Part shown: positions 1-53,098 of the stretch, piece after piece
How positions within the stretch are numbered: position 1 is the first letter of the stretch
How the letters are laid out: each line of letters begins with the position of its first letter
Position numbers and translations under genes: made by a program
The notes under the pieces: generated by a model
The model's input: the letters and a program-made list of their open reading frames with translations, nothing else
The model's database searches: none
Told to the model about the DNA's origin: nothing
Assembly: GCA_910575665.1 (NCBI GenBank)
Contig: CAJTFB010000028.1
Span: 1 to 53,098 of the forward strand
DNA length: 53,098 nucleotides
Source: Eubacteriaceae bacterium
GTDB taxonomy: Bacteria > Bacillota > Clostridia > Lachnospirales > Lachnospiraceae
Direction of reading: 5' to 3'

Positions 1-1
1 C

Positions 2-190
2 AGATTAAGATTTCCCCAGTATTCGTTATTGACAGAAATTATTGTAGGAATTATAGTAAAGAAGGACGGAAAACCAGTGTGGTCGTCCGTCCTTTCAAAT
101 CATTATCATAGAAGAACTGAATTTACAGAGAAAATTTCAAACTCTCGGGAGATGCAGGAATATAGAAATAATTTGAAGTCTTTGGGCTAA
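2..190 (+). CDS. Unrecognised C-terminal fragment, cut by the window edge
   Basis: An open frame enters from the left edge and runs 62 codons to a TAA at 188-190, ending in NNLKSLG. The residues are charged and soluble-looking, with no membrane segment. I do not recognise the family. An inverted repeat (62-70 with 86-94) lies inside the frame, so the stretch could instead be non-coding DNA holding a weak terminator. The neighbours on the right are a sigma-factor-like remnant and a defence-type cassette, so this is probably accessory DNA. Confidence is low because the start lies outside the window. Confidence 0.3.
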   Translation, partial: RLRFPQYSLLTEIIVGIIVKKDGKPVWSSVLSNHYHRRTEFTEKISNSREMQEYRNNLKSLG

Positions 191-206
191 GGCTTGCAGT
201 TGAAGT

Positions 207-335
207 TTATAGCCCGATTATCTTCCTCAGCTTTGCAAGGATTTTGGCTTTGCGCTTGTTTACAACGCTCTGTGTCACGCCTAACCGCAACCCGACTTCC
301 CGCTCAGATAGTTCTTCAAAGAAGATGGCACAGAA
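207..335 (-). pseudogene. Remnant of a sigma-70-like helix-turn-helix (region 4) protein
   Basis: Reading the minus strand gives 42 codons between an in-frame TGA and a TAA. They contain FEELSEREVGLRLGVTQ followed by SVVNKRKAKILAKLRK. This is the pattern of a sigma-70 region 4 helix-turn-helix, like the small sigma-like regulators carried by integrative elements. There is no start codon or N-terminal domain, so I read it as the broken tail of such a gene. It ends just upstream of the frameshifted nuclease-like gene's 3' end. The family match is by eye; the broken state follows from the in-frame stop. Confidence 0.5.
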
Positions 336-357
336 TCATTCAGACAAAGAAAAATTT

Positions 358-986
358 TCACTCCCTATTACCAAATGGAATTTCTATAGGTGATCTGGTA
401 GAACAAATGATTTGTCCATTATTACTATATCGATCTGATTTCGTCACTTTTACATAATGAATAAGATCTTCTATTTTCTTCTTATTCTCTCCTTTTTGTA
501 TAAGTTTCTGCCAAAGAAATCTTTCCTTAGATTCTATTCCTTTGGGAAGTTTTTGACGCCCTGGTGAAACAATAAATGCATGCTTTTCAACCCTATGATC
601 TACTAAACCTTTTAATTGCTCTTCCTTTTTTAAATAATCCACCGTATCACTAATTTGATTATAGGGATTATACCCTTCTTTAATTGAAATGTTTTCCCCT
701 TTAAGTTCAATAAAACATGACTGTGACTTACTTTGACAATATATTAGAAAATCGCATTTACGCTGACCTTGAATATTAGGAATCAGTTTTCCATCAGGCT
801 TTGTTAAAAATACTTGTTCATCAACTACTTTTACCGGCATAAAAGAATTTTTATCCGATTTTGTATCCTTAAGGTCTTTTTCTCACCTATATTAAGATGC
901 TCAAAGGAATCATTATACTTTCCAAATGCCAATGTACATAACGGAACAGATGCCATCCTTTTATCTTTCTCTTCTTTCCTCATCAT
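358..986 (-). pseudogene. PD-(D/E)xK nuclease-like partner of the ATPase, with a -1 frameshift
   Basis: Two minus-strand frames join into one 209-residue protein. Frame A starts at ATG 986, 13 bases after the ATPase stop and behind a GAGAGGAG ribosome binding site. It reads MMRKEEKDKRMASVPLC and stops at 831. Frame B is open before its first ATG (840) back to a TGA near 880 and runs to 358. A -1 shift in the A5-G stretch at about 876-882 joins them exactly. Frame B contains KCDFLIY, then 14 residues after the Asp the motif IELKG, a D-x(n)-E-x-K pattern of PD-(D/E)xK nucleases, followed by a Q in YNPYNQI. The gene is either broken or uses programmed frameshifting. Tight spacing implies co-transcription with the ATPase. 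The nuclease activity is inferred from the motif only. Confidence 0.6.
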
Positions 987-999
987 TTTGCTCCTCTCG

Positions 1000-2331
1000 T
1001 TATTCTTTTTCAGTTAAAAGGTAAAACAATTCTGTGTATTTCTCATTTACTCTATCTGAAATTTCGTCAATCATTTCCGTATTAAGTTCACCATATTCAT
1101 CGTTAATTAAATTTTGTATACTTGTATCCTTTTCTATTTTTAACGCCATAACTTTGTCTGGAAAAATCTCACATCCATTTCCAATTATATCATACACTTT
1201 CTTTTTCAGATCAGGAAATTCCTGAATTGTTTTTCCTGCACAATATAATGCATTTACAGAAGTCAATACATACGGACTATGCGTTGTAACCATAATAGAA
1301 CTTTCGTTCACATTCGCAAAATAAGCAATAAATTCAACCACCTTATTCTGCAGATTTGGATACAAGTGAGCTTCTGGTTCCTCTATAATTACAAATGCTT
1401 TCTCCTTTTTTAACATCAAAATATATAGTTGATTGAGCAGCCACAAAACTTCCTGCTGCCCCGATGATGCAAAGTTAATTGGTATTTTTTCATTATGCAA
1501 TTCTTTATCCTTTGCAATGATATATTCTTTTCCCGCATTATATTGATAGTCACCTTTCAAATCAGAGATTAACATTTCAGATATTTTTCCAACATCAAAC
1601 TTTCTTTCCCCATCAGGATAACGTTTATGAACATTTCGAATTCCATCAGTAAATGCCCCATGAATATTGTCAATAATCCGCATAAACTCCCGTGATATTA
1701 AATCCAAATTTTCATTCTCAATTAATGAACGATTATTAACCAGCAAGGTAATCATACTTCTTCCAGCCGGAATATAATAAGTTTCTTTATAATCATCAAA
1801 TATTTTATTAACATTGTTTCTAAAATTATCATAGTTTCTCAATCGTTCTTTACTTGCGTAAGAAAGGCTGACATTAGCATCTGGTTTTTGATGATACAGG
1901 TTTAAAGCATCTTTTTCTAACCTCTTTATTTCCTGGGTTAATTTTTGAGAATATGAGACACTTATATATTTTCTTTTTGCAGGTCCATTCAAATCTACTT
2001 TAATGGAAATATCATCTGCGTATTCATATTTTAAATACAAGCGTTGATCCAAATCCCAGCTAAAACCAAATAATGAAATAAAAATTGATTTCAGTTCCTT
2101 TTTTATAACTTTTTTAAATCCGCCACTAACATCATTTCCATTATATAGAGCGTCATCATATAACTGACAAAGATAATCCGTTATAGTAGCTTTTATCATT
2201 CTAAAAAAATATGTTGCCTTTGCCACTGTACTTTTCCCAGTTGCCTGTTCACCAATAAGTAAATTAAAATCTTTTATCTGCATCTCTAATTCTCTTATAG
2301 GACCTAAATATTTTATTTCAATTTTCTGCAT
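1000..2331 (-). CDS. AAA/ABC-type ATPase of the OLD/RecF-like group, probable defence protein
   Basis: The 443-residue protein has a Walker A motif GEQATGKST at residues 27-35, an ABC-signature-like SSGQQ at 289-293, a Walker B IIEEPE ending at 320 and a switch histidine in TTHSP at 351. This is the layout of SMC-like/OLD-family ATPases. No TOPRIM domain follows, since the protein ends about 90 residues after the switch His, so any nuclease must be supplied by a partner. The next gene downstream encodes a small PD-(D/E)xK-like protein at operon spacing. Such ATPase plus nuclease pairs are typical of anti-phage systems (Septu, Gabija and PARIS follow similar logic with other nuclease folds). 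I cannot assign it to a named system. Confidence 0.85.
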   Translation of the reverse strand: MQKIEIKYLGPIRELEMQIKDFNLLIGEQATGKSTVAKATYFFRMIKATITDYLCQLYDDALYNGNDVSGGFKKVIKKELKSIFISLFGFSWDLDQRLYLKYEYADDISIKVDLNGPAKRKYISVSYSQKLTQEIKRLEKDALNLYHQKPDANVSLSYASKERLRNYDNFRNNVNKIFDDYKETYYIPAGRSMITLLVNNRSLIENENLDLISREFMRIIDNIHGAFTDGIRNVHKRYPDGERKFDVGKISEMLISDLKGDYQYNAGKEYIIAKDKELHNEKIPINFASSGQQEVLWLLNQLYILMLKKEKAFVIIEEPEAHLYPNLQNKVVEFIAYFANVNESSIMVTTHSPYVLTSVNALYCAGKTIQEFPDLKKKVYDIIGNGCEIFPDKVMALKIEKDTSIQNLINDEYGELNTEMIDEISDRVNEKYTELFYLLTEKE

Positions 2332-2364
2332 TTTTCACACTCCCTGATATATTTTCAAACTGAC

Positions 2365-2404
2365 AAAACATGGACTCCCGACTCTGCCGGACCGCCCATG
2401 TTTT
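2365..2404 (-). terminator. Hairpin terminator after the PilZ gene
   Basis: AAAACATGG at 2365-2373 pairs with CCATGTTTT at 2396-2404. On the minus strand the stem is followed by TTTTG. It lies 44 bases past the PilZ stop and just before the ATPase start, so it separates the two transcription units. Confidence 0.6.
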
Positions 2405-2447
2405 TAGAAATCAGATATTAACGTGTCAGCACACCAGCACTGCCCCA

Positions 2448-2789
2448 CTAACTCAACGTAGCCGCATAATCATTAAAGACATAATCCATAATGGATGCCG
2501 TTCCCACGATCTCACAGCCATAGATATTATAATCCTCCATCTCCTGCTGACGCACGATCCGCACCACACAATTCAACGCACCACTATCACATAGGACAAG
2601 CCTGGCATTAAAATAATATCCAACCGGCAGAACGCTTTTGGTCTTAAAGCCGATCCCCACCTTAGAAACATCAAACACCTGGATCGGCGCATTGATATTT
2701 TCTACCTTTACATTATCCTGTTTAAACAATGAAGAAATCTCCAGCTCTAACTTCGCCGGCCATCTCTTTTCTCTTCTCATCTCAATCAT
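2448..2789 (-). CDS. PilZ-domain protein (cyclic-di-GMP binding)
   Basis: This 113-residue protein is essentially one PilZ domain. The first c-di-GMP contact is the RREKRW segment at residues 5-10, and the second is DVSKVGIGF (D/NxSxxGxG type) at about 39-47, followed by a predicted beta barrel. PilZ proteins bind c-di-GMP and act as effectors in motility, surface attachment or polysaccharide production. A purine-rich AAAGGGGGA sits before the ATG. It lies downstream of gatB in the same direction, after a 156-base gap with no strong terminator, so read-through is possible. No partner domain is present, so the target is unknown. Confidence 0.85.
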   Translation of the reverse strand: MIEMRREKRWPAKLELEISSLFKQDNVKVENINAPIQVFDVSKVGIGFKTKSVLPVGYYFNARLVLCDSGALNCVVRIVRQQEMEDYNIYGCEIVGTASIMDYVFNDYAATLS

Positions 2790-2945
2790 GACTAGTCCCC
2801 CTTTGTCTCCTAAAACAGCATTCTAAATATTATCTAACATCCAAATGAATAGATTCTGGGTTCTACATATATTATCCCCAACTGTTACTACTATTATCTC
2901 TTAGAAACTGCTTTACGTCAACAACTTTCTTGTACAATCGAAAGA

Positions 2946-4379
2946 CTAATCCAGCAATTCTTTGAGGATCTGGTTTACCATTCCTGGATCTGCCTTACCC
3001 TTCATCGCTTTCATGGTCTGCCCCACCAGGAAACCGATGGCTTTGGTCTTTCCTGCCTGATAATCCGAAACTGATTGTGGGTTTTCAGCAATCACTTTTT
3101 CTATCCTCTCCCGGAGCGCCCCCTCATCATTGACCATCCTCAGACCGTTCTTCTCCACATACTGCTCCACATCAATATTTTCAGAAAACATTTTTTCAAA
3201 TACTTCCTTTGCCACGGTAGAGTTGATGGCGTTCTCATCGGTCAAATGAATGAGCGCCGCCAGATTCTCAGGCGAAAAAGTAATATCTTCCGGTTCCATC
3301 TCCTTATCCTTTAAAAGGCGCATGGTCTCTACCATAAGCCAGTTGGATACCTTTTTTGCATTGTGGCAGATCGCCGTGGCCGCCTCAAACATATCCGCCA
3401 GACATTTTGAGCTGGTAATAATATTGATGTCGTATTCGGGGATGTCAAACTCTTTCTTGTATCGTGCTGCTTTTTCTTCCTGAAGCTCCGGCTGGCGCGC
3501 CTTCACCTCCGCGATCCACGCATCACTGATGCTGACAGGCACCAGGTCCGGGTCTGGAAAATAGCGGTAGTCCTGGGCATCCTCTTTGGAACGCATCGCA
3601 TAGGAATATTCCTTATTATCATCCCAGCGCCGTGTCTCCTGAACAACCTTTTTGCCCTCCTCGATCAGTTCGATCTGACGCGCCCGCTCTCCCTCGATGG
3701 CTCTGGATATCGCCTTGAAGGAGTTCAGGTTCTTCATCTCGGTACGGGTTCCAAACTCGGAAGCGCCCGCCTCACGGACCGAAAGGTTGACATCCGCCCG
3801 CATGGAGCCCTCATTGAGCTTGCAGTCTGAGGCCCCCAGATACTGAATGGTCATACGAAGCTTTTCCAGATAGGCGATGACCTCTTCAGCGCTTCTCATA
3901 TCCGGTTCTGACACGATCTCGATCAATGGTACACCGGAACGGTTAAAATCTACCAAAGAACAATCTTCCCAGTCGTCATGCACCAGTTTTCCAGCATCCT
4001 CTTCCATATGAATCTCGTGGATTCCAATGGATTTTTTTCCTGCCGGGGTCTCTATATCCACATGACCGTCTCGGCAGATCGGCAGATAAAGCTGGGAGAT
4101 CTGATAGTTTTGCGGGTTATCCGGATAAAAATAATTTTTTCGGTCAAATCTGCAGTACTGGGTGATCTTACAGTTGGTGGCAAGTCCCACCGCCATAGCA
4201 TATTCCACCACCTGCTTATTTAACACAGGAAGAGATCCCGGCATGCCGGTACAGACGGGACAGGTGTGTGTATTGGGTGCACCGCCAAACTCCGTGGTAC
4301 AACCGCAGAATATCTTTGTCTTTGTGGCAAGTTCTACATGAACTTCCAGTCCGATCACTGTTTCATATTGTTTTGCCAT
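2946..4379 (-). CDS. gatB: Asp/Glu-tRNA amidotransferase subunit B
   Basis: GatB, 477 residues, is the ATP-using and tRNA-binding subunit of the GatCAB complex. The complex amidates Asp-tRNA(Asn) and Glu-tRNA(Gln). The N-terminus VIGLEVHVEL is the GatB signature. Cysteines in IFCGC and HTCPVC give the zinc site, and the C-terminal YqeY-like helical tail ends in GMVNQILKELLD. Start ATG follows AGGAGGGG, 14 bases after the gatA stop. It is the last gene of the T-box-controlled aspS-gatC-gatA-gatB operon. Length and motifs match intact family members. Confidence 0.97.
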   Translation of the reverse strand: MAKQYETVIGLEVHVELATKTKIFCGCTTEFGGAPNTHTCPVCTGMPGSLPVLNKQVVEYAMAVGLATNCKITQYCRFDRKNYFYPDNPQNYQISQLYLPICRDGHVDIETPAGKKSIGIHEIHMEEDAGKLVHDDWEDCSLVDFNRSGVPLIEIVSEPDMRSAEEVIAYLEKLRMTIQYLGASDCKLNEGSMRADVNLSVREAGASEFGTRTEMKNLNSFKAISRAIEGERARQIELIEEGKKVVQETRRWDDNKEYSYAMRSKEDAQDYRYFPDPDLVPVSISDAWIAEVKARQPELQEEKAARYKKEFDIPEYDINIITSSKCLADMFEAATAICHNAKKVSNWLMVETMRLLKDKEMEPEDITFSPENLAALIHLTDENAINSTVAKEVFEKMFSENIDVEQYVEKNGLRMVNDEGALRERIEKVIAENPQSVSDYQAGKTKAIGFLVGQTMKAMKGKADPGMVNQILKELLD

Positions 4380-4393
4380 GATTTCCCCTCCTT

Positions 4394-5842
4394 TTATTGT
4401 TCCCGTGAACGATTCTGCTCAAATGTATAAGCCGCGCGAATGATCTTTTTCTCCTGAAAACAGTCCCCGATCAGCTGCATCCCGATGGGAAGCCCTTTGT
4501 CGTCTTTTCCACAGGGAAGGCTGATCCCGGGAAGTCCCGCCAGATTAACCGAGATGGTATAAATATCTCCCAGATACATCTTGATGGGATCGCTCAGGCT
4601 CTCACCGATCTTCGGCGCTGTGGTGGGAGCTGCCGGTGCCAGTATCATATCATATCTCTCAAATGCCTGGTCAAAGGCTTTTTTGATCAATGCCTTGGTC
4701 CGCAACGCTTTCAGGTAATATGCATCATAATAACCGCTGCTGAGCACGAAAGATCCCAGCATGATCCGGCGCTTGACCTCCGGACCAAATCCTTCCGAGC
4801 GGGTCTTCTTGTACATATTGTGGAGTCCCTCGTAATCCCCGGTGCGGTATCCGTATTTTACTCCGTCAAAACGGGACAGGTTTGAGCTTGCCTCCGCCGA
4901 GGCGATCACATAATAGGCAGGGATTGCATATTCCACAAGGCTCAGATCAAATTCCTCCAGGAGCGCCCCATTTTCCTCTAAAACCCCCGCCGCCTTTTCT
5001 ATCGCAGCTTTTACCTGGGGATCTAGCCCCTCTCCAAAATAATCCCTGGGAATCCCGATCCTCATCCCCTTGACGTCTGCCACAAGGGCAGAAGTAAAAT
5101 CAAGATCCTCCCGCTGGATGGAAGTGCTGTCCTTTTTGTCATATGAAGATATCGCTTCCAGAATCGTCGCACAGTCTGTTACGTCCTTTGCGATGGGACC
5201 GATCTGATCCAGAGAAGAGCCGTAGGCGATCAGTCCGTACCGGGAAACAGTGCCATAGGTGGGCTTGATTCCTGTCACCCCGCAGAATGAACTGGGCTGA
5301 CGGATGGAACCGCCGGTGTCAGATCCCAGCGCGTAGGAACATTCCCAGGCCGCCACCGCCGCACAGGAACCTCCAGAAGACCCTCCCGGAACGTGATCTG
5401 TATTGTGCGGATTCCTCGTGATTCCATATGCTGATGTTTCCGTGGTACTGCCCATGGCGAACTCATCCATATTTGTCTTTCCTATGATAACCGCCCCTGC
5501 TTTTTCCAGATTCCTTACCGCTTCAGCAGAGTAGGAAGGTACAAAATTCTCTAAAATCTTTGAACTACAGGTAGTCAGAATTCCCTTGGTACACATATTG
5601 TCCTTTATCGCTGTTGGCACTCCCGCCAGAGGACTGTCCAGTTCTCCGCTGTCGATCTGCTTTTGAACCTCTTCGGCCCGTGCCAGAATAGTTTTCTCAT
5701 CCAAAACTGTCACATAGCTGTTGATTTGGTCCTCACGCCTTCGGGTCTCTTCCAGAGCCGCTTTTGCCGCCTCTGCCACTCCGATCTCACCGCTCTTTAT
5801 CTTTTTGCCAAGTTCTACTGCTGTTAAACTCATGATACTCAT
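4394..5842 (-). CDS. gatA: Asp/Glu-tRNA amidotransferase subunit A
   Basis: GatA, 482 residues, is the amidase-signature subunit that releases ammonia from glutamine for transamidation. The catalytic triad residues are visible: Lys in AIKDN, the cis-Ser in PGGSSGGS, and the nucleophile Ser in SDTGGSIR. The C-terminus MQLIGDCFQEKKI is typical. The first ATG (MSIMSL) is chosen because AGGAG sits 9 bases upstream. It lies between gatC (23-base gap) and gatB (14-base gap), consistent with co-translation of the three subunits. Confidence 0.97.
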   Translation of the reverse strand: MSIMSLTAVELGKKIKSGEIGVAEAAKAALEETRRREDQINSYVTVLDEKTILARAEEVQKQIDSGELDSPLAGVPTAIKDNMCTKGILTTCSSKILENFVPSYSAEAVRNLEKAGAVIIGKTNMDEFAMGSTTETSAYGITRNPHNTDHVPGGSSGGSCAAVAAWECSYALGSDTGGSIRQPSSFCGVTGIKPTYGTVSRYGLIAYGSSLDQIGPIAKDVTDCATILEAISSYDKKDSTSIQREDLDFTSALVADVKGMRIGIPRDYFGEGLDPQVKAAIEKAAGVLEENGALLEEFDLSLVEYAIPAYYVIASAEASSNLSRFDGVKYGYRTGDYEGLHNMYKKTRSEGFGPEVKRRIMLGSFVLSSGYYDAYYLKALRTKALIKKAFDQAFERYDMILAPAAPTTAPKIGESLSDPIKMYLGDIYTISVNLAGLPGISLPCGKDDKGLPIGMQLIGDCFQEKKIIRAAYTFEQNRSREQ

Positions 5843-5865
5843 GGCCGCTTTCTCCTTTCCACGGA

Positions 5866-6159
5866 TTAGTCAAATGTCTTCGGCACCATATAGGTCCCCT
5901 CTTTTTTCTGCGGGGCGTTGGCTAGCATCTGCTCTCTGTCGTCCCCATTTGTCACAACATCCTCCCGGAACACATTATGAACCGGAAATACGTGAGACAT
6001 CGGCTCCACACCCTCTGTGTCCAGTTCATTTAATTTGTCTATATAATCCAGCATACTTCCCATGTCTTTCTTTGCCTGTTCCTTTTCCTCTGCGGAAAGC
6101 TCCAGCTTGGCAAGTATGCCCACATATTCAATCGTCTCATCTGAAATAATATTTGCCAT
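5866..6159 (-). CDS. gatC: Asp/Glu-tRNA amidotransferase subunit C
   Basis: GatC, 97 residues, is the small belt subunit that wraps around GatA and contacts GatB. The N-terminal segment [20 protein letters not shown] and the central [21 protein letters not shown] are the family hallmarks. The start has a near-ideal TTAGGAGG ribosome binding site. It is 39 bases downstream of aspS. The order aspS-C-A-B groups the tRNA-charging and amidating steps in one transcript. Confidence 0.96.
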
Positions 6160-6198
6160 AATAATCCTCCTAAATATATATACCCGGCTGCCTGTCTG

Positions 6199-7530
6199 TT
6201 ATGGTTCCAGGCGTGACATGTCACGGGGAAACAGTGTTGTTTCTCTGACATTCTCTTCTCCCAGAAGCTTCATTGTGATCCGTTCCAAACCAATTCCCAG
6301 TCCTCCGTGGGGCGGCATACCATGTTTGAAGATCATAAGATAATGCTCCATCCCCTCCTCTGTCATGCCCCGGGCCTCCATCTTTTCTTTCAACATATCC
6401 AGATCATGTATTCTCTGGCCTCCGGTGGTTACTTCCAGCCCTCCAAACAACAGGTCAAAACTGAGGGTATATGCCGGATCCGACGGATCATCCATAGCAT
6501 AAAATGGACGTTTTCTCGATGGGTAATGCGTCACAAATACAAAATCAGCCCCGTACTCCTCCTTAAAATACTGACCAATCAGCATCTCCTCTTCTGGCTC
6601 AAGATCATAGGGGTTGCGGATCTTTCGGTCATATTTCTCAGAAACCAGTCTTTTCGCCTCGTCAAAGCGTACCCGGGGAATCTGATCCACCTTCGGAAGC
6701 TTCACCTCTAGCAGGCTTAATTCCTTTGCATATTCTTTTTCCAAGAGTTCTACTGTATACTGCAAAAATCCAGTCTCCATTTCCATAATATCCTGAAAAC
6801 TTTCGATATACCCCATCTCAAAATCCATGGATGTATACTCATTCAAATGGCGTTTGGTGTTGTGTTTTTCTGCGCGGAATACTGGCGCGGTTTCAAAAAC
6901 CCGGTCAAATACGCCTACCATCATTTGTTTGTAAAATTGTGGGCTCTGTTCAAGAATGGCTGGTCTGTGAAAATAATCCAGCTTAAAGATATTGGCACCG
7001 CCCTCCGCACCTTTGGCGCCGATCTTCGGTGTGTGGATTTCTGTAAATCCCTGTGAAAATAGATAATCGCGGAAGCCTCTGACAACAGCCTCCTGAATTT
7101 TAAATTTTGCCCGCTCCCTAATGTTTCTAAGAGCAATGGGACGAAGTTCCAGCTTAGTCTCCAGTGAGGTATCCAGCCTCCATTTACCCACCGGAATCGG
7201 CATAGGCTCCTTCGGTTCCGATAATATCCTGACCTTCTTAAGCCGGACTTCAAAACCATGGGGTGCCCGCTCTTCCTTACGCACCGTTCCCTGAATCTCC
7301 ACGGCAGCGGCTTCTTTCAGTTCCTTCCGCGGCAGATCCACCGCTCCGGTTTCAAAGACGGTCTGCACCAGCCCTTCCCGTTTTCTGAGAATGACAAAGG
7401 CGACCTCTCCCATATCGCGGATGGTGTGTATCGCTCCGTTCATGGAGATGTCCCTGCCTTCATAGTCCCCGGTGAGGATGTCTGAGATTTCCACTACATC
7501 TTTTTTTGTCTGTCCTGAAACAAATTCCAT
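6199..7530 (-). CDS. aspS: Aspartyl-tRNA synthetase, archaeal/genomic type, probably non-discriminating
   Basis: A class IIb synthetase of 443 residues from MEFVSGQ. I chose ATG 7530 because AGAGGAAAGG lies just before it; the longer frame to 7644 runs into the upstream repeat. It has an N-terminal OB fold, motif 2 (FRAEKHNTKRHLNEYTS) and motif 3 (GIGLERITM). The short form lacks the bacterial GAD insertion domain, which marks the archaeal-like AspRS2 group. These usually charge both tRNA(Asp) and tRNA(Asn). The downstream gatCAB genes then amidate Asp-tRNA(Asn). The operon sits behind a T-box. Non-discrimination is inferred from family type and context. Confidence 0.93.
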   Translation of the reverse strand: MEFVSGQTKKDVVEISDILTGDYEGRDISMNGAIHTIRDMGEVAFVILRKREGLVQTVFETGAVDLPRKELKEAAAVEIQGTVRKEERAPHGFEVRLKKVRILSEPKEPMPIPVGKWRLDTSLETKLELRPIALRNIRERAKFKIQEAVVRGFRDYLFSQGFTEIHTPKIGAKGAEGGANIFKLDYFHRPAILEQSPQFYKQMMVGVFDRVFETAPVFRAEKHNTKRHLNEYTSMDFEMGYIESFQDIMEMETGFLQYTVELLEKEYAKELSLLEVKLPKVDQIPRVRFDEAKRLVSEKYDRKIRNPYDLEPEEEMLIGQYFKEEYGADFVFVTHYPSRKRPFYAMDDPSDPAYTLSFDLLFGGLEVTTGGQRIHDLDMLKEKMEARGMTEEGMEHYLMIFKHGMPPHGGLGIGLERITMKLLGEENVRETTLFPRDMSRLEP

Positions 7531-7594
7531 AATCCTTTCCTCTCTTTCTTCGTTTTTTTGAGGTTTTGTTCCATCCGGGACAAACATAGGCCAA

Positions 7595-7689
7595 ACCCCG
7601 ATCGCCACGCTTTGCGAGCCGCTCAGGGCCGCAGGTGCGCTCAACTATCTGCGAGTAAGCCCGCAGATAGTTTCACTTTACCTTCGCGC
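7595..7689 (-). repeat. REP-like palindromic element A between the T-box terminator and aspS
   Basis: On the minus strand GCGCGAAGG directly follows the T-box terminator U-tract. A hairpin comes next (AACTATCTGC at 7643-7652 pairs with GCAGATAGTT at 7663-7672), then GAGCGCACC and a run ending near GGCGATCGGGG. The same plan of GCGCGAAGG, variable hairpin and GGCGC-rich tail recurs at 36427-36575, and parts of it at 38676-38994 and 40592-40690. The boundaries are approximate. It lies within the aspS leader transcript. Confidence 0.5.
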
Positions 7690-7985
7690 AAAAAGCCCGC
7701 CCCAGTGAAACAAATGTTTCGCCTGGGACGGGCATGAACGTCTTTTATTCATAACCCGCGGTACCACCCGCGTTGAAGATCATCTTAACACTTCAAAAAG
7801 ATAATCTCCCTCTCAATATGCATATAACGGTGCCACCGTGTATGCCTACTTTATGTTCAGCATACCAGCTCCGGAATGTTCTCCTGCTTACCGCTCCCGC
7901 GAGACGCTCTCAGTCGGTGACGTCTCTTCCTGTCGTAAGTTCACTGCATAAGCAATCGTTTCCTTCAATGCCTTTGACTAAGTTA
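7690..7985 (-). promoter_or_regulatory. T-box riboswitch controlling aspS-gatCAB
   Basis: The antiterminator T-box motif GGGTGGTACCGCG is at 7757-7769 on the minus strand. A strong intrinsic terminator follows: GCCCGTCCCAG (7733-7723) pairs with CTGGGGCGGGC (7705-7695) ahead of TTTTT. A stem III hairpin ACGGTGGCACCGT lies upstream. In stem I, GGAAGAG on the 5' side faces GAGAACATTCC. The specifier is then AAC (Asn, 7878-7880) followed by A. The same loop also contains GAA (Glu, 7879-7881). Uncharged tRNA binding would stabilise the antiterminator and switch the amidation operon on. The Asn specifier fits the operon content. Confidence 0.9.
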
Positions 7986-7990
7986 GGCTT

Positions 7991-8019
7991 ATTTTATCAC
8001 AATTAATTTCTAAATGCAA
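7991..8019 (-). promoter_or_regulatory. Sigma-A-type promoter for the T-box/aspS-gatCAB operon
   Basis: On the minus strand TTGCAT (8019-8014) and TAAAAT (7996-7991) are separated by exactly 17 bases. Transcription would start near 7984, about 50 bases before T-box stem I. Confidence 0.6.
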
Positions 8020-8044
8020 GCACAACTTTGGCAAAATGCTGCTA

Positions 8045-9382
8045 TTATTTTGTGGTAGCCACATGAATCGTAAGCTTCGGTGACCAGCTTACTGTTCCGT
8101 GCAGCTTCGCACTTTCCACCCACGCAAAATCAGGATTATCCGTGATAATAACCGGTTCGGTAACCATTCCATTGTCATCGATGCCATTATTTTCTACGTA
8201 GATTTTGCACGGATTTCCATCGGCATCCGTTCCAGAAAGAATATATCTGGCAGACAGGGTTTCAATCTGCCCGTTGAATTTCAATCTCGTATCCACACAA
8301 TCTGAAACAATTTTCCCCTTAAAATTCGCACAATCCGATGCGCCCCCGAAATGAATCATCGATGCTTTCCCTGTACTTCCTGTCACAGATGAGGTACTTC
8401 CTATATCGATGGTAAAGGTAAAGATCTCATTTGTATAAGACTGGCTCTCATCCGGCCGGATCACCGGGGGTGGGGCCACTGGCTCGGTATTTGACTCATT
8501 CCACAGAATATCAATAGTCTTTGTCCCATCACCCTGGTCCGTGATGCGCCCCTGCAGATCTGCTGTTTCAAGCCATGACAGCGTAGCGCTGTCAGTTATT
8601 ATAATTGGTTTTGTGACAGACTTTCCGCTCTCATCCACAGTACCATTTTCCTCGATGAACATCGAACATTTTTTGCCCTCAGAGTCCGTGCCAGAGATCA
8701 TGTATCTCGAACAAAGACGCGTCTCTCCCTCCTTATAGTCTTTTATAACAACCGTACCTTCTCCCATGATCTTCCCATTCAGATATTCCCCGGTCACTTC
8801 ACCTGTAAAATACTGCATATCCACGTGACAGGTATTTCCTTCTACAGAATGTAAATCTGTGTCAGATACGGTTACCGACATGACCTTTTTCGTATACAGA
8901 TCAGGAGTTGGAGCAGGCGTCTCTGTGGGCTGCGACGTCGCCTGGGGTGTAGCTTGTGGAGAGGCCGCCGGCGTATTTTGAGGAACTACCGGCGGAGTCA
9001 CCTGGGGAACATTTGTGGGCTGTGGACTTATGGATGGTTTATTTATGTTCTTCTTTTTACAGTTCACAGTAATTGCCCCTATCTTCTTTGATGATTTTTT
9101 AGCACCCTTTTTCAATTTCTGCATCACCGTAATCTTAGCCCTGCCCTGCTTTTTGGCGGTGATCACACCTTTTGAGCTGACTGCCGCAGTCTTCTTAGAA
9201 GAGGACCGAAACGTATACACAGCCTTTTTATTTTTGTTTTTTATCGCAATCTTTTTCTTCTGTCCCACATTCAATGTAAGCTTTTTAAATGAAAGCGTCG
9301 GTTTTTTAGCGGCACTTACCGTCTGCCAGTTTCCCAGAACCAATCCAGAAACCAGGACCAGACATAATAATTTTTTCTTCAT
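8045..9382 (-). CDS. Secreted Ig-like protein with two DUF3237-like repeats
   Basis: The 445-residue protein has a signal peptide (MKKKLLCLVLVSGLVLGNWQ, likely cut after VSAA). A lysine-rich Ig-like (BIG2-type) module of about 85 residues follows, then a Pro/Thr/Gln linker (about 115-160). The C-terminal half holds two related copies of about 120 residues. Each contains RY-ISGTD or RY-LSGTD, an E-NG turn, a P-IITD motif and a W-E-A-L-G ending. I think the repeats are DUF3237-like, but that is by eye. The basic module recurs in six other proteins here and may hold them in the acidic cell wall. Its function is unknown; the context suggests polysaccharide interaction. Confidence 0.75.
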   Translation of the reverse strand: MKKKLLCLVLVSGLVLGNWQTVSAAKKPTLSFKKLTLNVGQKKKIAIKNKNKKAVYTFRSSSKKTAAVSSKGVITAKKQGRAKITVMQKLKKGAKKSSKKIGAITVNCKKKNINKPSISPQPTNVPQVTPPVVPQNTPAASPQATPQATSQPTETPAPTPDLYTKKVMSVTVSDTDLHSVEGNTCHVDMQYFTGEVTGEYLNGKIMGEGTVVIKDYKEGETRLCSRYMISGTDSEGKKCSMFIEENGTVDESGKSVTKPIIITDSATLSWLETADLQGRITDQGDGTKTIDILWNESNTEPVAPPPVIRPDESQSYTNEIFTFTIDIGSTSSVTGSTGKASMIHFGGASDCANFKGKIVSDCVDTRLKFNGQIETLSARYILSGTDADGNPCKIYVENNGIDDNGMVTEPVIITDNPDFAWVESAKLHGTVSWSPKLTIHVATTK

Positions 9383-9415
9383 ATTCTCACGCCTTTCCGT
9401 AATTATAAAAAATAG

Positions 9416-10369
9416 TTATCTTACGCAGATATACACCCAGTATCCGATATAAAGCAGTACCATACCGGCGCCCTCGGCGCGGTTCACACGCTCTTTTGTC
9501 CAGGTAAAGATCCATACGACCAGACTCATCAGGATCAACAGCACGACATCAACGAGATTCTCTGTGATCACAGCAATGGGACTGATCGAGGAACTGATTC
9601 CCAGCACAAATAGAATGTTAAAAATATTGGAGCCGATGACATTTCCCAGCGCCATATCCACCTGCTTTTTCCTCGCTGCCACCACTGAGGTAACAAGTTC
9701 CGGAAGGCTTGTCCCGATGGCACAAATCGTCAGTCCTACCAGCGTCTGGCTCATTCCGAACGTAGTGGCGATCTTAGAGGCAGACTTTACGACAAAATCT
9801 CCGCCAAAAGCAATGGCCGCAGCGCCGCATACAATGAACAGGATACTTTTCCAAACAGGAATTACGGCATACTCTTCCCCTTCATCTATCTCCTGTCCCC
9901 CTGCTCTGGCTTTCAGGGCAGACATCACCATATAGAATAAAAACAAAATAAAGATCGCGAGAAAGATCCATCCGTCCATCCGCTCCAATTCCATACCCAA
10001 ATATCCCAGAACCCCCAGCAAAACGGCACATAGGATAGAAAATGTAAAATCACGTTTCCGGGTTTCTGCTTTGACAACCAGAGGTGCAAATAAAGCACAC
10101 ACGCCACATACCACCATCAGATTAAATATATTGGATCCCAGTACGTTACTTACCGCCAGAGAGTTTTCTCCCGTTAAAGAAGCATTGATACTGACAGAGC
10201 ACTCCGGCAGGCTCGTTCCCATGGCCACGATAGTCATTCCAACAATAAGAGAGGGCACTCTCAGTTTTCTGGCAATACTGGCGCTTCCCTCCACAAAAAA
10301 ATCCGCACCCTTGATCAGAAGTACAAAACCTACGATTAATAGTAAAAATGTAGGGATTAATGCTGCCAT
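9416..10369 (-). CDS. Calcium/sodium antiporter (CaCA family, YrbG-like)
   Basis: This 317-residue membrane protein has about ten transmembrane helices in two inverted halves. Each half carries the alpha-repeat motif: MGTSLPECSVS in the first and IGTSLPELVTS in the second, each followed by a GSNIFN segment. These are the ion-coordinating regions of K+-independent Na+/Ca2+ exchangers. It would export Ca2+ across the cytoplasmic membrane. A central acidic loop (GGQEIDEGEEYAV) joins the halves. It is transcribed alone, upstream of the DUF3237-like gene and divergent from the zinc protease. Confidence 0.92.
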   Translation of the reverse strand: MAALIPTFLLLIVGFVLLIKGADFFVEGSASIARKLRVPSLIVGMTIVAMGTSLPECSVSINASLTGENSLAVSNVLGSNIFNLMVVCGVCALFAPLVVKAETRKRDFTFSILCAVLLGVLGYLGMELERMDGWIFLAIFILFLFYMVMSALKARAGGQEIDEGEEYAVIPVWKSILFIVCGAAAIAFGGDFVVKSASKIATTFGMSQTLVGLTICAIGTSLPELVTSVVAARKKQVDMALGNVIGSNIFNILFVLGISSSISPIAVITENLVDVVLLILMSLVVWIFTWTKERVNRAEGAGMVLLYIGYWVYICVR

Positions 10370-10542
10370 GAATTATTTCCTCCAAATCATTTTTAGTCCG
10401 ACCATTCGTCGATTTAATTTATTGTTTGCAATTACTTAATAATTTTATAAAAAAAATATGTTATTGTCAATAAATACCGTTGCAAGTTTGGGTATTATAA
10501 TCCATTCTTGTATATCCTAATTATTGAAAGGAGCGATTAAGT

Positions 10543-11238
10543 ATGCCATTCTTTTTCCCTTATTTTGATCCCACTTACATCTTAGTCATCGCAGGAGTAC
10601 TCATTAGCATTGCTGCTTCTGCCAATGTGAACGGAAGCTTTCGCAAATACAGCCAGGTATTTAGCCAGAGAGGAATTCGCGCCGAGCAGGCCGCCGAAAT
10701 GATCCTGCGTGGTGCCGGAATTCAGGATGTATCCGTTCAGCGCATATCCGGAAACCTGACCGATCATTATGACCCCCGGTCAAAGATTCTCAGGCTGTCC
10801 GATTCCGTCTACGGTTCTTCTTCGGTCTCCGCCATCGGTGTGGCCGCCCACGAATGTGGTCATGCGATACAACACGCCAGAGGTTATGCTCCTCTTGCGA
10901 TCCGAAGTGCAATCGTGCCTGTCGTAAACTTTGCGTCCCGCATCTCCATGCCTTTGATCCTGATCGGCCTGATCCTGGGTTATCTCCAACTTGCTCAGAT
11001 AGGTGTGATCCTCTTTTCCGCCGTTCTTATTTTTCAGCTGGTGACGCTGCCGGTGGAATTTAATGCTTCCCGAAGAGCATTGAACATTTTGGAAGATACC
11101 AATATCCTCTATGGAGATGAAAATACAGGAGCCAGACGGGTTCTTCGTGCTGCTGCCCTGACCTACGTCGCTTCCGCTCTCGCCACCGCCCTGCAGCTGT
11201 TCCGACTAATCCTGCTCACAAACCGGCGACGAGATTAG
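10543..11238 (+). CDS. Membrane zinc metallopeptidase (YugP-like)
   Basis: A 231-residue protein with an N-terminal membrane segment, a zinc-binding HECGH motif in AAHECGHAIQHARG near residue 103, and two or three further hydrophobic helices. It ends in a basic tail NRRRD. This matches the neutral zinc metallopeptidase family represented by Bacillus YugP. The third ligand is probably the Glu/Asn region in PVEFNASRRA. The start has AAAGGAG upstream and a TATAAT -10-like box near 10495. It is a single-gene unit, closed by the bidirectional terminator at 11277. Substrate unknown. Confidence 0.9.
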   Translation: MPFFFPYFDPTYILVIAGVLISIAASANVNGSFRKYSQVFSQRGIRAEQAAEMILRGAGIQDVSVQRISGNLTDHYDPRSKILRLSDSVYGSSSVSAIGVAAHECGHAIQHARGYAPLAIRSAIVPVVNFASRISMPLILIGLILGYLQLAQIGVILFSAVLIFQLVTLPVEFNASRRALNILEDTNILYGDENTGARRVLRAAALTYVASALATALQLFRLILLTNRRRD

Positions 11239-11276
11239 TGTCATAGAGATTATTCTCACATTATCTTCACGTATAC

Positions 11277-11323
11277 AAAAAGAATTCCGATCCCCTTTTA
11301 CAAAGGATATCGGAATTCTTTTT
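11277..11323. terminator. Bidirectional terminator between the convergent protease and NlpC genes
   Basis: AAAAAGAATTCCGAT (11277-11291) pairs with ATCGGAATTCTTTTT (11309-11323). Both ends give a U-tract, so it can stop transcription from both sides. Confidence 0.9.
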
Positions 11324-11351
11324 ATTTATACATTATTTTCTGTCACTAGGA

Positions 11352-12764
11352 TCAATCCCCAATTACTCTTCTCGCACAATATGGCGTACGATAATTCATA
11401 TTGCTGGTGGTAATTCCTGTGGTTGGATTGCTGGCATGCACGACCCTGCCGCCGCCAATGCAGATCGCCACGTGGTTTACACGACCATTTTTCGCATAAA
11501 AGATAAGATCTCCCGCTCTTGCACTGGATACGCTGATCTTCTTTCCTACACCGGACTGGGAACCAGATGTTCTCGGCAGACTAATTCCAAATTTACGGAA
11601 TACTGCCTGGGTGAAACCAGAACAGTCTGTGCCATGCGTCAGACTGGAACCGCCATATACATATGGATTTCCTACAAACTGCAATGCATAGGATGCGATG
11701 GCAGAACCGTCGCCACTTCCGATGGCACTACTGGAATTGTTGCTGCTGCCACTGCTTCCTCCGGAAGGTTTTTTCGAAGAATCGGAATGATTGGATTTTC
11801 CAGCAGATCCTTTGATCGATGATCCTCCACCTGAATTGTTACTTGAACTTCCACTGCCTGAATTTCCACTTGAACCGCTGGAGTTACCAGAGCTACCAGA
11901 ATTGCTGGATGGCTGAGACGACTGCTGTTGTGCCATCTCCTCTCTTGCTGCCGCCGCTGCCGCTGCTGCCTTTTTCCTTGCTTCCTCACGCTCTTCCTCA
12001 ATAGAAACTGCTTTTTTAAATTTAACAGAAATGTCCACATATTCTTTGGAAACAAACCCTTTTGTATCCCCATCGACCATGATCTTTACCCATTCCTTGT
12101 CCTCACGGAGAATCTCGAAACTCTCTTCTCCGGACACAAGGGTGAGTACCGCACATTCTGTATTTTTTGCTTCCCTGACTTTTAAGGTCTCTGTATTTAT
12201 CGTGGCGATCTTAGTTCCAAATTTATCTACCAGTTTCTCAGCACTGAAGCCAATAGCAAGATAATCTGACTTGATATAACCCTCTACCTGACCGGATCGG
12301 ATCTTCACCCAGTCTCCCGTTCTATCTTGGATCGTAGCCGCACTTCCACGGTACAGTTTTCCAAGCACCTTGCTATCTGTATTTGGTTTCTTTCGGACAT
12401 TCACATAATCTGCTGCCACTGATATACCGATCTTATCGTATTCTGATTTTGGCTTCGGCGTAGCTGACGGTGTTGGCTCTGCTGCCACGGCGCCATCGGA
12501 TACCGCTGGAGCATTCGGATCTGTGCCCGGTGCTGCGGAAGAATTTTGTGATGGATCATCTGGAAACGCTACGATCGCCTCTGGGTCCGAAGCGGCGCCT
12601 GCCGACTGGGTATCCACAAACTGCTGTAACGTATAGGACATACCAGCCAGTTCCTTTTCTGTACACATCGTAGTAGTCAACGATGTAATGTGATTTACCA
12701 TAACTCCGGCAGACAAAAATATGCCCGCCCCCAAGAAAATTTTAAGGACTCTTCCTTTCTGCAT
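11352..12764 (-). CDS. Secreted SH3 / NlpC-P60 cell-wall endopeptidase
   Basis: I start it at ATG 12764 (MQKGRVLKIF), which has GGAGGG just upstream; the longer frame to 12803 adds residues before the signal peptide. Order: signal/anchor helix, Ala/Pro-rich region, two bacterial SH3 domains (ADYVNVRKKPN and TETLKVREAKN), an Ala/Glu helix, a long Ser/Gly/Asn linker, then a C-terminal NlpC/P60 domain. The catalytic Cys is in GTDCSGFTQ, the His in NHVAICIG, and a third polar residue is in VVHASN. It should cleave peptidoglycan stem peptides, probably D-Glu-meso-DAP bonds. The SH3 domains would target the wall. Confidence 0.92.
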   Translation of the reverse strand: MQKGRVLKIFLGAGIFLSAGVMVNHITSLTTTMCTEKELAGMSYTLQQFVDTQSAGAASDPEAIVAFPDDPSQNSSAAPGTDPNAPAVSDGAVAAEPTPSATPKPKSEYDKIGISVAADYVNVRKKPNTDSKVLGKLYRGSAATIQDRTGDWVKIRSGQVEGYIKSDYLAIGFSAEKLVDKFGTKIATINTETLKVREAKNTECAVLTLVSGEESFEILREDKEWVKIMVDGDTKGFVSKEYVDISVKFKKAVSIEEEREEARKKAAAAAAAAREEMAQQQSSQPSSNSGSSGNSSGSSGNSGSGSSSNNSGGGSSIKGSAGKSNHSDSSKKPSGGSSGSSNNSSSAIGSGDGSAIASYALQFVGNPYVYGGSSLTHGTDCSGFTQAVFRKFGISLPRTSGSQSGVGKKISVSSARAGDLIFYAKNGRVNHVAICIGGGRVVHASNPTTGITTSNMNYRTPYCARRVIGD

Positions 12765-12943
12765 GTTATTCCCTCCAGTATGTACTCTTACAAACAAAAA
12801 CATTCCTAAGTTATTCTTAATATTTTTTAAGAAATTATTACAAAAATATTACATCCAGGTTTTAAGTATACCAACATTATATTGCCTTGTCAAGAAAAAT
12901 ACCGATTTACCGTCATTCCTCATTCTTCCAGTAAATCCAGTTC

Positions 12944-13321
12944 CTATTTTTCAATAATCGCTTCAATCTCGATCAGTACATCTTTGGGAAGACGCGCCAC
13001 CTCCACACAGGAGCGTGCTGGGAAATCCTTTGTAAAATATTTGGCATAGATCTCATTCACCAATGCAAAATCATCCATATTTTTAATAAACACCGTGGTT
13101 TTGATCGTATTCTCCAGACTAGCGCCGGAAGCCTGGACCAATGCTGCCAGATTGCCGATCGCCTGTTCTGCCTGTGCTTCTATTCCGCCATCCACCAGCT
13201 CTCCCGTCTCTGGTATGATGGGAATCACGCCGGATGTAAAGAGCAAACCATTTACTTCTACCGCCTGAGAATATGGACCAATTGCTGCTGGAGCTTGTTT
13301 CGTAGCTATAATTTTTTTCAT
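12944..13321 (-). CDS. ridA: RidA-family enamine/imine deaminase
   Basis: RidA hydrolyses reactive 2-aminoacrylate-type enamines made by PLP enzymes. The 125-residue protein begins MKKIIATKQAPAAIGPYSQA. It has the family Arg in the late segment FPARSCVEVARLP and the terminal EIEAIIE. The ATG at 13321 is preceded at 5 bases by AGGTGA. An in-frame GTG at 13330 overlaps that site and is unlikely as start. It lies alone, divergent from the kinase-like gene. Confidence 0.95.
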   Translation of the reverse strand: MKKIIATKQAPAAIGPYSQAVEVNGLLFTSGVIPIIPETGELVDGGIEAQAEQAIGNLAALVQASGASLENTIKTTVFIKNMDDFALVNEIYAKYFTKDFPARSCVEVARLPKDVLIEIEAIIEK

Positions 13322-13508
13322 GTTTATCACCTGAACCCTTTCCTATCTTTATTTTAAGTTTAATTATAATACATTTTTTAGATATGACAATACTTATTTT
13401 TCAAAGAATTCACTAGTATTTCCGCCAAAAATTTTGTATAATTAAAATATCAGTTATGAATTTTTAAAGATTTGTTCTAAATTTGATAGAAAGGCATGGT
13501 GACTTTAA

Positions 13509-14123
13509 ATGAAAACAGTAATCACGATCAGCAGACAGTACGGAAGCGGAGGACGAGAAATTGGAAAAAAATTAGCTGAGCAGCTGGGGATCCCTTTTTA
13601 CGACAACGAGATCATTTCCAGGGCCGCCAAAGAAACCGGTTTTTCAGAGGCCGCTTTTGAATCTGTAGAAGATAAGGCGACGAACAGTCTTCTTTACTCC
13701 ATTGCCATGGGCATGAACGTATTTACCAGTCAGGACACCGGATTTGCCGGACTTTCTTTAGATGACCGGATATTCCTGGCCCAGTCCAATGTGATTCGAA
13801 AGGTAGCAGAGGAAGGCGCCTGTGTGATCGTTGGAAGATGCGCTGACTACATTTTGAAAGATTTAGATGATATAGTAAATGTATTCATCAGTGCCAACCT
13901 TGATTTTCGCATCCAGCGCTCCATCGAGATCGATCATCTCTCGCCGGAAAATGCTGCCGAAACTGTATCCAAAAAGGATAAAAGCCGGGGAAATTATTAC
14001 CGCTATCACGCTGGGGAGCGATGGAACAATCTTTTCAACTACGACCTGGCACTTCGCAGTGATCGCATCGGCATTGACAAGACGGTAGAATGTATCAAAA
14101 ACTACGTACAATCTATTGAATGA
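13509..14123 (+). CDS. Cytidylate-kinase-like nucleotide-binding protein
   Basis: The 204-residue protein begins MKTVITISRQYGSGGREIGK, where RQYGSGGREIG is the P-loop-like region typical of the cytidylate-kinase-like family common in Clostridia. A second conserved stretch is CVIVGRCADYIL at about residue 110. It is not the housekeeping Cmk, which is shorter on this pattern and differs in its NMP-binding part. The true substrate is not established. A TATAAT box lies near 13437. The stop is only 23 bases from the first xylanase start, so they may be co-transcribed, which is functionally unexpected. Confidence 0.85.
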   Translation: MKTVITISRQYGSGGREIGKKLAEQLGIPFYDNEIISRAAKETGFSEAAFESVEDKATNSLLYSIAMGMNVFTSQDTGFAGLSLDDRIFLAQSNVIRKVAEEGACVIVGRCADYILKDLDDIVNVFISANLDFRIQRSIEIDHLSPENAAETVSKKDKSRGNYYRYHAGERWNNLFNYDLALRSDRIGIDKTVECIKNYVQSIE

Positions 14124-14146
14124 AATAAAATTAAAGGAGAAGGAAA

Positions 14147-15787
14147 ATGATAAGATTCAAAAAAACAGCCGCCGGGGTACTTACAGCAGCGCTCTGCATA
14201 ACACTGATCATTCCAGCAGGAGCAGAAGGTGCAGCAAAAAAACCGAAACTCTCGAAGAGTAAGCTTAACGTAAAAACCGGTAAAACAGCGACATTAAAAG
14301 TAAAAAATGCTGCTAAGGCAAAGATTAGCTGGAAGAGCAGCAAAAAGAAGATTGCGAAGGTGAAAGCCAGCGGAAAATACGGTTGTAAGATTACAGGGGT
14401 AAAAAGCGGAAACGCTGTGATCACCTGCCGGATCAAAAAAGGCAAAAAAAACACTACATTAAAATGTAAGGTGACAGTCCAGTCATCAAAGAAGATCGAT
14501 TCATCGAAAAAAACGCCGGCTCCGACGAATACCCCCCCTGCCACTCCGGCGCCAACTATAACACCACCTAAGCCGGAGACACCAACGCCAGCTCCGACGC
14601 CAGATCCTAACAGCATTTTAGGAAAATACGGTGATATTTTCCCTTATCTTGGAAACTGCCTCAATAGCTGGCAGCTTCAGGATGCCAACATAATGAGCCA
14701 TGTAAAAAAACATTATAACAGCTTTACCCTTGAGAATGAGATGAAACCGAACTCTCTTCTGGGCTTTTGGGCTACTCCTATCTCCAAAAAGCAGGCAAGG
14801 GAAAAAGGATATATTCTGCCAGATACATATAAGGAAACCTATGTACCCCAGCTCAATTTTGAGCAACTGGACAAATCTATTGAGACCGCATACAACAATG
14901 ATCTTAAGATGCGCGGTCATACCCTGCTCTGGCACAGCCAGACGCCACAGTGGTTCTTTGTTAAGGATTACAAAAACGGTTCGACTGTTGTCACCAAAGA
15001 AGTGATGGACGCAAGACTGGAATTTTACATTGCCACCGTTATGTCCCATGTCATGGAAAAAGAAATAGAACTGACGGGCGAGGCAGGAAGTATTGTATAC
15101 GCCTGGGATGTGGTAAATGAATATCTTCATCACGGTTATGCCGGCAACATCACCACCTGGACCTCTGTATACGGTGAACAGAACCTGAAACCTACCTATG
15201 TAAAGAAAGCATACGAACTTGCCTATGAGCAGCTGGTAAACTACGAGGCACAAAATAAGGTGACTCTCTTTTACAATGATTATGACACCTATTTCAATTC
15301 AAGTCAGCTTGTGAAACTGGTCAATTATATTAATGAAGGGGAAGAAACTGAGATCTGCAATGGTATCGGTATGCAGAGCCACTTAGACGTCGACCGTCCA
15401 ACCCTGGATGTTTATAAAAAGGCATTGGATATGTTCCTGGATACCGGTTTGGAGATTCAGATCACGGAGCTGGATGTAACCATCAACTGGGATCACAAAT
15501 CCGCCTATGATTATAAAGATGAAGGTCAGACCGACGAAGACCAGGCAGCTTATGTCCGAGACTTTATGGAAATGGTTGTAAATACCCAGAAAAACCGGGA
15601 CACAACCGTCAACGAAAAGGGAATCACTAGTCTTACCATATGGGGACTGTATGACAGTGTGTCATGGAGAGGTGGAGCCCAGCAAAAAGGAAACAGCCGT
15701 CCTACCCTGTTCGATACTTCTATCAACGATCCGAAACCGTCCTTTGAAGAATTTTTAAGTGCGGCGGAAGTATGGCAGCAATCATAA
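14147..15787 (+). CDS. Secreted GH10 endo-1,4-beta-xylanase with Ig-like module (first of a tandem pair)
   Basis: The 546-residue protein has a signal peptide (about 1-29), a lysine-rich Ig-like module (about 30-115), a Pro/Thr linker (120-155) and a GH10 barrel (about 157-540). Catalytic residues are the acid/base E325 in WDVVNEY and the nucleophile E441 in ITELDV. Substrate contacts RGHTLLWHSQ and LENEMKP are intact. It should cut xylan backbones outside the cell. AAAGGAGAAGG precedes the start. The following paralogue begins 27 bases later. The basic N-terminal module likely keeps it on the cell surface, since no LPXTG or S-layer motif is present. Confidence 0.95.
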   Translation: MIRFKKTAAGVLTAALCITLIIPAGAEGAAKKPKLSKSKLNVKTGKTATLKVKNAAKAKISWKSSKKKIAKVKASGKYGCKITGVKSGNAVITCRIKKGKKNTTLKCKVTVQSSKKIDSSKKTPAPTNTPPATPAPTITPPKPETPTPAPTPDPNSILGKYGDIFPYLGNCLNSWQLQDANIMSHVKKHYNSFTLENEMKPNSLLGFWATPISKKQAREKGYILPDTYKETYVPQLNFEQLDKSIETAYNNDLKMRGHTLLWHSQTPQWFFVKDYKNGSTVVTKEVMDARLEFYIATVMSHVMEKEIELTGEAGSIVYAWDVVNEYLHHGYAGNITTWTSVYGEQNLKPTYVKKAYELAYEQLVNYEAQNKVTLFYNDYDTYFNSSQLVKLVNYINEGEETEICNGIGMQSHLDVDRPTLDVYKKALDMFLDTGLEIQITELDVTINWDHKSAYDYKDEGQTDEDQAAYVRDFMEMVVNTQKNRDTTVNEKGITSLTIWGLYDSVSWRGGAQQKGNSRPTLFDTSINDPKPSFEEFLSAAEVWQQS

Positions 15788-15814
15788 ACATCAATCTAAA
15801 CTTAGGAGGTTATC

Positions 15815-17524
15815 ATGAAACGAAAACAACACATTGCACTGCTGATGGCAGGCACACTTTTACTCTCGGCAGTGTTACCATACACTCAGGCATCTCAAAC
15901 AGAAGCTGCCGCCAAGCCAAAGCTGAGTGTCAAAAAGATGTCGCTGATTCTTGGCAAGTCCAAAAAGGTTCAGGTTAAGAACGTAAAGAAAAAACAACTG
16001 AAGAAAATCACCTGGAAAGCAAAAAACAAAAAGATTGTTACTGTTAAGAAAAGCGGAAAACTAGCCGCCAGTATGAAAGGAAAAAAGACCGGCACTACAA
16101 AAGTAACAGCAAAGATCTATCTGAAAACAAAGAAAAAACCAGTATCGGCTGTCGTTACTGTAACAGTTAAAAAAGACACCAAGACTCCAGCCCCTACGCC
16201 AAAATCTCCTGCTGCAGCATCTCTTCCTCCCACAGCCTCTGGCACACCGGGTGTATCCCAGCCACCGGCAAGTAGTAACAAACCACAGGAAGACCCAACG
16301 AATATACTGGAAGCCTACGATGGTATTTTTAAATATATGGGAACCTGCGCGAACTACTATGGATACGATGAGAAAAAAGACCAGCTGAGAACCCGCGGAA
16401 CACTGGATTTTATCACTGAAAATTTTAACAGCATCACACTGGAAAACGAAATGAAACCGGATGCGATGCTCAGTACCTGGGGTGTAGGAGTTCAGACACT
16501 TTCTCTCAGTGAAGCAAAAGAACTGGGCTATTATATCCCTGAGAACTATCCAGAGACAAAGGTTCCTCTTATAAACCTGGAGACTGTAGACAGAACTCTG
16601 GAGACACTGAAAAAAGAAGGCCTTCAGATGCGTGGCCACACTTTTGTATGGCATCAGCAGACACCTGTAGAATTTTTTGTTAAAAATTATTCCGGAAACA
16701 CGAAAGTGACTCCTGAGGTAATGGATGCGAGACTGGAGTTTTTCATCAGAAATGTGATGCGCCATGTCATGGATAAAGAAAAAGAACTGACGGGTTCCGC
16801 AGGAACACTGGTATATGCGTGGGATATGATCAATGAATATATACACCGCACCCACGATGCCACAAGAATCAGCTGGCACAACGTATATGGCGATATGGGC
16901 TTAGAACCTTCCTATGTAAAAAAAGCATTTGAATTCGCTTACGAAGAACTTGAAAATTATGGAGTTCAGGATAAAGTAGTTCTTTATTACAATGATTATG
17001 ACACCTATGACTGCGCCGATGATATTGTTTCCCTCGTAAACTTTATCAACCAGGATGCCACGGATAAGAACGGAAATCCTGTGAAAATCTGTGGTGGTAT
17101 CGGTATGCAGAGTCATCTCTGCGTGGATTATCCAACGATAGAGAGCTATGGTGACGCTCTGGATAAATTCCTGAATACAGGACTTGAAGTCAGCATCTCT
17201 GAGCTGGATGTCTCCACCAACTATGCCAAAACGGGTGAAACGGACGCCCAGGGCTGGGATAAATGGGCCTATAAGGATCTGGGACAGACTGACGAAGACC
17301 AGGCGGACTATATAAAGAGTTTAATGGAAATGATCGTTTCCAAGCAGAAAAACCTGGACCGAACCAAAAATCAGAATGGAATCGCCGGTGTGACGATCTG
17401 GGGCCTTTACGATAAGTGTTCCTGGAAAGCAGATACAAAACCTCTCCTTTTTGGCAAATCCATTATGGATCCGAAAGCATCCTACTATTCCTTCCTGGAT
17501 GCGGCAGCAATATGGTATTCTTAA
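15815..17524 (+). CDS. Secreted GH10 endo-1,4-beta-xylanase with Ig-like module (second of the pair)
   Basis: This 569-residue paralogue of the preceding gene has the same order: signal peptide (1-32), basic Ig-like module (33-122), Pro/Ser linker (123-160), GH10 barrel (162-565). Acid/base is E341 in WDMINEY and nucleophile E463 in ISELDV. The subsite motif is RGHTFVWHQQTP, so Ser of the usual HSQ is Gln. It carries small loop insertions relative to the first copy, for example before and after beta-7. The ribosome binding site is TTAGGAGG. The pair probably arose by tandem duplication and then diverged in subsite loops. A terminator closes the unit. Confidence 0.95.
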   Translation: MKRKQHIALLMAGTLLLSAVLPYTQASQTEAAAKPKLSVKKMSLILGKSKKVQVKNVKKKQLKKITWKAKNKKIVTVKKSGKLAASMKGKKTGTTKVTAKIYLKTKKKPVSAVVTVTVKKDTKTPAPTPKSPAAASLPPTASGTPGVSQPPASSNKPQEDPTNILEAYDGIFKYMGTCANYYGYDEKKDQLRTRGTLDFITENFNSITLENEMKPDAMLSTWGVGVQTLSLSEAKELGYYIPENYPETKVPLINLETVDRTLETLKKEGLQMRGHTFVWHQQTPVEFFVKNYSGNTKVTPEVMDARLEFFIRNVMRHVMDKEKELTGSAGTLVYAWDMINEYIHRTHDATRISWHNVYGDMGLEPSYVKKAFEFAYEELENYGVQDKVVLYYNDYDTYDCADDIVSLVNFINQDATDKNGNPVKICGGIGMQSHLCVDYPTIESYGDALDKFLNTGLEVSISELDVSTNYAKTGETDAQGWDKWAYKDLGQTDEDQADYIKSLMEMIVSKQKNLDRTKNQNGIAGVTIWGLYDKCSWKADTKPLLFGKSIMDPKASYYSFLDAAAIWYS

Positions 17525-17554
17525 AAATTATTAATTAAAATTTATATCGAAAAG

Positions 17555-17590
17555 AGGATATTTCCCGTAAGGTAGAAATATCCTTTTTTT
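17555..17590 (+). terminator. Terminator after the xylanase pair
   Basis: AGGATATTTC (17555-17564) pairs with GAAATATCCT (17575-17584), followed by seven T residues. Confidence 0.9.
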
Positions 17591-17686
17591 CGTTTAATCT
17601 GGTCTTTTTTTAAAAAACAGTAGATAAACAGTGACAAATATAGTATGATATCTTTGTATACAATAACAAAAAGGGGCAAATGAAGT

Positions 17687-19606
17687 ATGAAAACAATACA
17701 AGAAGAAAATTCAACCAAAAAAGATATACAGGCACTGCTTCCCATTCTAATCGCATTATGCCTGATTCCTCTTGTCATATTGACCAAGGACTATCAGACA
17801 GAATTCAGCAAATTTTCCTGGTTTAACAACACAGAACTCAACCAGATCGATTCCTTTGAATATGCCAAGGGTATTCTGGTCATCATTATGGGAGCCATCG
17901 CTGCAACAGTCATTGGCTTTAGCGAATACGGAAAAATTCAGAAGAAGAAACGCCTTTTTGAACATGCAGATTTAAAAGTTATTATACTATTGGCAGTATA
18001 CCTGATCATGGTAATCATCTCTTCTCTTTTCAGTGAACACTCCAATCTTGTCTTTCACGGTGGCGGATACGGACAGTGGCAGACGATGTGGGTTCTTCTA
18101 GGTTATGGAATGCTTTTTTTGTATGCATATCTTTTCATCAACTCTGAAAAAAGAGGATTGCTTACCATTAAATTTCTTATGATCACTACGGGAATACTGT
18201 CTCTGATGGGTGTTCTCCAGACGATGGGACACAATCCCCTCAGCTGGAAATGGGTACAAAATATCATTACAAGTCAAAGCAGCGTAGAAGGCATCGATTT
18301 TAAAGAGGGAGTATCCAACGTTATCCTGTCTTTCAATAATCCTAACTACGTCGGTCCCTATATAGCACTTATACTTCCTATTGCAGCAGCTTTTATTTTT
18401 CTGCAAGTATTTGATGATAAAAGAAAAGACAATGCGGCAAAAATAGCAGGAGCATTGATCCTTATTGGGCTTGTAAATACACTGATTGGATCCTCTTCCT
18501 CTGCTGGTATTATCTCCGTTCTGGCAGGTGGCATTTTGGCTCTGGTCCTGATCCTATCCGGTATATTCTGGGGAAAACAACCAGAAACAGAGGAAAAAAC
18601 AGATTTTGATGAGCAACCCCATAAAAAAAGTAAGAGGGGCCTTATTATGGGCCTTATTATTGGCTTGTGCTCCATCGCTGTGCTGATCACCGTAGGAATC
18701 TTCTCTTTTCGAAGTAGTTTATTTCAGAACACCATCAATAAACTATTGGAAGGTGGAAACGATACAAGAAATGTCGCTTCTATTGTCAATAATAAAGCAG
18801 ATGAACTAGATATTACCCTGCGGAATGATACCCGTTTCACTCTAGCGCCAAAGGTAGATGCAAATGGTCAGTTTACGATTACTGCCTATGACGACTCGAA
18901 GAAACCTATCAATATTCAGCAGACATCTGAACAGGGTATTTATACATTATCCGACGAGCGTTTTTCTATGATCACACTGGCCGTTAATAATTTTAGTATT
19001 GAGGACCAGGTATATTCTGGCTTTAAAATTAACGACGCCCCCAATCGTATCTCCTGGACTTTTGTGTTTAAGGATGGCAAGTGGAGATATTACACTCCTT
19101 TTGGAAAATTTACCCGACTTCATAAAGTGGAAAGTTTTGGATTTAAAAATTATCAGAACATTGCGAACCGTCGTGGATTTATCTGGTCACGTACTATTCC
19201 TCTGATGAAGGATTACTGGTTTAAAGGAATTGGGCCAAACGCCTTTATCATTGCCTTTCCAAATGATGACTTTGTGGGATCGAAGCGCGTAGACGACACT
19301 ACTACTCTTGTAGACAAGCCTCATAATGCTTTTCTACAGATCTATATACAGACTGGTGGAATATCTGCCTTAGCTTATGGGGGACTCTGGATTCTCTATA
19401 TGATTGGTGGAATTCGTATTTTCTGGCGCAAGAAACAATATCGTAACATTGATATGATAGGACTGGGACTTCTGGTGGGAATCTTCGCTTTTGCTGTATC
19501 GGGTATTACCAATGATACAATCATCGGCACACAGGTGATTTATTGGACATTACTGGGCACCGGATATGCGGTAAACCGCATCATCCGGTTAAAAGAACAG
19601 CAATAA
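17687..19606 (+). CDS. O-antigen-ligase/Wzy-like polysaccharide polymerase or ligase
   Basis: A 639-residue polytopic membrane protein with about eleven to twelve hydrophobic helices. The late segment GIGPNAFIIAFP, followed by DKPHNAFLQIYIQTGG, is the conserved periplasmic-loop region of O-antigen ligase/polymerase proteins; the PHN-type His is visible. Between helices, residues about 350-480 form a soluble beta-rich insert (with NDTRFTLAPKVD and WTFVFKDGKWRYY). This is unusual in length for the loop. It likely polymerises or transfers lipid-linked sugar repeats outside the membrane. The sugar transferase gene follows at 30 bases. Confidence 0.82.
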   Translation: MKTIQEENSTKKDIQALLPILIALCLIPLVILTKDYQTEFSKFSWFNNTELNQIDSFEYAKGILVIIMGAIAATVIGFSEYGKIQKKKRLFEHADLKVIILLAVYLIMVIISSLFSEHSNLVFHGGGYGQWQTMWVLLGYGMLFLYAYLFINSEKRGLLTIKFLMITTGILSLMGVLQTMGHNPLSWKWVQNIITSQSSVEGIDFKEGVSNVILSFNNPNYVGPYIALILPIAAAFIFLQVFDDKRKDNAAKIAGALILIGLVNTLIGSSSSAGIISVLAGGILALVLILSGIFWGKQPETEEKTDFDEQPHKKSKRGLIMGLIIGLCSIAVLITVGIFSFRSSLFQNTINKLLEGGNDTRNVASIVNNKADELDITLRNDTRFTLAPKVDANGQFTITAYDDSKKPINIQQTSEQGIYTLSDERFSMITLAVNNFSIEDQVYSGFKINDAPNRISWTFVFKDGKWRYYTPFGKFTRLHKVESFGFKNYQNIANRRGFIWSRTIPLMKDYWFKGIGPNAFIIAFPNDDFVGSKRVDDTTTLVDKPHNAFLQIYIQTGGISALAYGGLWILYMIGGIRIFWRKKQYRNIDMIGLGLLVGIFAFAVSGITNDTIIGTQVIYWTLLGTGYAVNRIIRLKEQQ

Positions 19607-19636
19607 CTAATACTGATATAAAAACAGAGGTGTACC

Positions 19637-21058
19637 ATGAGAAACTTTGATCCATATAAAAAGACAATTCTGTTCTTTTTATCCCTGCTCAATATCATTT
19701 TGATGACGATACTGTTTTCTTATTTCTGGTATCACTATTTTGCAGAAACGATGTACACTTTTCGATTTTACCGAAGAGGAAACTATGTCGTCATCATTTT
19801 GTATGCTGTGTTCCTCATTTTCTTTACCCGTATGTACGGCGCAATGAAAATAGGACAATTGCGTCGTATAGAGGTTATTTTATCCCAGTATCTCTCTATA
19901 TTTATTTCAAATCTGATCACATATGTTATCATTTCCCTGTTGGCATTCCGTTTTGTCAACTTAATCCCCATGCTCATTATGACGATGGGTGATTTTGTAA
20001 TTACTACTCTATGGACCTTTTTAGCAGGACGAATCTACGGACGCATTTTTAAATCCTGGAAAATTCTTCTGATCTATGGAGACCGTCCCGCCACAGACCT
20101 TGTTTATAAAGTAGAGGAGAGGCGTGACAAATATGCCATTCACGACGCCATTAACGTAAATGAAGGAATGGAGGCAATCGCTGGTAAGGTAAAAGATTTT
20201 GAAGCTGTAATCATTGGAGATATTCCTTCCCATCAAAGAAATGATGTACTTAAATTTTGCTATGGAAATGGAATTCGGGCCTATGTCATTCCAAAGATAT
20301 CCGATATCATTATGATGGGCAGTGATCGGATTCATATCTTCGATACCCCGTTTCTTCTCGCCAAAGGATATTCTCTCAGCTTTGATCAGCGCTTTATGAA
20401 GCGGGCACTGGATATCTTTCTCTCGATTCCTATGATCCTGCTCTCTTCTCCTATTATGCTCATAACTGCTGCTGCAATCAAACTCTACGACGGTGGAAGC
20501 ATACTTTACCGCCAAACTCGCTGCACCCAAGAAGGGCGAACTTTTTCCATTATCAAGTTTCGTTCTATGGTTGAAGATGCAGAAAAAGATGGAATTGCCA
20601 AATTAGCCTCCTCCCATGACACCCGCATCACTCCAGTTGGAAAACTGATTCGTTCTACCAGAATTGACGAGCTGCCTCAACTCTTTAATATTTTAAAAGG
20701 AAATATGTCCTTTGTGGGACCAAGACCTGAGCGCCCGGAGATCATAGAGGATTACCGAAAAGAAATGCCAGAATTTGAATTTCGTATGCGTGTGAAAGCA
20801 GGTCTTACGGGCTTTGCCCAAATTTATGGAAAATACAACACCGTTCCCTACGACAAACTGAAATTAGATCTTTTTTATATCGAACACTATTCTCTTTGGC
20901 TCGATATAAAGCTTATACTCATGACAATGAAAATCATATTTAAGCGAGAATCTACAGAAGGTATTGATGATAAACAGACCAATGCACTAAAAGAGATGGA
21001 CGATTCTGATGTACACCAGGTTCTCCAAGAAATTTCAAATAAAAAAAGGGGCGACTGA
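19637..21058 (+). CDS. Undecaprenyl-phosphate sugar phosphotransferase (WcaJ/RfbP type)
   Basis: The 473-residue protein has four N-terminal transmembrane helices, a nucleotide-binding-like middle domain (about 145-250) and a C-terminal bacterial sugar transferase domain. That domain starts at KRALDIFLSIP and contains FRSMVEDAEKDG, DELPQLFNIL and GPRPERPE. It should attach the first sugar phosphate to the lipid carrier at the inner face, starting synthesis of an exopolysaccharide. The upstream O-antigen-ligase-like gene would act later. The stop codon lies within the following bidirectional terminator. Sugar specificity cannot be read from sequence. Confidence 0.93.
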   Translation: MRNFDPYKKTILFFLSLLNIILMTILFSYFWYHYFAETMYTFRFYRRGNYVVIILYAVFLIFFTRMYGAMKIGQLRRIEVILSQYLSIFISNLITYVIISLLAFRFVNLIPMLIMTMGDFVITTLWTFLAGRIYGRIFKSWKILLIYGDRPATDLVYKVEERRDKYAIHDAINVNEGMEAIAGKVKDFEAVIIGDIPSHQRNDVLKFCYGNGIRAYVIPKISDIIMMGSDRIHIFDTPFLLAKGYSLSFDQRFMKRALDIFLSIPMILLSSPIMLITAAAIKLYDGGSILYRQTRCTQEGRTFSIIKFRSMVEDAEKDGIAKLASSHDTRITPVGKLIRSTRIDELPQLFNILKGNMSFVGPRPERPEIIEDYRKEMPEFEFRMRVKAGLTGFAQIYGKYNTVPYDKLKLDLFYIEHYSLWLDIKLILMTMKIIFKRESTEGIDDKQTNALKEMDDSDVHQVLQEISNKKRGD

Positions 21059-21072
21059 GAACGCCCCTTTAT
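21044..21072. terminator. Bidirectional terminator overlapping the sugar transferase stop codon
   Basis: AAAGGGGCG pairs with CGCCCCTTT around the loop ACTGAGAA, which contains the TGA stop at 21056-21058. A-rich and T-rich flanks on both sides suit termination in both directions between convergent genes. Confidence 0.8.
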
Positions 21073-21132
21073 AAAATCGCTTTCAGCGATACTTTGCACC
21101 ACAACCCAAAACTTTCCGCATTAAAAACTTTA

Positions 21133-21846
21133 TTATCGCAGAAGCACCAGTGGATTTATCGTCTCGCCCTTTTGCTTCACCTGATAATATAAGTTTGCAC
21201 CTTCCACTGAATAATACTTCGTAGGCTTGGCAATCTTGCCAATCACCTGTCCCTCACTCACTTCGTCTCCCTTGGATACGGTTACATCTTTCAGCTGACC
21301 ATAGATCACCTTAAAATCGTCGCCAATCGCCATCGTCACTGTCGTACCTGTCTCGTCATTTTTCTCTATACGTTTCACGATTCCAGCAGCACTTGCCTTT
21401 ACATCTTCTCCCACTTTACTGCCAATTATCAACGCCGGATTGGTCTTAAACTGTGACAGAGTTGGAAAAAATACAACCTTATCGGCACTGTACTCGATCA
21501 AAATATCTCCCTCCACGGGCCACAATAGTCCTGTTTCCTGGTCAAAATGAAGCCGGTCCTCAGCAGATACTTTTTTCATCGTTGTTTTTGCTTTTGGAGT
21601 TGGAGCTGGCGTTTTCTTTTTCACCTCAGATTTTACATGATCCGTTGTCGCTTCCTCCGTCTTCGGTTCCTGGGTTACTGCCGCCTCTGCCGGCGCCGTC
21701 GGCATGGGAGTTTCCTGCGCTACTGATAGATTGCCTTGATCTTTTCCGCTATCTGAAAAAACATTCATACAGATTGCGCCAAAAGCCACCAGGCACACGA
21801 TTCCGCAGATCAGCGATATATAAAATCCTTTTTCTTTATAAAACAT
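21133..21846 (-). CDS. Membrane-anchored M23-like protein with degenerate zinc site
   Basis: The 237-residue protein has one N-terminal transmembrane helix (about 8-28), a charged Thr/Pro/Lys linker (about 40-95) and a C-terminal LytM/M23-type beta fold. The fold is seen in KASAAGIVKRIEKN, VIYGQLKDVTV and GDEVSEGQVIGKI. The metal motifs are lost: the HxxxD position reads NPALIIG, and the final HLHF is NLYYQV. It is therefore probably a non-enzymatic binding protein, as Bacillus SpoIIQ is. A sporulation role is possible but not shown; no spoIID is adjacent. It stands alone, convergent with the polysaccharide genes. Confidence 0.8.
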   Translation of the reverse strand: MFYKEKGFYISLICGIVCLVAFGAICMNVFSDSGKDQGNLSVAQETPMPTAPAEAAVTQEPKTEEATTDHVKSEVKKKTPAPTPKAKTTMKKVSAEDRLHFDQETGLLWPVEGDILIEYSADKVVFFPTLSQFKTNPALIIGSKVGEDVKASAAGIVKRIEKNDETGTTVTMAIGDDFKVIYGQLKDVTVSKGDEVSEGQVIGKIAKPTKYYSVEGANLYYQVKQKGETINPLVLLR

Positions 21847-21989
21847 TTTATCACCTCAATTCAAGTTTTATCTATATTCTTGCCTGAATTCAGGTGATTA
21901 TACAATTTATAAGTAAATTACGCCTGGTAATTATTTCTGAAAACCAGGAGAAAGCGAGGTTCAAATTCGCGCCAAGACGCTAAGAAAGA

Positions 21990-22868
21990 TTAGTGCAGGA
22001 TCTTTCCATTTGCCACCTGCATCAGATGTTTCCCATAGCTTGAATTCCCATAGGAATTTGCTTCCTCAATCAGTCTATCCCTGTCAATCCATCCATTTTT
22101 ATAAGAAATTTCTTCTACTGCAGAAAGCATAATACCCTGTCTTTTTTCAATAACACGAACAAAATCACTGGCATCTGCCAAAGCATCCATCGTACCGGTA
22201 TCCAGCCAGGCAAATCCACGTCCCAATGTAACTACATTCAATTTTTCCTCTTCCAGATACATGCGGTTCAAATCTGTGATTTCCAGTTCCCCCCGCGCTG
22301 ATGGTTTTACTTTTTTAGCCAATTCTACAACCCTGTTATCATAAAAATACAGACCGGTAATACAATAATTCGATTTTGGAACCTTGGGCTTTTCCTCTAT
22401 GGATATCGCCTTTCCGTTTTTATCAAACTCCACAATACCAAAACGCTCTGGATCATCAACATAGTAGCCAAATACTGTAGCTCCTTCCTGCCTCGACGCT
22501 GCAATTCGCAGATGCTGCCCAAGCCCGCTTCCGTAAAATATATTATCTCCTAACACCATGGCACAGGAATCTCCATCTATAAACTCCTCACCAATTAAAA
22601 AGGCCTGCGCCAGCCCATCCGGACTAGGCTGTACTTTGTATTCCAAATGCATTCCAAGACGGGAACCATCTCCTAGAAGGCGTTCAAAATTTGGCAGGTC
22701 CGTCGGCGTGGAAATGATTAGAATATCCCTGATGCCTGCCAGCATTAATGTAGAGAGCGGATAATAGATCATAGGTTTATCGTAAACCGGAAGAAGCTGC
22801 TTAGAAGTCACTTTCGTCAAAGGATACAATCTTGTCCCTGATCCTCCTGCTAATATAATGCCTTTCAT
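21990..22868 (-). CDS. rfbA: Glucose-1-phosphate thymidylyltransferase
   Basis: RfbA makes dTDP-glucose from dTTP and glucose-1-phosphate, the first step to dTDP-L-rhamnose. The 292-residue protein has the nucleotide-binding [11 protein letters not shown], the [16 protein letters not shown] stretch, LGDNIFYG and the sugar-binding GLYFYDN. All are standard for the family and full length. The rest of the rhamnose genes (rfbB, C, D) are not in the window. It lies near the polysaccharide genes but on the opposite strand. A perfect palindrome lies in its 5' leader. Confidence 0.97.
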
Positions 22869-22897
22869 TTTGTCCCTCTTTTCTCTATTTTTTTATA

Positions 22898-22931
22898 GAA
22901 CTGCCACAGGCAATATTGCCTGTGGCAGTTC
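22898..22931. repeat. Perfect 34-bp palindrome upstream of rfbA
   Basis: GAACTGCCACAGGCAAT is followed directly by its exact reverse complement. It lies 30 bases before rfbA and 43 bases after the GH10 protein's stop. No U-tract follows on the minus strand, so it is not a typical intrinsic terminator; it could cap the 3' end of the upstream message or be an operator. Confidence 0.75.
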
Positions 22932-22973
22932 TGAATATCCGAATATATATAATATCCAAATTTGAAAAAACTA

Positions 22974-25379
22974 TTACTCTAATACTGGCTGCATTGTTCC
23001 GTTGTTGATGTCAATCGCCATCTGCATGAGTTTCTTATAATAAGCTGCCTGAGCCGCATTTCTGGACTCATCGTAGTTCTTGATGGTCAGCTCGGTAAAC
23101 TGAACCTGAAGTCCTAAATCTGTGAACTTAAATACAGCATTTGGGATACTGTCAGCAGTTGCCTTTTCCGTTGGAAGAAGAAGATCGTCTCTAAACTCAC
23201 TTGTACTGCTTCCAAGATAACACTGCATACCTACACCATCGATCAAATCGCCTTTTCCTCTTTCGTTTCCGAAAGCTTTGATGCTCTCAGCCAATGCACA
23301 GATCGCATCGCGCTTATTTCTCTGGAAGCAGCCAAAGTCATTATAGAAAAGTTTGATGTTAATGTCACGATTTGGATACAGCGCTTTCAGCTCATCCACT
23401 GCTTCTCTTGCAAAGAGGAAGGAATATTCTACATAATCACGTCCAATGGTATCATAGAAGAGGTTGTTATTGATCTGGATCTTACGATCATCACCCTTTT
23501 CATACTGACCATTTCCTGTATCAATTGCTTCGTTTACAACATCCCATGTGTGGATTGTTCCAGGATATTTCTCTTCGAAATACATAATTGCCTGTTTAAT
23601 AATACTTCTCAAACGCTCCAGCATAACTTCCTTACTTGCCAGTGGTTTTGTAGTATCATAGTCTTCATGGAAGAAGAATTTACAGTTTGTATCCATATTA
23701 GAATCACATACGATCGTATGTCCACGAACGCCAATACCATTCTCATACGCCCATTTAACCATATTCTCTCCACTGAAATCTTTTCTGAGAACAGGCATGC
23801 CGTCTCCATTTGCATTTGCAACCGTAGCATCCTGATCAAGAAGCCCATACAATTTCAGATCGTTGTCAATGGTCATACTTGAGAAATGTTTGTTAAGTAC
23901 AGCCTTATAACTCTCATCTTTGAAGTTCGAATTTGAAATCACACCACCAATGGTGAATCCGAACTTATCTTCTGTATTCTCATAAAGCGGAGAATATTTC
24001 AATGTCTCAGCGGACGCATCCTGTCTGTCGGAAGCAATCTCTGTGACCTTTACATCTTTAATATAGAAATCATCATGAGTTGTAGTATTTCCATACCAGT
24101 TCATACATACATAGATCTTTGCTGCATTCACTCCGTTAATGGAGTAGTTTGCTGCAAGAGTCTTCCAAGTGCCGGATGTCACTCTCTCCTGAACAAGCAT
24201 CGGTCTGTCATTTGCTTCTTCACCATTTTCATCTACAAATAGGATCTGTCCATAGAAGGCGCTACCGTTATGAGTAGGAGTATTATGTCTTACGTCAATA
24301 GAGATACGATAGTCCTTAGAAGGATCTGTGAGGTAATCTGTGATCTCAATCTGAATTCCATGCCAGTTATCTTTACGACCGGATACAAGTACAGCTGGTC
24401 CATTTCCACTGTCTGTTGGCTCCAGAGTACCAGCATCAACAACTGTTAGCTTCTGGTCTTTGTTTTCAGAGGTCGTTCTGGAATTGAAATCTACCGAGTG
24501 ATCAACCATATCAAAATATTCTTTCTTATCCCAATTCAGCTTACCAGTGGAAACAATAGATTTTACGCTCTTATCGCTGGTCTCACCAATTGTATAAAGG
24601 GAGCCCTCTGTATCGGATGAATCATCTGCCATCAGTTTCATGCCACTAAGGCTCTGAGCTGTACTCGCTGTAAACAGGTCGTGTATAGACTTAAAGCTAT
24701 CCTTTGCGTCATACCACTTTGAAAACAGTCCTGAATAAGTTCCAAACTGAGTATAATCATATCCGGTTTCCAGATATGGATTATCACGAAGTCCCCAAAT
24801 TGTAATATTACTTATCTTAGGATCTTCGATGCTGCTCTTATGCTTGATTCGCTTTTCACCAGCATTAGGAGCGGCTGTATACTCTGGTTTTGGTCCATTG
24901 TCATCTGGCGTTGCCGTTGGATTTCCCGTTGTTCCCGCAGGTGGCGTAGTTGGCGCATTCGTCGGTGCAGCAGTCGGTGCACTGGTCACATTAGGGGCAT
25001 CCGTCGCCTTTGGTGTCGCCTTCTTCACGGTAACCTGAACTTTAAGACTTGTGGCTTTTTTCTTCCCCTTTAAAGTAAGTTTCGCAGTAATCGTCGCTTT
25101 TCCCGCTTTTTTACCGGTGATAGTAAATGCTGTTTTCCCCTTTTTCTTGACGGTTGCAATCTTAGTCTTACTGGACTTAACGGTAAGCTTTTTGACAGTC
25201 TTTGCCTTTACATTTTTAATTGCTACTTTTTTGGACTTTTTAACCTCTACTGTCGCTTTTTTCGTACTAAGTGCTGGTTTTTTTGCAGCAGATGAATCTG
25301 GCGCCTGCACACCAGCCATAGTAATAGCCATAGCAGCGATCAGCGTTTTGGCTAATGCACCTTTTACATTTTTGTGCAT
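22974..25379 (-). CDS. Secreted GH10 protein with apparently permuted catalytic domain and internal CBM
   Basis: An 801-residue secreted protein: signal peptide (1-32), basic Ig-like module (33-122), Pro/Thr linker (123-175), then an unusual order. Residues 190-235 (ISNITIWGLRDNPYL, ending SFKSIHDL) match strand beta-8 and helix 8 of GH10, normally the C-terminus. A carbohydrate-binding-like beta domain follows (about 285-450, CBM22/CBM4-like). Residues 470-800 hold beta-1 to beta-7, with acid/base E617 in WDVVNEA and nucleophile E763 in FTEL. The protein ends before the place of beta-8. Subsite motifs are altered: DNDLK for ENEMK and VCDSNM for VWHSQ. Function is xylanase-like, but specificity may differ. 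Confidence 0.85.
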   Translation of the reverse strand: MHKNVKGALAKTLIAAMAITMAGVQAPDSSAAKKPALSTKKATVEVKKSKKVAIKNVKAKTVKKLTVKSSKTKIATVKKKGKTAFTITGKKAGKATITAKLTLKGKKKATSLKVQVTVKKATPKATDAPNVTSAPTAAPTNAPTTPPAGTTGNPTATPDDNGPKPEYTAAPNAGEKRIKHKSSIEDPKISNITIWGLRDNPYLETGYDYTQFGTYSGLFSKWYDAKDSFKSIHDLFTASTAQSLSGMKLMADDSSDTEGSLYTIGETSDKSVKSIVSTGKLNWDKKEYFDMVDHSVDFNSRTTSENKDQKLTVVDAGTLEPTDSGNGPAVLVSGRKDNWHGIQIEITDYLTDPSKDYRISIDVRHNTPTHNGSAFYGQILFVDENGEEANDRPMLVQERVTSGTWKTLAANYSINGVNAAKIYVCMNWYGNTTTHDDFYIKDVKVTEIASDRQDASAETLKYSPLYENTEDKFGFTIGGVISNSNFKDESYKAVLNKHFSSMTIDNDLKLYGLLDQDATVANANGDGMPVLRKDFSGENMVKWAYENGIGVRGHTIVCDSNMDTNCKFFFHEDYDTTKPLASKEVMLERLRSIIKQAIMYFEEKYPGTIHTWDVVNEAIDTGNGQYEKGDDRKIQINNNLFYDTIGRDYVEYSFLFAREAVDELKALYPNRDINIKLFYNDFGCFQRNKRDAICALAESIKAFGNERGKGDLIDGVGMQCYLGSSTSEFRDDLLLPTEKATADSIPNAVFKFTDLGLQVQFTELTIKNYDESRNAAQAAYYKKLMQMAIDINNGTMQPVLE

Positions 25380-25414
25380 AAGTAATACCTCCTTTTTTAT
25401 TAGAACTATCTTTT

Positions 25415-25452
25415 AAAAAAAGGTGCATACGCATAGGAATGCACCTTTTTTT
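25415..25452 (-). terminator. Terminator between two secreted Ig-like genes
   Basis: AAAAAAAGGTGCAT pairs with ATGCACCTTTTTTT across a 10-base loop. Both sides give U-tracts, so the 25506-27356 gene and the permuted GH10 gene are separate units. Confidence 0.9.
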
Positions 25453-25505
25453 GTTTTCAATCAGGTAACGATTTACCTACTATTTGATTGGTTTTGCAAA
25501 GTATC

Positions 25506-27356
25506 TTACTCTGCTGGCTCCTCTACTGCATCTTTCTTTGCATTCAATACAACCTTATCGATTGTAATTACAAGGTCACCATCTGTAAGTGCTACAGAAT
25601 TCTGGAAGAGAAGCTTCAACATGTTGGAACCACTTACAAGTGTCTCAAGAGAACCTTCAGCAACAATTCCTTTACCTTCTGCCAGGCTGCTTCCCTTAAT
25701 GTTGTGAACGGTCACAAGACCTGTATCAGAAGCATCCGTATTGACAAACTGCAGGGTCAGGATTCCATCATCCTCTAAGGATTCACCCTTATAGGTAGCA
25801 CTACCAAACATCGTAATGTTTTCGTAGTTAGCAAGATCTACACCCTCAATCAGTTTTGTAATATCAATGGTTCCCTTTCCTTTACCCTGTGCGGTATCCT
25901 TAGCAATGGTAACTACATTATTCTCTTTCAGCTCTAATGTAATGTCTTCGATGACAGGTTTCTCAGCAGTTACAGTAATCTGCTTTGTAAATGTGACTTT
26001 CTTATCCTTCGTTGTAGTAATCTCCACAGACACAGTCTCTACACCAGCTGCTTTTGCAGTGATGGTTGCCAGTTTAGGATCATCTGCATTTGCTTTGAGC
26101 TCAACTACATCTGTTCCACCTGTGCTCCACTTAGCTTCTTTGATATCACCAACGATAGAAGCGTTCTTCACAACAGCCTCAGCAGTTGTCTCGTCTCCTA
26201 CTGCAATGGTTCCTCTGCCAAGTGCAACAAGTCCAGCTGGAGCAATACCTTCTGTAGCATCAATCTTATCGGAAGGTTTATCATTGCCATCTGTTACACC
26301 ATTTTTGCTTAATACACGAATGTTACCAACTTTATACTCGGTATTTGCACCCTTCACTCCATCCAGGATTGCAAAAATACTAAAACGAATCTTGTTGTCT
26401 TTGAGCTCCATATCTTCAAGTATTGCTGTATCAATCTCAAGCTCCTGATCTTCCAGAAGACCGGCATTGCTGAAGCTGATTGCATACTCGTCAACGGCAA
26501 CATTTTTAATATTTGTAAACTGATTTACAGGATCCCACTCATACAGCAACTCTCCTGGGAATGCATCCAGTGAATTGTCATCTGTGCTTCCTGCAAGAAG
26601 ATATACCTTCTTATTCTCCAGGTCCCCGGCTACAGCGTCAAAATCAAATTTTACACTGTAAAGATCTTTTACAGTAGATCCCTCAGGAAGAACAACATCA
26701 AAATAGGTGTATACACTACCATATTTTGCACTCTCATTGAGAATCAGATCAGCTGTACCATTCTCATCCACATTGAAGTAAGTCAGCTTAGAAGCTGCAT
26801 CACCACCAAGCTGGATATTTTTAATCGGATTAACCTCCCATGCCGGTGTAGGTGTAGGAGTCGGTTTCTTTGTCTTTACCGGTGTCTGTGTCGTCTGTGG
26901 TACATCTGTTGTAGCCGGCGGTGTTACAACAGGTGCTGTTGTAGGTGCCGTAGTAGGAACTGCTGTAGGTGCTGTCGTCACCTTTGGTGCCGTAGCATTT
27001 TTAACTTTTACTTTCAAAGTCAGCTTTGTAGCTTTCTTCTTTCCTTTAACTGTAACTTTAACTGTAACTTTAGCATTTCCAGCCTTTTTACCAGTTACAT
27101 TAAAAGCTGTTTTTCCTTTTTTCTTTACAGTAGCAATCTTTTTGTTAGAAGTTGTTACTGCAAGTTTTTTAACCTGCTTTGCTTTAACGTTCTTAATAGT
27201 TACTTTTTTGCTCTTTCCCTTAACTACTGTTACGGACTTCGCGGAAAGCTTCGCCTTCTTAGCTGCGTCAGCTTCCGGTGCTGCAGTTCCTGCCAGAGCA
27301 ACTGTCAGGGCAACAGCCATAACTTTAGCTAAAGTTCTTTTGAAATTTCTTTTCAA
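25506..27356 (-). CDS. Secreted multidomain Ig-like protein, probable carbohydrate-binding
   Basis: The 616-residue protein has a signal peptide (about 1-32), a basic Ig-like module (33-120) closely similar to that of the neighbouring GH10 protein, and a Thr/Pro linker (120-172). A beta-rich domain follows (about 175-350, starting NPIKNIQLGGDAASK), then a BIG2-like Ig domain (about 365-470), then a final beta domain (about 475-605). No catalytic motif is seen. By position between two polysaccharide-active proteins it may bind plant cell wall. The ribosome binding site is TTAGGAGG. Family assignment of the last domains is not possible by eye. Confidence 0.75.
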   Translation of the reverse strand: MKRNFKRTLAKVMAVALTVALAGTAAPEADAAKKAKLSAKSVTVVKGKSKKVTIKNVKAKQVKKLAVTTSNKKIATVKKKGKTAFNVTGKKAGNAKVTVKVTVKGKKKATKLTLKVKVKNATAPKVTTAPTAVPTTAPTTAPVVTPPATTDVPQTTQTPVKTKKPTPTPTPAWEVNPIKNIQLGGDAASKLTYFNVDENGTADLILNESAKYGSVYTYFDVVLPEGSTVKDLYSVKFDFDAVAGDLENKKVYLLAGSTDDNSLDAFPGELLYEWDPVNQFTNIKNVAVDEYAISFSNAGLLEDQELEIDTAILEDMELKDNKIRFSIFAILDGVKGANTEYKVGNIRVLSKNGVTDGNDKPSDKIDATEGIAPAGLVALGRGTIAVGDETTAEAVVKNASIVGDIKEAKWSTGGTDVVELKANADDPKLATITAKAAGVETVSVEITTTKDKKVTFTKQITVTAEKPVIEDITLELKENNVVTIAKDTAQGKGKGTIDITKLIEGVDLANYENITMFGSATYKGESLEDDGILTLQFVNTDASDTGLVTVHNIKGSSLAEGKGIVAEGSLETLVSGSNMLKLLFQNSVALTDGDLVITIDKVVLNAKKDAVEEPAE

Positions 27357-27405
27357 AACTCTTACCTCCTAATTTTTATAGAATTTATAAAATTCCTTAA
27401 ACAGT

Positions 27406-27426
27406 GGCCTTCCCCAGGGGAAGACC
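27406..27426 (-). terminator. Hairpin between two secreted-protein genes
   Basis: GGCCTTCCCC pairs with GGGGAAGACC just upstream of the 25506-27356 gene. It has no clear U-tract, so it may be a weak terminator or a 3'-end stabiliser for the 993-codon gene upstream. Confidence 0.4.
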
Positions 27427-27463
27427 CCCGCTTAATACATGATTATTTAATAAGTGATTGCTG

Positions 27464-30391
27464 TCACTCTATCGTGATATTATCCAGCTGGAATGCAAAG
27501 GATGCCGTATCATCTTCAGGACCAAACGCCACTTCTGATATCTTTCCTGCACTAACTCGGATTCTTGCTCTGATCTGAACCCATTCACTGTTTCCTGACA
27601 AATCCTGTTTTGTTGCCTGGTTCCAAATCAACTTTTCAACCTTATCATAATCTTCGTAATTCTCGTACTCTGCCTTCATAAAGTTTTTCGGACTGAGTAC
27701 AGTCACAGTACCGGAATTTGCATCCTCAGCTCTTACCCATGCACTTACCATATACTGCTTCTCTTCTTCACCAGCACGGTTGTCGATCAGGATGGATGGT
27801 TTCTCTCCCTCAGCAACTTTCAGATAGTGTGTACCGTCTTTTGCATCGCCCTCAACTACTGTTGATTTTTCAGCTCCCAAAAGGGAAACGCTCTCACCTT
27901 CCATGGACTCTGCAAACTTTCCATCTGGCATTTCTGCAACAGGAAGTTTCGGCAGATCACCCTGTGGTTTTGGTGTCAGTCTAAGAGAGTAAACTAAGAA
28001 CTCTCCTGGACCATTATCGTTGCAGGCATTTCCGATGGCAATATATTTAACTGCATTGAAGTTACCTGCTGTAGCTTCGGTAGATTTCAAAGTACTCAAC
28101 AGTTCTGAGAAGGTCTCAATACCGCTAGTAACGAATTCACCCTTATCATTTCGATCCGGTGATGAACCATCATAGAATGGCTGGGTCGCTATCGCTGCAT
28201 TCTTCCACCACTCAGCATCCGTTACTTTCTGCTGTTCCGGCAGATTCTTGTCATAGAAGTCCAGAGTGGTCTGGAAGGTGGAAAATCCTTTCAGTTCTGC
28301 CTTCTGGTATGCTGACAGATTCACTTCCTCTGGTAATTTGAAATAGATTCTCTGGTTCTTATCTGTAAATGTAAACTTCCAGCACTCAGTACCTTCACTG
28401 TCTGTGGTCTTCTCCGGTTTGAGATCTCCAGAAAGCTCAGGATCATACCAAGCGTCTAAATCCACATAGTATGGCTCTGTAGGAAGCACCAGCTTGCAGA
28501 CTTTGATGGTCACACTCTTTGTCAGAGCTGGGTTTACCTTGGATGTAGCCGTAACCACGACCTCAACGGTCTCTGCACCTGCGTAGTCAAAGTCCTCAGG
28601 TACTGTTACTTTTCCTTCGCTACTTACTGTCACCTGTGCATTGTTTGTCGTCCAGGTAAGATCTTTCTGTGTCGTATCATCTGGAGTAAAGTTCACATTA
28701 ACATTCGTAGATCCGCCCGGATAAACAACATCGCCGCCTTCACTCAGGGCAAGTTCAAATCCAGTAATCGGAACATCATCCGATACAAGTGCCACATTGT
28801 CCATGTAGTATACAAGGCTTACACCTGTGGATGCATACAGCGTATCTCCCTCATAGGTACTTCCCATAACTACATCAAACTTGGTCTGTTTCAACAATGT
28901 ATCGTCTGCTTCTTTAATACGTGTTGTATTAAAGATAAGGTTTCTGGTAGCAAAGCCAACCTTTCCCTGCGCTTCGTTCATCTTAAATCCTTTTGTACAA
29001 GAGTTCTCGATGAAGTGGGTAGCTGTGTCTTCCATCTTCCACACGTTATCGTGATAGGTCGGAAGATACTTATGTACTTCCTTCGAAGCTTTATCATTAT
29101 AAAGTGTGATTCCTACTTCTTTATCACTTCCCGTTGCCATGGAAATATTCTTTCCAAAACGGTATTCCGGATGACCTGCTACATGCGCTGACTCCGTCTC
29201 ATTATTTGTTGTGGCAAAGAAATCTGTCGTCTTAATAGCCCCATACTGGTCAAAATAACAACGTATCTCTTTGTACTTAATATCTGGTGCATTTCCAACC
29301 ACACGCCAGTCTGCACGGATCGTGGTATAATTACCCAGAGTCTTTCCTGCTGCGGAAACTCCTTCAGAGTCTTTCAAATTAGCAGTATCTACACTGAATA
29401 TCGGCGCAAAGTCAAAGGCTTTCTCCGGTCCATCCATCTTGATCTCCAGACATTTGTTATCCGGATTCTCTGGATCCTGCACAACTGTCATATGTCCAGA
29501 ATTTTTTCCAGCAGATGTATATTTTGTCCAGGTTGTTCCCACTGGATAGCTCTCAAAGTCCTCGATCATTGTATATTTTCTGGTATCCGGTGGCGCTGTT
29601 GGTGCTGCTGTCTTGTCCGTAACGAATGGAACGACTTTCAGCTTCACACTGGCCTTCTTACCGCTTCCGTCCATAGCCGTTGCTGTGATCTTCGCAGTTC
29701 CCTCTTTTTTGGGGTTAATCTTTGTGCTGGAACCAGACCTGTACGCTTCCGGAATGAAAGCTACGCTGGATTTGCTGGATTTCCAGTAGAACTTTTTATG
29801 GGTCGCTTTTTTCGGAGAAGCTGAAGCCTTGAGAGTCAGTTCCCTTCCCCTCATAACCGTATATGTACCCTTTGACATCTTCAACGTCTCTTTATATTTT
29901 GGATACACCTTCTGCTTCTGTCCGTTTACTACCTTAAGTACCCAGTTCGCACTGCTCCATGAAGTAACAGCTTTGGAATCGATGGATACTTTCTTTACCG
30001 GCGTTCCAATCTTAACCTTGATCGTTGCTTTTTTCTTTTTATTCTGCTTGGATGTTACTGTGATCTTCGCAGAACCTTTGCTCTTACGAGCTTTTACAAC
30101 ACCCTTTGAGCTGACACTTACAACTGATTTTTTACTTGACTTGTAAGATACTTTTTTGCTCGCTTTTTTAGGGGTCACAGAAACATTTAATTTTTTCTTC
30201 TGTCCCTTTTTCAATACAAGTATGCCAGAACCGCCCACTTTGACTCCGATAGAAACTTTTTTAACTTTCTTAGTCGCTGCCTGTGAGTCAACGGATGAAA
30301 CAGCCAAAGATGTCAGCACCATGGCAAACGCCAGTAAAAATGTGACAATCCTTCTGAAACACTTGTGTGACTGTGTACCGATTTGTCTCAT
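27464..30391 (-). CDS. Large secreted Ig-like surface protein with C-terminal CBM-like domain
   Basis: I start it at ATG 30391 (MRQIGTQSHKCFRR), which has AGGAGG 6-7 bases upstream; 30445 is a longer in-frame start without such a site. It has a signal peptide, then two or three lysine-rich Ig-like/BIG2 modules (about residues 40-260). A large beta-rich region contains YTMIEDFESYPVGTTW, another BIG2-like Ig domain near 550-630 and a region ending in a CBM4/9-like fold (HYLKVAEGEKP to FAFQLDNITIE). No catalytic motif is visible. It is likely a plant-polysaccharide binding surface protein transcribed alone, upstream of the other secreted genes. Confidence 0.8.
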   Translation of the reverse strand: MRQIGTQSHKCFRRIVTFLLAFAMVLTSLAVSSVDSQAATKKVKKVSIGVKVGGSGILVLKKGQKKKLNVSVTPKKASKKVSYKSSKKSVVSVSSKGVVKARKSKGSAKITVTSKQNKKKKATIKVKIGTPVKKVSIDSKAVTSWSSANWVLKVVNGQKQKVYPKYKETLKMSKGTYTVMRGRELTLKASASPKKATHKKFYWKSSKSSVAFIPEAYRSGSSTKINPKKEGTAKITATAMDGSGKKASVKLKVVPFVTDKTAAPTAPPDTRKYTMIEDFESYPVGTTWTKYTSAGKNSGHMTVVQDPENPDNKCLEIKMDGPEKAFDFAPIFSVDTANLKDSEGVSAAGKTLGNYTTIRADWRVVGNAPDIKYKEIRCYFDQYGAIKTTDFFATTNNETESAHVAGHPEYRFGKNISMATGSDKEVGITLYNDKASKEVHKYLPTYHDNVWKMEDTATHFIENSCTKGFKMNEAQGKVGFATRNLIFNTTRIKEADDTLLKQTKFDVVMGSTYEGDTLYASTGVSLVYYMDNVALVSDDVPITGFELALSEGGDVVYPGGSTNVNVNFTPDDTTQKDLTWTTNNAQVTVSSEGKVTVPEDFDYAGAETVEVVVTATSKVNPALTKSVTIKVCKLVLPTEPYYVDLDAWYDPELSGDLKPEKTTDSEGTECWKFTFTDKNQRIYFKLPEEVNLSAYQKAELKGFSTFQTTLDFYDKNLPEQQKVTDAEWWKNAAIATQPFYDGSSPDRNDKGEFVTSGIETFSELLSTLKSTEATAGNFNAVKYIAIGNACNDNGPGEFLVYSLRLTPKPQGDLPKLPVAEMPDGKFAESMEGESVSLLGAEKSTVVEGDAKDGTHYLKVAEGEKPSILIDNRAGEEEKQYMVSAWVRAEDANSGTVTVLSPKNFMKAEYENYEDYDKVEKLIWNQATKQDLSGNSEWVQIRARIRVSAGKISEVAFGPEDDTASFAFQLDNITIE

Positions 30392-30575
30392 CGAAATACC
30401 TCCTAAATTGTTTTTCTTATCGCGGAAAAACTCCATTTCTTCCACAATGAAATTATCATCATTATATCACCACTCTGTCCAATATGCAAGGCTATTTTTC
30501 ATTTTAGAGCCCTCTCACATCCCCCCTTGTTTTAACATTATTAACAATTTATTCACATTTTGTTTCTTTTTTGAA

Positions 30576-30605
30576 TTGACTTCTTTGGTTGTTTCAAGAT
30601 ACAAT
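30576..30605 (+). promoter_or_regulatory. Sigma-A-type promoter for mrnC
   Basis: TTGACT (30576-30581) and TACAAT (30600-30605) are 18 bases apart, 70 bases before the mrnC start. Confidence 0.6.
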
Positions 30606-30675
30606 ATATAGAAATATTTTGTCATTCCTATGGCGGATGTAGATACTATTTGAAAAATAAGGAGAACTCTTTATC

Positions 30676-31107
30676 ATGAACAAAAATCAATTACTCAATG
30701 ACATTCACAACTTCTTTCAAATCAGCAAAAAGGAGATCAACGGCTACTCTCCCCTTACCCTTGCCTATCTGGGAGATGCCGTATTTGAAATTATAATCCG
30801 GACAATTATTGTTGAGAAAAAATCTGGCACTGTAAAATCCCTGCACCGGCAGTCAAGCGATCTCGTCAATGCAAAAGCCCAGGCTGAACTTATATCACGA
30901 ATCATGAACACTTTGACGGAACAGGAAATTTCTATCTATAAGAGAGGCCGCAATGCCAAGTCTCATTCTGTGGCCAAAAATGCTGATATCCACGACTACC
31001 GTAGTGCTACCGGATTTGAGGCATTGATGGGCTACCTATATTTGAATGGTGAAATGGAACGTCTGCTGGAGCTGATCCAACTTGGTCTTGCAGAACTCTC
31101 CGAATAA
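30676..31107 (+). CDS. mrnC: Mini-ribonuclease III
   Basis: Mini-III matures the ends of 23S rRNA. The 143-residue protein has the RNase III catalytic helix signature YLGDAVFEIIIR, with Asp in GDAVFE, and a second acidic cluster in GFEALMGYLYL. It lacks a double-stranded RNA binding domain, as expected for Mini-III. In many Firmicutes mrnC sits with cysS, rlmB and sigH. Here it is on the other strand, 2.4 kb from sigH, with a P-type ATPase between, so the cluster has been rearranged. Start has AAGGAG 11 bases upstream. Confidence 0.95.
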   Translation: MNKNQLLNDIHNFFQISKKEINGYSPLTLAYLGDAVFEIIIRTIIVEKKSGTVKSLHRQSSDLVNAKAQAELISRIMNTLTEQEISIYKRGRNAKSHSVAKNADIHDYRSATGFEALMGYLYLNGEMERLLELIQLGLAELSE

Positions 31108-31111
31108 TCTG

Positions 31112-33247
31112 TTAAAAGAAGAATTCAAATACCGATATGACATTGAAAAAATGTGGAAACAGGAGCACAGCCCCACAAAATAAGCCAATCACCGTCACAC
31201 AGAGCCCAAAGCGCATTCTGCTCATCGGCATGCAGACCACCAGGAGCACAGCGAAACTTACAAAGCCGCCAGCCAGCAGATTACATGTCGAGACCACCAC
31301 CTCGCCCATATGGAACAGCCGTGAGAACAATGCGATAACCACCAGACCTCCGGTTAAAGTAACTGCTGCCGGCAGCGATATTCGTAAGACATTTTTTAAA
31401 AAACCTTTGGGAATCGTATCCTCATGGCGCTCCAGTGCCAGCACAAAACTGGGGATGCCGATGGAGGTCGCACCAATCAGGCTGAGCTGGATTGGTATGA
31501 AGGGATACGTTTTTCCGATGATGATAAAAAGCACACACAATAATATAGAATATAACGTCTTGGTCAAATATAATGCACTAACTCTTTCTATATTAGATAT
31601 AATCGTCCTTCCCTCATTTACGATTTCTTTCATAGAGCAAAAATCCGAATCCAGAAGCACGATATGAGCGCTCTGCTTTGCCGCATCGCTGCCGGATGCC
31701 ATGGCGATCCCGCAATCCGCATCTTTCAGCGCCAGAACATCATTGACGCCGTCTCCTACCATTCCAGTTACATTTCCCTCTGCCTCAAGAGCTTTTACGA
31801 TAGATTGTTTCTTCTCGGGAGAGACTCTTCCAAATACCTGGTATTTGCCGATTTCCTTCCGAAGCTGCTCTGGTTGTTCCGGCAGTTCTCTTGCATCCAC
31901 ATATCTTTCTGCTCCGTCAAGCCCTGCCCTCTTTGCCACAACAGATACCGTCAATGGATTATCTCCCGACAAAATTTTGATATTTACACCTTTTTCCCGG
32001 AAAAAGCGAAATGTCTCCGGGGCGTCCTCTTTGATTACGTCTGCCAGAACGATGAGTGCTAGGGGCTGTCTTTTTTCATCTGCCAGCAGCAGAATCCGCA
32101 TCCCCTCTGCGGCAAATTGCTCCGCCTGTTCCAGCGCTCGTCTTTCTTCTGTGAGATATTCCGGCGCCCCAAGAAAATACTTCCTTTTCCCCACTGCGTC
32201 CCTCACCGTGATTCCCATATATTTTCGCTCTGAACTAAAGGGAATCTTATCTATAATATCCAATCTTCCCGTATTTTCAAAATGCTTCCTCAGTGCCTCT
32301 GTGGTGCTGTTGGTTTCCTCAAAAGCGTAGGAGAGACTCTCCATGGCAGAATACACTTCATTTTCTTCCGTTCCTCCTACTGGCATCACCTTTTCTACCC
32401 GTAGTTCTCCAGTGGTGATCGTACCGGTCTTGTCAAGACAGAGCACATCCACCCTTGCTAGCGCCTCGATGGCCTCCATCTCCTGAACCAGGGCATTCTT
32501 CTTCGCCAGTCTTCCCACACCAAGAATGAAGGATATACTGGTCAGAAGTACTAGGCCCTCCGGGATCATTCCAAGTACTCCTGCCACAGTATTTACTAGA
32601 GAATCAGATATATCATTACCCGCCACCTGCCGCTGGATAAGAAACAACACCGTTCCAATAGGTAGAATAGCATATCCTACATATTTTATTATTTTTTTAA
32701 TGGCAATCTGCATCTCGGAAGTAGCCCGCCTCTTTGTCTTTGCTTTTTTTACAAGTTGCGTCGCATAATTATCCTCCCCTACATGAATAACTTCCGCCGT
32801 TGCCGTACCTGCTACTGCGGTACTCCCTGAATATAGTATATCGCCACCCTTTTTTAACACTGCTAGGGATTCACCAGTGAGAAGGGACTCATTTACCTCT
32901 AGCCCCTGAGATTCTCTGGTCACACAATCCACCGGAATCTGGTCGCCTATAGATATCTGGATTCTATCTCCTTTCTTCAAGCTTTCAATCGGAACTTCAC
33001 ATATCTCCTCCCCCAGTACAAGTCTTGCCTTTGTCGCAGTGACCACAGACAGCGCATCCACCAGTTTCTTTACTTTTATTTCCTGGACAATCCCAATCAG
33101 GGCATTGGTAATGACAATTCCCATAAACAGCATATTTTTATACTGGCCTGAAAAGAGGATCAAGCCCGCAAGTACAAGATTCAGAAAATTGAAATAAGTA
33201 AAGGTGTGGGAGGCGATAATCTCCCCTCTGCTCCTTGAAGCGTCCAT
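31112..33247 (-). CDS. Cation-translocating P-type ATPase (CtpE-like), short N-terminus
   Basis: A 711-residue P-type ATPase. The actuator motif LLTGES, the phosphorylation motif LCLDKTGTIT and the hinge VGDGVNDVLAL are present, with about ten membrane segments. It lacks a heavy-metal domain. It resembles the CtpE-like Ca2+/cation group, but those usually begin about 45 residues earlier with a cation-ATPase N-terminal segment. This protein starts at MDASRSRGEIIASHTF. AAGGAG lies only two or three bases before the ATG. No upstream frame supplies the missing part. The ion is uncertain. Confidence 0.9.
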   Translation of the reverse strand: MDASRSRGEIIASHTFTYFNFLNLVLAGLILFSGQYKNMLFMGIVITNALIGIVQEIKVKKLVDALSVVTATKARLVLGEEICEVPIESLKKGDRIQISIGDQIPVDCVTRESQGLEVNESLLTGESLAVLKKGGDILYSGSTAVAGTATAEVIHVGEDNYATQLVKKAKTKRRATSEMQIAIKKIIKYVGYAILPIGTVLFLIQRQVAGNDISDSLVNTVAGVLGMIPEGLVLLTSISFILGVGRLAKKNALVQEMEAIEALARVDVLCLDKTGTITTGELRVEKVMPVGGTEENEVYSAMESLSYAFEETNSTTEALRKHFENTGRLDIIDKIPFSSERKYMGITVRDAVGKRKYFLGAPEYLTEERRALEQAEQFAAEGMRILLLADEKRQPLALIVLADVIKEDAPETFRFFREKGVNIKILSGDNPLTVSVVAKRAGLDGAERYVDARELPEQPEQLRKEIGKYQVFGRVSPEKKQSIVKALEAEGNVTGMVGDGVNDVLALKDADCGIAMASGSDAAKQSAHIVLLDSDFCSMKEIVNEGRTIISNIERVSALYLTKTLYSILLCVLFIIIGKTYPFIPIQLSLIGATSIGIPSFVLALERHEDTIPKGFLKNVLRISLPAAVTLTGGLVVIALFSRLFHMGEVVVSTCNLLAGGFVSFAVLLVVCMPMSRMRFGLCVTVIGLFCGAVLLFPHFFNVISVFEFFF

Positions 33248-33350
33248 ATCTCCTTTGTATGATGTTTACAGAAATAAAAACACCATGTTTCCTTTCTTTA
33301 TGATAAGTGTCTCAGTCTATTACTTTCCAATGGATACGTCCTACAAATTG

Positions 33351-33391
33351 AAAAAAGAGAATCCCATGAGCTAACTCACGTCTCCTCTTTT
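33351..33391 (-). terminator. Terminator after tRNA-Thr
   Basis: On the minus strand, AAGAG...GTGAG pairs with CTCAT...CTCTT and is followed by TTTTTT. It lies 29 bases past the tRNA end. Confidence 0.6.
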
Positions 33392-33419
33392 CCTATCTTT
33401 CCAACTTATGATTTTATAA

Positions 33420-33492
33420 AGCTAGCGACGGGAATCGAACCCGTGACCTCTTCACTACCAATGAAGTGCGCTACCGACTGTGCCACGCCAGC
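33420..33492 (-). tRNA. tRNA-Thr (GGT)
   Basis: Minus strand: acceptor GCTGGCG pairs with CGCTAGC. Anticodon stem CTTCA/TGAAG encloses TTGGTAG, giving anticodon GGT. The T-loop GGTTCGATTCC is canonical. CCA is not encoded. It lies between sigH and the P-type ATPase. Confidence 0.95.
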
Positions 33493-33554
33493 TTAGATTA
33501 ATTTTTAACCCACGCATTATTTTAGCAGAGTAATATGATTATGTCAACAGGTAA

Positions 33555-34169
33555 TCAACACAATTCACCTAATTTTTTCTTAATGCGCTGAAGAGCATTA
33601 TCAATCGACTTCGGTGTACGTCCCAAATGCTCTGCAATCTGCTGATAACTCATACCCTCAATGTATAAATTTACCACATTTTGCTCAAACTGGCTCAGTT
33701 GGTTCTGAATGTATGCTTCGATCTTGCCCACCCGTTCTCTGTCAATCATAATATCTTCTGGATTGGATATTCCATTTTTCTCCAAAGTTTCCCCCAGCGT
33801 CTGTCCTGTCTCCTCGGTTCCAGCACCTCCCACCGGGACATCCAGAGAAACGTAGGAATTCAGAGGCGAGTTCTTAAGGCGGTTTGCCCCCTTTACTGCA
33901 TTATACAACTGCCGCTCGACACATAGATTAGCAAATCCATAAAAAGAATTTTCTTTTTTCGGCTGATAATCACGAATTGCCTTAAACAGCCCAATCATCC
34001 CCTCTTGGATCAGATCGTCACTGTCGCCCCCGATCAAGTAAAGCGCCCTAGCCTTTTTGCGCACCAAATTTTTATACTTTTCCATGAGATAATCTACACC
34101 GGAATTGTCCCCCTGCCGGATTTGAAATATAATTTCCTCATCGGTCAAATCATCATACCGCACTGCCAT
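33555..34169 (-). CDS. sigH: RNA polymerase sigma factor SigH (Spo0H)
   Basis: The 204-residue sigma-70 factor has region 2 motifs (DSDDLIQEGMIGLFKAIRDY, FYGFANLCVERQL) and a region 4 helix-turn-helix in YQQIAEHLGRTPKSIDNAL. Size and wording match SigH, the sigma factor for early sporulation and transition-state genes. The placement downstream of rlmB is the classical Firmicutes neighbourhood. The gap to rlmB is 45 bases. A tRNA-Thr follows it on the same strand. Confidence 0.94.
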   Translation of the reverse strand: MAVRYDDLTDEEIIFQIRQGDNSGVDYLMEKYKNLVRKKARALYLIGGDSDDLIQEGMIGLFKAIRDYQPKKENSFYGFANLCVERQLYNAVKGANRLKNSPLNSYVSLDVPVGGAGTEETGQTLGETLEKNGISNPEDIMIDRERVGKIEAYIQNQLSQFEQNVVNLYIEGMSYQQIAEHLGRTPKSIDNALQRIKKKLGELC

Positions 34170-34214
34170 ACAGTTTCCTTTCCCTCAGCCAGTAAAAAGA
34201 ATATTATAAGTCTA

Positions 34215-34973
34215 TTACTTCATATTCGCTGTATCCGCGTATTTTCTCTGCCTTACGATTTCAAACGCAAGAACTCCTGCCGCCACAGAGGCATTCAGAG
34301 AATCGATATCTCCTGACATGGGAATCGCTGACTTAAAGTCGCAGTGCTCCTTCACCAACCTTGACACACCAGAGCCTTCCTTTCCAATCACCAATCCAAT
34401 AGAACCTTTTAGATTCTGGTGGTACATGATCTCTCCTTCCATGTCCGCACACACAAACCACATTCCCTTTTCCTTGAGCTGCTCCATCTCAGCAGAAAGA
34501 TTTGTCACCTTTGCCACCGGGGTATAATGGATCGCTCCAGCAGATGCTTTCACCACCGTGGCAGTCAGTCCCACCGCCCGGCGCTTCGGGATGATCACGC
34601 CATGGGCCCCTGCCAGATTTGCGGTACGGATAATAGCTCCCAGGTTATGGGGATCCTCAATACCATCCAGAAGAAAAATAAAAGGCTCCTCGCCTCTCTG
34701 CTCTGCCAGCTCAAACATATCTTCCACATCACTGTAATGAAATGCCGACAAAACGGCTACCACTCCTTGATGTTTCCCAGTTTCACTCATATGGTCCAGG
34801 CGCTCTTTTGGCACAAAATCTACTAAAGTTCCTGCTTTTTTTGCCTCTCTTAATATGCTCAGCACTGGGCCGTCTTTGCAGCCTTTCAGCACAAACAGCT
34901 TTTCGATCAGCTTTCCCGCACGAAATGCCTCTAATACGCTGTGTCGCCCCTCTAATCTGCTCTCGTCTTCCAT
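34215..34973 (-). CDS. rlmB: 23S rRNA (guanosine-2251-2'-O)-methyltransferase (RlmB/TrmH family)
   Basis: This SPOUT methyltransferase of 252 residues has an N-terminal substrate-binding domain (RLEGRHSVLEAFRAGK) and a C-terminal knot. The knot contains LDGIEDPHNLGAIIRTANL, VIGKEGSGVSRLV and the final SLNASVAAGVLAFE. The RBS GGAGAGG precedes the ATG. It is 17 bases downstream of the acetyltransferase and upstream of sigH in the same direction. RlmB activity is the usual role of this group; some members are annotated as tRNA Gm18 methylases. Confidence 0.94.
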   Translation of the reverse strand: MEDESRLEGRHSVLEAFRAGKLIEKLFVLKGCKDGPVLSILREAKKAGTLVDFVPKERLDHMSETGKHQGVVAVLSAFHYSDVEDMFELAEQRGEEPFIFLLDGIEDPHNLGAIIRTANLAGAHGVIIPKRRAVGLTATVVKASAGAIHYTPVAKVTNLSAEMEQLKEKGMWFVCADMEGEIMYHQNLKGSIGLVIGKEGSGVSRLVKEHCDFKSAIPMSGDIDSLNASVAAGVLAFEIVRQRKYADTANMK

Positions 34974-34990
34974 TTTCCTCTCCTTTACAT

Positions 34991-35851
34991 TCAGGTAATG
35001 TCGTTTATATATACATGTAATCCGGTTACTTCCTCTTTCATATTCAATGCCTTTACCATAATATATGGTTTTCTACACTTCACACTCCGTATTCCCTCGC
35101 CGGACACCTCTCCCAAAAAATATCCATCCAAAATGATAACCTTTTTGCCCTCCTCTTCATCCAAATAAGCACATATTGATTCCAAAACCTTCCTGCCATC
35201 TTTGGGATCACAGATCACTTCTGTCACCTCATAAACATCCTCTTCCCGGGTATAGGCAGCCATGCCACAAATCTTCTCATCTTCCCATAAGACGATTACT
35301 TCACCTTCCAATGCCTTCATTTCCTTATGAAGCTGCGCCAAATACCCAGCGCTGTGACACATGTAGAGATCCAGATCAGAAGCATTCAAACGTTCACAGG
35401 AGAATTTCTCCAGTTCCTTCCTTTTTTCCTTGCTCATCTGAGATAAAGATACCACATCAAACCATTTCTTTTTATTTCCATATACCTCATACTGCCTGCG
35501 ATAATATACTGGCAAAAAACCAAGCGGTTGGTAGATCTTCTCGTCCGCCGGATTGAGAAAGGCAAGCCTGGCACCTACCTCTCGAAATTCGTCCAACCCC
35601 TGTTCTATATTTGTTCTCATGTATCCTCGGCCACGGCTTTCTTCTCTGGTCGCCACACCTACTATATAGGGACAGAAACCGAGTTCTCCCTGGTAAACTA
35701 TCTCATAAGGCGTAAAAAACGCCATACTAGCCAGTTCACCCTTCTCATATATGGAATAAATTTTACTTCTTATCGCCTTTTCTTTAAAATAATAATCAAT
35801 ATATTTGTCCGTGTCACCAAAAATTTCTTTCCAAAGTTCCTGATGATTCAT
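34991..35851 (-). CDS. GNAT-family N-acetyltransferase (Eis-like layout)
   Basis: The longer frame starts at 35896, but I prefer ATG 35851 (MNHQELWKEIFGDTD) with AGGGAGGGA upstream. It has an acetyl-CoA binding pattern VGVATREESRGRGYMRTNIEQ at about residues 80-100. The downstream half resembles a second, degenerate GNAT-like domain, so the overall plan recalls Eis-type enzymes. The substrate is unknown. It lies between ispF (upstream) and rlmB (17 bases downstream) and is probably co-transcribed with both. Confidence 0.8.
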   Translation of the reverse strand: MNHQELWKEIFGDTDKYIDYYFKEKAIRSKIYSIYEKGELASMAFFTPYEIVYQGELGFCPYIVGVATREESRGRGYMRTNIEQGLDEFREVGARLAFLNPADEKIYQPLGFLPVYYRRQYEVYGNKKKWFDVVSLSQMSKEKRKELEKFSCERLNASDLDLYMCHSAGYLAQLHKEMKALEGEVIVLWEDEKICGMAAYTREEDVYEVTEVICDPKDGRKVLESICAYLDEEEGKKVIILDGYFLGEVSGEGIRSVKCRKPYIMVKALNMKEEVTGLHVYINDIT

Positions 35852-35923
35852 CCCAGCGAATCCCTCCCTCTCGCTCGATGGCATCGCTTCATTCAAGCGC
35901 CTGGCTAGCCTGACAATGCCAAG

Positions 35924-36400
35924 TCAGGCATCCTTGTTTAACAGGCACACCGCATGAGAAGATATCCCTTCCCCAGCTCCCGTGAACCCGAGCCCTTCTT
36001 CCGTTGTCGCCTTTACGCTGATCCGGCTGAGCTCTATGGAGAGCGCCCTGGCTATATTTTTCCGCATATTCTCTATATGTGGTGCCATTTTAGGGCTTTG
36101 AGCGATTATGACAGAATCAATATTCCCTACAGAGTATCCATTTTCCTTTAGCAGTCCTGCCACATGCTCCAACAAAGCAATGCTGGAGATCCCCCGATAG
36201 GCTTCCTCCGTATCAGGAAAATGCTTCCCTATATCTCCCAGAGCTGCAGCTCCCAGAAGAGCGTCCATGATGGCATGTACCAATACATCTGCATCGGAAT
36301 GACCAAGCAGTCCGTATTCATAATCGATCTTTACCCCGCCAAGTATCAGGTCTCTGTCTTTAACCAGTCTGTGTACATCATACCCTGTGCCAATCCGCAT
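35924..36400 (-). CDS. ispF: 2-C-methyl-D-erythritol 2,4-cyclodiphosphate synthase
   Basis: IspF makes the cyclic diphosphate intermediate of the MEP isoprenoid pathway. The 158-residue protein has the metal site in GYDVHRL (Asp, His) and [20 protein letters not shown], and the C-terminal [17 protein letters not shown]. The length is standard. The stop is followed by a small stem (GCCTGAC/GTCAGGC). It begins the ispF-GNAT-rlmB-sigH run. A palindromic element lies between it and the tRNA genes upstream. Confidence 0.97.
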
Positions 36401-36426
36401 AAGCTGACCCCCTTTTTACTGAGAAC

Positions 36427-36575
36427 TTCCTCGCTCGCCGTGCTATTCTTCGCTGCTTTGCAGCGAATCATCGCGGGCTGGCGCCCTATGTCAGAAAACA
36501 CTCATCTACTTTTATGTGAGCAAGCTCACAACAAGTAGATGGTATTTTCTGACGCACGGCTTTTAGCCTTCGCGC
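36427..36575 (-). repeat. REP-like palindromic element B
   Basis: On the minus strand GCGCGAAGGC directly follows a tRNA terminator U-tract. A long imperfect stem follows (TCAGAAAA at 36546-36553 region pairs with TTTTCTGA near 36492; an inner arm CATCTACTT/AAGTAGATG; tip GTGAGC/GCTCAC). The tail has GGCGCCAGCCCGCGATGATT, a TTCGCTG/CAGCGAA hairpin and GGCGAGCGAGG. Its plan matches element A. No coding frame is plausible here. Confidence 0.6.
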
Positions 36576-36602
36576 AAAAAAAGCCTTGAATAATCAAGGC
36601 TT
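36575..36602 (-). terminator. Terminator after the Val-Met tRNA pair
   Basis: Minus strand: AAGCCTTGA pairs with TCAAGGCTT, followed by seven or eight T residues. Confidence 0.9.
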
Positions 36603-36607
36603 ACAAG

Positions 36608-36681
36608 TAGCGGGAAAGGGATTTGAACCCCCGACACCACGGGTATGAACCGTGTGCTCTTGCCAACTGAGCTATCCCGCC
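36608..36681 (-). tRNA. tRNA-Met (CAT)
   Basis: Minus strand: acceptor GGCGGGA with TCCCGCT. Anticodon stem CACGG/CCGTG encloses TTCATAC, giving CAT. The paired first base (G-U) suggests an elongator rather than an initiator tRNA. A modified tRNA-Ile (lysidine) is the alternative. No CCA is encoded. Confidence 0.9.
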
Positions 36682-36735
36682 ATATGCCATATAAAATGGC
36701 TTTATATTAAGCTGCCACAAAAGTAAGAAAATAAA

Positions 36736-36808
36736 TGGGACCTACAGGGCTCGAACCTGTGACCCTCTGCTTGTAAGGCAGATGCTCTCCCAGCTGAGCT
36801 AAGATCCC
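36736..36808 (-). tRNA. tRNA-Val (TAC)
   Basis: Minus strand: acceptor GGGATCT with AGGTCCC. Anticodon stem CTGCC/GCAG encloses TTACAAG, giving TAC. Canonical D-arm (AGCTCAGCTGGGAGAGC) and T-loop. Transcribed with tRNA-Met. Confidence 0.95.
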
Positions 36809-36949
36809 ATACGCCATTCGCTTACCAGCAGCGCCATTGACTATTATATTAGGACAAGACAAATTTGTCAAGCCTTTTTTTACTTTTTTCTGTTTTTTTA
36901 TTTATTTTTTTCCATAAGATCTTTTTTTCATGGAAAATAAATCTATTTT

Positions 36950-37441
36950 CTAGAGAAATAATGCAGTAAAAGTTCCTGCTGCCACCACGCTGAGCGTATA
37001 CATAATCACGCCCGCTAGAAGCACACCACCCATAGCTGCTAACGCACTGGACTTGAAATCCATATCCAGAAGACTTGCTGCCAGTGTACCAGTCCATGCA
37101 CCTGTCCCTGGAAGGGGAATACCAACAAATAAAAGAAGTGCTACAAAAAGGCCTTTTCCTGCCTTTTCCTGAAGTTTTTTTCCTCCCTTTTCGCCTTTTT
37201 CCAGGCAAAAAGTGAAAAACTTTCCGATAACTGGCTTGTCCGCCCCCCATTCCAGCAGTTTTCTGGCAAAGAGGTAGATAAATGGAACCGGAAGCATATT
37301 TCCCACCACTGCTACGACAAAAGATATCGGCATGGAAATATCATATCCCGCCGCCATATAGGTCGCTGCAATGGGAATCGCTCCCCTCAATTCAACGATA
37401 GGTACCATAGATACTAAAAAAACAATCAAATACTGTAACAT
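36950..37441 (-). CDS. Small multidrug-export-like membrane protein (COG2426 type)
   Basis: The 163-residue protein has four or five transmembrane helices. It begins MLQYLIVFLVSMVPIVELRG, where the PxxELRGAIP motif is the family mark. The second conserved part is FVGIPLPGTGAWTGTLAA. Despite the Pfam name, export activity is not well shown for this family. It follows the phosphoesterase gene by 47 bases and is probably in its operon. Confidence 0.88.
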   Translation of the reverse strand: MLQYLIVFLVSMVPIVELRGAIPIAATYMAAGYDISMPISFVVAVVGNMLPVPFIYLFARKLLEWGADKPVIGKFFTFCLEKGEKGGKKLQEKAGKGLFVALLLFVGIPLPGTGAWTGTLAASLLDMDFKSSALAAMGGVLLAGVIMYTLSVVAAGTFTALFL

Positions 37442-37488
37442 TTTATATTAATCCTTTCATTTATGGTATTGCCGGCGAGAACGGCATG

Positions 37489-37971
37489 TCATATTTTACA
37501 AATCTCAACCTGAATTTCTCCACCCTCTACGAAATCAATTACCGCAAAAGTAGGAATGCCATCACCCTGTCTCGGTTTGGAGATGCTGCCCGGATTTAGG
37601 ATCGTCAGTTGGGAGGTCTGCTCCAAAAAAGGAACGTGAGTGTGACCATACATAACGATATCCGCTTCCTGTTCCAATGCCCAATACTTAAGGATATTCA
37701 CTCCGCCAACCACGTGCTGTCTGTGCCCGTGAGTCATAGCGATGCGGTGGCCATGCAACGGAAACACTAGAAACTCCGGCGCTTTCGATGACCAGTCGCA
37801 ATTTCCCCTGACCATATATACAGGTCCTGGAATGGAATTTCTCAACCTGTCACCATGATTCTCCACGTCTCCCAGGAAAAAAACTCCCTCTACTTCTTTA
37901 TATTGTTTGATGATGTCCAGCATTTTCTCATCTCTTCCATGCGAGTCGCTGAACACTAGATATTTTGCCAT
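37489..37971 (-). CDS. YfcE/MJ0936-family metallophosphoesterase
   Basis: A 160-residue calcineurin-fold phosphoesterase. Metal ligands are visible in order: FSDSHG (D, H), FLGDVENHG (D), VRGNCDW (N), MTHGH (H) and YGHTHVP (H-x-H). It hydrolyses phosphodiesters in vitro in known members; the physiological substrate is unclear. It is typically next to rdgB, as here (52-base gap). Confidence 0.93.
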   Translation of the reverse strand: MAKYLVFSDSHGRDEKMLDIIKQYKEVEGVFFLGDVENHGDRLRNSIPGPVYMVRGNCDWSSKAPEFLVFPLHGHRIAMTHGHRQHVVGGVNILKYWALEQEADIVMYGHTHVPFLEQTSQLTILNPGSISKPRQGDGIPTFAVIDFVEGGEIQVEICKI

Positions 37972-38023
37972 ATCATATTTTCTCCTGATAAAGGTGTCGT
38001 CAGTACAACAAATACTGCATGTA

Positions 38024-38608
38024 CTACTTTAATTTCTCTACCATTTTCCTCAATGCAATCCCCCGATGGCTGATGCGGTTCTTTTCCTCCGGCTCCAGTT
38101 CTCCGGTAGTGCAGCCCCGTTCTGGCAGATAAAAGATCGGATCATAACCAAATCCATTGGTTCCTTTGGGTTCATGTGCCAGTACTCCTTCAATTACCCC
38201 TCTGGTGGTATCGATTCTTCCATCTGGGTAAGCACAGGCGATCACACACACAAACCGCGCCGTCCGTTCACCTTCTTGGGCTGCTTCGCAGCGACGGAGC
38301 AGGTCTGCATTTTTTATATCGTAGGATGTCTCTTCTCCCAGATATCTAGCAGAATAGATGCCAGGCTCACCATTCAGATAATCTACTTCAAAACCAGAAT
38401 CATCCGCTAGCACCATCTCTCCCGTCTCTTCACAGATGGCCCTTGCTTTGATCACAGCATTTTCTTCAAAACTGGCTCCGTCTTCCACGATATCTGTATG
38501 TATGTCCAAATCTTTGAGAGAATATACGTCATAACCCTCTCCCAGAATCTGTCGGATTTCATTTACTTTTCCCTGATTATTGGTCGCAAATATAAGTTTC
38601 CTTGCCAT
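38024..38608 (-). CDS. rdgB: dITP/XTP pyrophosphatase (non-canonical purine NTPase)
   Basis: RdgB removes dITP and XTP from the nucleotide pool. I start it at ATG 38608 (MARKLIFATNNQGKV), with TGAGGAAT upstream. The longer frame to 38686 runs into the repeat flank. Motifs: FATNNQGKVNEI for triphosphate binding, ADDSGFEVDYLNGEPGIYSA for metal and base, TNGFGYDPIF, and the C-terminal ISHRGIALRKM. Length 194 residues is typical. Confidence 0.96.
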   Translation of the reverse strand: MARKLIFATNNQGKVNEIRQILGEGYDVYSLKDLDIHTDIVEDGASFEENAVIKARAICEETGEMVLADDSGFEVDYLNGEPGIYSARYLGEETSYDIKNADLLRRCEAAQEGERTARFVCVIACAYPDGRIDTTRGVIEGVLAHEPKGTNGFGYDPIFYLPERGCTTGELEPEEKNRISHRGIALRKMVEKLK

Positions 38609-38675
38609 AATATTCCTCATTTCTTTCTTAGTATAATCGGTACAGCGTAAAATAGCAAGCACATTTTTCCGTAAA

Positions 38676-38994
38676 AGTAAAGCCAAGCGTATGAGAATTC
38701 ACCATGCCTGCATGAGGGGATTCTCATACATTTGGCGCACCTCCGGAATGAGCAGGCAGGGCGACAGCCCGTACTGCGAATTCCGGGGGCGAGTGCGGGA
38801 GTGCCAGCGGCACGAAGCAATCGACTTTTACATAAAGTAAAGCCAAGTGTATGAGAATTCACCATGCCTGCATGAGGGGATTCTCATACATTTGGCGCAC
38901 CACCGAAATGAGCAAGCAGGGCGACAGCCCGGATTGCGAATGCAGGTGACGATTGCGAGAGTGCCAGCGGCACGAAGCAATCGACTTTTACATA
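38676..38994. repeat. Tandem pair of about 160-bp REP-like palindromic elements
   Basis: Copy 1 is 38676-38835 and copy 2 is 38836-38994, with high identity. Each starts AGTAAAGCCAAG and has a hairpin GTATGAGAAT/ATTCTCATAC followed by TTTGGCGCACC. Each ends GCCAGCGGCACGAAGCAATC and ACTTTTACAT. The spacing between copy starts is exactly 160 bases. The core AGCCAAG-hairpin-TTTGGCGC also appears in element E at 40592. Short open frames inside are by-products of the repeat. Confidence 0.85.
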
Positions 38995-39063
38995 TGGGGG
39001 TGCCGCTGAAAGCAACATAGAAGTTTAAAAAGGTACTGCCTTTATTACACACAATCCGACAAA

Positions 39064-40212
39064 TTAGTGCCTTGGAGGCTTTGTCCCCATGTACTGATAA
39101 AGATAGGTCTTCATCATGCCGTTATAGATCTTCCGGTTTTTCGTCGCTTTTTTTCCGATAGCCTTCTGGGCTTCCTCAAAACCGCTCAGTAGGAAGAAAG
39201 ACCAAGTCTCATTTTCTCGAATGATATTGCCAATGGTGCGGTATAATAGTTCCATTTCCTTTTTAGATGAAAGCCTCTCTCCATAGGGCGGATTAGATAT
39301 AACAAAACCATATTTTTTCGGTGAACTAAAATTAATGATATCTCTCTGTTGAAAATGGATCTGCTTGTCCACACCGGCAAGTGCCGCATTTGCCCTTGCC
39401 ATTTTCAGAACTTCTCCGTCGATATCGTAGCCCTGTATGTTGACCTCTGCTTCTTCTTCCATTAGATCAGAAGCTTCCTCTACCACTGAGTACCACTCCT
39501 TTTTAGGAATAAGATTGGTCCATCCCTCGGCAGTAAATTCTCGGTTCATCCCTGGAGCTATATTCATGGCGATCATCGCCGCTTCAATGAGAATCGTCCC
39601 ACTTCCACAAAATGGATCCACCAAAATCCGATCCTTCTTCCACGGTGAAAGAAGGAGCATCGCTGCCGCCAGTGTTTCTGTAACCGGTGCGGGAGCCGTA
39701 TATTTTCGGTATCCCCTCTTGTGTAGAGATGTACCTGTCGAATCGAGCCCCACCGTCACAACATTTTTTAAAATACTGATACGAAGCGGATATTCTGCCC
39801 CGTCTTCTGTAAACCATTCCTGGTGATACGTCTGTTTCAGATTTTCTACTATTGCTTTTTTTACAATTCGCTGAATATCCGATGGGCTGAACAGCTGACT
39901 GTTTACCGAGGAAGCCTTTGCTACCCAGAATTTTCCATCCTTCGGAATGTATCTGTCCCATGGCAGTGCTTTTATATTCTCAAACAATTCATCAAAGGTA
40001 AATGCTTTAAATTCTGCTACCTTCAAAAGAATTCGTTCTGTTGTCCGCAGGAAAATATTTGCCCGACAAATCCCCTCCGCATCTGCCCGGAAGGTGACTT
40101 TTCCATTATCCACTGCCGAAATTTCGTAGCCAAGATCCAGAATTTCCCGCTTTAGCACTGCTTCCATTCCAAAATGGCAGGGTGCGATCAGCTCATACGT
40201 GTTATTTTTCAT
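39064..40212 (-). CDS. THUMP-domain class I rRNA methyltransferase (RlmL/YpsC-like)
   Basis: The 382-residue protein has an N-terminal ferredoxin/THUMP region (about 1-160, AVLKREILDLGYEIS), then a Rossmann methyltransferase with VDPFCGSGTILIEAAM at about residue 195. A GYDIDGEVLKMARANA segment and the amino-methylation motif NPPYGERL follow. The NPPY motif indicates N2-guanine methylation, as in RlmL-type 23S rRNA enzymes. Its start overlaps the rhodanese gene's stop by four bases, giving translational coupling. Confidence 0.92.
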   Translation of the reverse strand: MKNNTYELIAPCHFGMEAVLKREILDLGYEISAVDNGKVTFRADAEGICRANIFLRTTERILLKVAEFKAFTFDELFENIKALPWDRYIPKDGKFWVAKASSVNSQLFSPSDIQRIVKKAIVENLKQTYHQEWFTEDGAEYPLRISILKNVVTVGLDSTGTSLHKRGYRKYTAPAPVTETLAAAMLLLSPWKKDRILVDPFCGSGTILIEAAMIAMNIAPGMNREFTAEGWTNLIPKKEWYSVVEEASDLMEEEAEVNIQGYDIDGEVLKMARANAALAGVDKQIHFQQRDIINFSSPKKYGFVISNPPYGERLSSKKEMELLYRTIGNIIRENETWSFFLLSGFEEAQKAIGKKATKNRKIYNGMMKTYLYQYMGTKPPRH

Positions 40213-40529
40213 TCAGCGTTCGTTTCCTTTCTTTTCCATACCTTATATCCCTGGTATCCCCCGGCGATGCTGATGGCATAATAACCCTTCTTGTTCATCT
40301 CCCTCGCCGCATACATACTCTGATTCCCCCGTTCACAATAAAACACCACGGTATCGTATCTGTGGGTCCAAGTCTCTTTTTCCACCTGCCAGCGCTCATA
40401 AGGTATATTTTTGGCACCTTTTATATGGCCCTGTTCATAATCTTCTTCCTCCCGTAAATCTATGAGAATTGTTCCCGGTCTTCTGAGATAATTCTCTAGA
40501 TCCTGGATGGGTATTATCGAAAAACTCAT
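40209..40529 (-). CDS. Single-domain rhodanese (sulfurtransferase)
   Basis: From ATG 40529 (MSFSIIPIQDLENYLRR) the protein is 106 residues with one rhodanese domain: ILIDLREEEDYEQGHI, then the active-site Cys in VFYCERGNQS. The loop CERGNQS is of the sulfur-binding size. I prefer this start because the earlier in-frame ATGs (to 40691) read through a REP-like element. The RBS is weak, so 40565 (MSYNVIKKN) is possible. It overlaps the methyltransferase start, suggesting one transcript. Confidence 0.82.
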   Translation of the reverse strand: MSFSIIPIQDLENYLRRPGTILIDLREEEDYEQGHIKGAKNIPYERWQVEKETWTHRYDTVVFYCERGNQSMYAAREMNKKGYYAISIAGGYQGYKVWKRKETNAE

Positions 40530-40591
40530 ACTTATCACGTTCTTTTTTATTACATTATATGACATGATTATGTAAAACGTGACCCATAAGG

Positions 40592-40693
40592 ATAAGCCGA
40601 CAGCCAATTTTAGCTCGTCAAGCCAGTTCGCGGGCGGCGCCAAATTGAAATTCATACATTCCAGCTTGGCTTGTGCCTTCGCGTAAATCAAGC
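40592..40693 (-). repeat. Degenerate REP-like element E upstream of the rhodanese gene
   Basis: Minus strand: GCGAAGGC, then AAGCCAAGCTGGAATG, then CAATTTGGCGCC and CGACGAGC-like tail. It shares AGCCAAG and TTTGGCGC with the tandem copies at 38676-38994 and GCGAAGGC with elements A and B. Hairpin arms are shorter here. Boundaries are approximate. Confidence 0.5.
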
Positions 40694-40730
40694 CGCCCCC
40701 AAATGGTGACGGCCTGATCGCTGTGGCAAA

Positions 40731-41012
40731 CTACTTTGTGCTGTTGTAAGAATTGTTTGCATTCTTTGTAGAATTTTTGCTGGAATTCTTACTAGAGTTG
40801 TTGCTGGAATTGTTACTTGAGTTGCTGCTTGTGTTCTTCGTGCTGTTATTCGAATTGTTGTTTGTGCTGTTCTTGCAGCCTGAAGCGTTCCGGCAGTTTG
40901 AGCAGTTTGACCTGTTGTTAGTACTGTTGTTAGTACTATTCTTTGTGCTGTTGTTCGAGTTGTTGTTTGTGCTGTTCTTTTCATTGAAATCGTCTAAAAA
41001 ATTCTTAGCCAT
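40731..41012 (-). CDS. Asn/Ser-rich small protein of unknown function
   Basis: A 93-residue protein with a strong RBS (AGGAGG 8-9 bases before ATG). It starts MAKNFLDDFNEKNS and then becomes almost entirely Asn, Ser, Thr and Lys in short repeats such as NNSTKNS and SSNNSSNNS. A central patch holds three cysteines (NCSNCRNASGC). No signal peptide is present. Composition resembles some low-complexity spore-coat or exosporium proteins of Firmicutes, but that is a guess. The codon pattern (AAC/AAT with AGC) seems repeat-expanded. It lies alone between fbaA and the rhodanese gene. Confidence 0.7.
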   Translation of the reverse strand: MAKNFLDDFNEKNSTNNNSNNSTKNSTNNSTNNRSNCSNCRNASGCKNSTNNNSNNSTKNTSSNSSNNSSNNSSKNSSKNSTKNANNSYNSTK

Positions 41013-41085
41013 TGTTGTATTCCTCCTGTTTGTAATGTTTTACGTTACAGGAATAGTATGGCTTTTTTATATGACGTTATACGAA

Positions 41086-41949
41086 TCAAGCTTTTCCAAC
41101 TGAACCAAATAATTCCATTTTTTCTTTTACTGTAGCCTTGATGGCATCTGCGCCCGGAGCCAGAAGCTTACGTGGGTCAAAGCCCTTTCCTTCCAAATCT
41201 TTTCCAGCCTCGATATATTTACGTGTCGCATCCGCAAAGGATAGCTGACACTCTGTATTTACATTAATCTTAGAAACTCCAAGGCTGATCGCTTTTTTGA
41301 TCATATCCTCAGGGATCCCTGTTCCACCATGAAGTACCAACGGCATATCTCCTGTCAGCTGCTGTACAGCATCCAGTGTCTCAAAGCTGAGACCTGCCCA
41401 ATTTTCCGGATATTTTCCGTGAATATTGCCGATTCCCGCTGCCAGCATGGTGACACCAAGATCTGCGATCATCTTACATTCTTCTGGATCTGCACATTCT
41501 CCAGCGCCAACAACTCCATCTTCTTCCCCGCCGATGGAACCAACTTCTGCCTCGATGGACATTCCTTTTTCATTGCAGACAGCTACCAATTCTTTTGTTT
41601 TTGCCACATTTTCCTCGATGGGATAATGCGATCCATCAAACATAATAGAAGAAAAACCTGCTTCGATACATGCCTTTGCTCCTTCATAGCTGCCATGGTC
41701 AAGATGAAGCGCTACGGGAACGGTGATTCCAAGCTCCTCCAACATACCATTTACCATACCCACAACAGTCTTATAACCACACATGTACTTTCCTGCCCCC
41801 TCGGATACACCAAGAATAACAGGGGATTTTAACTCTTCTGCTGTGAGAAGAATTGATTTTGTCCACTCAAGATTGTTGATATTAAACTGTCCTACCGCAT
41901 ATTTTCCTGCCTTTGCCTTTGTAAGCATCTCTTTTGCTGAAACTAACAT
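41086..41949 (-). CDS. fbaA: Class II fructose-bisphosphate aldolase
   Basis: A zinc-dependent glycolytic aldolase of 287 residues. Zinc and substrate residues are visible: LHLDHGSYEG (Asp and His), EAEVGSIGGEEDG, IGNIHGKYP (His) and VLHGGTGIPEDM (His, phosphate site), then INVNTEC. It reversibly splits fructose-1,6-bisphosphate. It is full length, with the RBS GGAGGTAAGG before the ATG. The downstream neighbour is the Asn/Ser-rich gene. Confidence 0.96.
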   Translation of the reverse strand: MLVSAKEMLTKAKAGKYAVGQFNINNLEWTKSILLTAEELKSPVILGVSEGAGKYMCGYKTVVGMVNGMLEELGITVPVALHLDHGSYEGAKACIEAGFSSIMFDGSHYPIEENVAKTKELVAVCNEKGMSIEAEVGSIGGEEDGVVGAGECADPEECKMIADLGVTMLAAGIGNIHGKYPENWAGLSFETLDAVQQLTGDMPLVLHGGTGIPEDMIKKAISLGVSKINVNTECQLSFADATRKYIEAGKDLEGKGFDPRKLLAPGADAIKATVKEKMELFGSVGKA

Positions 41950-41998
41950 TTCCTTACCTCCATTTTATTTTGATCATCCCTCCCATAAGGAAGGATTA

Positions 41999-42508
41999 TT
42001 ATTTTCTACCGCAGCAATGTTTGTATTTTTTACCGCTGCCGCATGGACAGGGTTCATTTCTTCCTACCTTTGGTTCTTCATTGCGCACTGTACCAGAGTC
42101 CTTCTGTTTGCGGTACAACTCTTTCTGACGCTCCTTGGTCAGAATCTCGTCCCACTGGGGAAGCGTATACAGCCACTCGGCATTGCACTCGACCATATTG
42201 TAATATAATTTTTCACAATCAATATCGAGTTTTACCTGTGTGTCCTTCTCCATCGTGTCAATGGGATTGGGCTCCTTCAGACTATCGTTAATACCATCTA
42301 AAAATCCAACCATCATAGATAGGGGCACATCATATTTTTCTGCTAGTCCTTCTACTGTCCCCTCGACTACTTCCGCCGGGTTCGCCAGAAGCTGCTCATA
42401 GATTCCTCTTTCCAGTTCAAAATAATTTCTCCAAAGTTCTTCTCCCTTTTTGGAATTCTGCATATCCTCTGCGTATGCATAATCTCTCCATTCCTGTAAT
42501 AATGCCAT
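41999..42508 (-). CDS. SEC-C motif (zinc-binding) protein
   Basis: A 169-residue cytoplasmic protein with a helical N-terminal domain and a C-terminal SEC-C zinc motif, [17 protein letters not shown]. It resembles small SEC-C proteins of Clostridia, not SecA. Precise role unknown. It lies 49 bases upstream of fbaA in the same direction. The gene is preceded by repeat element F. Confidence 0.9.
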
Positions 42509-42626
42509 TTAATTGTCCTCCCTGGCTTTTTCTCTGTTTTCATTCTGCCGGACAGGGCGGCAGCCCCATAATGTACTTAGTCTATCCTAATTTCTGTGCA
42601 CAGTGTTTGCACATACCAAGTTGCGC

Positions 42627-42816
42627 AAGCACTCACGTCGAAACCTTCGGTTTCTACGTGTTCGTTAGACTTCTCAATTCTTCACAAATTGCATAAGCAC
42701 TCACGTCGAAACCTTCGGTTTCTACGTGTTCGTTAGACTCACATAGACTTTCTGTCGCATACATTTGTCTGCAAGCAGACATGTATGCGACAAAAAGTCT
42801 GCGTTCGTGCTTATGC
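42627..42816. repeat. Palindromic repeat cluster F with identical 45-bp copies
   Basis: Two identical 45-base copies (42627-42671 and 42695-42739) run from AAGCACTCACGTCG to GTTAGACT. Each holds the hairpin GAAACC/GGTTTC. After copy 2 there is a large stem: AGACTTT-TGTCGCATACAT-TGTCTGC pairs with GCAGACA-GTATGCGACA-AAAGTCT (about 42745-42800). GCATAAGCAC (42691-42700) and GTGCTTATGC (42807-42816) close the whole block as an outer inverted repeat. It separates the amidase and SEC-C genes. It has no coding potential. Confidence 0.85.
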
Positions 42817-42841
42817 GTTCATTTTACCACAAAAAATGGTA

Positions 42842-43576
42842 TCAGGCAAGATATGAATCTATTCCATCCGCAATTCCCTTTACCATCTTTTTCTGATAGG
42901 AAGCCGAGGACATCTTCTGGTCCTCCGCCGGATTGCTCATAAAGCCCATCTCTATGATAGTTACAGGAATCTTACACCAGTTGATTCCTGTCATCGTGTC
43001 CGTATACATGACCCCGCGGTTCTTCGCTCCTGTGGCACGGCAGAAGGCAGCAATGACTTTTTTGGAAAATTTCTGGCTGGCGTTGCGCACCTTTTTTGAC
43101 AGATATCGGTTTTTGCTCGTTGGTGCGATAGTCAGCGCTCCACTGACCGACGAGCTAGAAGCAGAATTTGCATGAATTCTCACAAAGGCGTCTGCCTTTG
43201 CCCGATTTGCCATCTGAGCTCGTTGAACATTGGATATATTTACATTGTGGCTGGTGCGGACCATAACCACCTTGTAGCCCCGCTTTACCAGTTCTTTCTT
43301 TAACTTCTTAGCCACCTGAAGGTTCAGTTTATATTCAGGCAATTTTGTTGCACAGCCAGAAGTACCCGACGTCACCTTTGCCTTTTTTACAGAAGAGCCT
43401 GGACCATTTGGTTCCTTCGCGTTGTTTCCTCGCAACTGATGCCCTGCATCGATGGCGATAACCTTCTGTCTCGCCGCACAAGCTTCCTTTGCATTTGCCA
43501 CCGAAAGCGACAGGCACAAGCCTGTCAAAAAAACTGCCGTTGCTATTTTTATCCCTGTCTTCATGTTTAACTTCAT
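42842..43576 (-). CDS. Secreted N-acetylmuramoyl-L-alanine amidase (Amidase_3)
   Basis: Start ATG 43576 (MKLNMKTGIKIATAV) follows AAGGGAAAG; the frame also allows 43597. A signal peptide (about 1-35) is followed by an Amidase_3 domain. Zinc residues: His in AIDAGHQL, Glu in a later EYKLNL segment, His in RIHANSA. The catalytic Glu is in IIEMGFMSN. It should cleave the amide between MurNAc and L-Ala. No wall-binding domain is present. Confidence 0.92.
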   Translation of the reverse strand: MKLNMKTGIKIATAVFLTGLCLSLSVANAKEACAARQKVIAIDAGHQLRGNNAKEPNGPGSSVKKAKVTSGTSGCATKLPEYKLNLQVAKKLKKELVKRGYKVVMVRTSHNVNISNVQRAQMANRAKADAFVRIHANSASSSSVSGALTIAPTSKNRYLSKKVRNASQKFSKKVIAAFCRATGAKNRGVMYTDTMTGINWCKIPVTIIEMGFMSNPAEDQKMSSASYQKKMVKGIADGIDSYLA

Positions 43577-43691
43577 CTTTCCCTTCTCTCCTCTCATATG
43601 TTATGCCCATCTCTGGCTCAATAATGCCATTGAGTCAGCTCAAGGGCGCGGTTATCATTTCTCCGAAAGTCATTGAACCATACATAACGAC

Positions 43692-43716
43692 AAAAACCGC
43701 CTATCCAAGGCGGTTC
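43692..43716 (-). terminator. Terminator after tRNA-Leu
   Basis: Minus strand: AACCGCCT pairs with AGGCGGTT, followed by TTTTTG. Confidence 0.85.
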
Positions 43717-43731
43717 TCATCATTTTGTCAA

Positions 43732-43814
43732 TGCGGAGTATGGGACTTGAACCCACACGTCTCAGAGACACATGATCCTTAGTCATGCCTGTCTGCCAAT
43801 TCCAGCAACTCCGC
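43732..43814 (-). tRNA. tRNA-Leu (AAG)
   Basis: Minus strand: class II tRNA with a long variable arm (TGTCTCTGAGACGT). Acceptor GCGGAGT pairs with ACTCCGC. Anticodon stem CATGA/TCATG encloses CTAAGGA, giving AAG. No CCA is encoded. Confidence 0.92.
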
Positions 43815-43892
43815 ATGCAATTTAACACTGCTTGACTATAATACCAGATTTCTCCCTCATTGTCAAATGTTTTTTTATTTTTTTATCTATTT

Positions 43893-45584
43893 TTATCTGC
43901 TTCCGACAAACCAAGAGAGCAAGCTGCTGTTTTCCCGGGTGATCTTCCCCAGCTGTGCATGAGGCAGTGGACACATGACAGATCCCGTCTCCACCGTCAC
44001 ATTGGGAATCTTTTTGTTGTAGATCAGCCAATCGCCAAAGCCGCCGTTGGGATCTGTGCTGATGGATTTTGGCATAAGCCGGTAGCCGGTAAATTGATTT
44101 ACCTTTTCCGCCAGCGCCTTCTGTCTATCATAGAGCGCAGGCGTCCCCTCCACGTTATAATTCCAGTAGAGAATACTACCAGTGGAATGATAATTCAACG
44201 CCTCCCTGAGTCCGGATATGCTGTTTACAAACCTCATCATTGCCTTCGTCTCTTTTTCTGAGGCTGCCTTTTCGCCCGGATAAGTCATCCCATCTGGTTT
44301 TTTAGACTTATTTTTTGTGTTCCAACCTCCAGGGAAATTCAGATTCAGATTTACCCCTCTGGCATTCCCTTTCCATGTGCGGGCAGGTCTTTTTGTCATT
44401 TTGCAGATTTTTCTTAACTTTTTGTTCCGGATAGAACCAAATCCGTACTGGGAGATAGTCACGCCGTCTGGATTGATCATGGGTACCACATAAAGACACG
44501 TATGCGTTAACGTGTTTTTATAATCGGAATACTGCCTCAGTATCTCCTCGCTCTTCCGCATAAGCAATAGTGAATTCAGCCATTCTCTCGCATGAATTCC
44601 CCCATCCAACAGAAGTTTTCTGCTGGCTGAAGGGTTGCCAATGCGCAGGCACCAGATATTTCTCCCGTCTTCGCTGGTTCCAAGACATTTCAGCGCCGCC
44701 CTACCGCGGTATTTACTGGCGATCTGCCGCAGATCCTCTGTCATATCTTCATAACTGTAGACCGTGTCCCTGTCATTGACCAGCCAGGGTTCTTCTTTTA
44801 CGACGATCTTAACTTTAACTAAATTCTTCTGGGACCCTCTGACCTTCGCCTCGATAACAGTCGTTCCCTTCTGCCTCGTCGTCACAATCCCTTTTTTGTC
44901 TACGCGTGCCACTTTTTTATTGGAAGAAATAAATCTTATCTTTTTCGCGGAATAATTATATGACAGTCTCGTCGTCTTCCCCTGATAAACCACCTGCTTC
45001 GTCGGCGTCTTTGTGTAGATACGTGGGGCAAAATAAATGTACACAAAAATACTTTCCCCGGTCTCTTTTGCCGTCACTTGCACGATGGCATACTGTTTTT
45101 TATCCCTTGCCCTATCGGCGCAGGAAACGACTCCTGCCCGCGAGACCTTTATCTTTTTTGAAGTGATGTCTTTCTTCCGTATCCCTCCTGTTATACGAAA
45201 GGTAGATTTCTTTGATGGCAGCAGCCTGACCGGATCAGAACCATAGGATGAAATGCGGTATATCTTTCCTTTTTTTATCTTTCCATAACCGATTCCCCTC
45301 TGTTTCCCTGCACGGTATGCTGCGTTTTTGTTTTTTAGTACCAGCGGAGCCGGGGAGGCAGTGGGAACAGGTGTCGATGACCATGGCGCATTTGTAGGAG
45401 CTGGTACTTCGGCAGGGACAGGTGTCTCAGAAGGAAATACGGGCATTTCCGGAAGAGGCGTCTCGATCCCGGCAGAATCTCCCACCCCATCGGTCTGCTC
45501 GGCCTTCACTGGCTCCCATACTATACAACCCAAAATAAATAACAGGATCAGCCATGTTTTTTTACTGCTTATGATTCTCATCAT
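43893..45584 (-). CDS. Secreted M14 zinc carboxypeptidase with Ig-like modules
   Basis: The 563-residue protein has a signal peptide (about 1-28), a Pro/Thr linker (about 40-85) and two basic Ig-like modules (about 90-270; NKKVARVDKKGIVTTRQ and KIKVSRAGVVSC). An M14 domain follows (about 275-560). Zinc ligands are His and Glu in DGGIHAREW and His in NYHSTG; the catalytic Glu is in TVETGS. It would trim peptides or peptidoglycan stems outside the cell. The Ig-like module is of the same type as in the xylanases. Confidence 0.92.
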   Translation of the reverse strand: MMRIISSKKTWLILLFILGCIVWEPVKAEQTDGVGDSAGIETPLPEMPVFPSETPVPAEVPAPTNAPWSSTPVPTASPAPLVLKNKNAAYRAGKQRGIGYGKIKKGKIYRISSYGSDPVRLLPSKKSTFRITGGIRKKDITSKKIKVSRAGVVSCADRARDKKQYAIVQVTAKETGESIFVYIYFAPRIYTKTPTKQVVYQGKTTRLSYNYSAKKIRFISSNKKVARVDKKGIVTTRQKGTTVIEAKVRGSQKNLVKVKIVVKEEPWLVNDRDTVYSYEDMTEDLRQIASKYRGRAALKCLGTSEDGRNIWCLRIGNPSASRKLLLDGGIHAREWLNSLLLMRKSEEILRQYSDYKNTLTHTCLYVVPMINPDGVTISQYGFGSIRNKKLRKICKMTKRPARTWKGNARGVNLNLNFPGGWNTKNKSKKPDGMTYPGEKAASEKETKAMMRFVNSISGLREALNYHSTGSILYWNYNVEGTPALYDRQKALAEKVNQFTGYRLMPKSISTDPNGGFGDWLIYNKKIPNVTVETGSVMCPLPHAQLGKITRENSSLLSWFVGSR

Positions 45585-45625
45585 TTCCCACCTCTTTGTT
45601 CGACGGCTGTCAGCCCGTCTGGTCT

Positions 45626-45659
45626 AAAAAGGGTACCTCATCTGGATGAAGTACCCTTT
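45626..45659 (-). terminator. Terminator of the infC-rpmI-rplT operon
   Basis: Minus strand: AAAGGGTACTTCAT pairs with ATGAGGTACCCTTTTT, ending in a T-run, 43 bases past rplT. Confidence 0.9.
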
Positions 45660-45701
45660 CTAAATTCATTATAGACAGTTTAACTGAAAACTATGTCAAA
45701 C

Positions 45702-46058
45702 TTATGCAAGTTTGCTCTTTGCCACGTCCACAAGTGCTGCAAATCCTTCTGGATCACTGATCGCCATCTCAGAAAGCATTTTACGATTTACATCCACCTC
45801 TGCAAGCTTCAAACCATGCATAAACTTGCTGTAAGAAAGTCCATTGATACGTGCTGCCGCATTGATACGTGCGATCCATAGCTGTCTGAACTGTCTTTTT
45901 CTCTGCTTTCTTCCTGTATAAGAAGTCTCCAGGGCACGCATTACCGACTGCTTCGCCACACGATACTGTTTGGATCTGGCGCCTCTATAACCTTTTGCCA
46001 GTTTTAATACTCTTTTATGTTTTTTCTTTGCGTTCAATCCGCCTTTAATTCTAGCCAT
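45702..46058 (-). CDS. rplT: 50S ribosomal protein L20
   Basis: The 118-residue protein starts [20 protein letters not shown], with the L20 core [16 protein letters not shown] and [19 protein letters not shown]20 binds 23S rRNA and, in Firmicutes, represses its own operon by binding the infC leader. It follows rpmI by 27 bases with GGAGGTAAAT before the ATG. Confidence 0.98.
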
Positions 46059-46085
46059 TTGTCATTTACCTCCTTCGCCAATCCA

Positions 46086-46289
46086 TCAGATATATGGCAT
46101 GATCTTCTTCATTGTCTTTACGTTAGTATCATCCACAAGAGTTGATTTTCTAAGATTTCTTTTTCTCTTCGTAGTCTTCTTAGTCAGGATGTGGCTCTTG
46201 TAAGCTTTGTTACGAACCAGTTTGCCAGTTCCGGTTACTTTGAATCGCTTTGCAGCGGCTCTTTTTGTCTTCATTTTCTGATTTGCCAT
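46086..46289 (-). CDS. rpmI: 50S ribosomal protein L35
   Basis: Starts [16 protein letters not shown] at ATG 46289, with GGAGGA upstream; the frame from 46304 is too long. It is 67 residues, basic, with the L35 pattern [16 protein letters not shown] and [15 protein letters not shown]. It lies between infC and rplT, the standard order. Confidence 0.97.
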
Positions 46290-46330
46290 GATTATTTCCT
46301 CCATTTATATTTGGTAGCAGATATCTACCA

Positions 46331-46837
46331 CTATTTTGCGGCTGTTAAAAACATGATCATGCTTCTTCCTTCCATTTTGGCTTCCTTATCAATCGCAGCG
46401 ACGTCTTCTAATTTCTCATAAAATGCATTGAGAACTTCGCGTCCGACATCCTTATGCGCCATCTCACGGCCACGGAAACGAAGGGTCACTTTTACCTTGT
46501 CACCCTTAGACAGGAATTTACGAGCCTGATTAGCCTTTGTATTTAAATCATTTATATCAATGTTCGGCGAAAGACGAATCTCCTTCACATCAATCGTTCT
46601 CTGCTTCTTCTTGGCCTCTTTTTCTTTTCTTGCCTGATCATATCGGAATTTTCCATAATTGATGATCTTACAAACCGGCGGTTTTGCCGTCGGGGCAATC
46701 TTAACCAGATCAAGGTCAGCATCCCTTGCTTTCAAATAAGCTTCTTTCGCTGACATAATTCCAAGCTGTTCTCCGTCCGGGCCGATCACGCGCACTTCCC
46801 TGTCGCGAATCTGCTCGTTAATCATTAAATCGCTGAT
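46331..46837 (-). CDS. infC: Translation initiation factor IF-3, with a probable ATC start codon
   Basis: IF-3 helps select the start codon and keeps the subunits apart. Motifs: INEQIRDREVRVIG at the N-terminus, APTAKPPVCKIINYGKFRYD, and the C-terminal FRGREMAHKDVG. GGAGGT (46850-46845) is 7 bases before ATC (46837-46835), which begins I-S-D-L-M-I-N-E. The first in-frame ATG (46825) is 19 bases from that site and the longer ATG frame has no site. Rare AUU/AUC starts are known for infC in other bacteria and allow IF-3 autocontrol. The start is thus read as ATC. Confidence 0.9.
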   Translation of the reverse strand: MSDLMINEQIRDREVRVIGPDGEQLGIMSAKEAYLKARDADLDLVKIAPTAKPPVCKIINYGKFRYDQARKEKEAKKKQRTIDVKEIRLSPNIDINDLNTKANQARKFLSKGDKVKVTLRFRGREMAHKDVGREVLNAFYEKLEDVAAIDKEAKMEGRSMIMFLTAAK

Positions 46838-46998
46838 AACCTGCACCTCCAAATGTAATAAAAAAAGATAACTGTTTTTAAAGCCAGCTATCCACATAAA
46901 TTCAGTATTCTCGCATTTTGAAAAAATGGTTGACCATTGCGCGCTCCTCGTAGGGCGGCAAGGTGAGAGTGGATAACTCTGCTTTTTGCACCTTTGCT

Positions 46999-47028
46999 AT
47001 TTTACCACAGAGGAGCGCAATGTGTCAA
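46999..47028 (-). promoter_or_regulatory. Promoter of the infC-rpmI-rplT operon
   Basis: Minus strand: TTGACA (47028-47023) and TAAAAT (47004-46999) are 18 bases apart. The spacer holds GCGCTCCTC, whose reverse complement GAGGAGCGC appears near 46941-46950 in the leader. The leader to infC is about 155 bases and may hold an L20-type control structure. Confidence 0.75.
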
Positions 47029-47200
47029 GGATAATTTTTCACTTATGCATTTTTTAAAAATTTCAACCTTTTTTTGTGACATTTTTTCGTTTCGTCACTT
47101 TGCACAGTCTTACTGTGCTATTTTTGTGCATATTTACTATTTTCGTGTATCACAAATAGACTGCCTTACGCCAGCCTTTATTTCTTATAGTCCGCCCTTT
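47029..47200. other. Intergenic stretch between the infC promoter and the IS30 gene
   Basis: No gene, tRNA or terminator is apparent. It is T-rich on the plus strand and must contain the IS30 element's end on this side, but I could not find clear terminal inverted repeats. Confidence 0.4.
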
Positions 47201-48400
47201 TTATGTAATCATCGCAACTTCTTTATCAAACAGTTCAGCAGATGTGTGAAAATCAAATATCTTTCTAGGATAATGATTTATCCAGTGTTCAATATTGGAT
47301 ATATCCTCGGCTGACTTATTATCAAAGTCACTGCCTTTAGGAATCTTTCTTCTCACCAGTTTGTTCTGGTTCTCATTTGATCCACGTTCCCAACTGCTGT
47401 ATGCGTGACAATAGTAGATATTTGTCCGTTTGCCACCAAAAATAGATTTTTCCATTTCTTCATTATAGGCAAACTCACTGCCATTATCAACTGTAATGCT
47501 CTTAAAAACCTTTGGAAACTTATCTTCCCAAAGCACCTCCAAAAAATTCAGTTTCTCTACGACCTCTTTTGCTTCGTGAGTTGGCATTTTAAAAAGTATC
47601 TCTTGTCTTGTCTTCCGTTCCGTAAGCACAAGGAGTACATTTTTACTTACTTCCTGTTTTCCAACAACTGTGTCCATTTCCCAGTGTCCGAATGTCTCCC
47701 TATCTTCTGCTTCTTCAGGACGCTCGGTTATGCTCTTTCCTGCACTTGCTCTTTTCTGGCGTTTTACCTTATGATATTTACGCTTTCTTTTTCCCTTTAC
47801 CGGAAGGTCTTTATTTGTCAGCTTAAGAAAGACCCCTTTATCAATATAGCTATACAATGTAGTAACGCATATTTTCGTTTTATAATTCTTATCCCTTCCG
47901 GTTGCCTCCAATTCTCCCAATACTGCTGAAGGCGAAAAATCATCATCTGCTATCCGATTCTCCAGATACTGTGCGTACTCATAATCATTTGCTATCTTTA
48001 GCTGCGTGCCACGCATCTTAACATTTTCCTGATACCGCTCTTCCGCAAGTTCAGCCGAATAGCGGTACTCTTCTGTATAATCCGAGTTTCGATGAAGATA
48101 ACGCCCTCGTTTGATTTCATTTGTCACCGTATTTTTGTGGATATGTAACCGCCTTGCAATTTCCCCTTTTTTTATTCCAGCTCTTAACATCTTTTCTAAA
48201 ATAAGACGGTCTTCGTATTTTAGTTGTCGATACCCCTTCATCCGCCATGCTCCTTTTCCGCTAAATATTCCCATAATCCTAATATAAGAAATATTTATAC
48301 CAAAATTGTATCTATACCTTTTTAGAGTATATCACACATATTTTTGCAATCGCAATAAAAAAACTTTTTTCATTTGTTATCAGAGCAACTCGGTACAGAA
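47120..48400 (-). mobile_element. IS30-family insertion sequence (ends not resolved)
   Basis: Approximate extent around the intact transposase gene. Terminal repeats and target duplications are not visible to me, so the coordinates are estimates. Confidence 0.5.
47201..48241 (-). CDS. IS30-family transposase
   Basis: Start ATG 48241 (MKGYRQLKYEDRLILEK) follows AAAAGGAG at 8 bases. The N-terminal helix-turn-helix reads GEIARRLHIHKNTVTNEI. A DDE catalytic region includes HWEMDTVVG, SITVDNGSEF and, near the C-terminus, a Glu in ERGSNENQNKLVRR. About 346 residues, intact, so possibly active. It lies between the infC operon and the conjugation genes. Confidence 0.92.
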   Translation of the reverse strand: MKGYRQLKYEDRLILEKMLRAGIKKGEIARRLHIHKNTVTNEIKRGRYLHRNSDYTEEYRYSAELAEERYQENVKMRGTQLKIANDYEYAQYLENRIADDDFSPSAVLGELEATGRDKNYKTKICVTTLYSYIDKGVFLKLTNKDLPVKGKRKRKYHKVKRQKRASAGKSITERPEEAEDRETFGHWEMDTVVGKQEVSKNVLLVLTERKTRQEILFKMPTHEAKEVVEKLNFLEVLWEDKFPKVFKSITVDNGSEFAYNEEMEKSIFGGKRTNIYYCHAYSSWERGSNENQNKLVRRKIPKGSDFDNKSAEDISNIEHWINHYPRKIFDFHTSAELFDKEVAMIT

Positions 48401-48401
48401 C

Positions 48402-50624
48402 TTAATCCTGTACCAGTGACAATTTCTGAAACGTAAGATACGCATTTTTCTTTTGCAAAACCTCTTCTTCTGTATAATCTGGAGCAATAAGAGACTTTAT
48501 ATCGTTTTCCGGTATCTGGAGTTTTCTCAATTCCTGTATCACATCTTTCCTTGTACTGCTGACAAAATCTGAAGAATATATTTCAAACAACGTCATGCTG
48601 TCATATTCTTGTAGAAACTCGTGATACCGCTGCTTCTTTGTCTCTTCCTGTTCCCTGAAACAGACTTCATGCAGGCGTTCCAGAGATATATCCTTTCCTT
48701 CCATTTTGGTCTCCTGATCAAGCTGCCTTCCTAATTGATCTAGGTCCATTTTCATGAAATCTAAAGCATCAATGCTATAAATGTCTATATTCTCGCCTTT
48801 TTCCGTAAGTTTCTTCAGATAATCCATACTTTCCTGATTTACAATCCTGCAAACATCCTTATCATCCAACAAACCCAAATCTGGCTTTTGATAAATGCCA
48901 TAAGATTTTGCGTTCTTATATTCTTCATACTCCCACGGAAACCATTTTTTATCTCGGAGCGGTTCTTCGCCACGGACAAAAATGATACACTCATCCTGCG
49001 GAAGCAGTCTTACCTCATACTCCATCATCAGCTCACGACCAAGCACATCCATATTCTCACTGTATGAACCTGATGTACCCCTGCTCTCCCCGCTTGTCTT
49101 CTTGTCGATCGTCCACTTACCTAGAAGTTTCGTTATGTACTCAAATGTACTTTGCTCATTCCCTCCCAGGTAAATAAACGTGTCGCAATTCCCCACTACG
49201 CCTTCCCATGCACCATCTTTGAAAAGCTGCTTGATCTGTGCAAGAGACTGTAACATGGGAACACAGTAAATACCTCTGCTTCGGCAGGTAGCAAGAACCT
49301 TATCGAAGTTTGCCGGCATTTTTGTATTCGCAAACTCATCCAGCCAGAATCCGACATCTATTGGAAGTCGTCCGCCATATAACCTTGCCTGGTAATACAA
49401 ATCTTCCAGTAACAGCGTGTAAATCATTCCCGGAACAAAGTTATAGGTCGTATCATTATCCGGTATTACAATAAATAAATTGATTTTTGTCTTTCCATCA
49501 CCGTCCATGCCCGTTCCGATCCCATTCAGCGGAATGTCATTCCCCGAAAAGATGTCCAAGAGTTCTGGATTATCAAATGGCTGCATCCTTGCGTTGACTG
49601 TCATAAGAACACTCCGTTTCGTATCACCAGCACCACTCCGGAATCTCTTGTAGGATTTCACCGCCGGATGGTCGGGCTGCCTGGCTTCCAACGCAGATAT
49701 TCGCTTATCCAATACAGTAGGTATGTCTGCGGACTTTATTTCTGCTTCCTCCAGTAAATATAACACTGAACGCATATCTTTCTCCAGACGGATCGTCTCC
49801 CCTTTTTCATTTACAAATGTTTGCGGACATTGTAACCAAACATAAAAGAAAATACTCTCTAAAAATACAATTTCTGCTTTTTCCCAGAATGGATCGGCAG
49901 TTGAATTCTGGATGTTTTCACTGTTTGTATTTTGGATCAGATTGGAAATCAGCTTGCTGACATCCATCTGGGTTCGCAAAAATAAAAATGGATTGATACG
50001 CATACTCTTTTCCATTTCACATAGATTGATGACACATACAACCGTATCTTTCTGCTTCGCCAAAAATGTTCCCAGTTCCTCCAATAAACTTCCTTTGGGG
50101 TCAGTATATACGTTGGAACCGTGACACCGCAGCAGATTTGGTGTCAGAAAAAACGAGGTTTTTCCTGCACCTGATCCACCAACCACAAAAATGTTTCCAT
50201 TTCGGAGTGTAGATTCATCATACCGGAAACGTATATTTCTGGACAGTATTTTGTTATCCCCTTCTATCTCCGTCCCGTATTTCGCATTAAAAGCCGGTAT
50301 GCTCCCCCATTTAGCAGAACCATATTCTTGTCCGTGCATAAGCGTGTTATTCATTTTTACATATTGTGTGAATACAAATATTGCCCATAGCAACAATGCC
50401 GAAAGCACAATCCCTATACTTTTTTCGTTATAGCACTGTAAGGGGTGCCGCATACACCACTCATACGTTTCAATTATATTGTCCAGTTTGATTTCATCCA
50501 TAAATAATCCACTAACACAATAGGACATATACAGCCATGCCGGTAAAAATATTAAACAGATAATCAAAAAATTCCGTAATCTTAATCTCCGGATATCCGT
50601 AATGCTTTTTACTACTTTACTCAT
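48402..50624 (-). CDS. VirD4/TraG-type conjugative coupling protein
   Basis: A 740-residue type IV coupling protein. Two N-terminal transmembrane helices (about 20-40 and 60-90) are followed by Walker A GGSGAGKTSFF, LPIDVGFWLDEFANT as Walker B, and ICE-type VPMLQSLAQIKQLF. It feeds relaxase-bound DNA to the mating channel. Its start overlaps the stop of the PcfB-like gene by 4 bases. The C-terminal extension (about 580-740) is typical of Clostridia ICEs. No relaxase or VirB4 is present downstream; an IS30 element lies there instead. Confidence 0.92.
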   Translation of the reverse strand: MSKVVKSITDIRRLRLRNFLIICLIFLPAWLYMSYCVSGLFMDEIKLDNIIETYEWCMRHPLQCYNEKSIGIVLSALLLWAIFVFTQYVKMNNTLMHGQEYGSAKWGSIPAFNAKYGTEIEGDNKILSRNIRFRYDESTLRNGNIFVVGGSGAGKTSFFLTPNLLRCHGSNVYTDPKGSLLEELGTFLAKQKDTVVCVINLCEMEKSMRINPFLFLRTQMDVSKLISNLIQNTNSENIQNSTADPFWEKAEIVFLESIFFYVWLQCPQTFVNEKGETIRLEKDMRSVLYLLEEAEIKSADIPTVLDKRISALEARQPDHPAVKSYKRFRSGAGDTKRSVLMTVNARMQPFDNPELLDIFSGNDIPLNGIGTGMDGDGKTKINLFIVIPDNDTTYNFVPGMIYTLLLEDLYYQARLYGGRLPIDVGFWLDEFANTKMPANFDKVLATCRSRGIYCVPMLQSLAQIKQLFKDGAWEGVVGNCDTFIYLGGNEQSTFEYITKLLGKWTIDKKTSGESRGTSGSYSENMDVLGRELMMEYEVRLLPQDECIIFVRGEEPLRDKKWFPWEYEEYKNAKSYGIYQKPDLGLLDDKDVCRIVNQESMDYLKKLTEKGENIDIYSIDALDFMKMDLDQLGRQLDQETKMEGKDISLERLHEVCFREQEETKKQRYHEFLQEYDSMTLFEIYSSDFVSSTRKDVIQELRKLQIPENDIKSLIAPDYTEEEVLQKKNAYLTFQKLSLVQD

Positions 50625-52051
50625 ATCTTCTTCCCCCCTTGTATCGGATTTTGAGGAATGTTCTCTTTTACCGGTTCCAGGCTTTTTCGCATCACTTCAT
50701 TTTCGTTGGCAATGGGCTTCTTTCCTGCAAATTTTTTGGCAATTTCCTCATTGTTCATTAGAATATCTGATTTTCGCTTTCCGCTTTTTACATCATGAAG
50801 AGAAACCTCCATTTTCCCTTCCTTATCAAGATAAATCTGCGCATGTTTTCCATCTTTACTTATGATTGCGTCATCTTTGGAAATCGAAAACAAACAAGCT
50901 GTTTCTCCCCCCTGTTCCACCAATTCCGCTTCCGGAAGTTTTACAATATATAAACCCGGACTTTCTGCCACAAGTTGTTTCTCCAGATTAATAGTAACTG
51001 GAAGATAATCTGTGTTACCTGCCTTCTCCTTAACACGTTCATTCACTAATGACTTCCGTACATTTTCCTCTGTCTGGTTCTTTGGTATTTGTAACAGTGT
51101 TTTTTCCAGTTCATCTATTCCTAATCCCCCCCTACTAACATTTCTGTCACCAAAAGGCAATGAATCATGTCCTGGGACAGAATCCATCCGACCCTGTCCC
51201 TTCGTAAAATCCGGCAAAATCTCCGTGTCATCCAGCCTTGTCCGTTCAGACATTTTTTTATACTTTGCAACCACTTTATTATAATTTCCCTTGATATTCT
51301 TAACCGCTGGATCATCTTTACGTAAGTGGGTATAAATAACCTTTCTGTCATCAAACAACAGACAGTCCTCTTTTTTTATTGTCATCGTCTGCCTGCGCTG
51401 CGTTCCCGGTACATAGCACAAATAACTGTCTTTATCCTCTCGTTTCAATAATGTTCCGATATCAATGCTGATCGGAACATAATTATTATCTTTGTTACGC
51501 TCACGGATTGCGTTTAAAAGGTTCATTTGCTTTTCCTGCTGATACCCCTTCTCTGCCAGCTCATTCAATACCTGCTGCGCTTTTTCGTCCCCCATCTTCT
51601 CATATTGCTCCAGACTGATTTCTGCTGCTTCCACTTCCAGCTTATCTTTATAATATTCCACAACCGCTTTAACTCGGTCAGCGTCCTGCGGATTATAGGC
51701 GATCTGTGTATAACCGTCCCCCAAATTCAAGTCGGGCAGTTCCGCAAACGAAACATTTAATTTTTTCAGTCTGTCATAAAAGCTGATCAGCGATTTTTCA
51801 TCTTCAAACGGTATGTTTAATATGTCATACTTACCGCCTGTCAGCTTTTCTAAATCACTTACCAGCATTGTATCGTGTGTTCCGGTACTGGCATAATGAA
51901 GTTTCATTTTTAACTGCATCCGCTTTAAATCAATTAAAGCTGCACCCTTTGATACACCCTTTGCCGATAAACGGATTCCCTTCATCAATCCGGATAAACC
52001 TCTTCCGGTCAGTTCCAGTATTTGTACCATACTTTGTACTTCTTCACTCAT
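50621..52051 (-). CDS. PcfB-like (DUF3801-type) conjugation accessory protein
   Basis: The 476-residue protein has an N-terminal helical region with GRGLSGLMKGIRLSAKGV followed by LIDLKRMQLKMK. A typical PcfB-like core then extends (LVSDLEKLTGGKYDILNIP, FAELPDLNLGDG). PcfB-like proteins sit next to the VirD4-type coupling protein and help DNA processing in Gram-positive conjugation. The C-terminal third (about 190-440) has two similar beta-rich parts with PVSINIG/PVTINLE and PGLYIVKLPEA. Overlap of 4 bases with virD4 indicates coupling. Confidence 0.85.
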   Translation of the reverse strand: MSEEVQSMVQILELTGRGLSGLMKGIRLSAKGVSKGAALIDLKRMQLKMKLHYASTGTHDTMLVSDLEKLTGGKYDILNIPFEDEKSLISFYDRLKKLNVSFAELPDLNLGDGYTQIAYNPQDADRVKAVVEYYKDKLEVEAAEISLEQYEKMGDEKAQQVLNELAEKGYQQEKQMNLLNAIRERNKDNNYVPISIDIGTLLKREDKDSYLCYVPGTQRRQTMTIKKEDCLLFDDRKVIYTHLRKDDPAVKNIKGNYNKVVAKYKKMSERTRLDDTEILPDFTKGQGRMDSVPGHDSLPFGDRNVSRGGLGIDELEKTLLQIPKNQTEENVRKSLVNERVKEKAGNTDYLPVTINLEKQLVAESPGLYIVKLPEAELVEQGGETACLFSISKDDAIISKDGKHAQIYLDKEGKMEVSLHDVKSGKRKSDILMNNEEIAKKFAGKKPIANENEVMRKSLEPVKENIPQNPIQGGKKI

Positions 52052-52054
52052 ACG

Positions 52055-52972
52055 TCATCCTCTCTTTCTATCTCTCATATGATTCTTTTTGCCAAATAAT
52101 CCTTTTTTTGTTTTATCCGGTTTCCACCACGATATGTATTTTTCCATCTGTGCCGGCGAAATGTCCGGAGACGCAAATGCTAAGATTTCTTCCTCCGGCA
52201 TTCGCAGCTTTACCGCCTTGTCCAATTTCTCTAATTGTAAAGGAGTAAAAGTTCTCCCGTCTAACATCCTTTTTCGCAAAGTGCTATAATCGGATTTCTT
52301 TTTCCCATCACTGGTTTTGTCATTCTGGATCGCTTTCTCATTCTGCAAAAAATCTCTTTTCTTTGTCAGTGATTCCACAGATTTTTGGAGCGAACTGTTT
52401 TTTCCTTCTAATTTATGATTTGATTCTTTTAGTTTAGCGAGCATCGCTCTTACTTGTTCCAGTTCTTTTTCGGTCTTTATCTGGTCTTGCCCGGATTTCT
52501 CCATCATAGATTCTGTTTCCGCAATGTATGCCTGGTGATTCTTCTCCAAGCGTGCAACTTCTTTCTTCAGATATGCGTTTTCCTCTTTTAGAAGAGCGAG
52601 TTCCTCCCCATTTGCAGCATTCCTTTCAGTCAGTTTCCGGCTTTTTTCTTCCAACTCCTTAAATTTTTCCTGCTGCTTTTTTGCCAGCTGACTATTTAAA
52701 AGTTTTTCCGGATACTCCGGCAGCTCTTCCGGCATGGCTTCCAGCGGAATATCAAGAATAAGGCACAGCCTCATCAGGTCACATCTATAAATGCTTTTCG
52801 TTTCTGCCATATACTGTTCGATCTTTCCCAATGGCATATGATAAAAAATACCCAAGCATAAAAACAGAGATTCAACGCTTCCTTTTTCAATCTTGTGTTT
52901 TTCTGCTAACTGGTGATAGATATTACTTTGTTCTGGAGCTATACTATAAAAGTAGACACAGATATGCACCAT
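52055..52972 (-). CDS. Coiled-coil ICE protein with N-terminus replaced by an IS3 end
   Basis: The frame gives 305 residues. Residues 11-80 are helical (APEQSNIYHQLAEKHKIEKG). A long coiled coil spans about 100-210, and the C-terminal part has STLRKRMLDGRTFTPLQLEK and a basic tail. The family is unknown; its position next to PcfB and VirD4 suggests conjugation. The first ten residues (MVHICVYFYS) are translated from the end of the IS element, so the natural start is probably lost. The gene ends 3 bases before pcfB. Confidence 0.75.
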   Translation of the reverse strand: MVHICVYFYSIAPEQSNIYHQLAEKHKIEKGSVESLFLCLGIFYHMPLGKIEQYMAETKSIYRCDLMRLCLILDIPLEAMPEELPEYPEKLLNSQLAKKQQEKFKELEEKSRKLTERNAANGEELALLKEENAYLKKEVARLEKNHQAYIAETESMMEKSGQDQIKTEKELEQVRAMLAKLKESNHKLEGKNSSLQKSVESLTKKRDFLQNEKAIQNDKTSDGKKKSDYSTLRKRMLDGRTFTPLQLEKLDKAVKLRMPEEEILAFASPDISPAQMEKYISWWKPDKTKKGLFGKKNHMRDRKRG

Positions 52973-53098
52973 ATGCTACAATAAACTACACACAAAAAAG
53001 GAGGCTTTTCATGGCTACAAACAACTACAACAAATATGACGAAGATTTCAAAAAATCCCTCGTCTCCCTTCACCAGAATGGGAAAACCCAATCCCAAC
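52955..53098 (+). mobile_element. Left end of an IS3-family element, cut by the window edge
   Basis: The end lies around 52955, within TATAAAAGTAGACACAGAT. The element contains the transposase start at 53011 and runs off the window. The right end is not visible. Confidence 0.6.
53011..53098 (+). CDS. IS3-family transposase OrfA, N-terminal fragment
   Basis: Starts MATNNYNKYDEDFKKSL with AAAAGGAGGC upstream. The pattern KYDEDFKKSLVSLHQNGKT is the first helix of an IS3-type OrfA helix-turn-helix. It is incomplete because the window ends. Confidence 0.8.
   Translation, partial: MATNNYNKYDEDFKKSLVSLHQNGKTQSQ

Follow-up and report, generated by a model that had tools for sequence, protein, structure and literature searches.

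The open reading frame at 22974-25379 on the minus strand of the window (the whole stretch of 53,098 nucleotides that was analysed) encodes an 801-residue protein, identified as a permuted GH10 from the reading frame and its Pfam matches, which is best explained as a GH10 that underwent circular permutation in nature, with a probability of about 0.85. The sequence places the cut between alpha-7 and beta-8, with beta-8/alpha-8 now ahead of a CBM, and the spacer and CBM covalently join the old C-terminus (alpha-8) to the old N-terminus (beta-1). The initial annotation had proposed such a permutation, in which a CBM stands between the two parts of the GH10; it gave the reading frame, strand, length and coordinates correctly, and its main proposal is now supported by profile comparison (E 6e-15), homologues and a tree.

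All parts of the protein are encoded on the minus strand. It opens with a signal-peptide-like start and a Lys-rich Ig-like domain (residues 1-122, 25014-25379, judged by eye), a beginning common to neighbouring secreted-looking proteins, followed by a Thr/Pro/Ala-rich linker (residues 123-183, 24831-25013) which homologue comparison shows to be fast evolving. The displaced beta-8/alpha-8 block occupies residues 189-236 (24672-24815; ISNITIWGLRDNPYLETGYDYTQFGTYSGLFSKWYDAKDSFKSIHDLF), close to the residues 190-235 originally picked out as a beta-8 equivalent ahead of the CBM, and is defined by profiles and by a strand and a helix in structure models. It contains W195 of beta-8 (IWG, 24795-24797), which is invariant in the nine permuted proteins and 18 ordinary subfamily members compared. 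A spacer from alpha-8 to the CBM (residues 237-295, 24495-24671), fast evolving by dN comparison, leads to a predicted sugar-binding CBM_4_9 domain of about residues 296-445 (24045-24494), whose Pfam match (PF02018) covers residues 322-427 with 41 bits against a cut-off of 25.9. The barrel from beta-1 to alpha-7 forms residues 467-801 (22977-23981), as delimited by Pfam and a GH10 profile, superposes on GH10 crystal structures and ends directly after alpha-7. C558 (23706-23708) aligns with a Trp that is found in each of the 18 ordinary subfamily members compared. The putative catalytic acid/base E617 (WDVVNE, 23529-23531) and nucleophile E763 (FTEL, 23091-23093) were located by motif, with the roles usual in GH10, and the nucleophile is followed by 38 residues, as first reported.

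The Pfam GH10 profile (PF00331) matches residues 469-793 with 152.9 bits (cut-off 22.1), covering profile positions 6-268 of 311. Ten GH10 matches are present in the genome, of which nine reach position 309 or 310, including the two ordinary GH10s within the window (309 and 310), and only the permuted one ends at 268. The earlier observation that the barrel stops where beta-8 should begin thus holds; downstream of the reading frame no beta-8 is encoded in three frames of the next 270 bases (reverse strand, 23100 to 22700). The Asp/Lys-rich tail that had been described after TIWGLYD in the ordinary proteins was not recovered, there being no distinct tail at that point.

A GH10 profile of 357 positions, built from seven ordinary GH10s of the same genome, matches the protein in two pieces of swapped order (310-355, then 2-312) which together tile the model. 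The same is seen in all nine permuted proteins, with model positions 305-312 to 351-355 near the N-terminus and 2 to 311-314 at the C-terminus, the two pieces touching or slightly overlapping at the seam. With the same profile both GH10 parts stand in the usual order in 52 ordinary entries, one of which (L009, first piece) is a fragment of another, L005. As the two pieces cover 2-355 of the model, all eight beta/alpha units are present by sequence, in line with the original reading of eight strands in permuted order, and their order is unusual in that beta-8/alpha-8 comes first. A further profile of beta-8, made from 35 ordinary GH10s only, recognises the N-terminal block of 9/9 permuted proteins with 15.9-41.3 bits, the best score among 1800 shuffled copies being 5.7. 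Across 221 distinct reading frames this profile has 54 further matches, all inside or after a GH10 barrel match; it matches before the barrel in the nine permuted proteins only and never in a reading frame without GH10.

The comparison of a profile of the block with that of the ordinary subfamily gives a probability of 98.4% (E 6e-15), with 42% identity across 50 columns; these fall on columns 315-365 of 366, the C-terminus of the ordinary subfamily. In the genus search a further 21 matches (E 9e-10 to 1e-4) fell within the part of profile A2 that represents the block; 20 lie at the C-terminal end of ordinary GH10s and the remaining one on an orphan reading frame. Free alignment of four ordinary beta-8 fragments to the permuted set put just one, the closest (L069), on the block, and those of three distant GH10s after the permuted C-terminus; the three fragments aligning outside the target were left out before the second structure model. 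A search of the PDB with the block profile alone yielded no significant match, the best of 11 being an unrelated receptor (E 0.62) and the other ten GH10 beta-8 strands (E 0.8-0.9), and in a search with a long query a second stretch of 7nl2 (residues 294-339) matched the block with an i-Evalue of 220. Taken by sequence, the two parts are homologous pieces of one ordinary GH10 in swapped order.

The same architecture, order and stop are found in nine distinct proteins, namely the protein itself and eight homologues, from 7/39 genomes of the genus, and the search for homologues of the same order that the initial annotation had called for was therefore productive. Full-length homologues are 57-95% identical to the protein from the block to the end, and the named records assign the hosts to uncultured Roseburia, Roseburia, Lachnoclostridium or Eubacterium sp. 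One genome (G024) holds three diverged permuted copies (L017, L041 and L042). GH10 matches in the genus sum to 177; those listed all end at profile position 297 at least, and the weakest matches, including the nine, lie outside that list. No full-length match to profile A2 outside this genome was found among the matches listed for 397 sampled genomes of the family or for 391 of the class, at most six candidates being scored in the genomes listed. A GTDB scan with two peptide patterns returned eight permuted loci, on contigs matching in length those already known, that add nothing to the nine proteins; as the patterns were taken from permuted proteins, it could find close relatives only. Among the class matches listed, with at most five scored per genome, seven GH10s end before profile position 290, one of them truncated at the edge of its contig; no significant beta-8 precedes the barrel in any of these seven.

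In a midpoint-rooted tree of the beta-1 to alpha-7 part, with 61 rows that represent the sequences fetched and not the whole genus, the nine permuted proteins form one clade (100/100). It sits within a group of 27 (100/97) that includes 18 ordinary members, and the remaining rows are ordinary as well. Because the nine form a single clade among ordinary GH10s, the ordinary order is likely to be ancestral and one change is enough; on these sequences a single origin of the permuted order would suffice. The best ordinary matches of the barrel and of the block come from the same small group: L050, L004, L086, L069, L022, L079, L021 and L084 match both halves, and L025 and L008 are in both top tens. 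This half-by-half comparison left out of both halves 17/52 ordinary entries without a simple cutting motif; these include the close L018-L020, and they were kept in the tree with their last 52 residues removed.

Two AlphaFold models (mean pLDDT 75.8 and 82.0) show seven barrel strands in the C-terminal part; in the block, residues 189-194 form a strand and a helix lies within 225-237. Four (L102, L104, L106 and L109) of eight distant GH10 loci from viral contigs deepened the alignment. Model quality is low in the loop that links beta-8 to alpha-8, with 10-residue means of 44-69 in one model, and the other falls to 34-69 over both the block loop and helix. GH10 structures can be superposed on the seven-strand part; VIA-align and Foldseek follow chain order along the barrel, a comparison that does not extend to the placement of the block. 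The block is expected to be seated in the beta-8 slot, where it would fold back within its own chain to close an eight-stranded barrel and supply the beta-8 Trp to the active site. In (beta/alpha)8 barrels the loop between alpha-7 and beta-8 lies on the side away from the active site, and the new termini would lie on this bottom face with the active-site face intact. The protein may be a secreted retaining glycoside hydrolase that acts on xylan-type chains, with its cell-side anchor, the Lys-rich domain, now joined at beta-8. The CBM would be tethered to the barrel on both sides, which should hold it in a fixed orientation towards the cleft.

The block might instead close the barrel of another molecule in a domain-swapped assembly, an improbable arrangement to which the separation of block and barrel by a long, fast-evolving spacer and a CBM lends some plausibility. 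However, no test result favours dimers, and a barrel closed by its own chain is the simpler arrangement, as the former ends of a GH10 can lie together: in one GH10 xylanase the N- and C-terminus are reported to be held together (PMC2893209).

Selection bears on a second alternative, in which the block would be left over from a second GH10 domain, as the initial annotation itself had allowed, and the main barrel would be an inactive remnant, incomplete with seven strands. Purifying selection acts on both block and barrel in 9/9 pairs compared, with dN/dS of 0.06-0.19 for the block (residues 185-236, 52 codons); the nine pairs share branches and are not independent, and the ratios of the deep pairs are rough since dS is high there. 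In the three deepest pairs (the protein itself with L017, L017 with L041, and L041 with L042) block and barrel evolve at equal rates, with a dN of 0.205, 0.199 and 0.182 for the block and 0.191, 0.183 and 0.209 for the barrel; the corresponding values are 0.391, 0.713 and 1.203 for the spacer and 0.307, 0.543 and 0.675 for the CBM. The block is slower than the barrel between the protein and L016 (0.125 versus 0.152) and between L015 and L016 (0.078 versus 0.149). A remnant would fit the faster change of the block in four close pairs (the protein with L012, L014 and L015, and L012 with L015; dN 0.025-0.060 on 52 codons versus 0.010-0.023 for the barrel), the duplication and loss that probably produced the order, and a 74-residue reading frame in another genome that joins Lys-rich sequence to beta-8. 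A dispensable leftover is nonetheless disfavoured, since purifying selection maintains the block and the C-terminus lacks a beta-8 that could stand in for it; with the catalytic residues kept, and the order retained in nine proteins from seven genomes, this alternative is less probable still than an exchange between molecules. An assembly or gene-calling artefact, in which a downstream beta-8 was lost by frameshift or misjoin, is of negligible probability, as nothing was found in its favour, the 270 bases beyond the stop are free of beta-8 in three frames, and nine proteins from seven genomes share the order and stop, with the same neighbours in six contigs over the length that each covers.

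Consistent with a permuted but complete GH10 enzyme, both catalytic Glu residues are kept in their motifs in the nine permuted and 18 ordinary proteins compared, and the permuted proteins also retain the Asn before the acid/base, the His, the Lys and the beta-8 Trp of their ordinary relatives; the functions given to these residues are the presumed ones for the usual motifs of GH10. The GHxxVW motif has Cys in 9/9 permuted proteins versus Trp in 18/18 ordinary subfamily members. All nine carry a three-residue insertion just after this site and Gln for His in alpha-7, and among the 27 proteins compared the Trp-to-Cys change and the insertion are specific to the permuted clade. The Trp-to-Cys change and the loop insertions may have affected activity, a reservation about the main reading. 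Other differences are older: the Met of VCDSNM, which replaces the usual Gln, and the Tyr after MQ. predate the permutation, being invariant in 13 aligned ordinary subfamily members, and the Asp of VCDSNM, which 3/5 of the ordinary members listed possess, predates it likewise. Of the subsite differences first suggested, the Trp-to-Cys change is thus specific to the clade, and the Met and Asp of VCDSNM are not. A permuted lineage with a CBM bridging the old ends and a remodelled active site, differing from its ordinary relatives in substrate or mode of action, is a tentative proposal, held at somewhat less than even odds.

It is proposed that the order arose by a likely tandem duplication of a CBM-GH10 unit, after which a new start in the first copy would have removed its front and a new stop in the second copy its tail. 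This route is suggested by a subfamily member (L021/L043) that has a CBM directly before an ordinary GH10 (matching query residues 323-792), the order that duplication needs. Traces of the alpha-7/beta-8 junction can be seen in NNGTMQP at the C-terminus and NAGEK before the block, compared with NSGEEKP in L050; both ends seem to keep junction residues, as duplication would leave, which is a weak hint from sequence. The orphan 74-residue reading frame mentioned above (L110, 1791-2012, minus strand, genome G031) fuses Lys-rich sequence directly to an ordinary-type GH10 beta-8/alpha-8. It looks like the internal-deletion remnant of a GH10 gene and shows that such modules arise, though apparently in an event separate from the permutation.

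Over the length available from each, five other contigs carry matches to the neighbours of the gene in the window. Upstream lies a reading frame at 25506-27356 (minus strand) for a secreted-looking protein of 616 residues with a Lys-rich start and no Pfam match over the cut-off; matches to it are found upstream of the permuted gene in 8/9 cases, those of L041 and L042 being partial only, and none beside L017 in the part read. The possibility that the block belongs to a general N-terminal domain was rejected, as this neighbour has the Lys-rich start without the block. Between the two genes a terminator-like hairpin and T run (25415-25445, minus strand), noted by eye, suggests separate transcription. 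Between the permuted gene and the two ordinary GH10 genes, Pfam identifies O-antigen-ligase-like, sugar transferase, nucleotidyl transferase and M23 peptidase genes (17687-22868), the order of which is kept in related contigs as far as they reach.

If true, the permutation, in a barrel family that is among the best studied, would make it possible to study how a (beta/alpha)8 barrel tolerates new ends and what role a doubly tethered CBM plays, with ordinary paralogues of the same genome as controls. It also shows that an enzyme with all its parts can look truncated in a profile search, and for enzyme design it points to the alpha-7/beta-8 loop as a place where nature has cut a GH10.

The closest known proteins are the ordinary GH10s of the same subfamily (L069 of Cellulosilyticum ruminicola, L050/L004, L022 and L021), with barrels about 39-42% identical for the nearest, a block 42% identical in the profile alignment and the same Met and Tyr in the active-site motifs; unlike the permuted proteins, they carry their beta-8/alpha-8 at the C-terminus and keep the Trp that is replaced by Cys in the permuted clade. 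Another known relative, Xyn10B of Clostridium thermocellum (2w5f/2wys), is not permuted; the superposition, whose aligned range does not include the displaced block, has an rmsd of 15-18 over 423-429 residues, which reflects a different orientation of the two domains. GH70, a permuted form with respect to GH13, belongs to another family and has another cut site, and no sequence relation is claimed. It is likewise a glycoside hydrolase whose catalytic domain was permuted in nature and which has relatives in the ordinary order (PMC9732880). Natural permutation of glycoside hydrolases is thus already known, and for GH10 none was found in the open-access literature as far as it was covered. Permutation in general is described as a source of false partial domains (PMC4432964). 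The same source reports 'domain atrophy' in a GH10 of Cryptococcus albidus, which also gives an unusual partial Pfam match; that protein is described as having lost beta-4 and two helices (PMC4432964), whereas the permuted GH10 has lost nothing and only moved its last unit.
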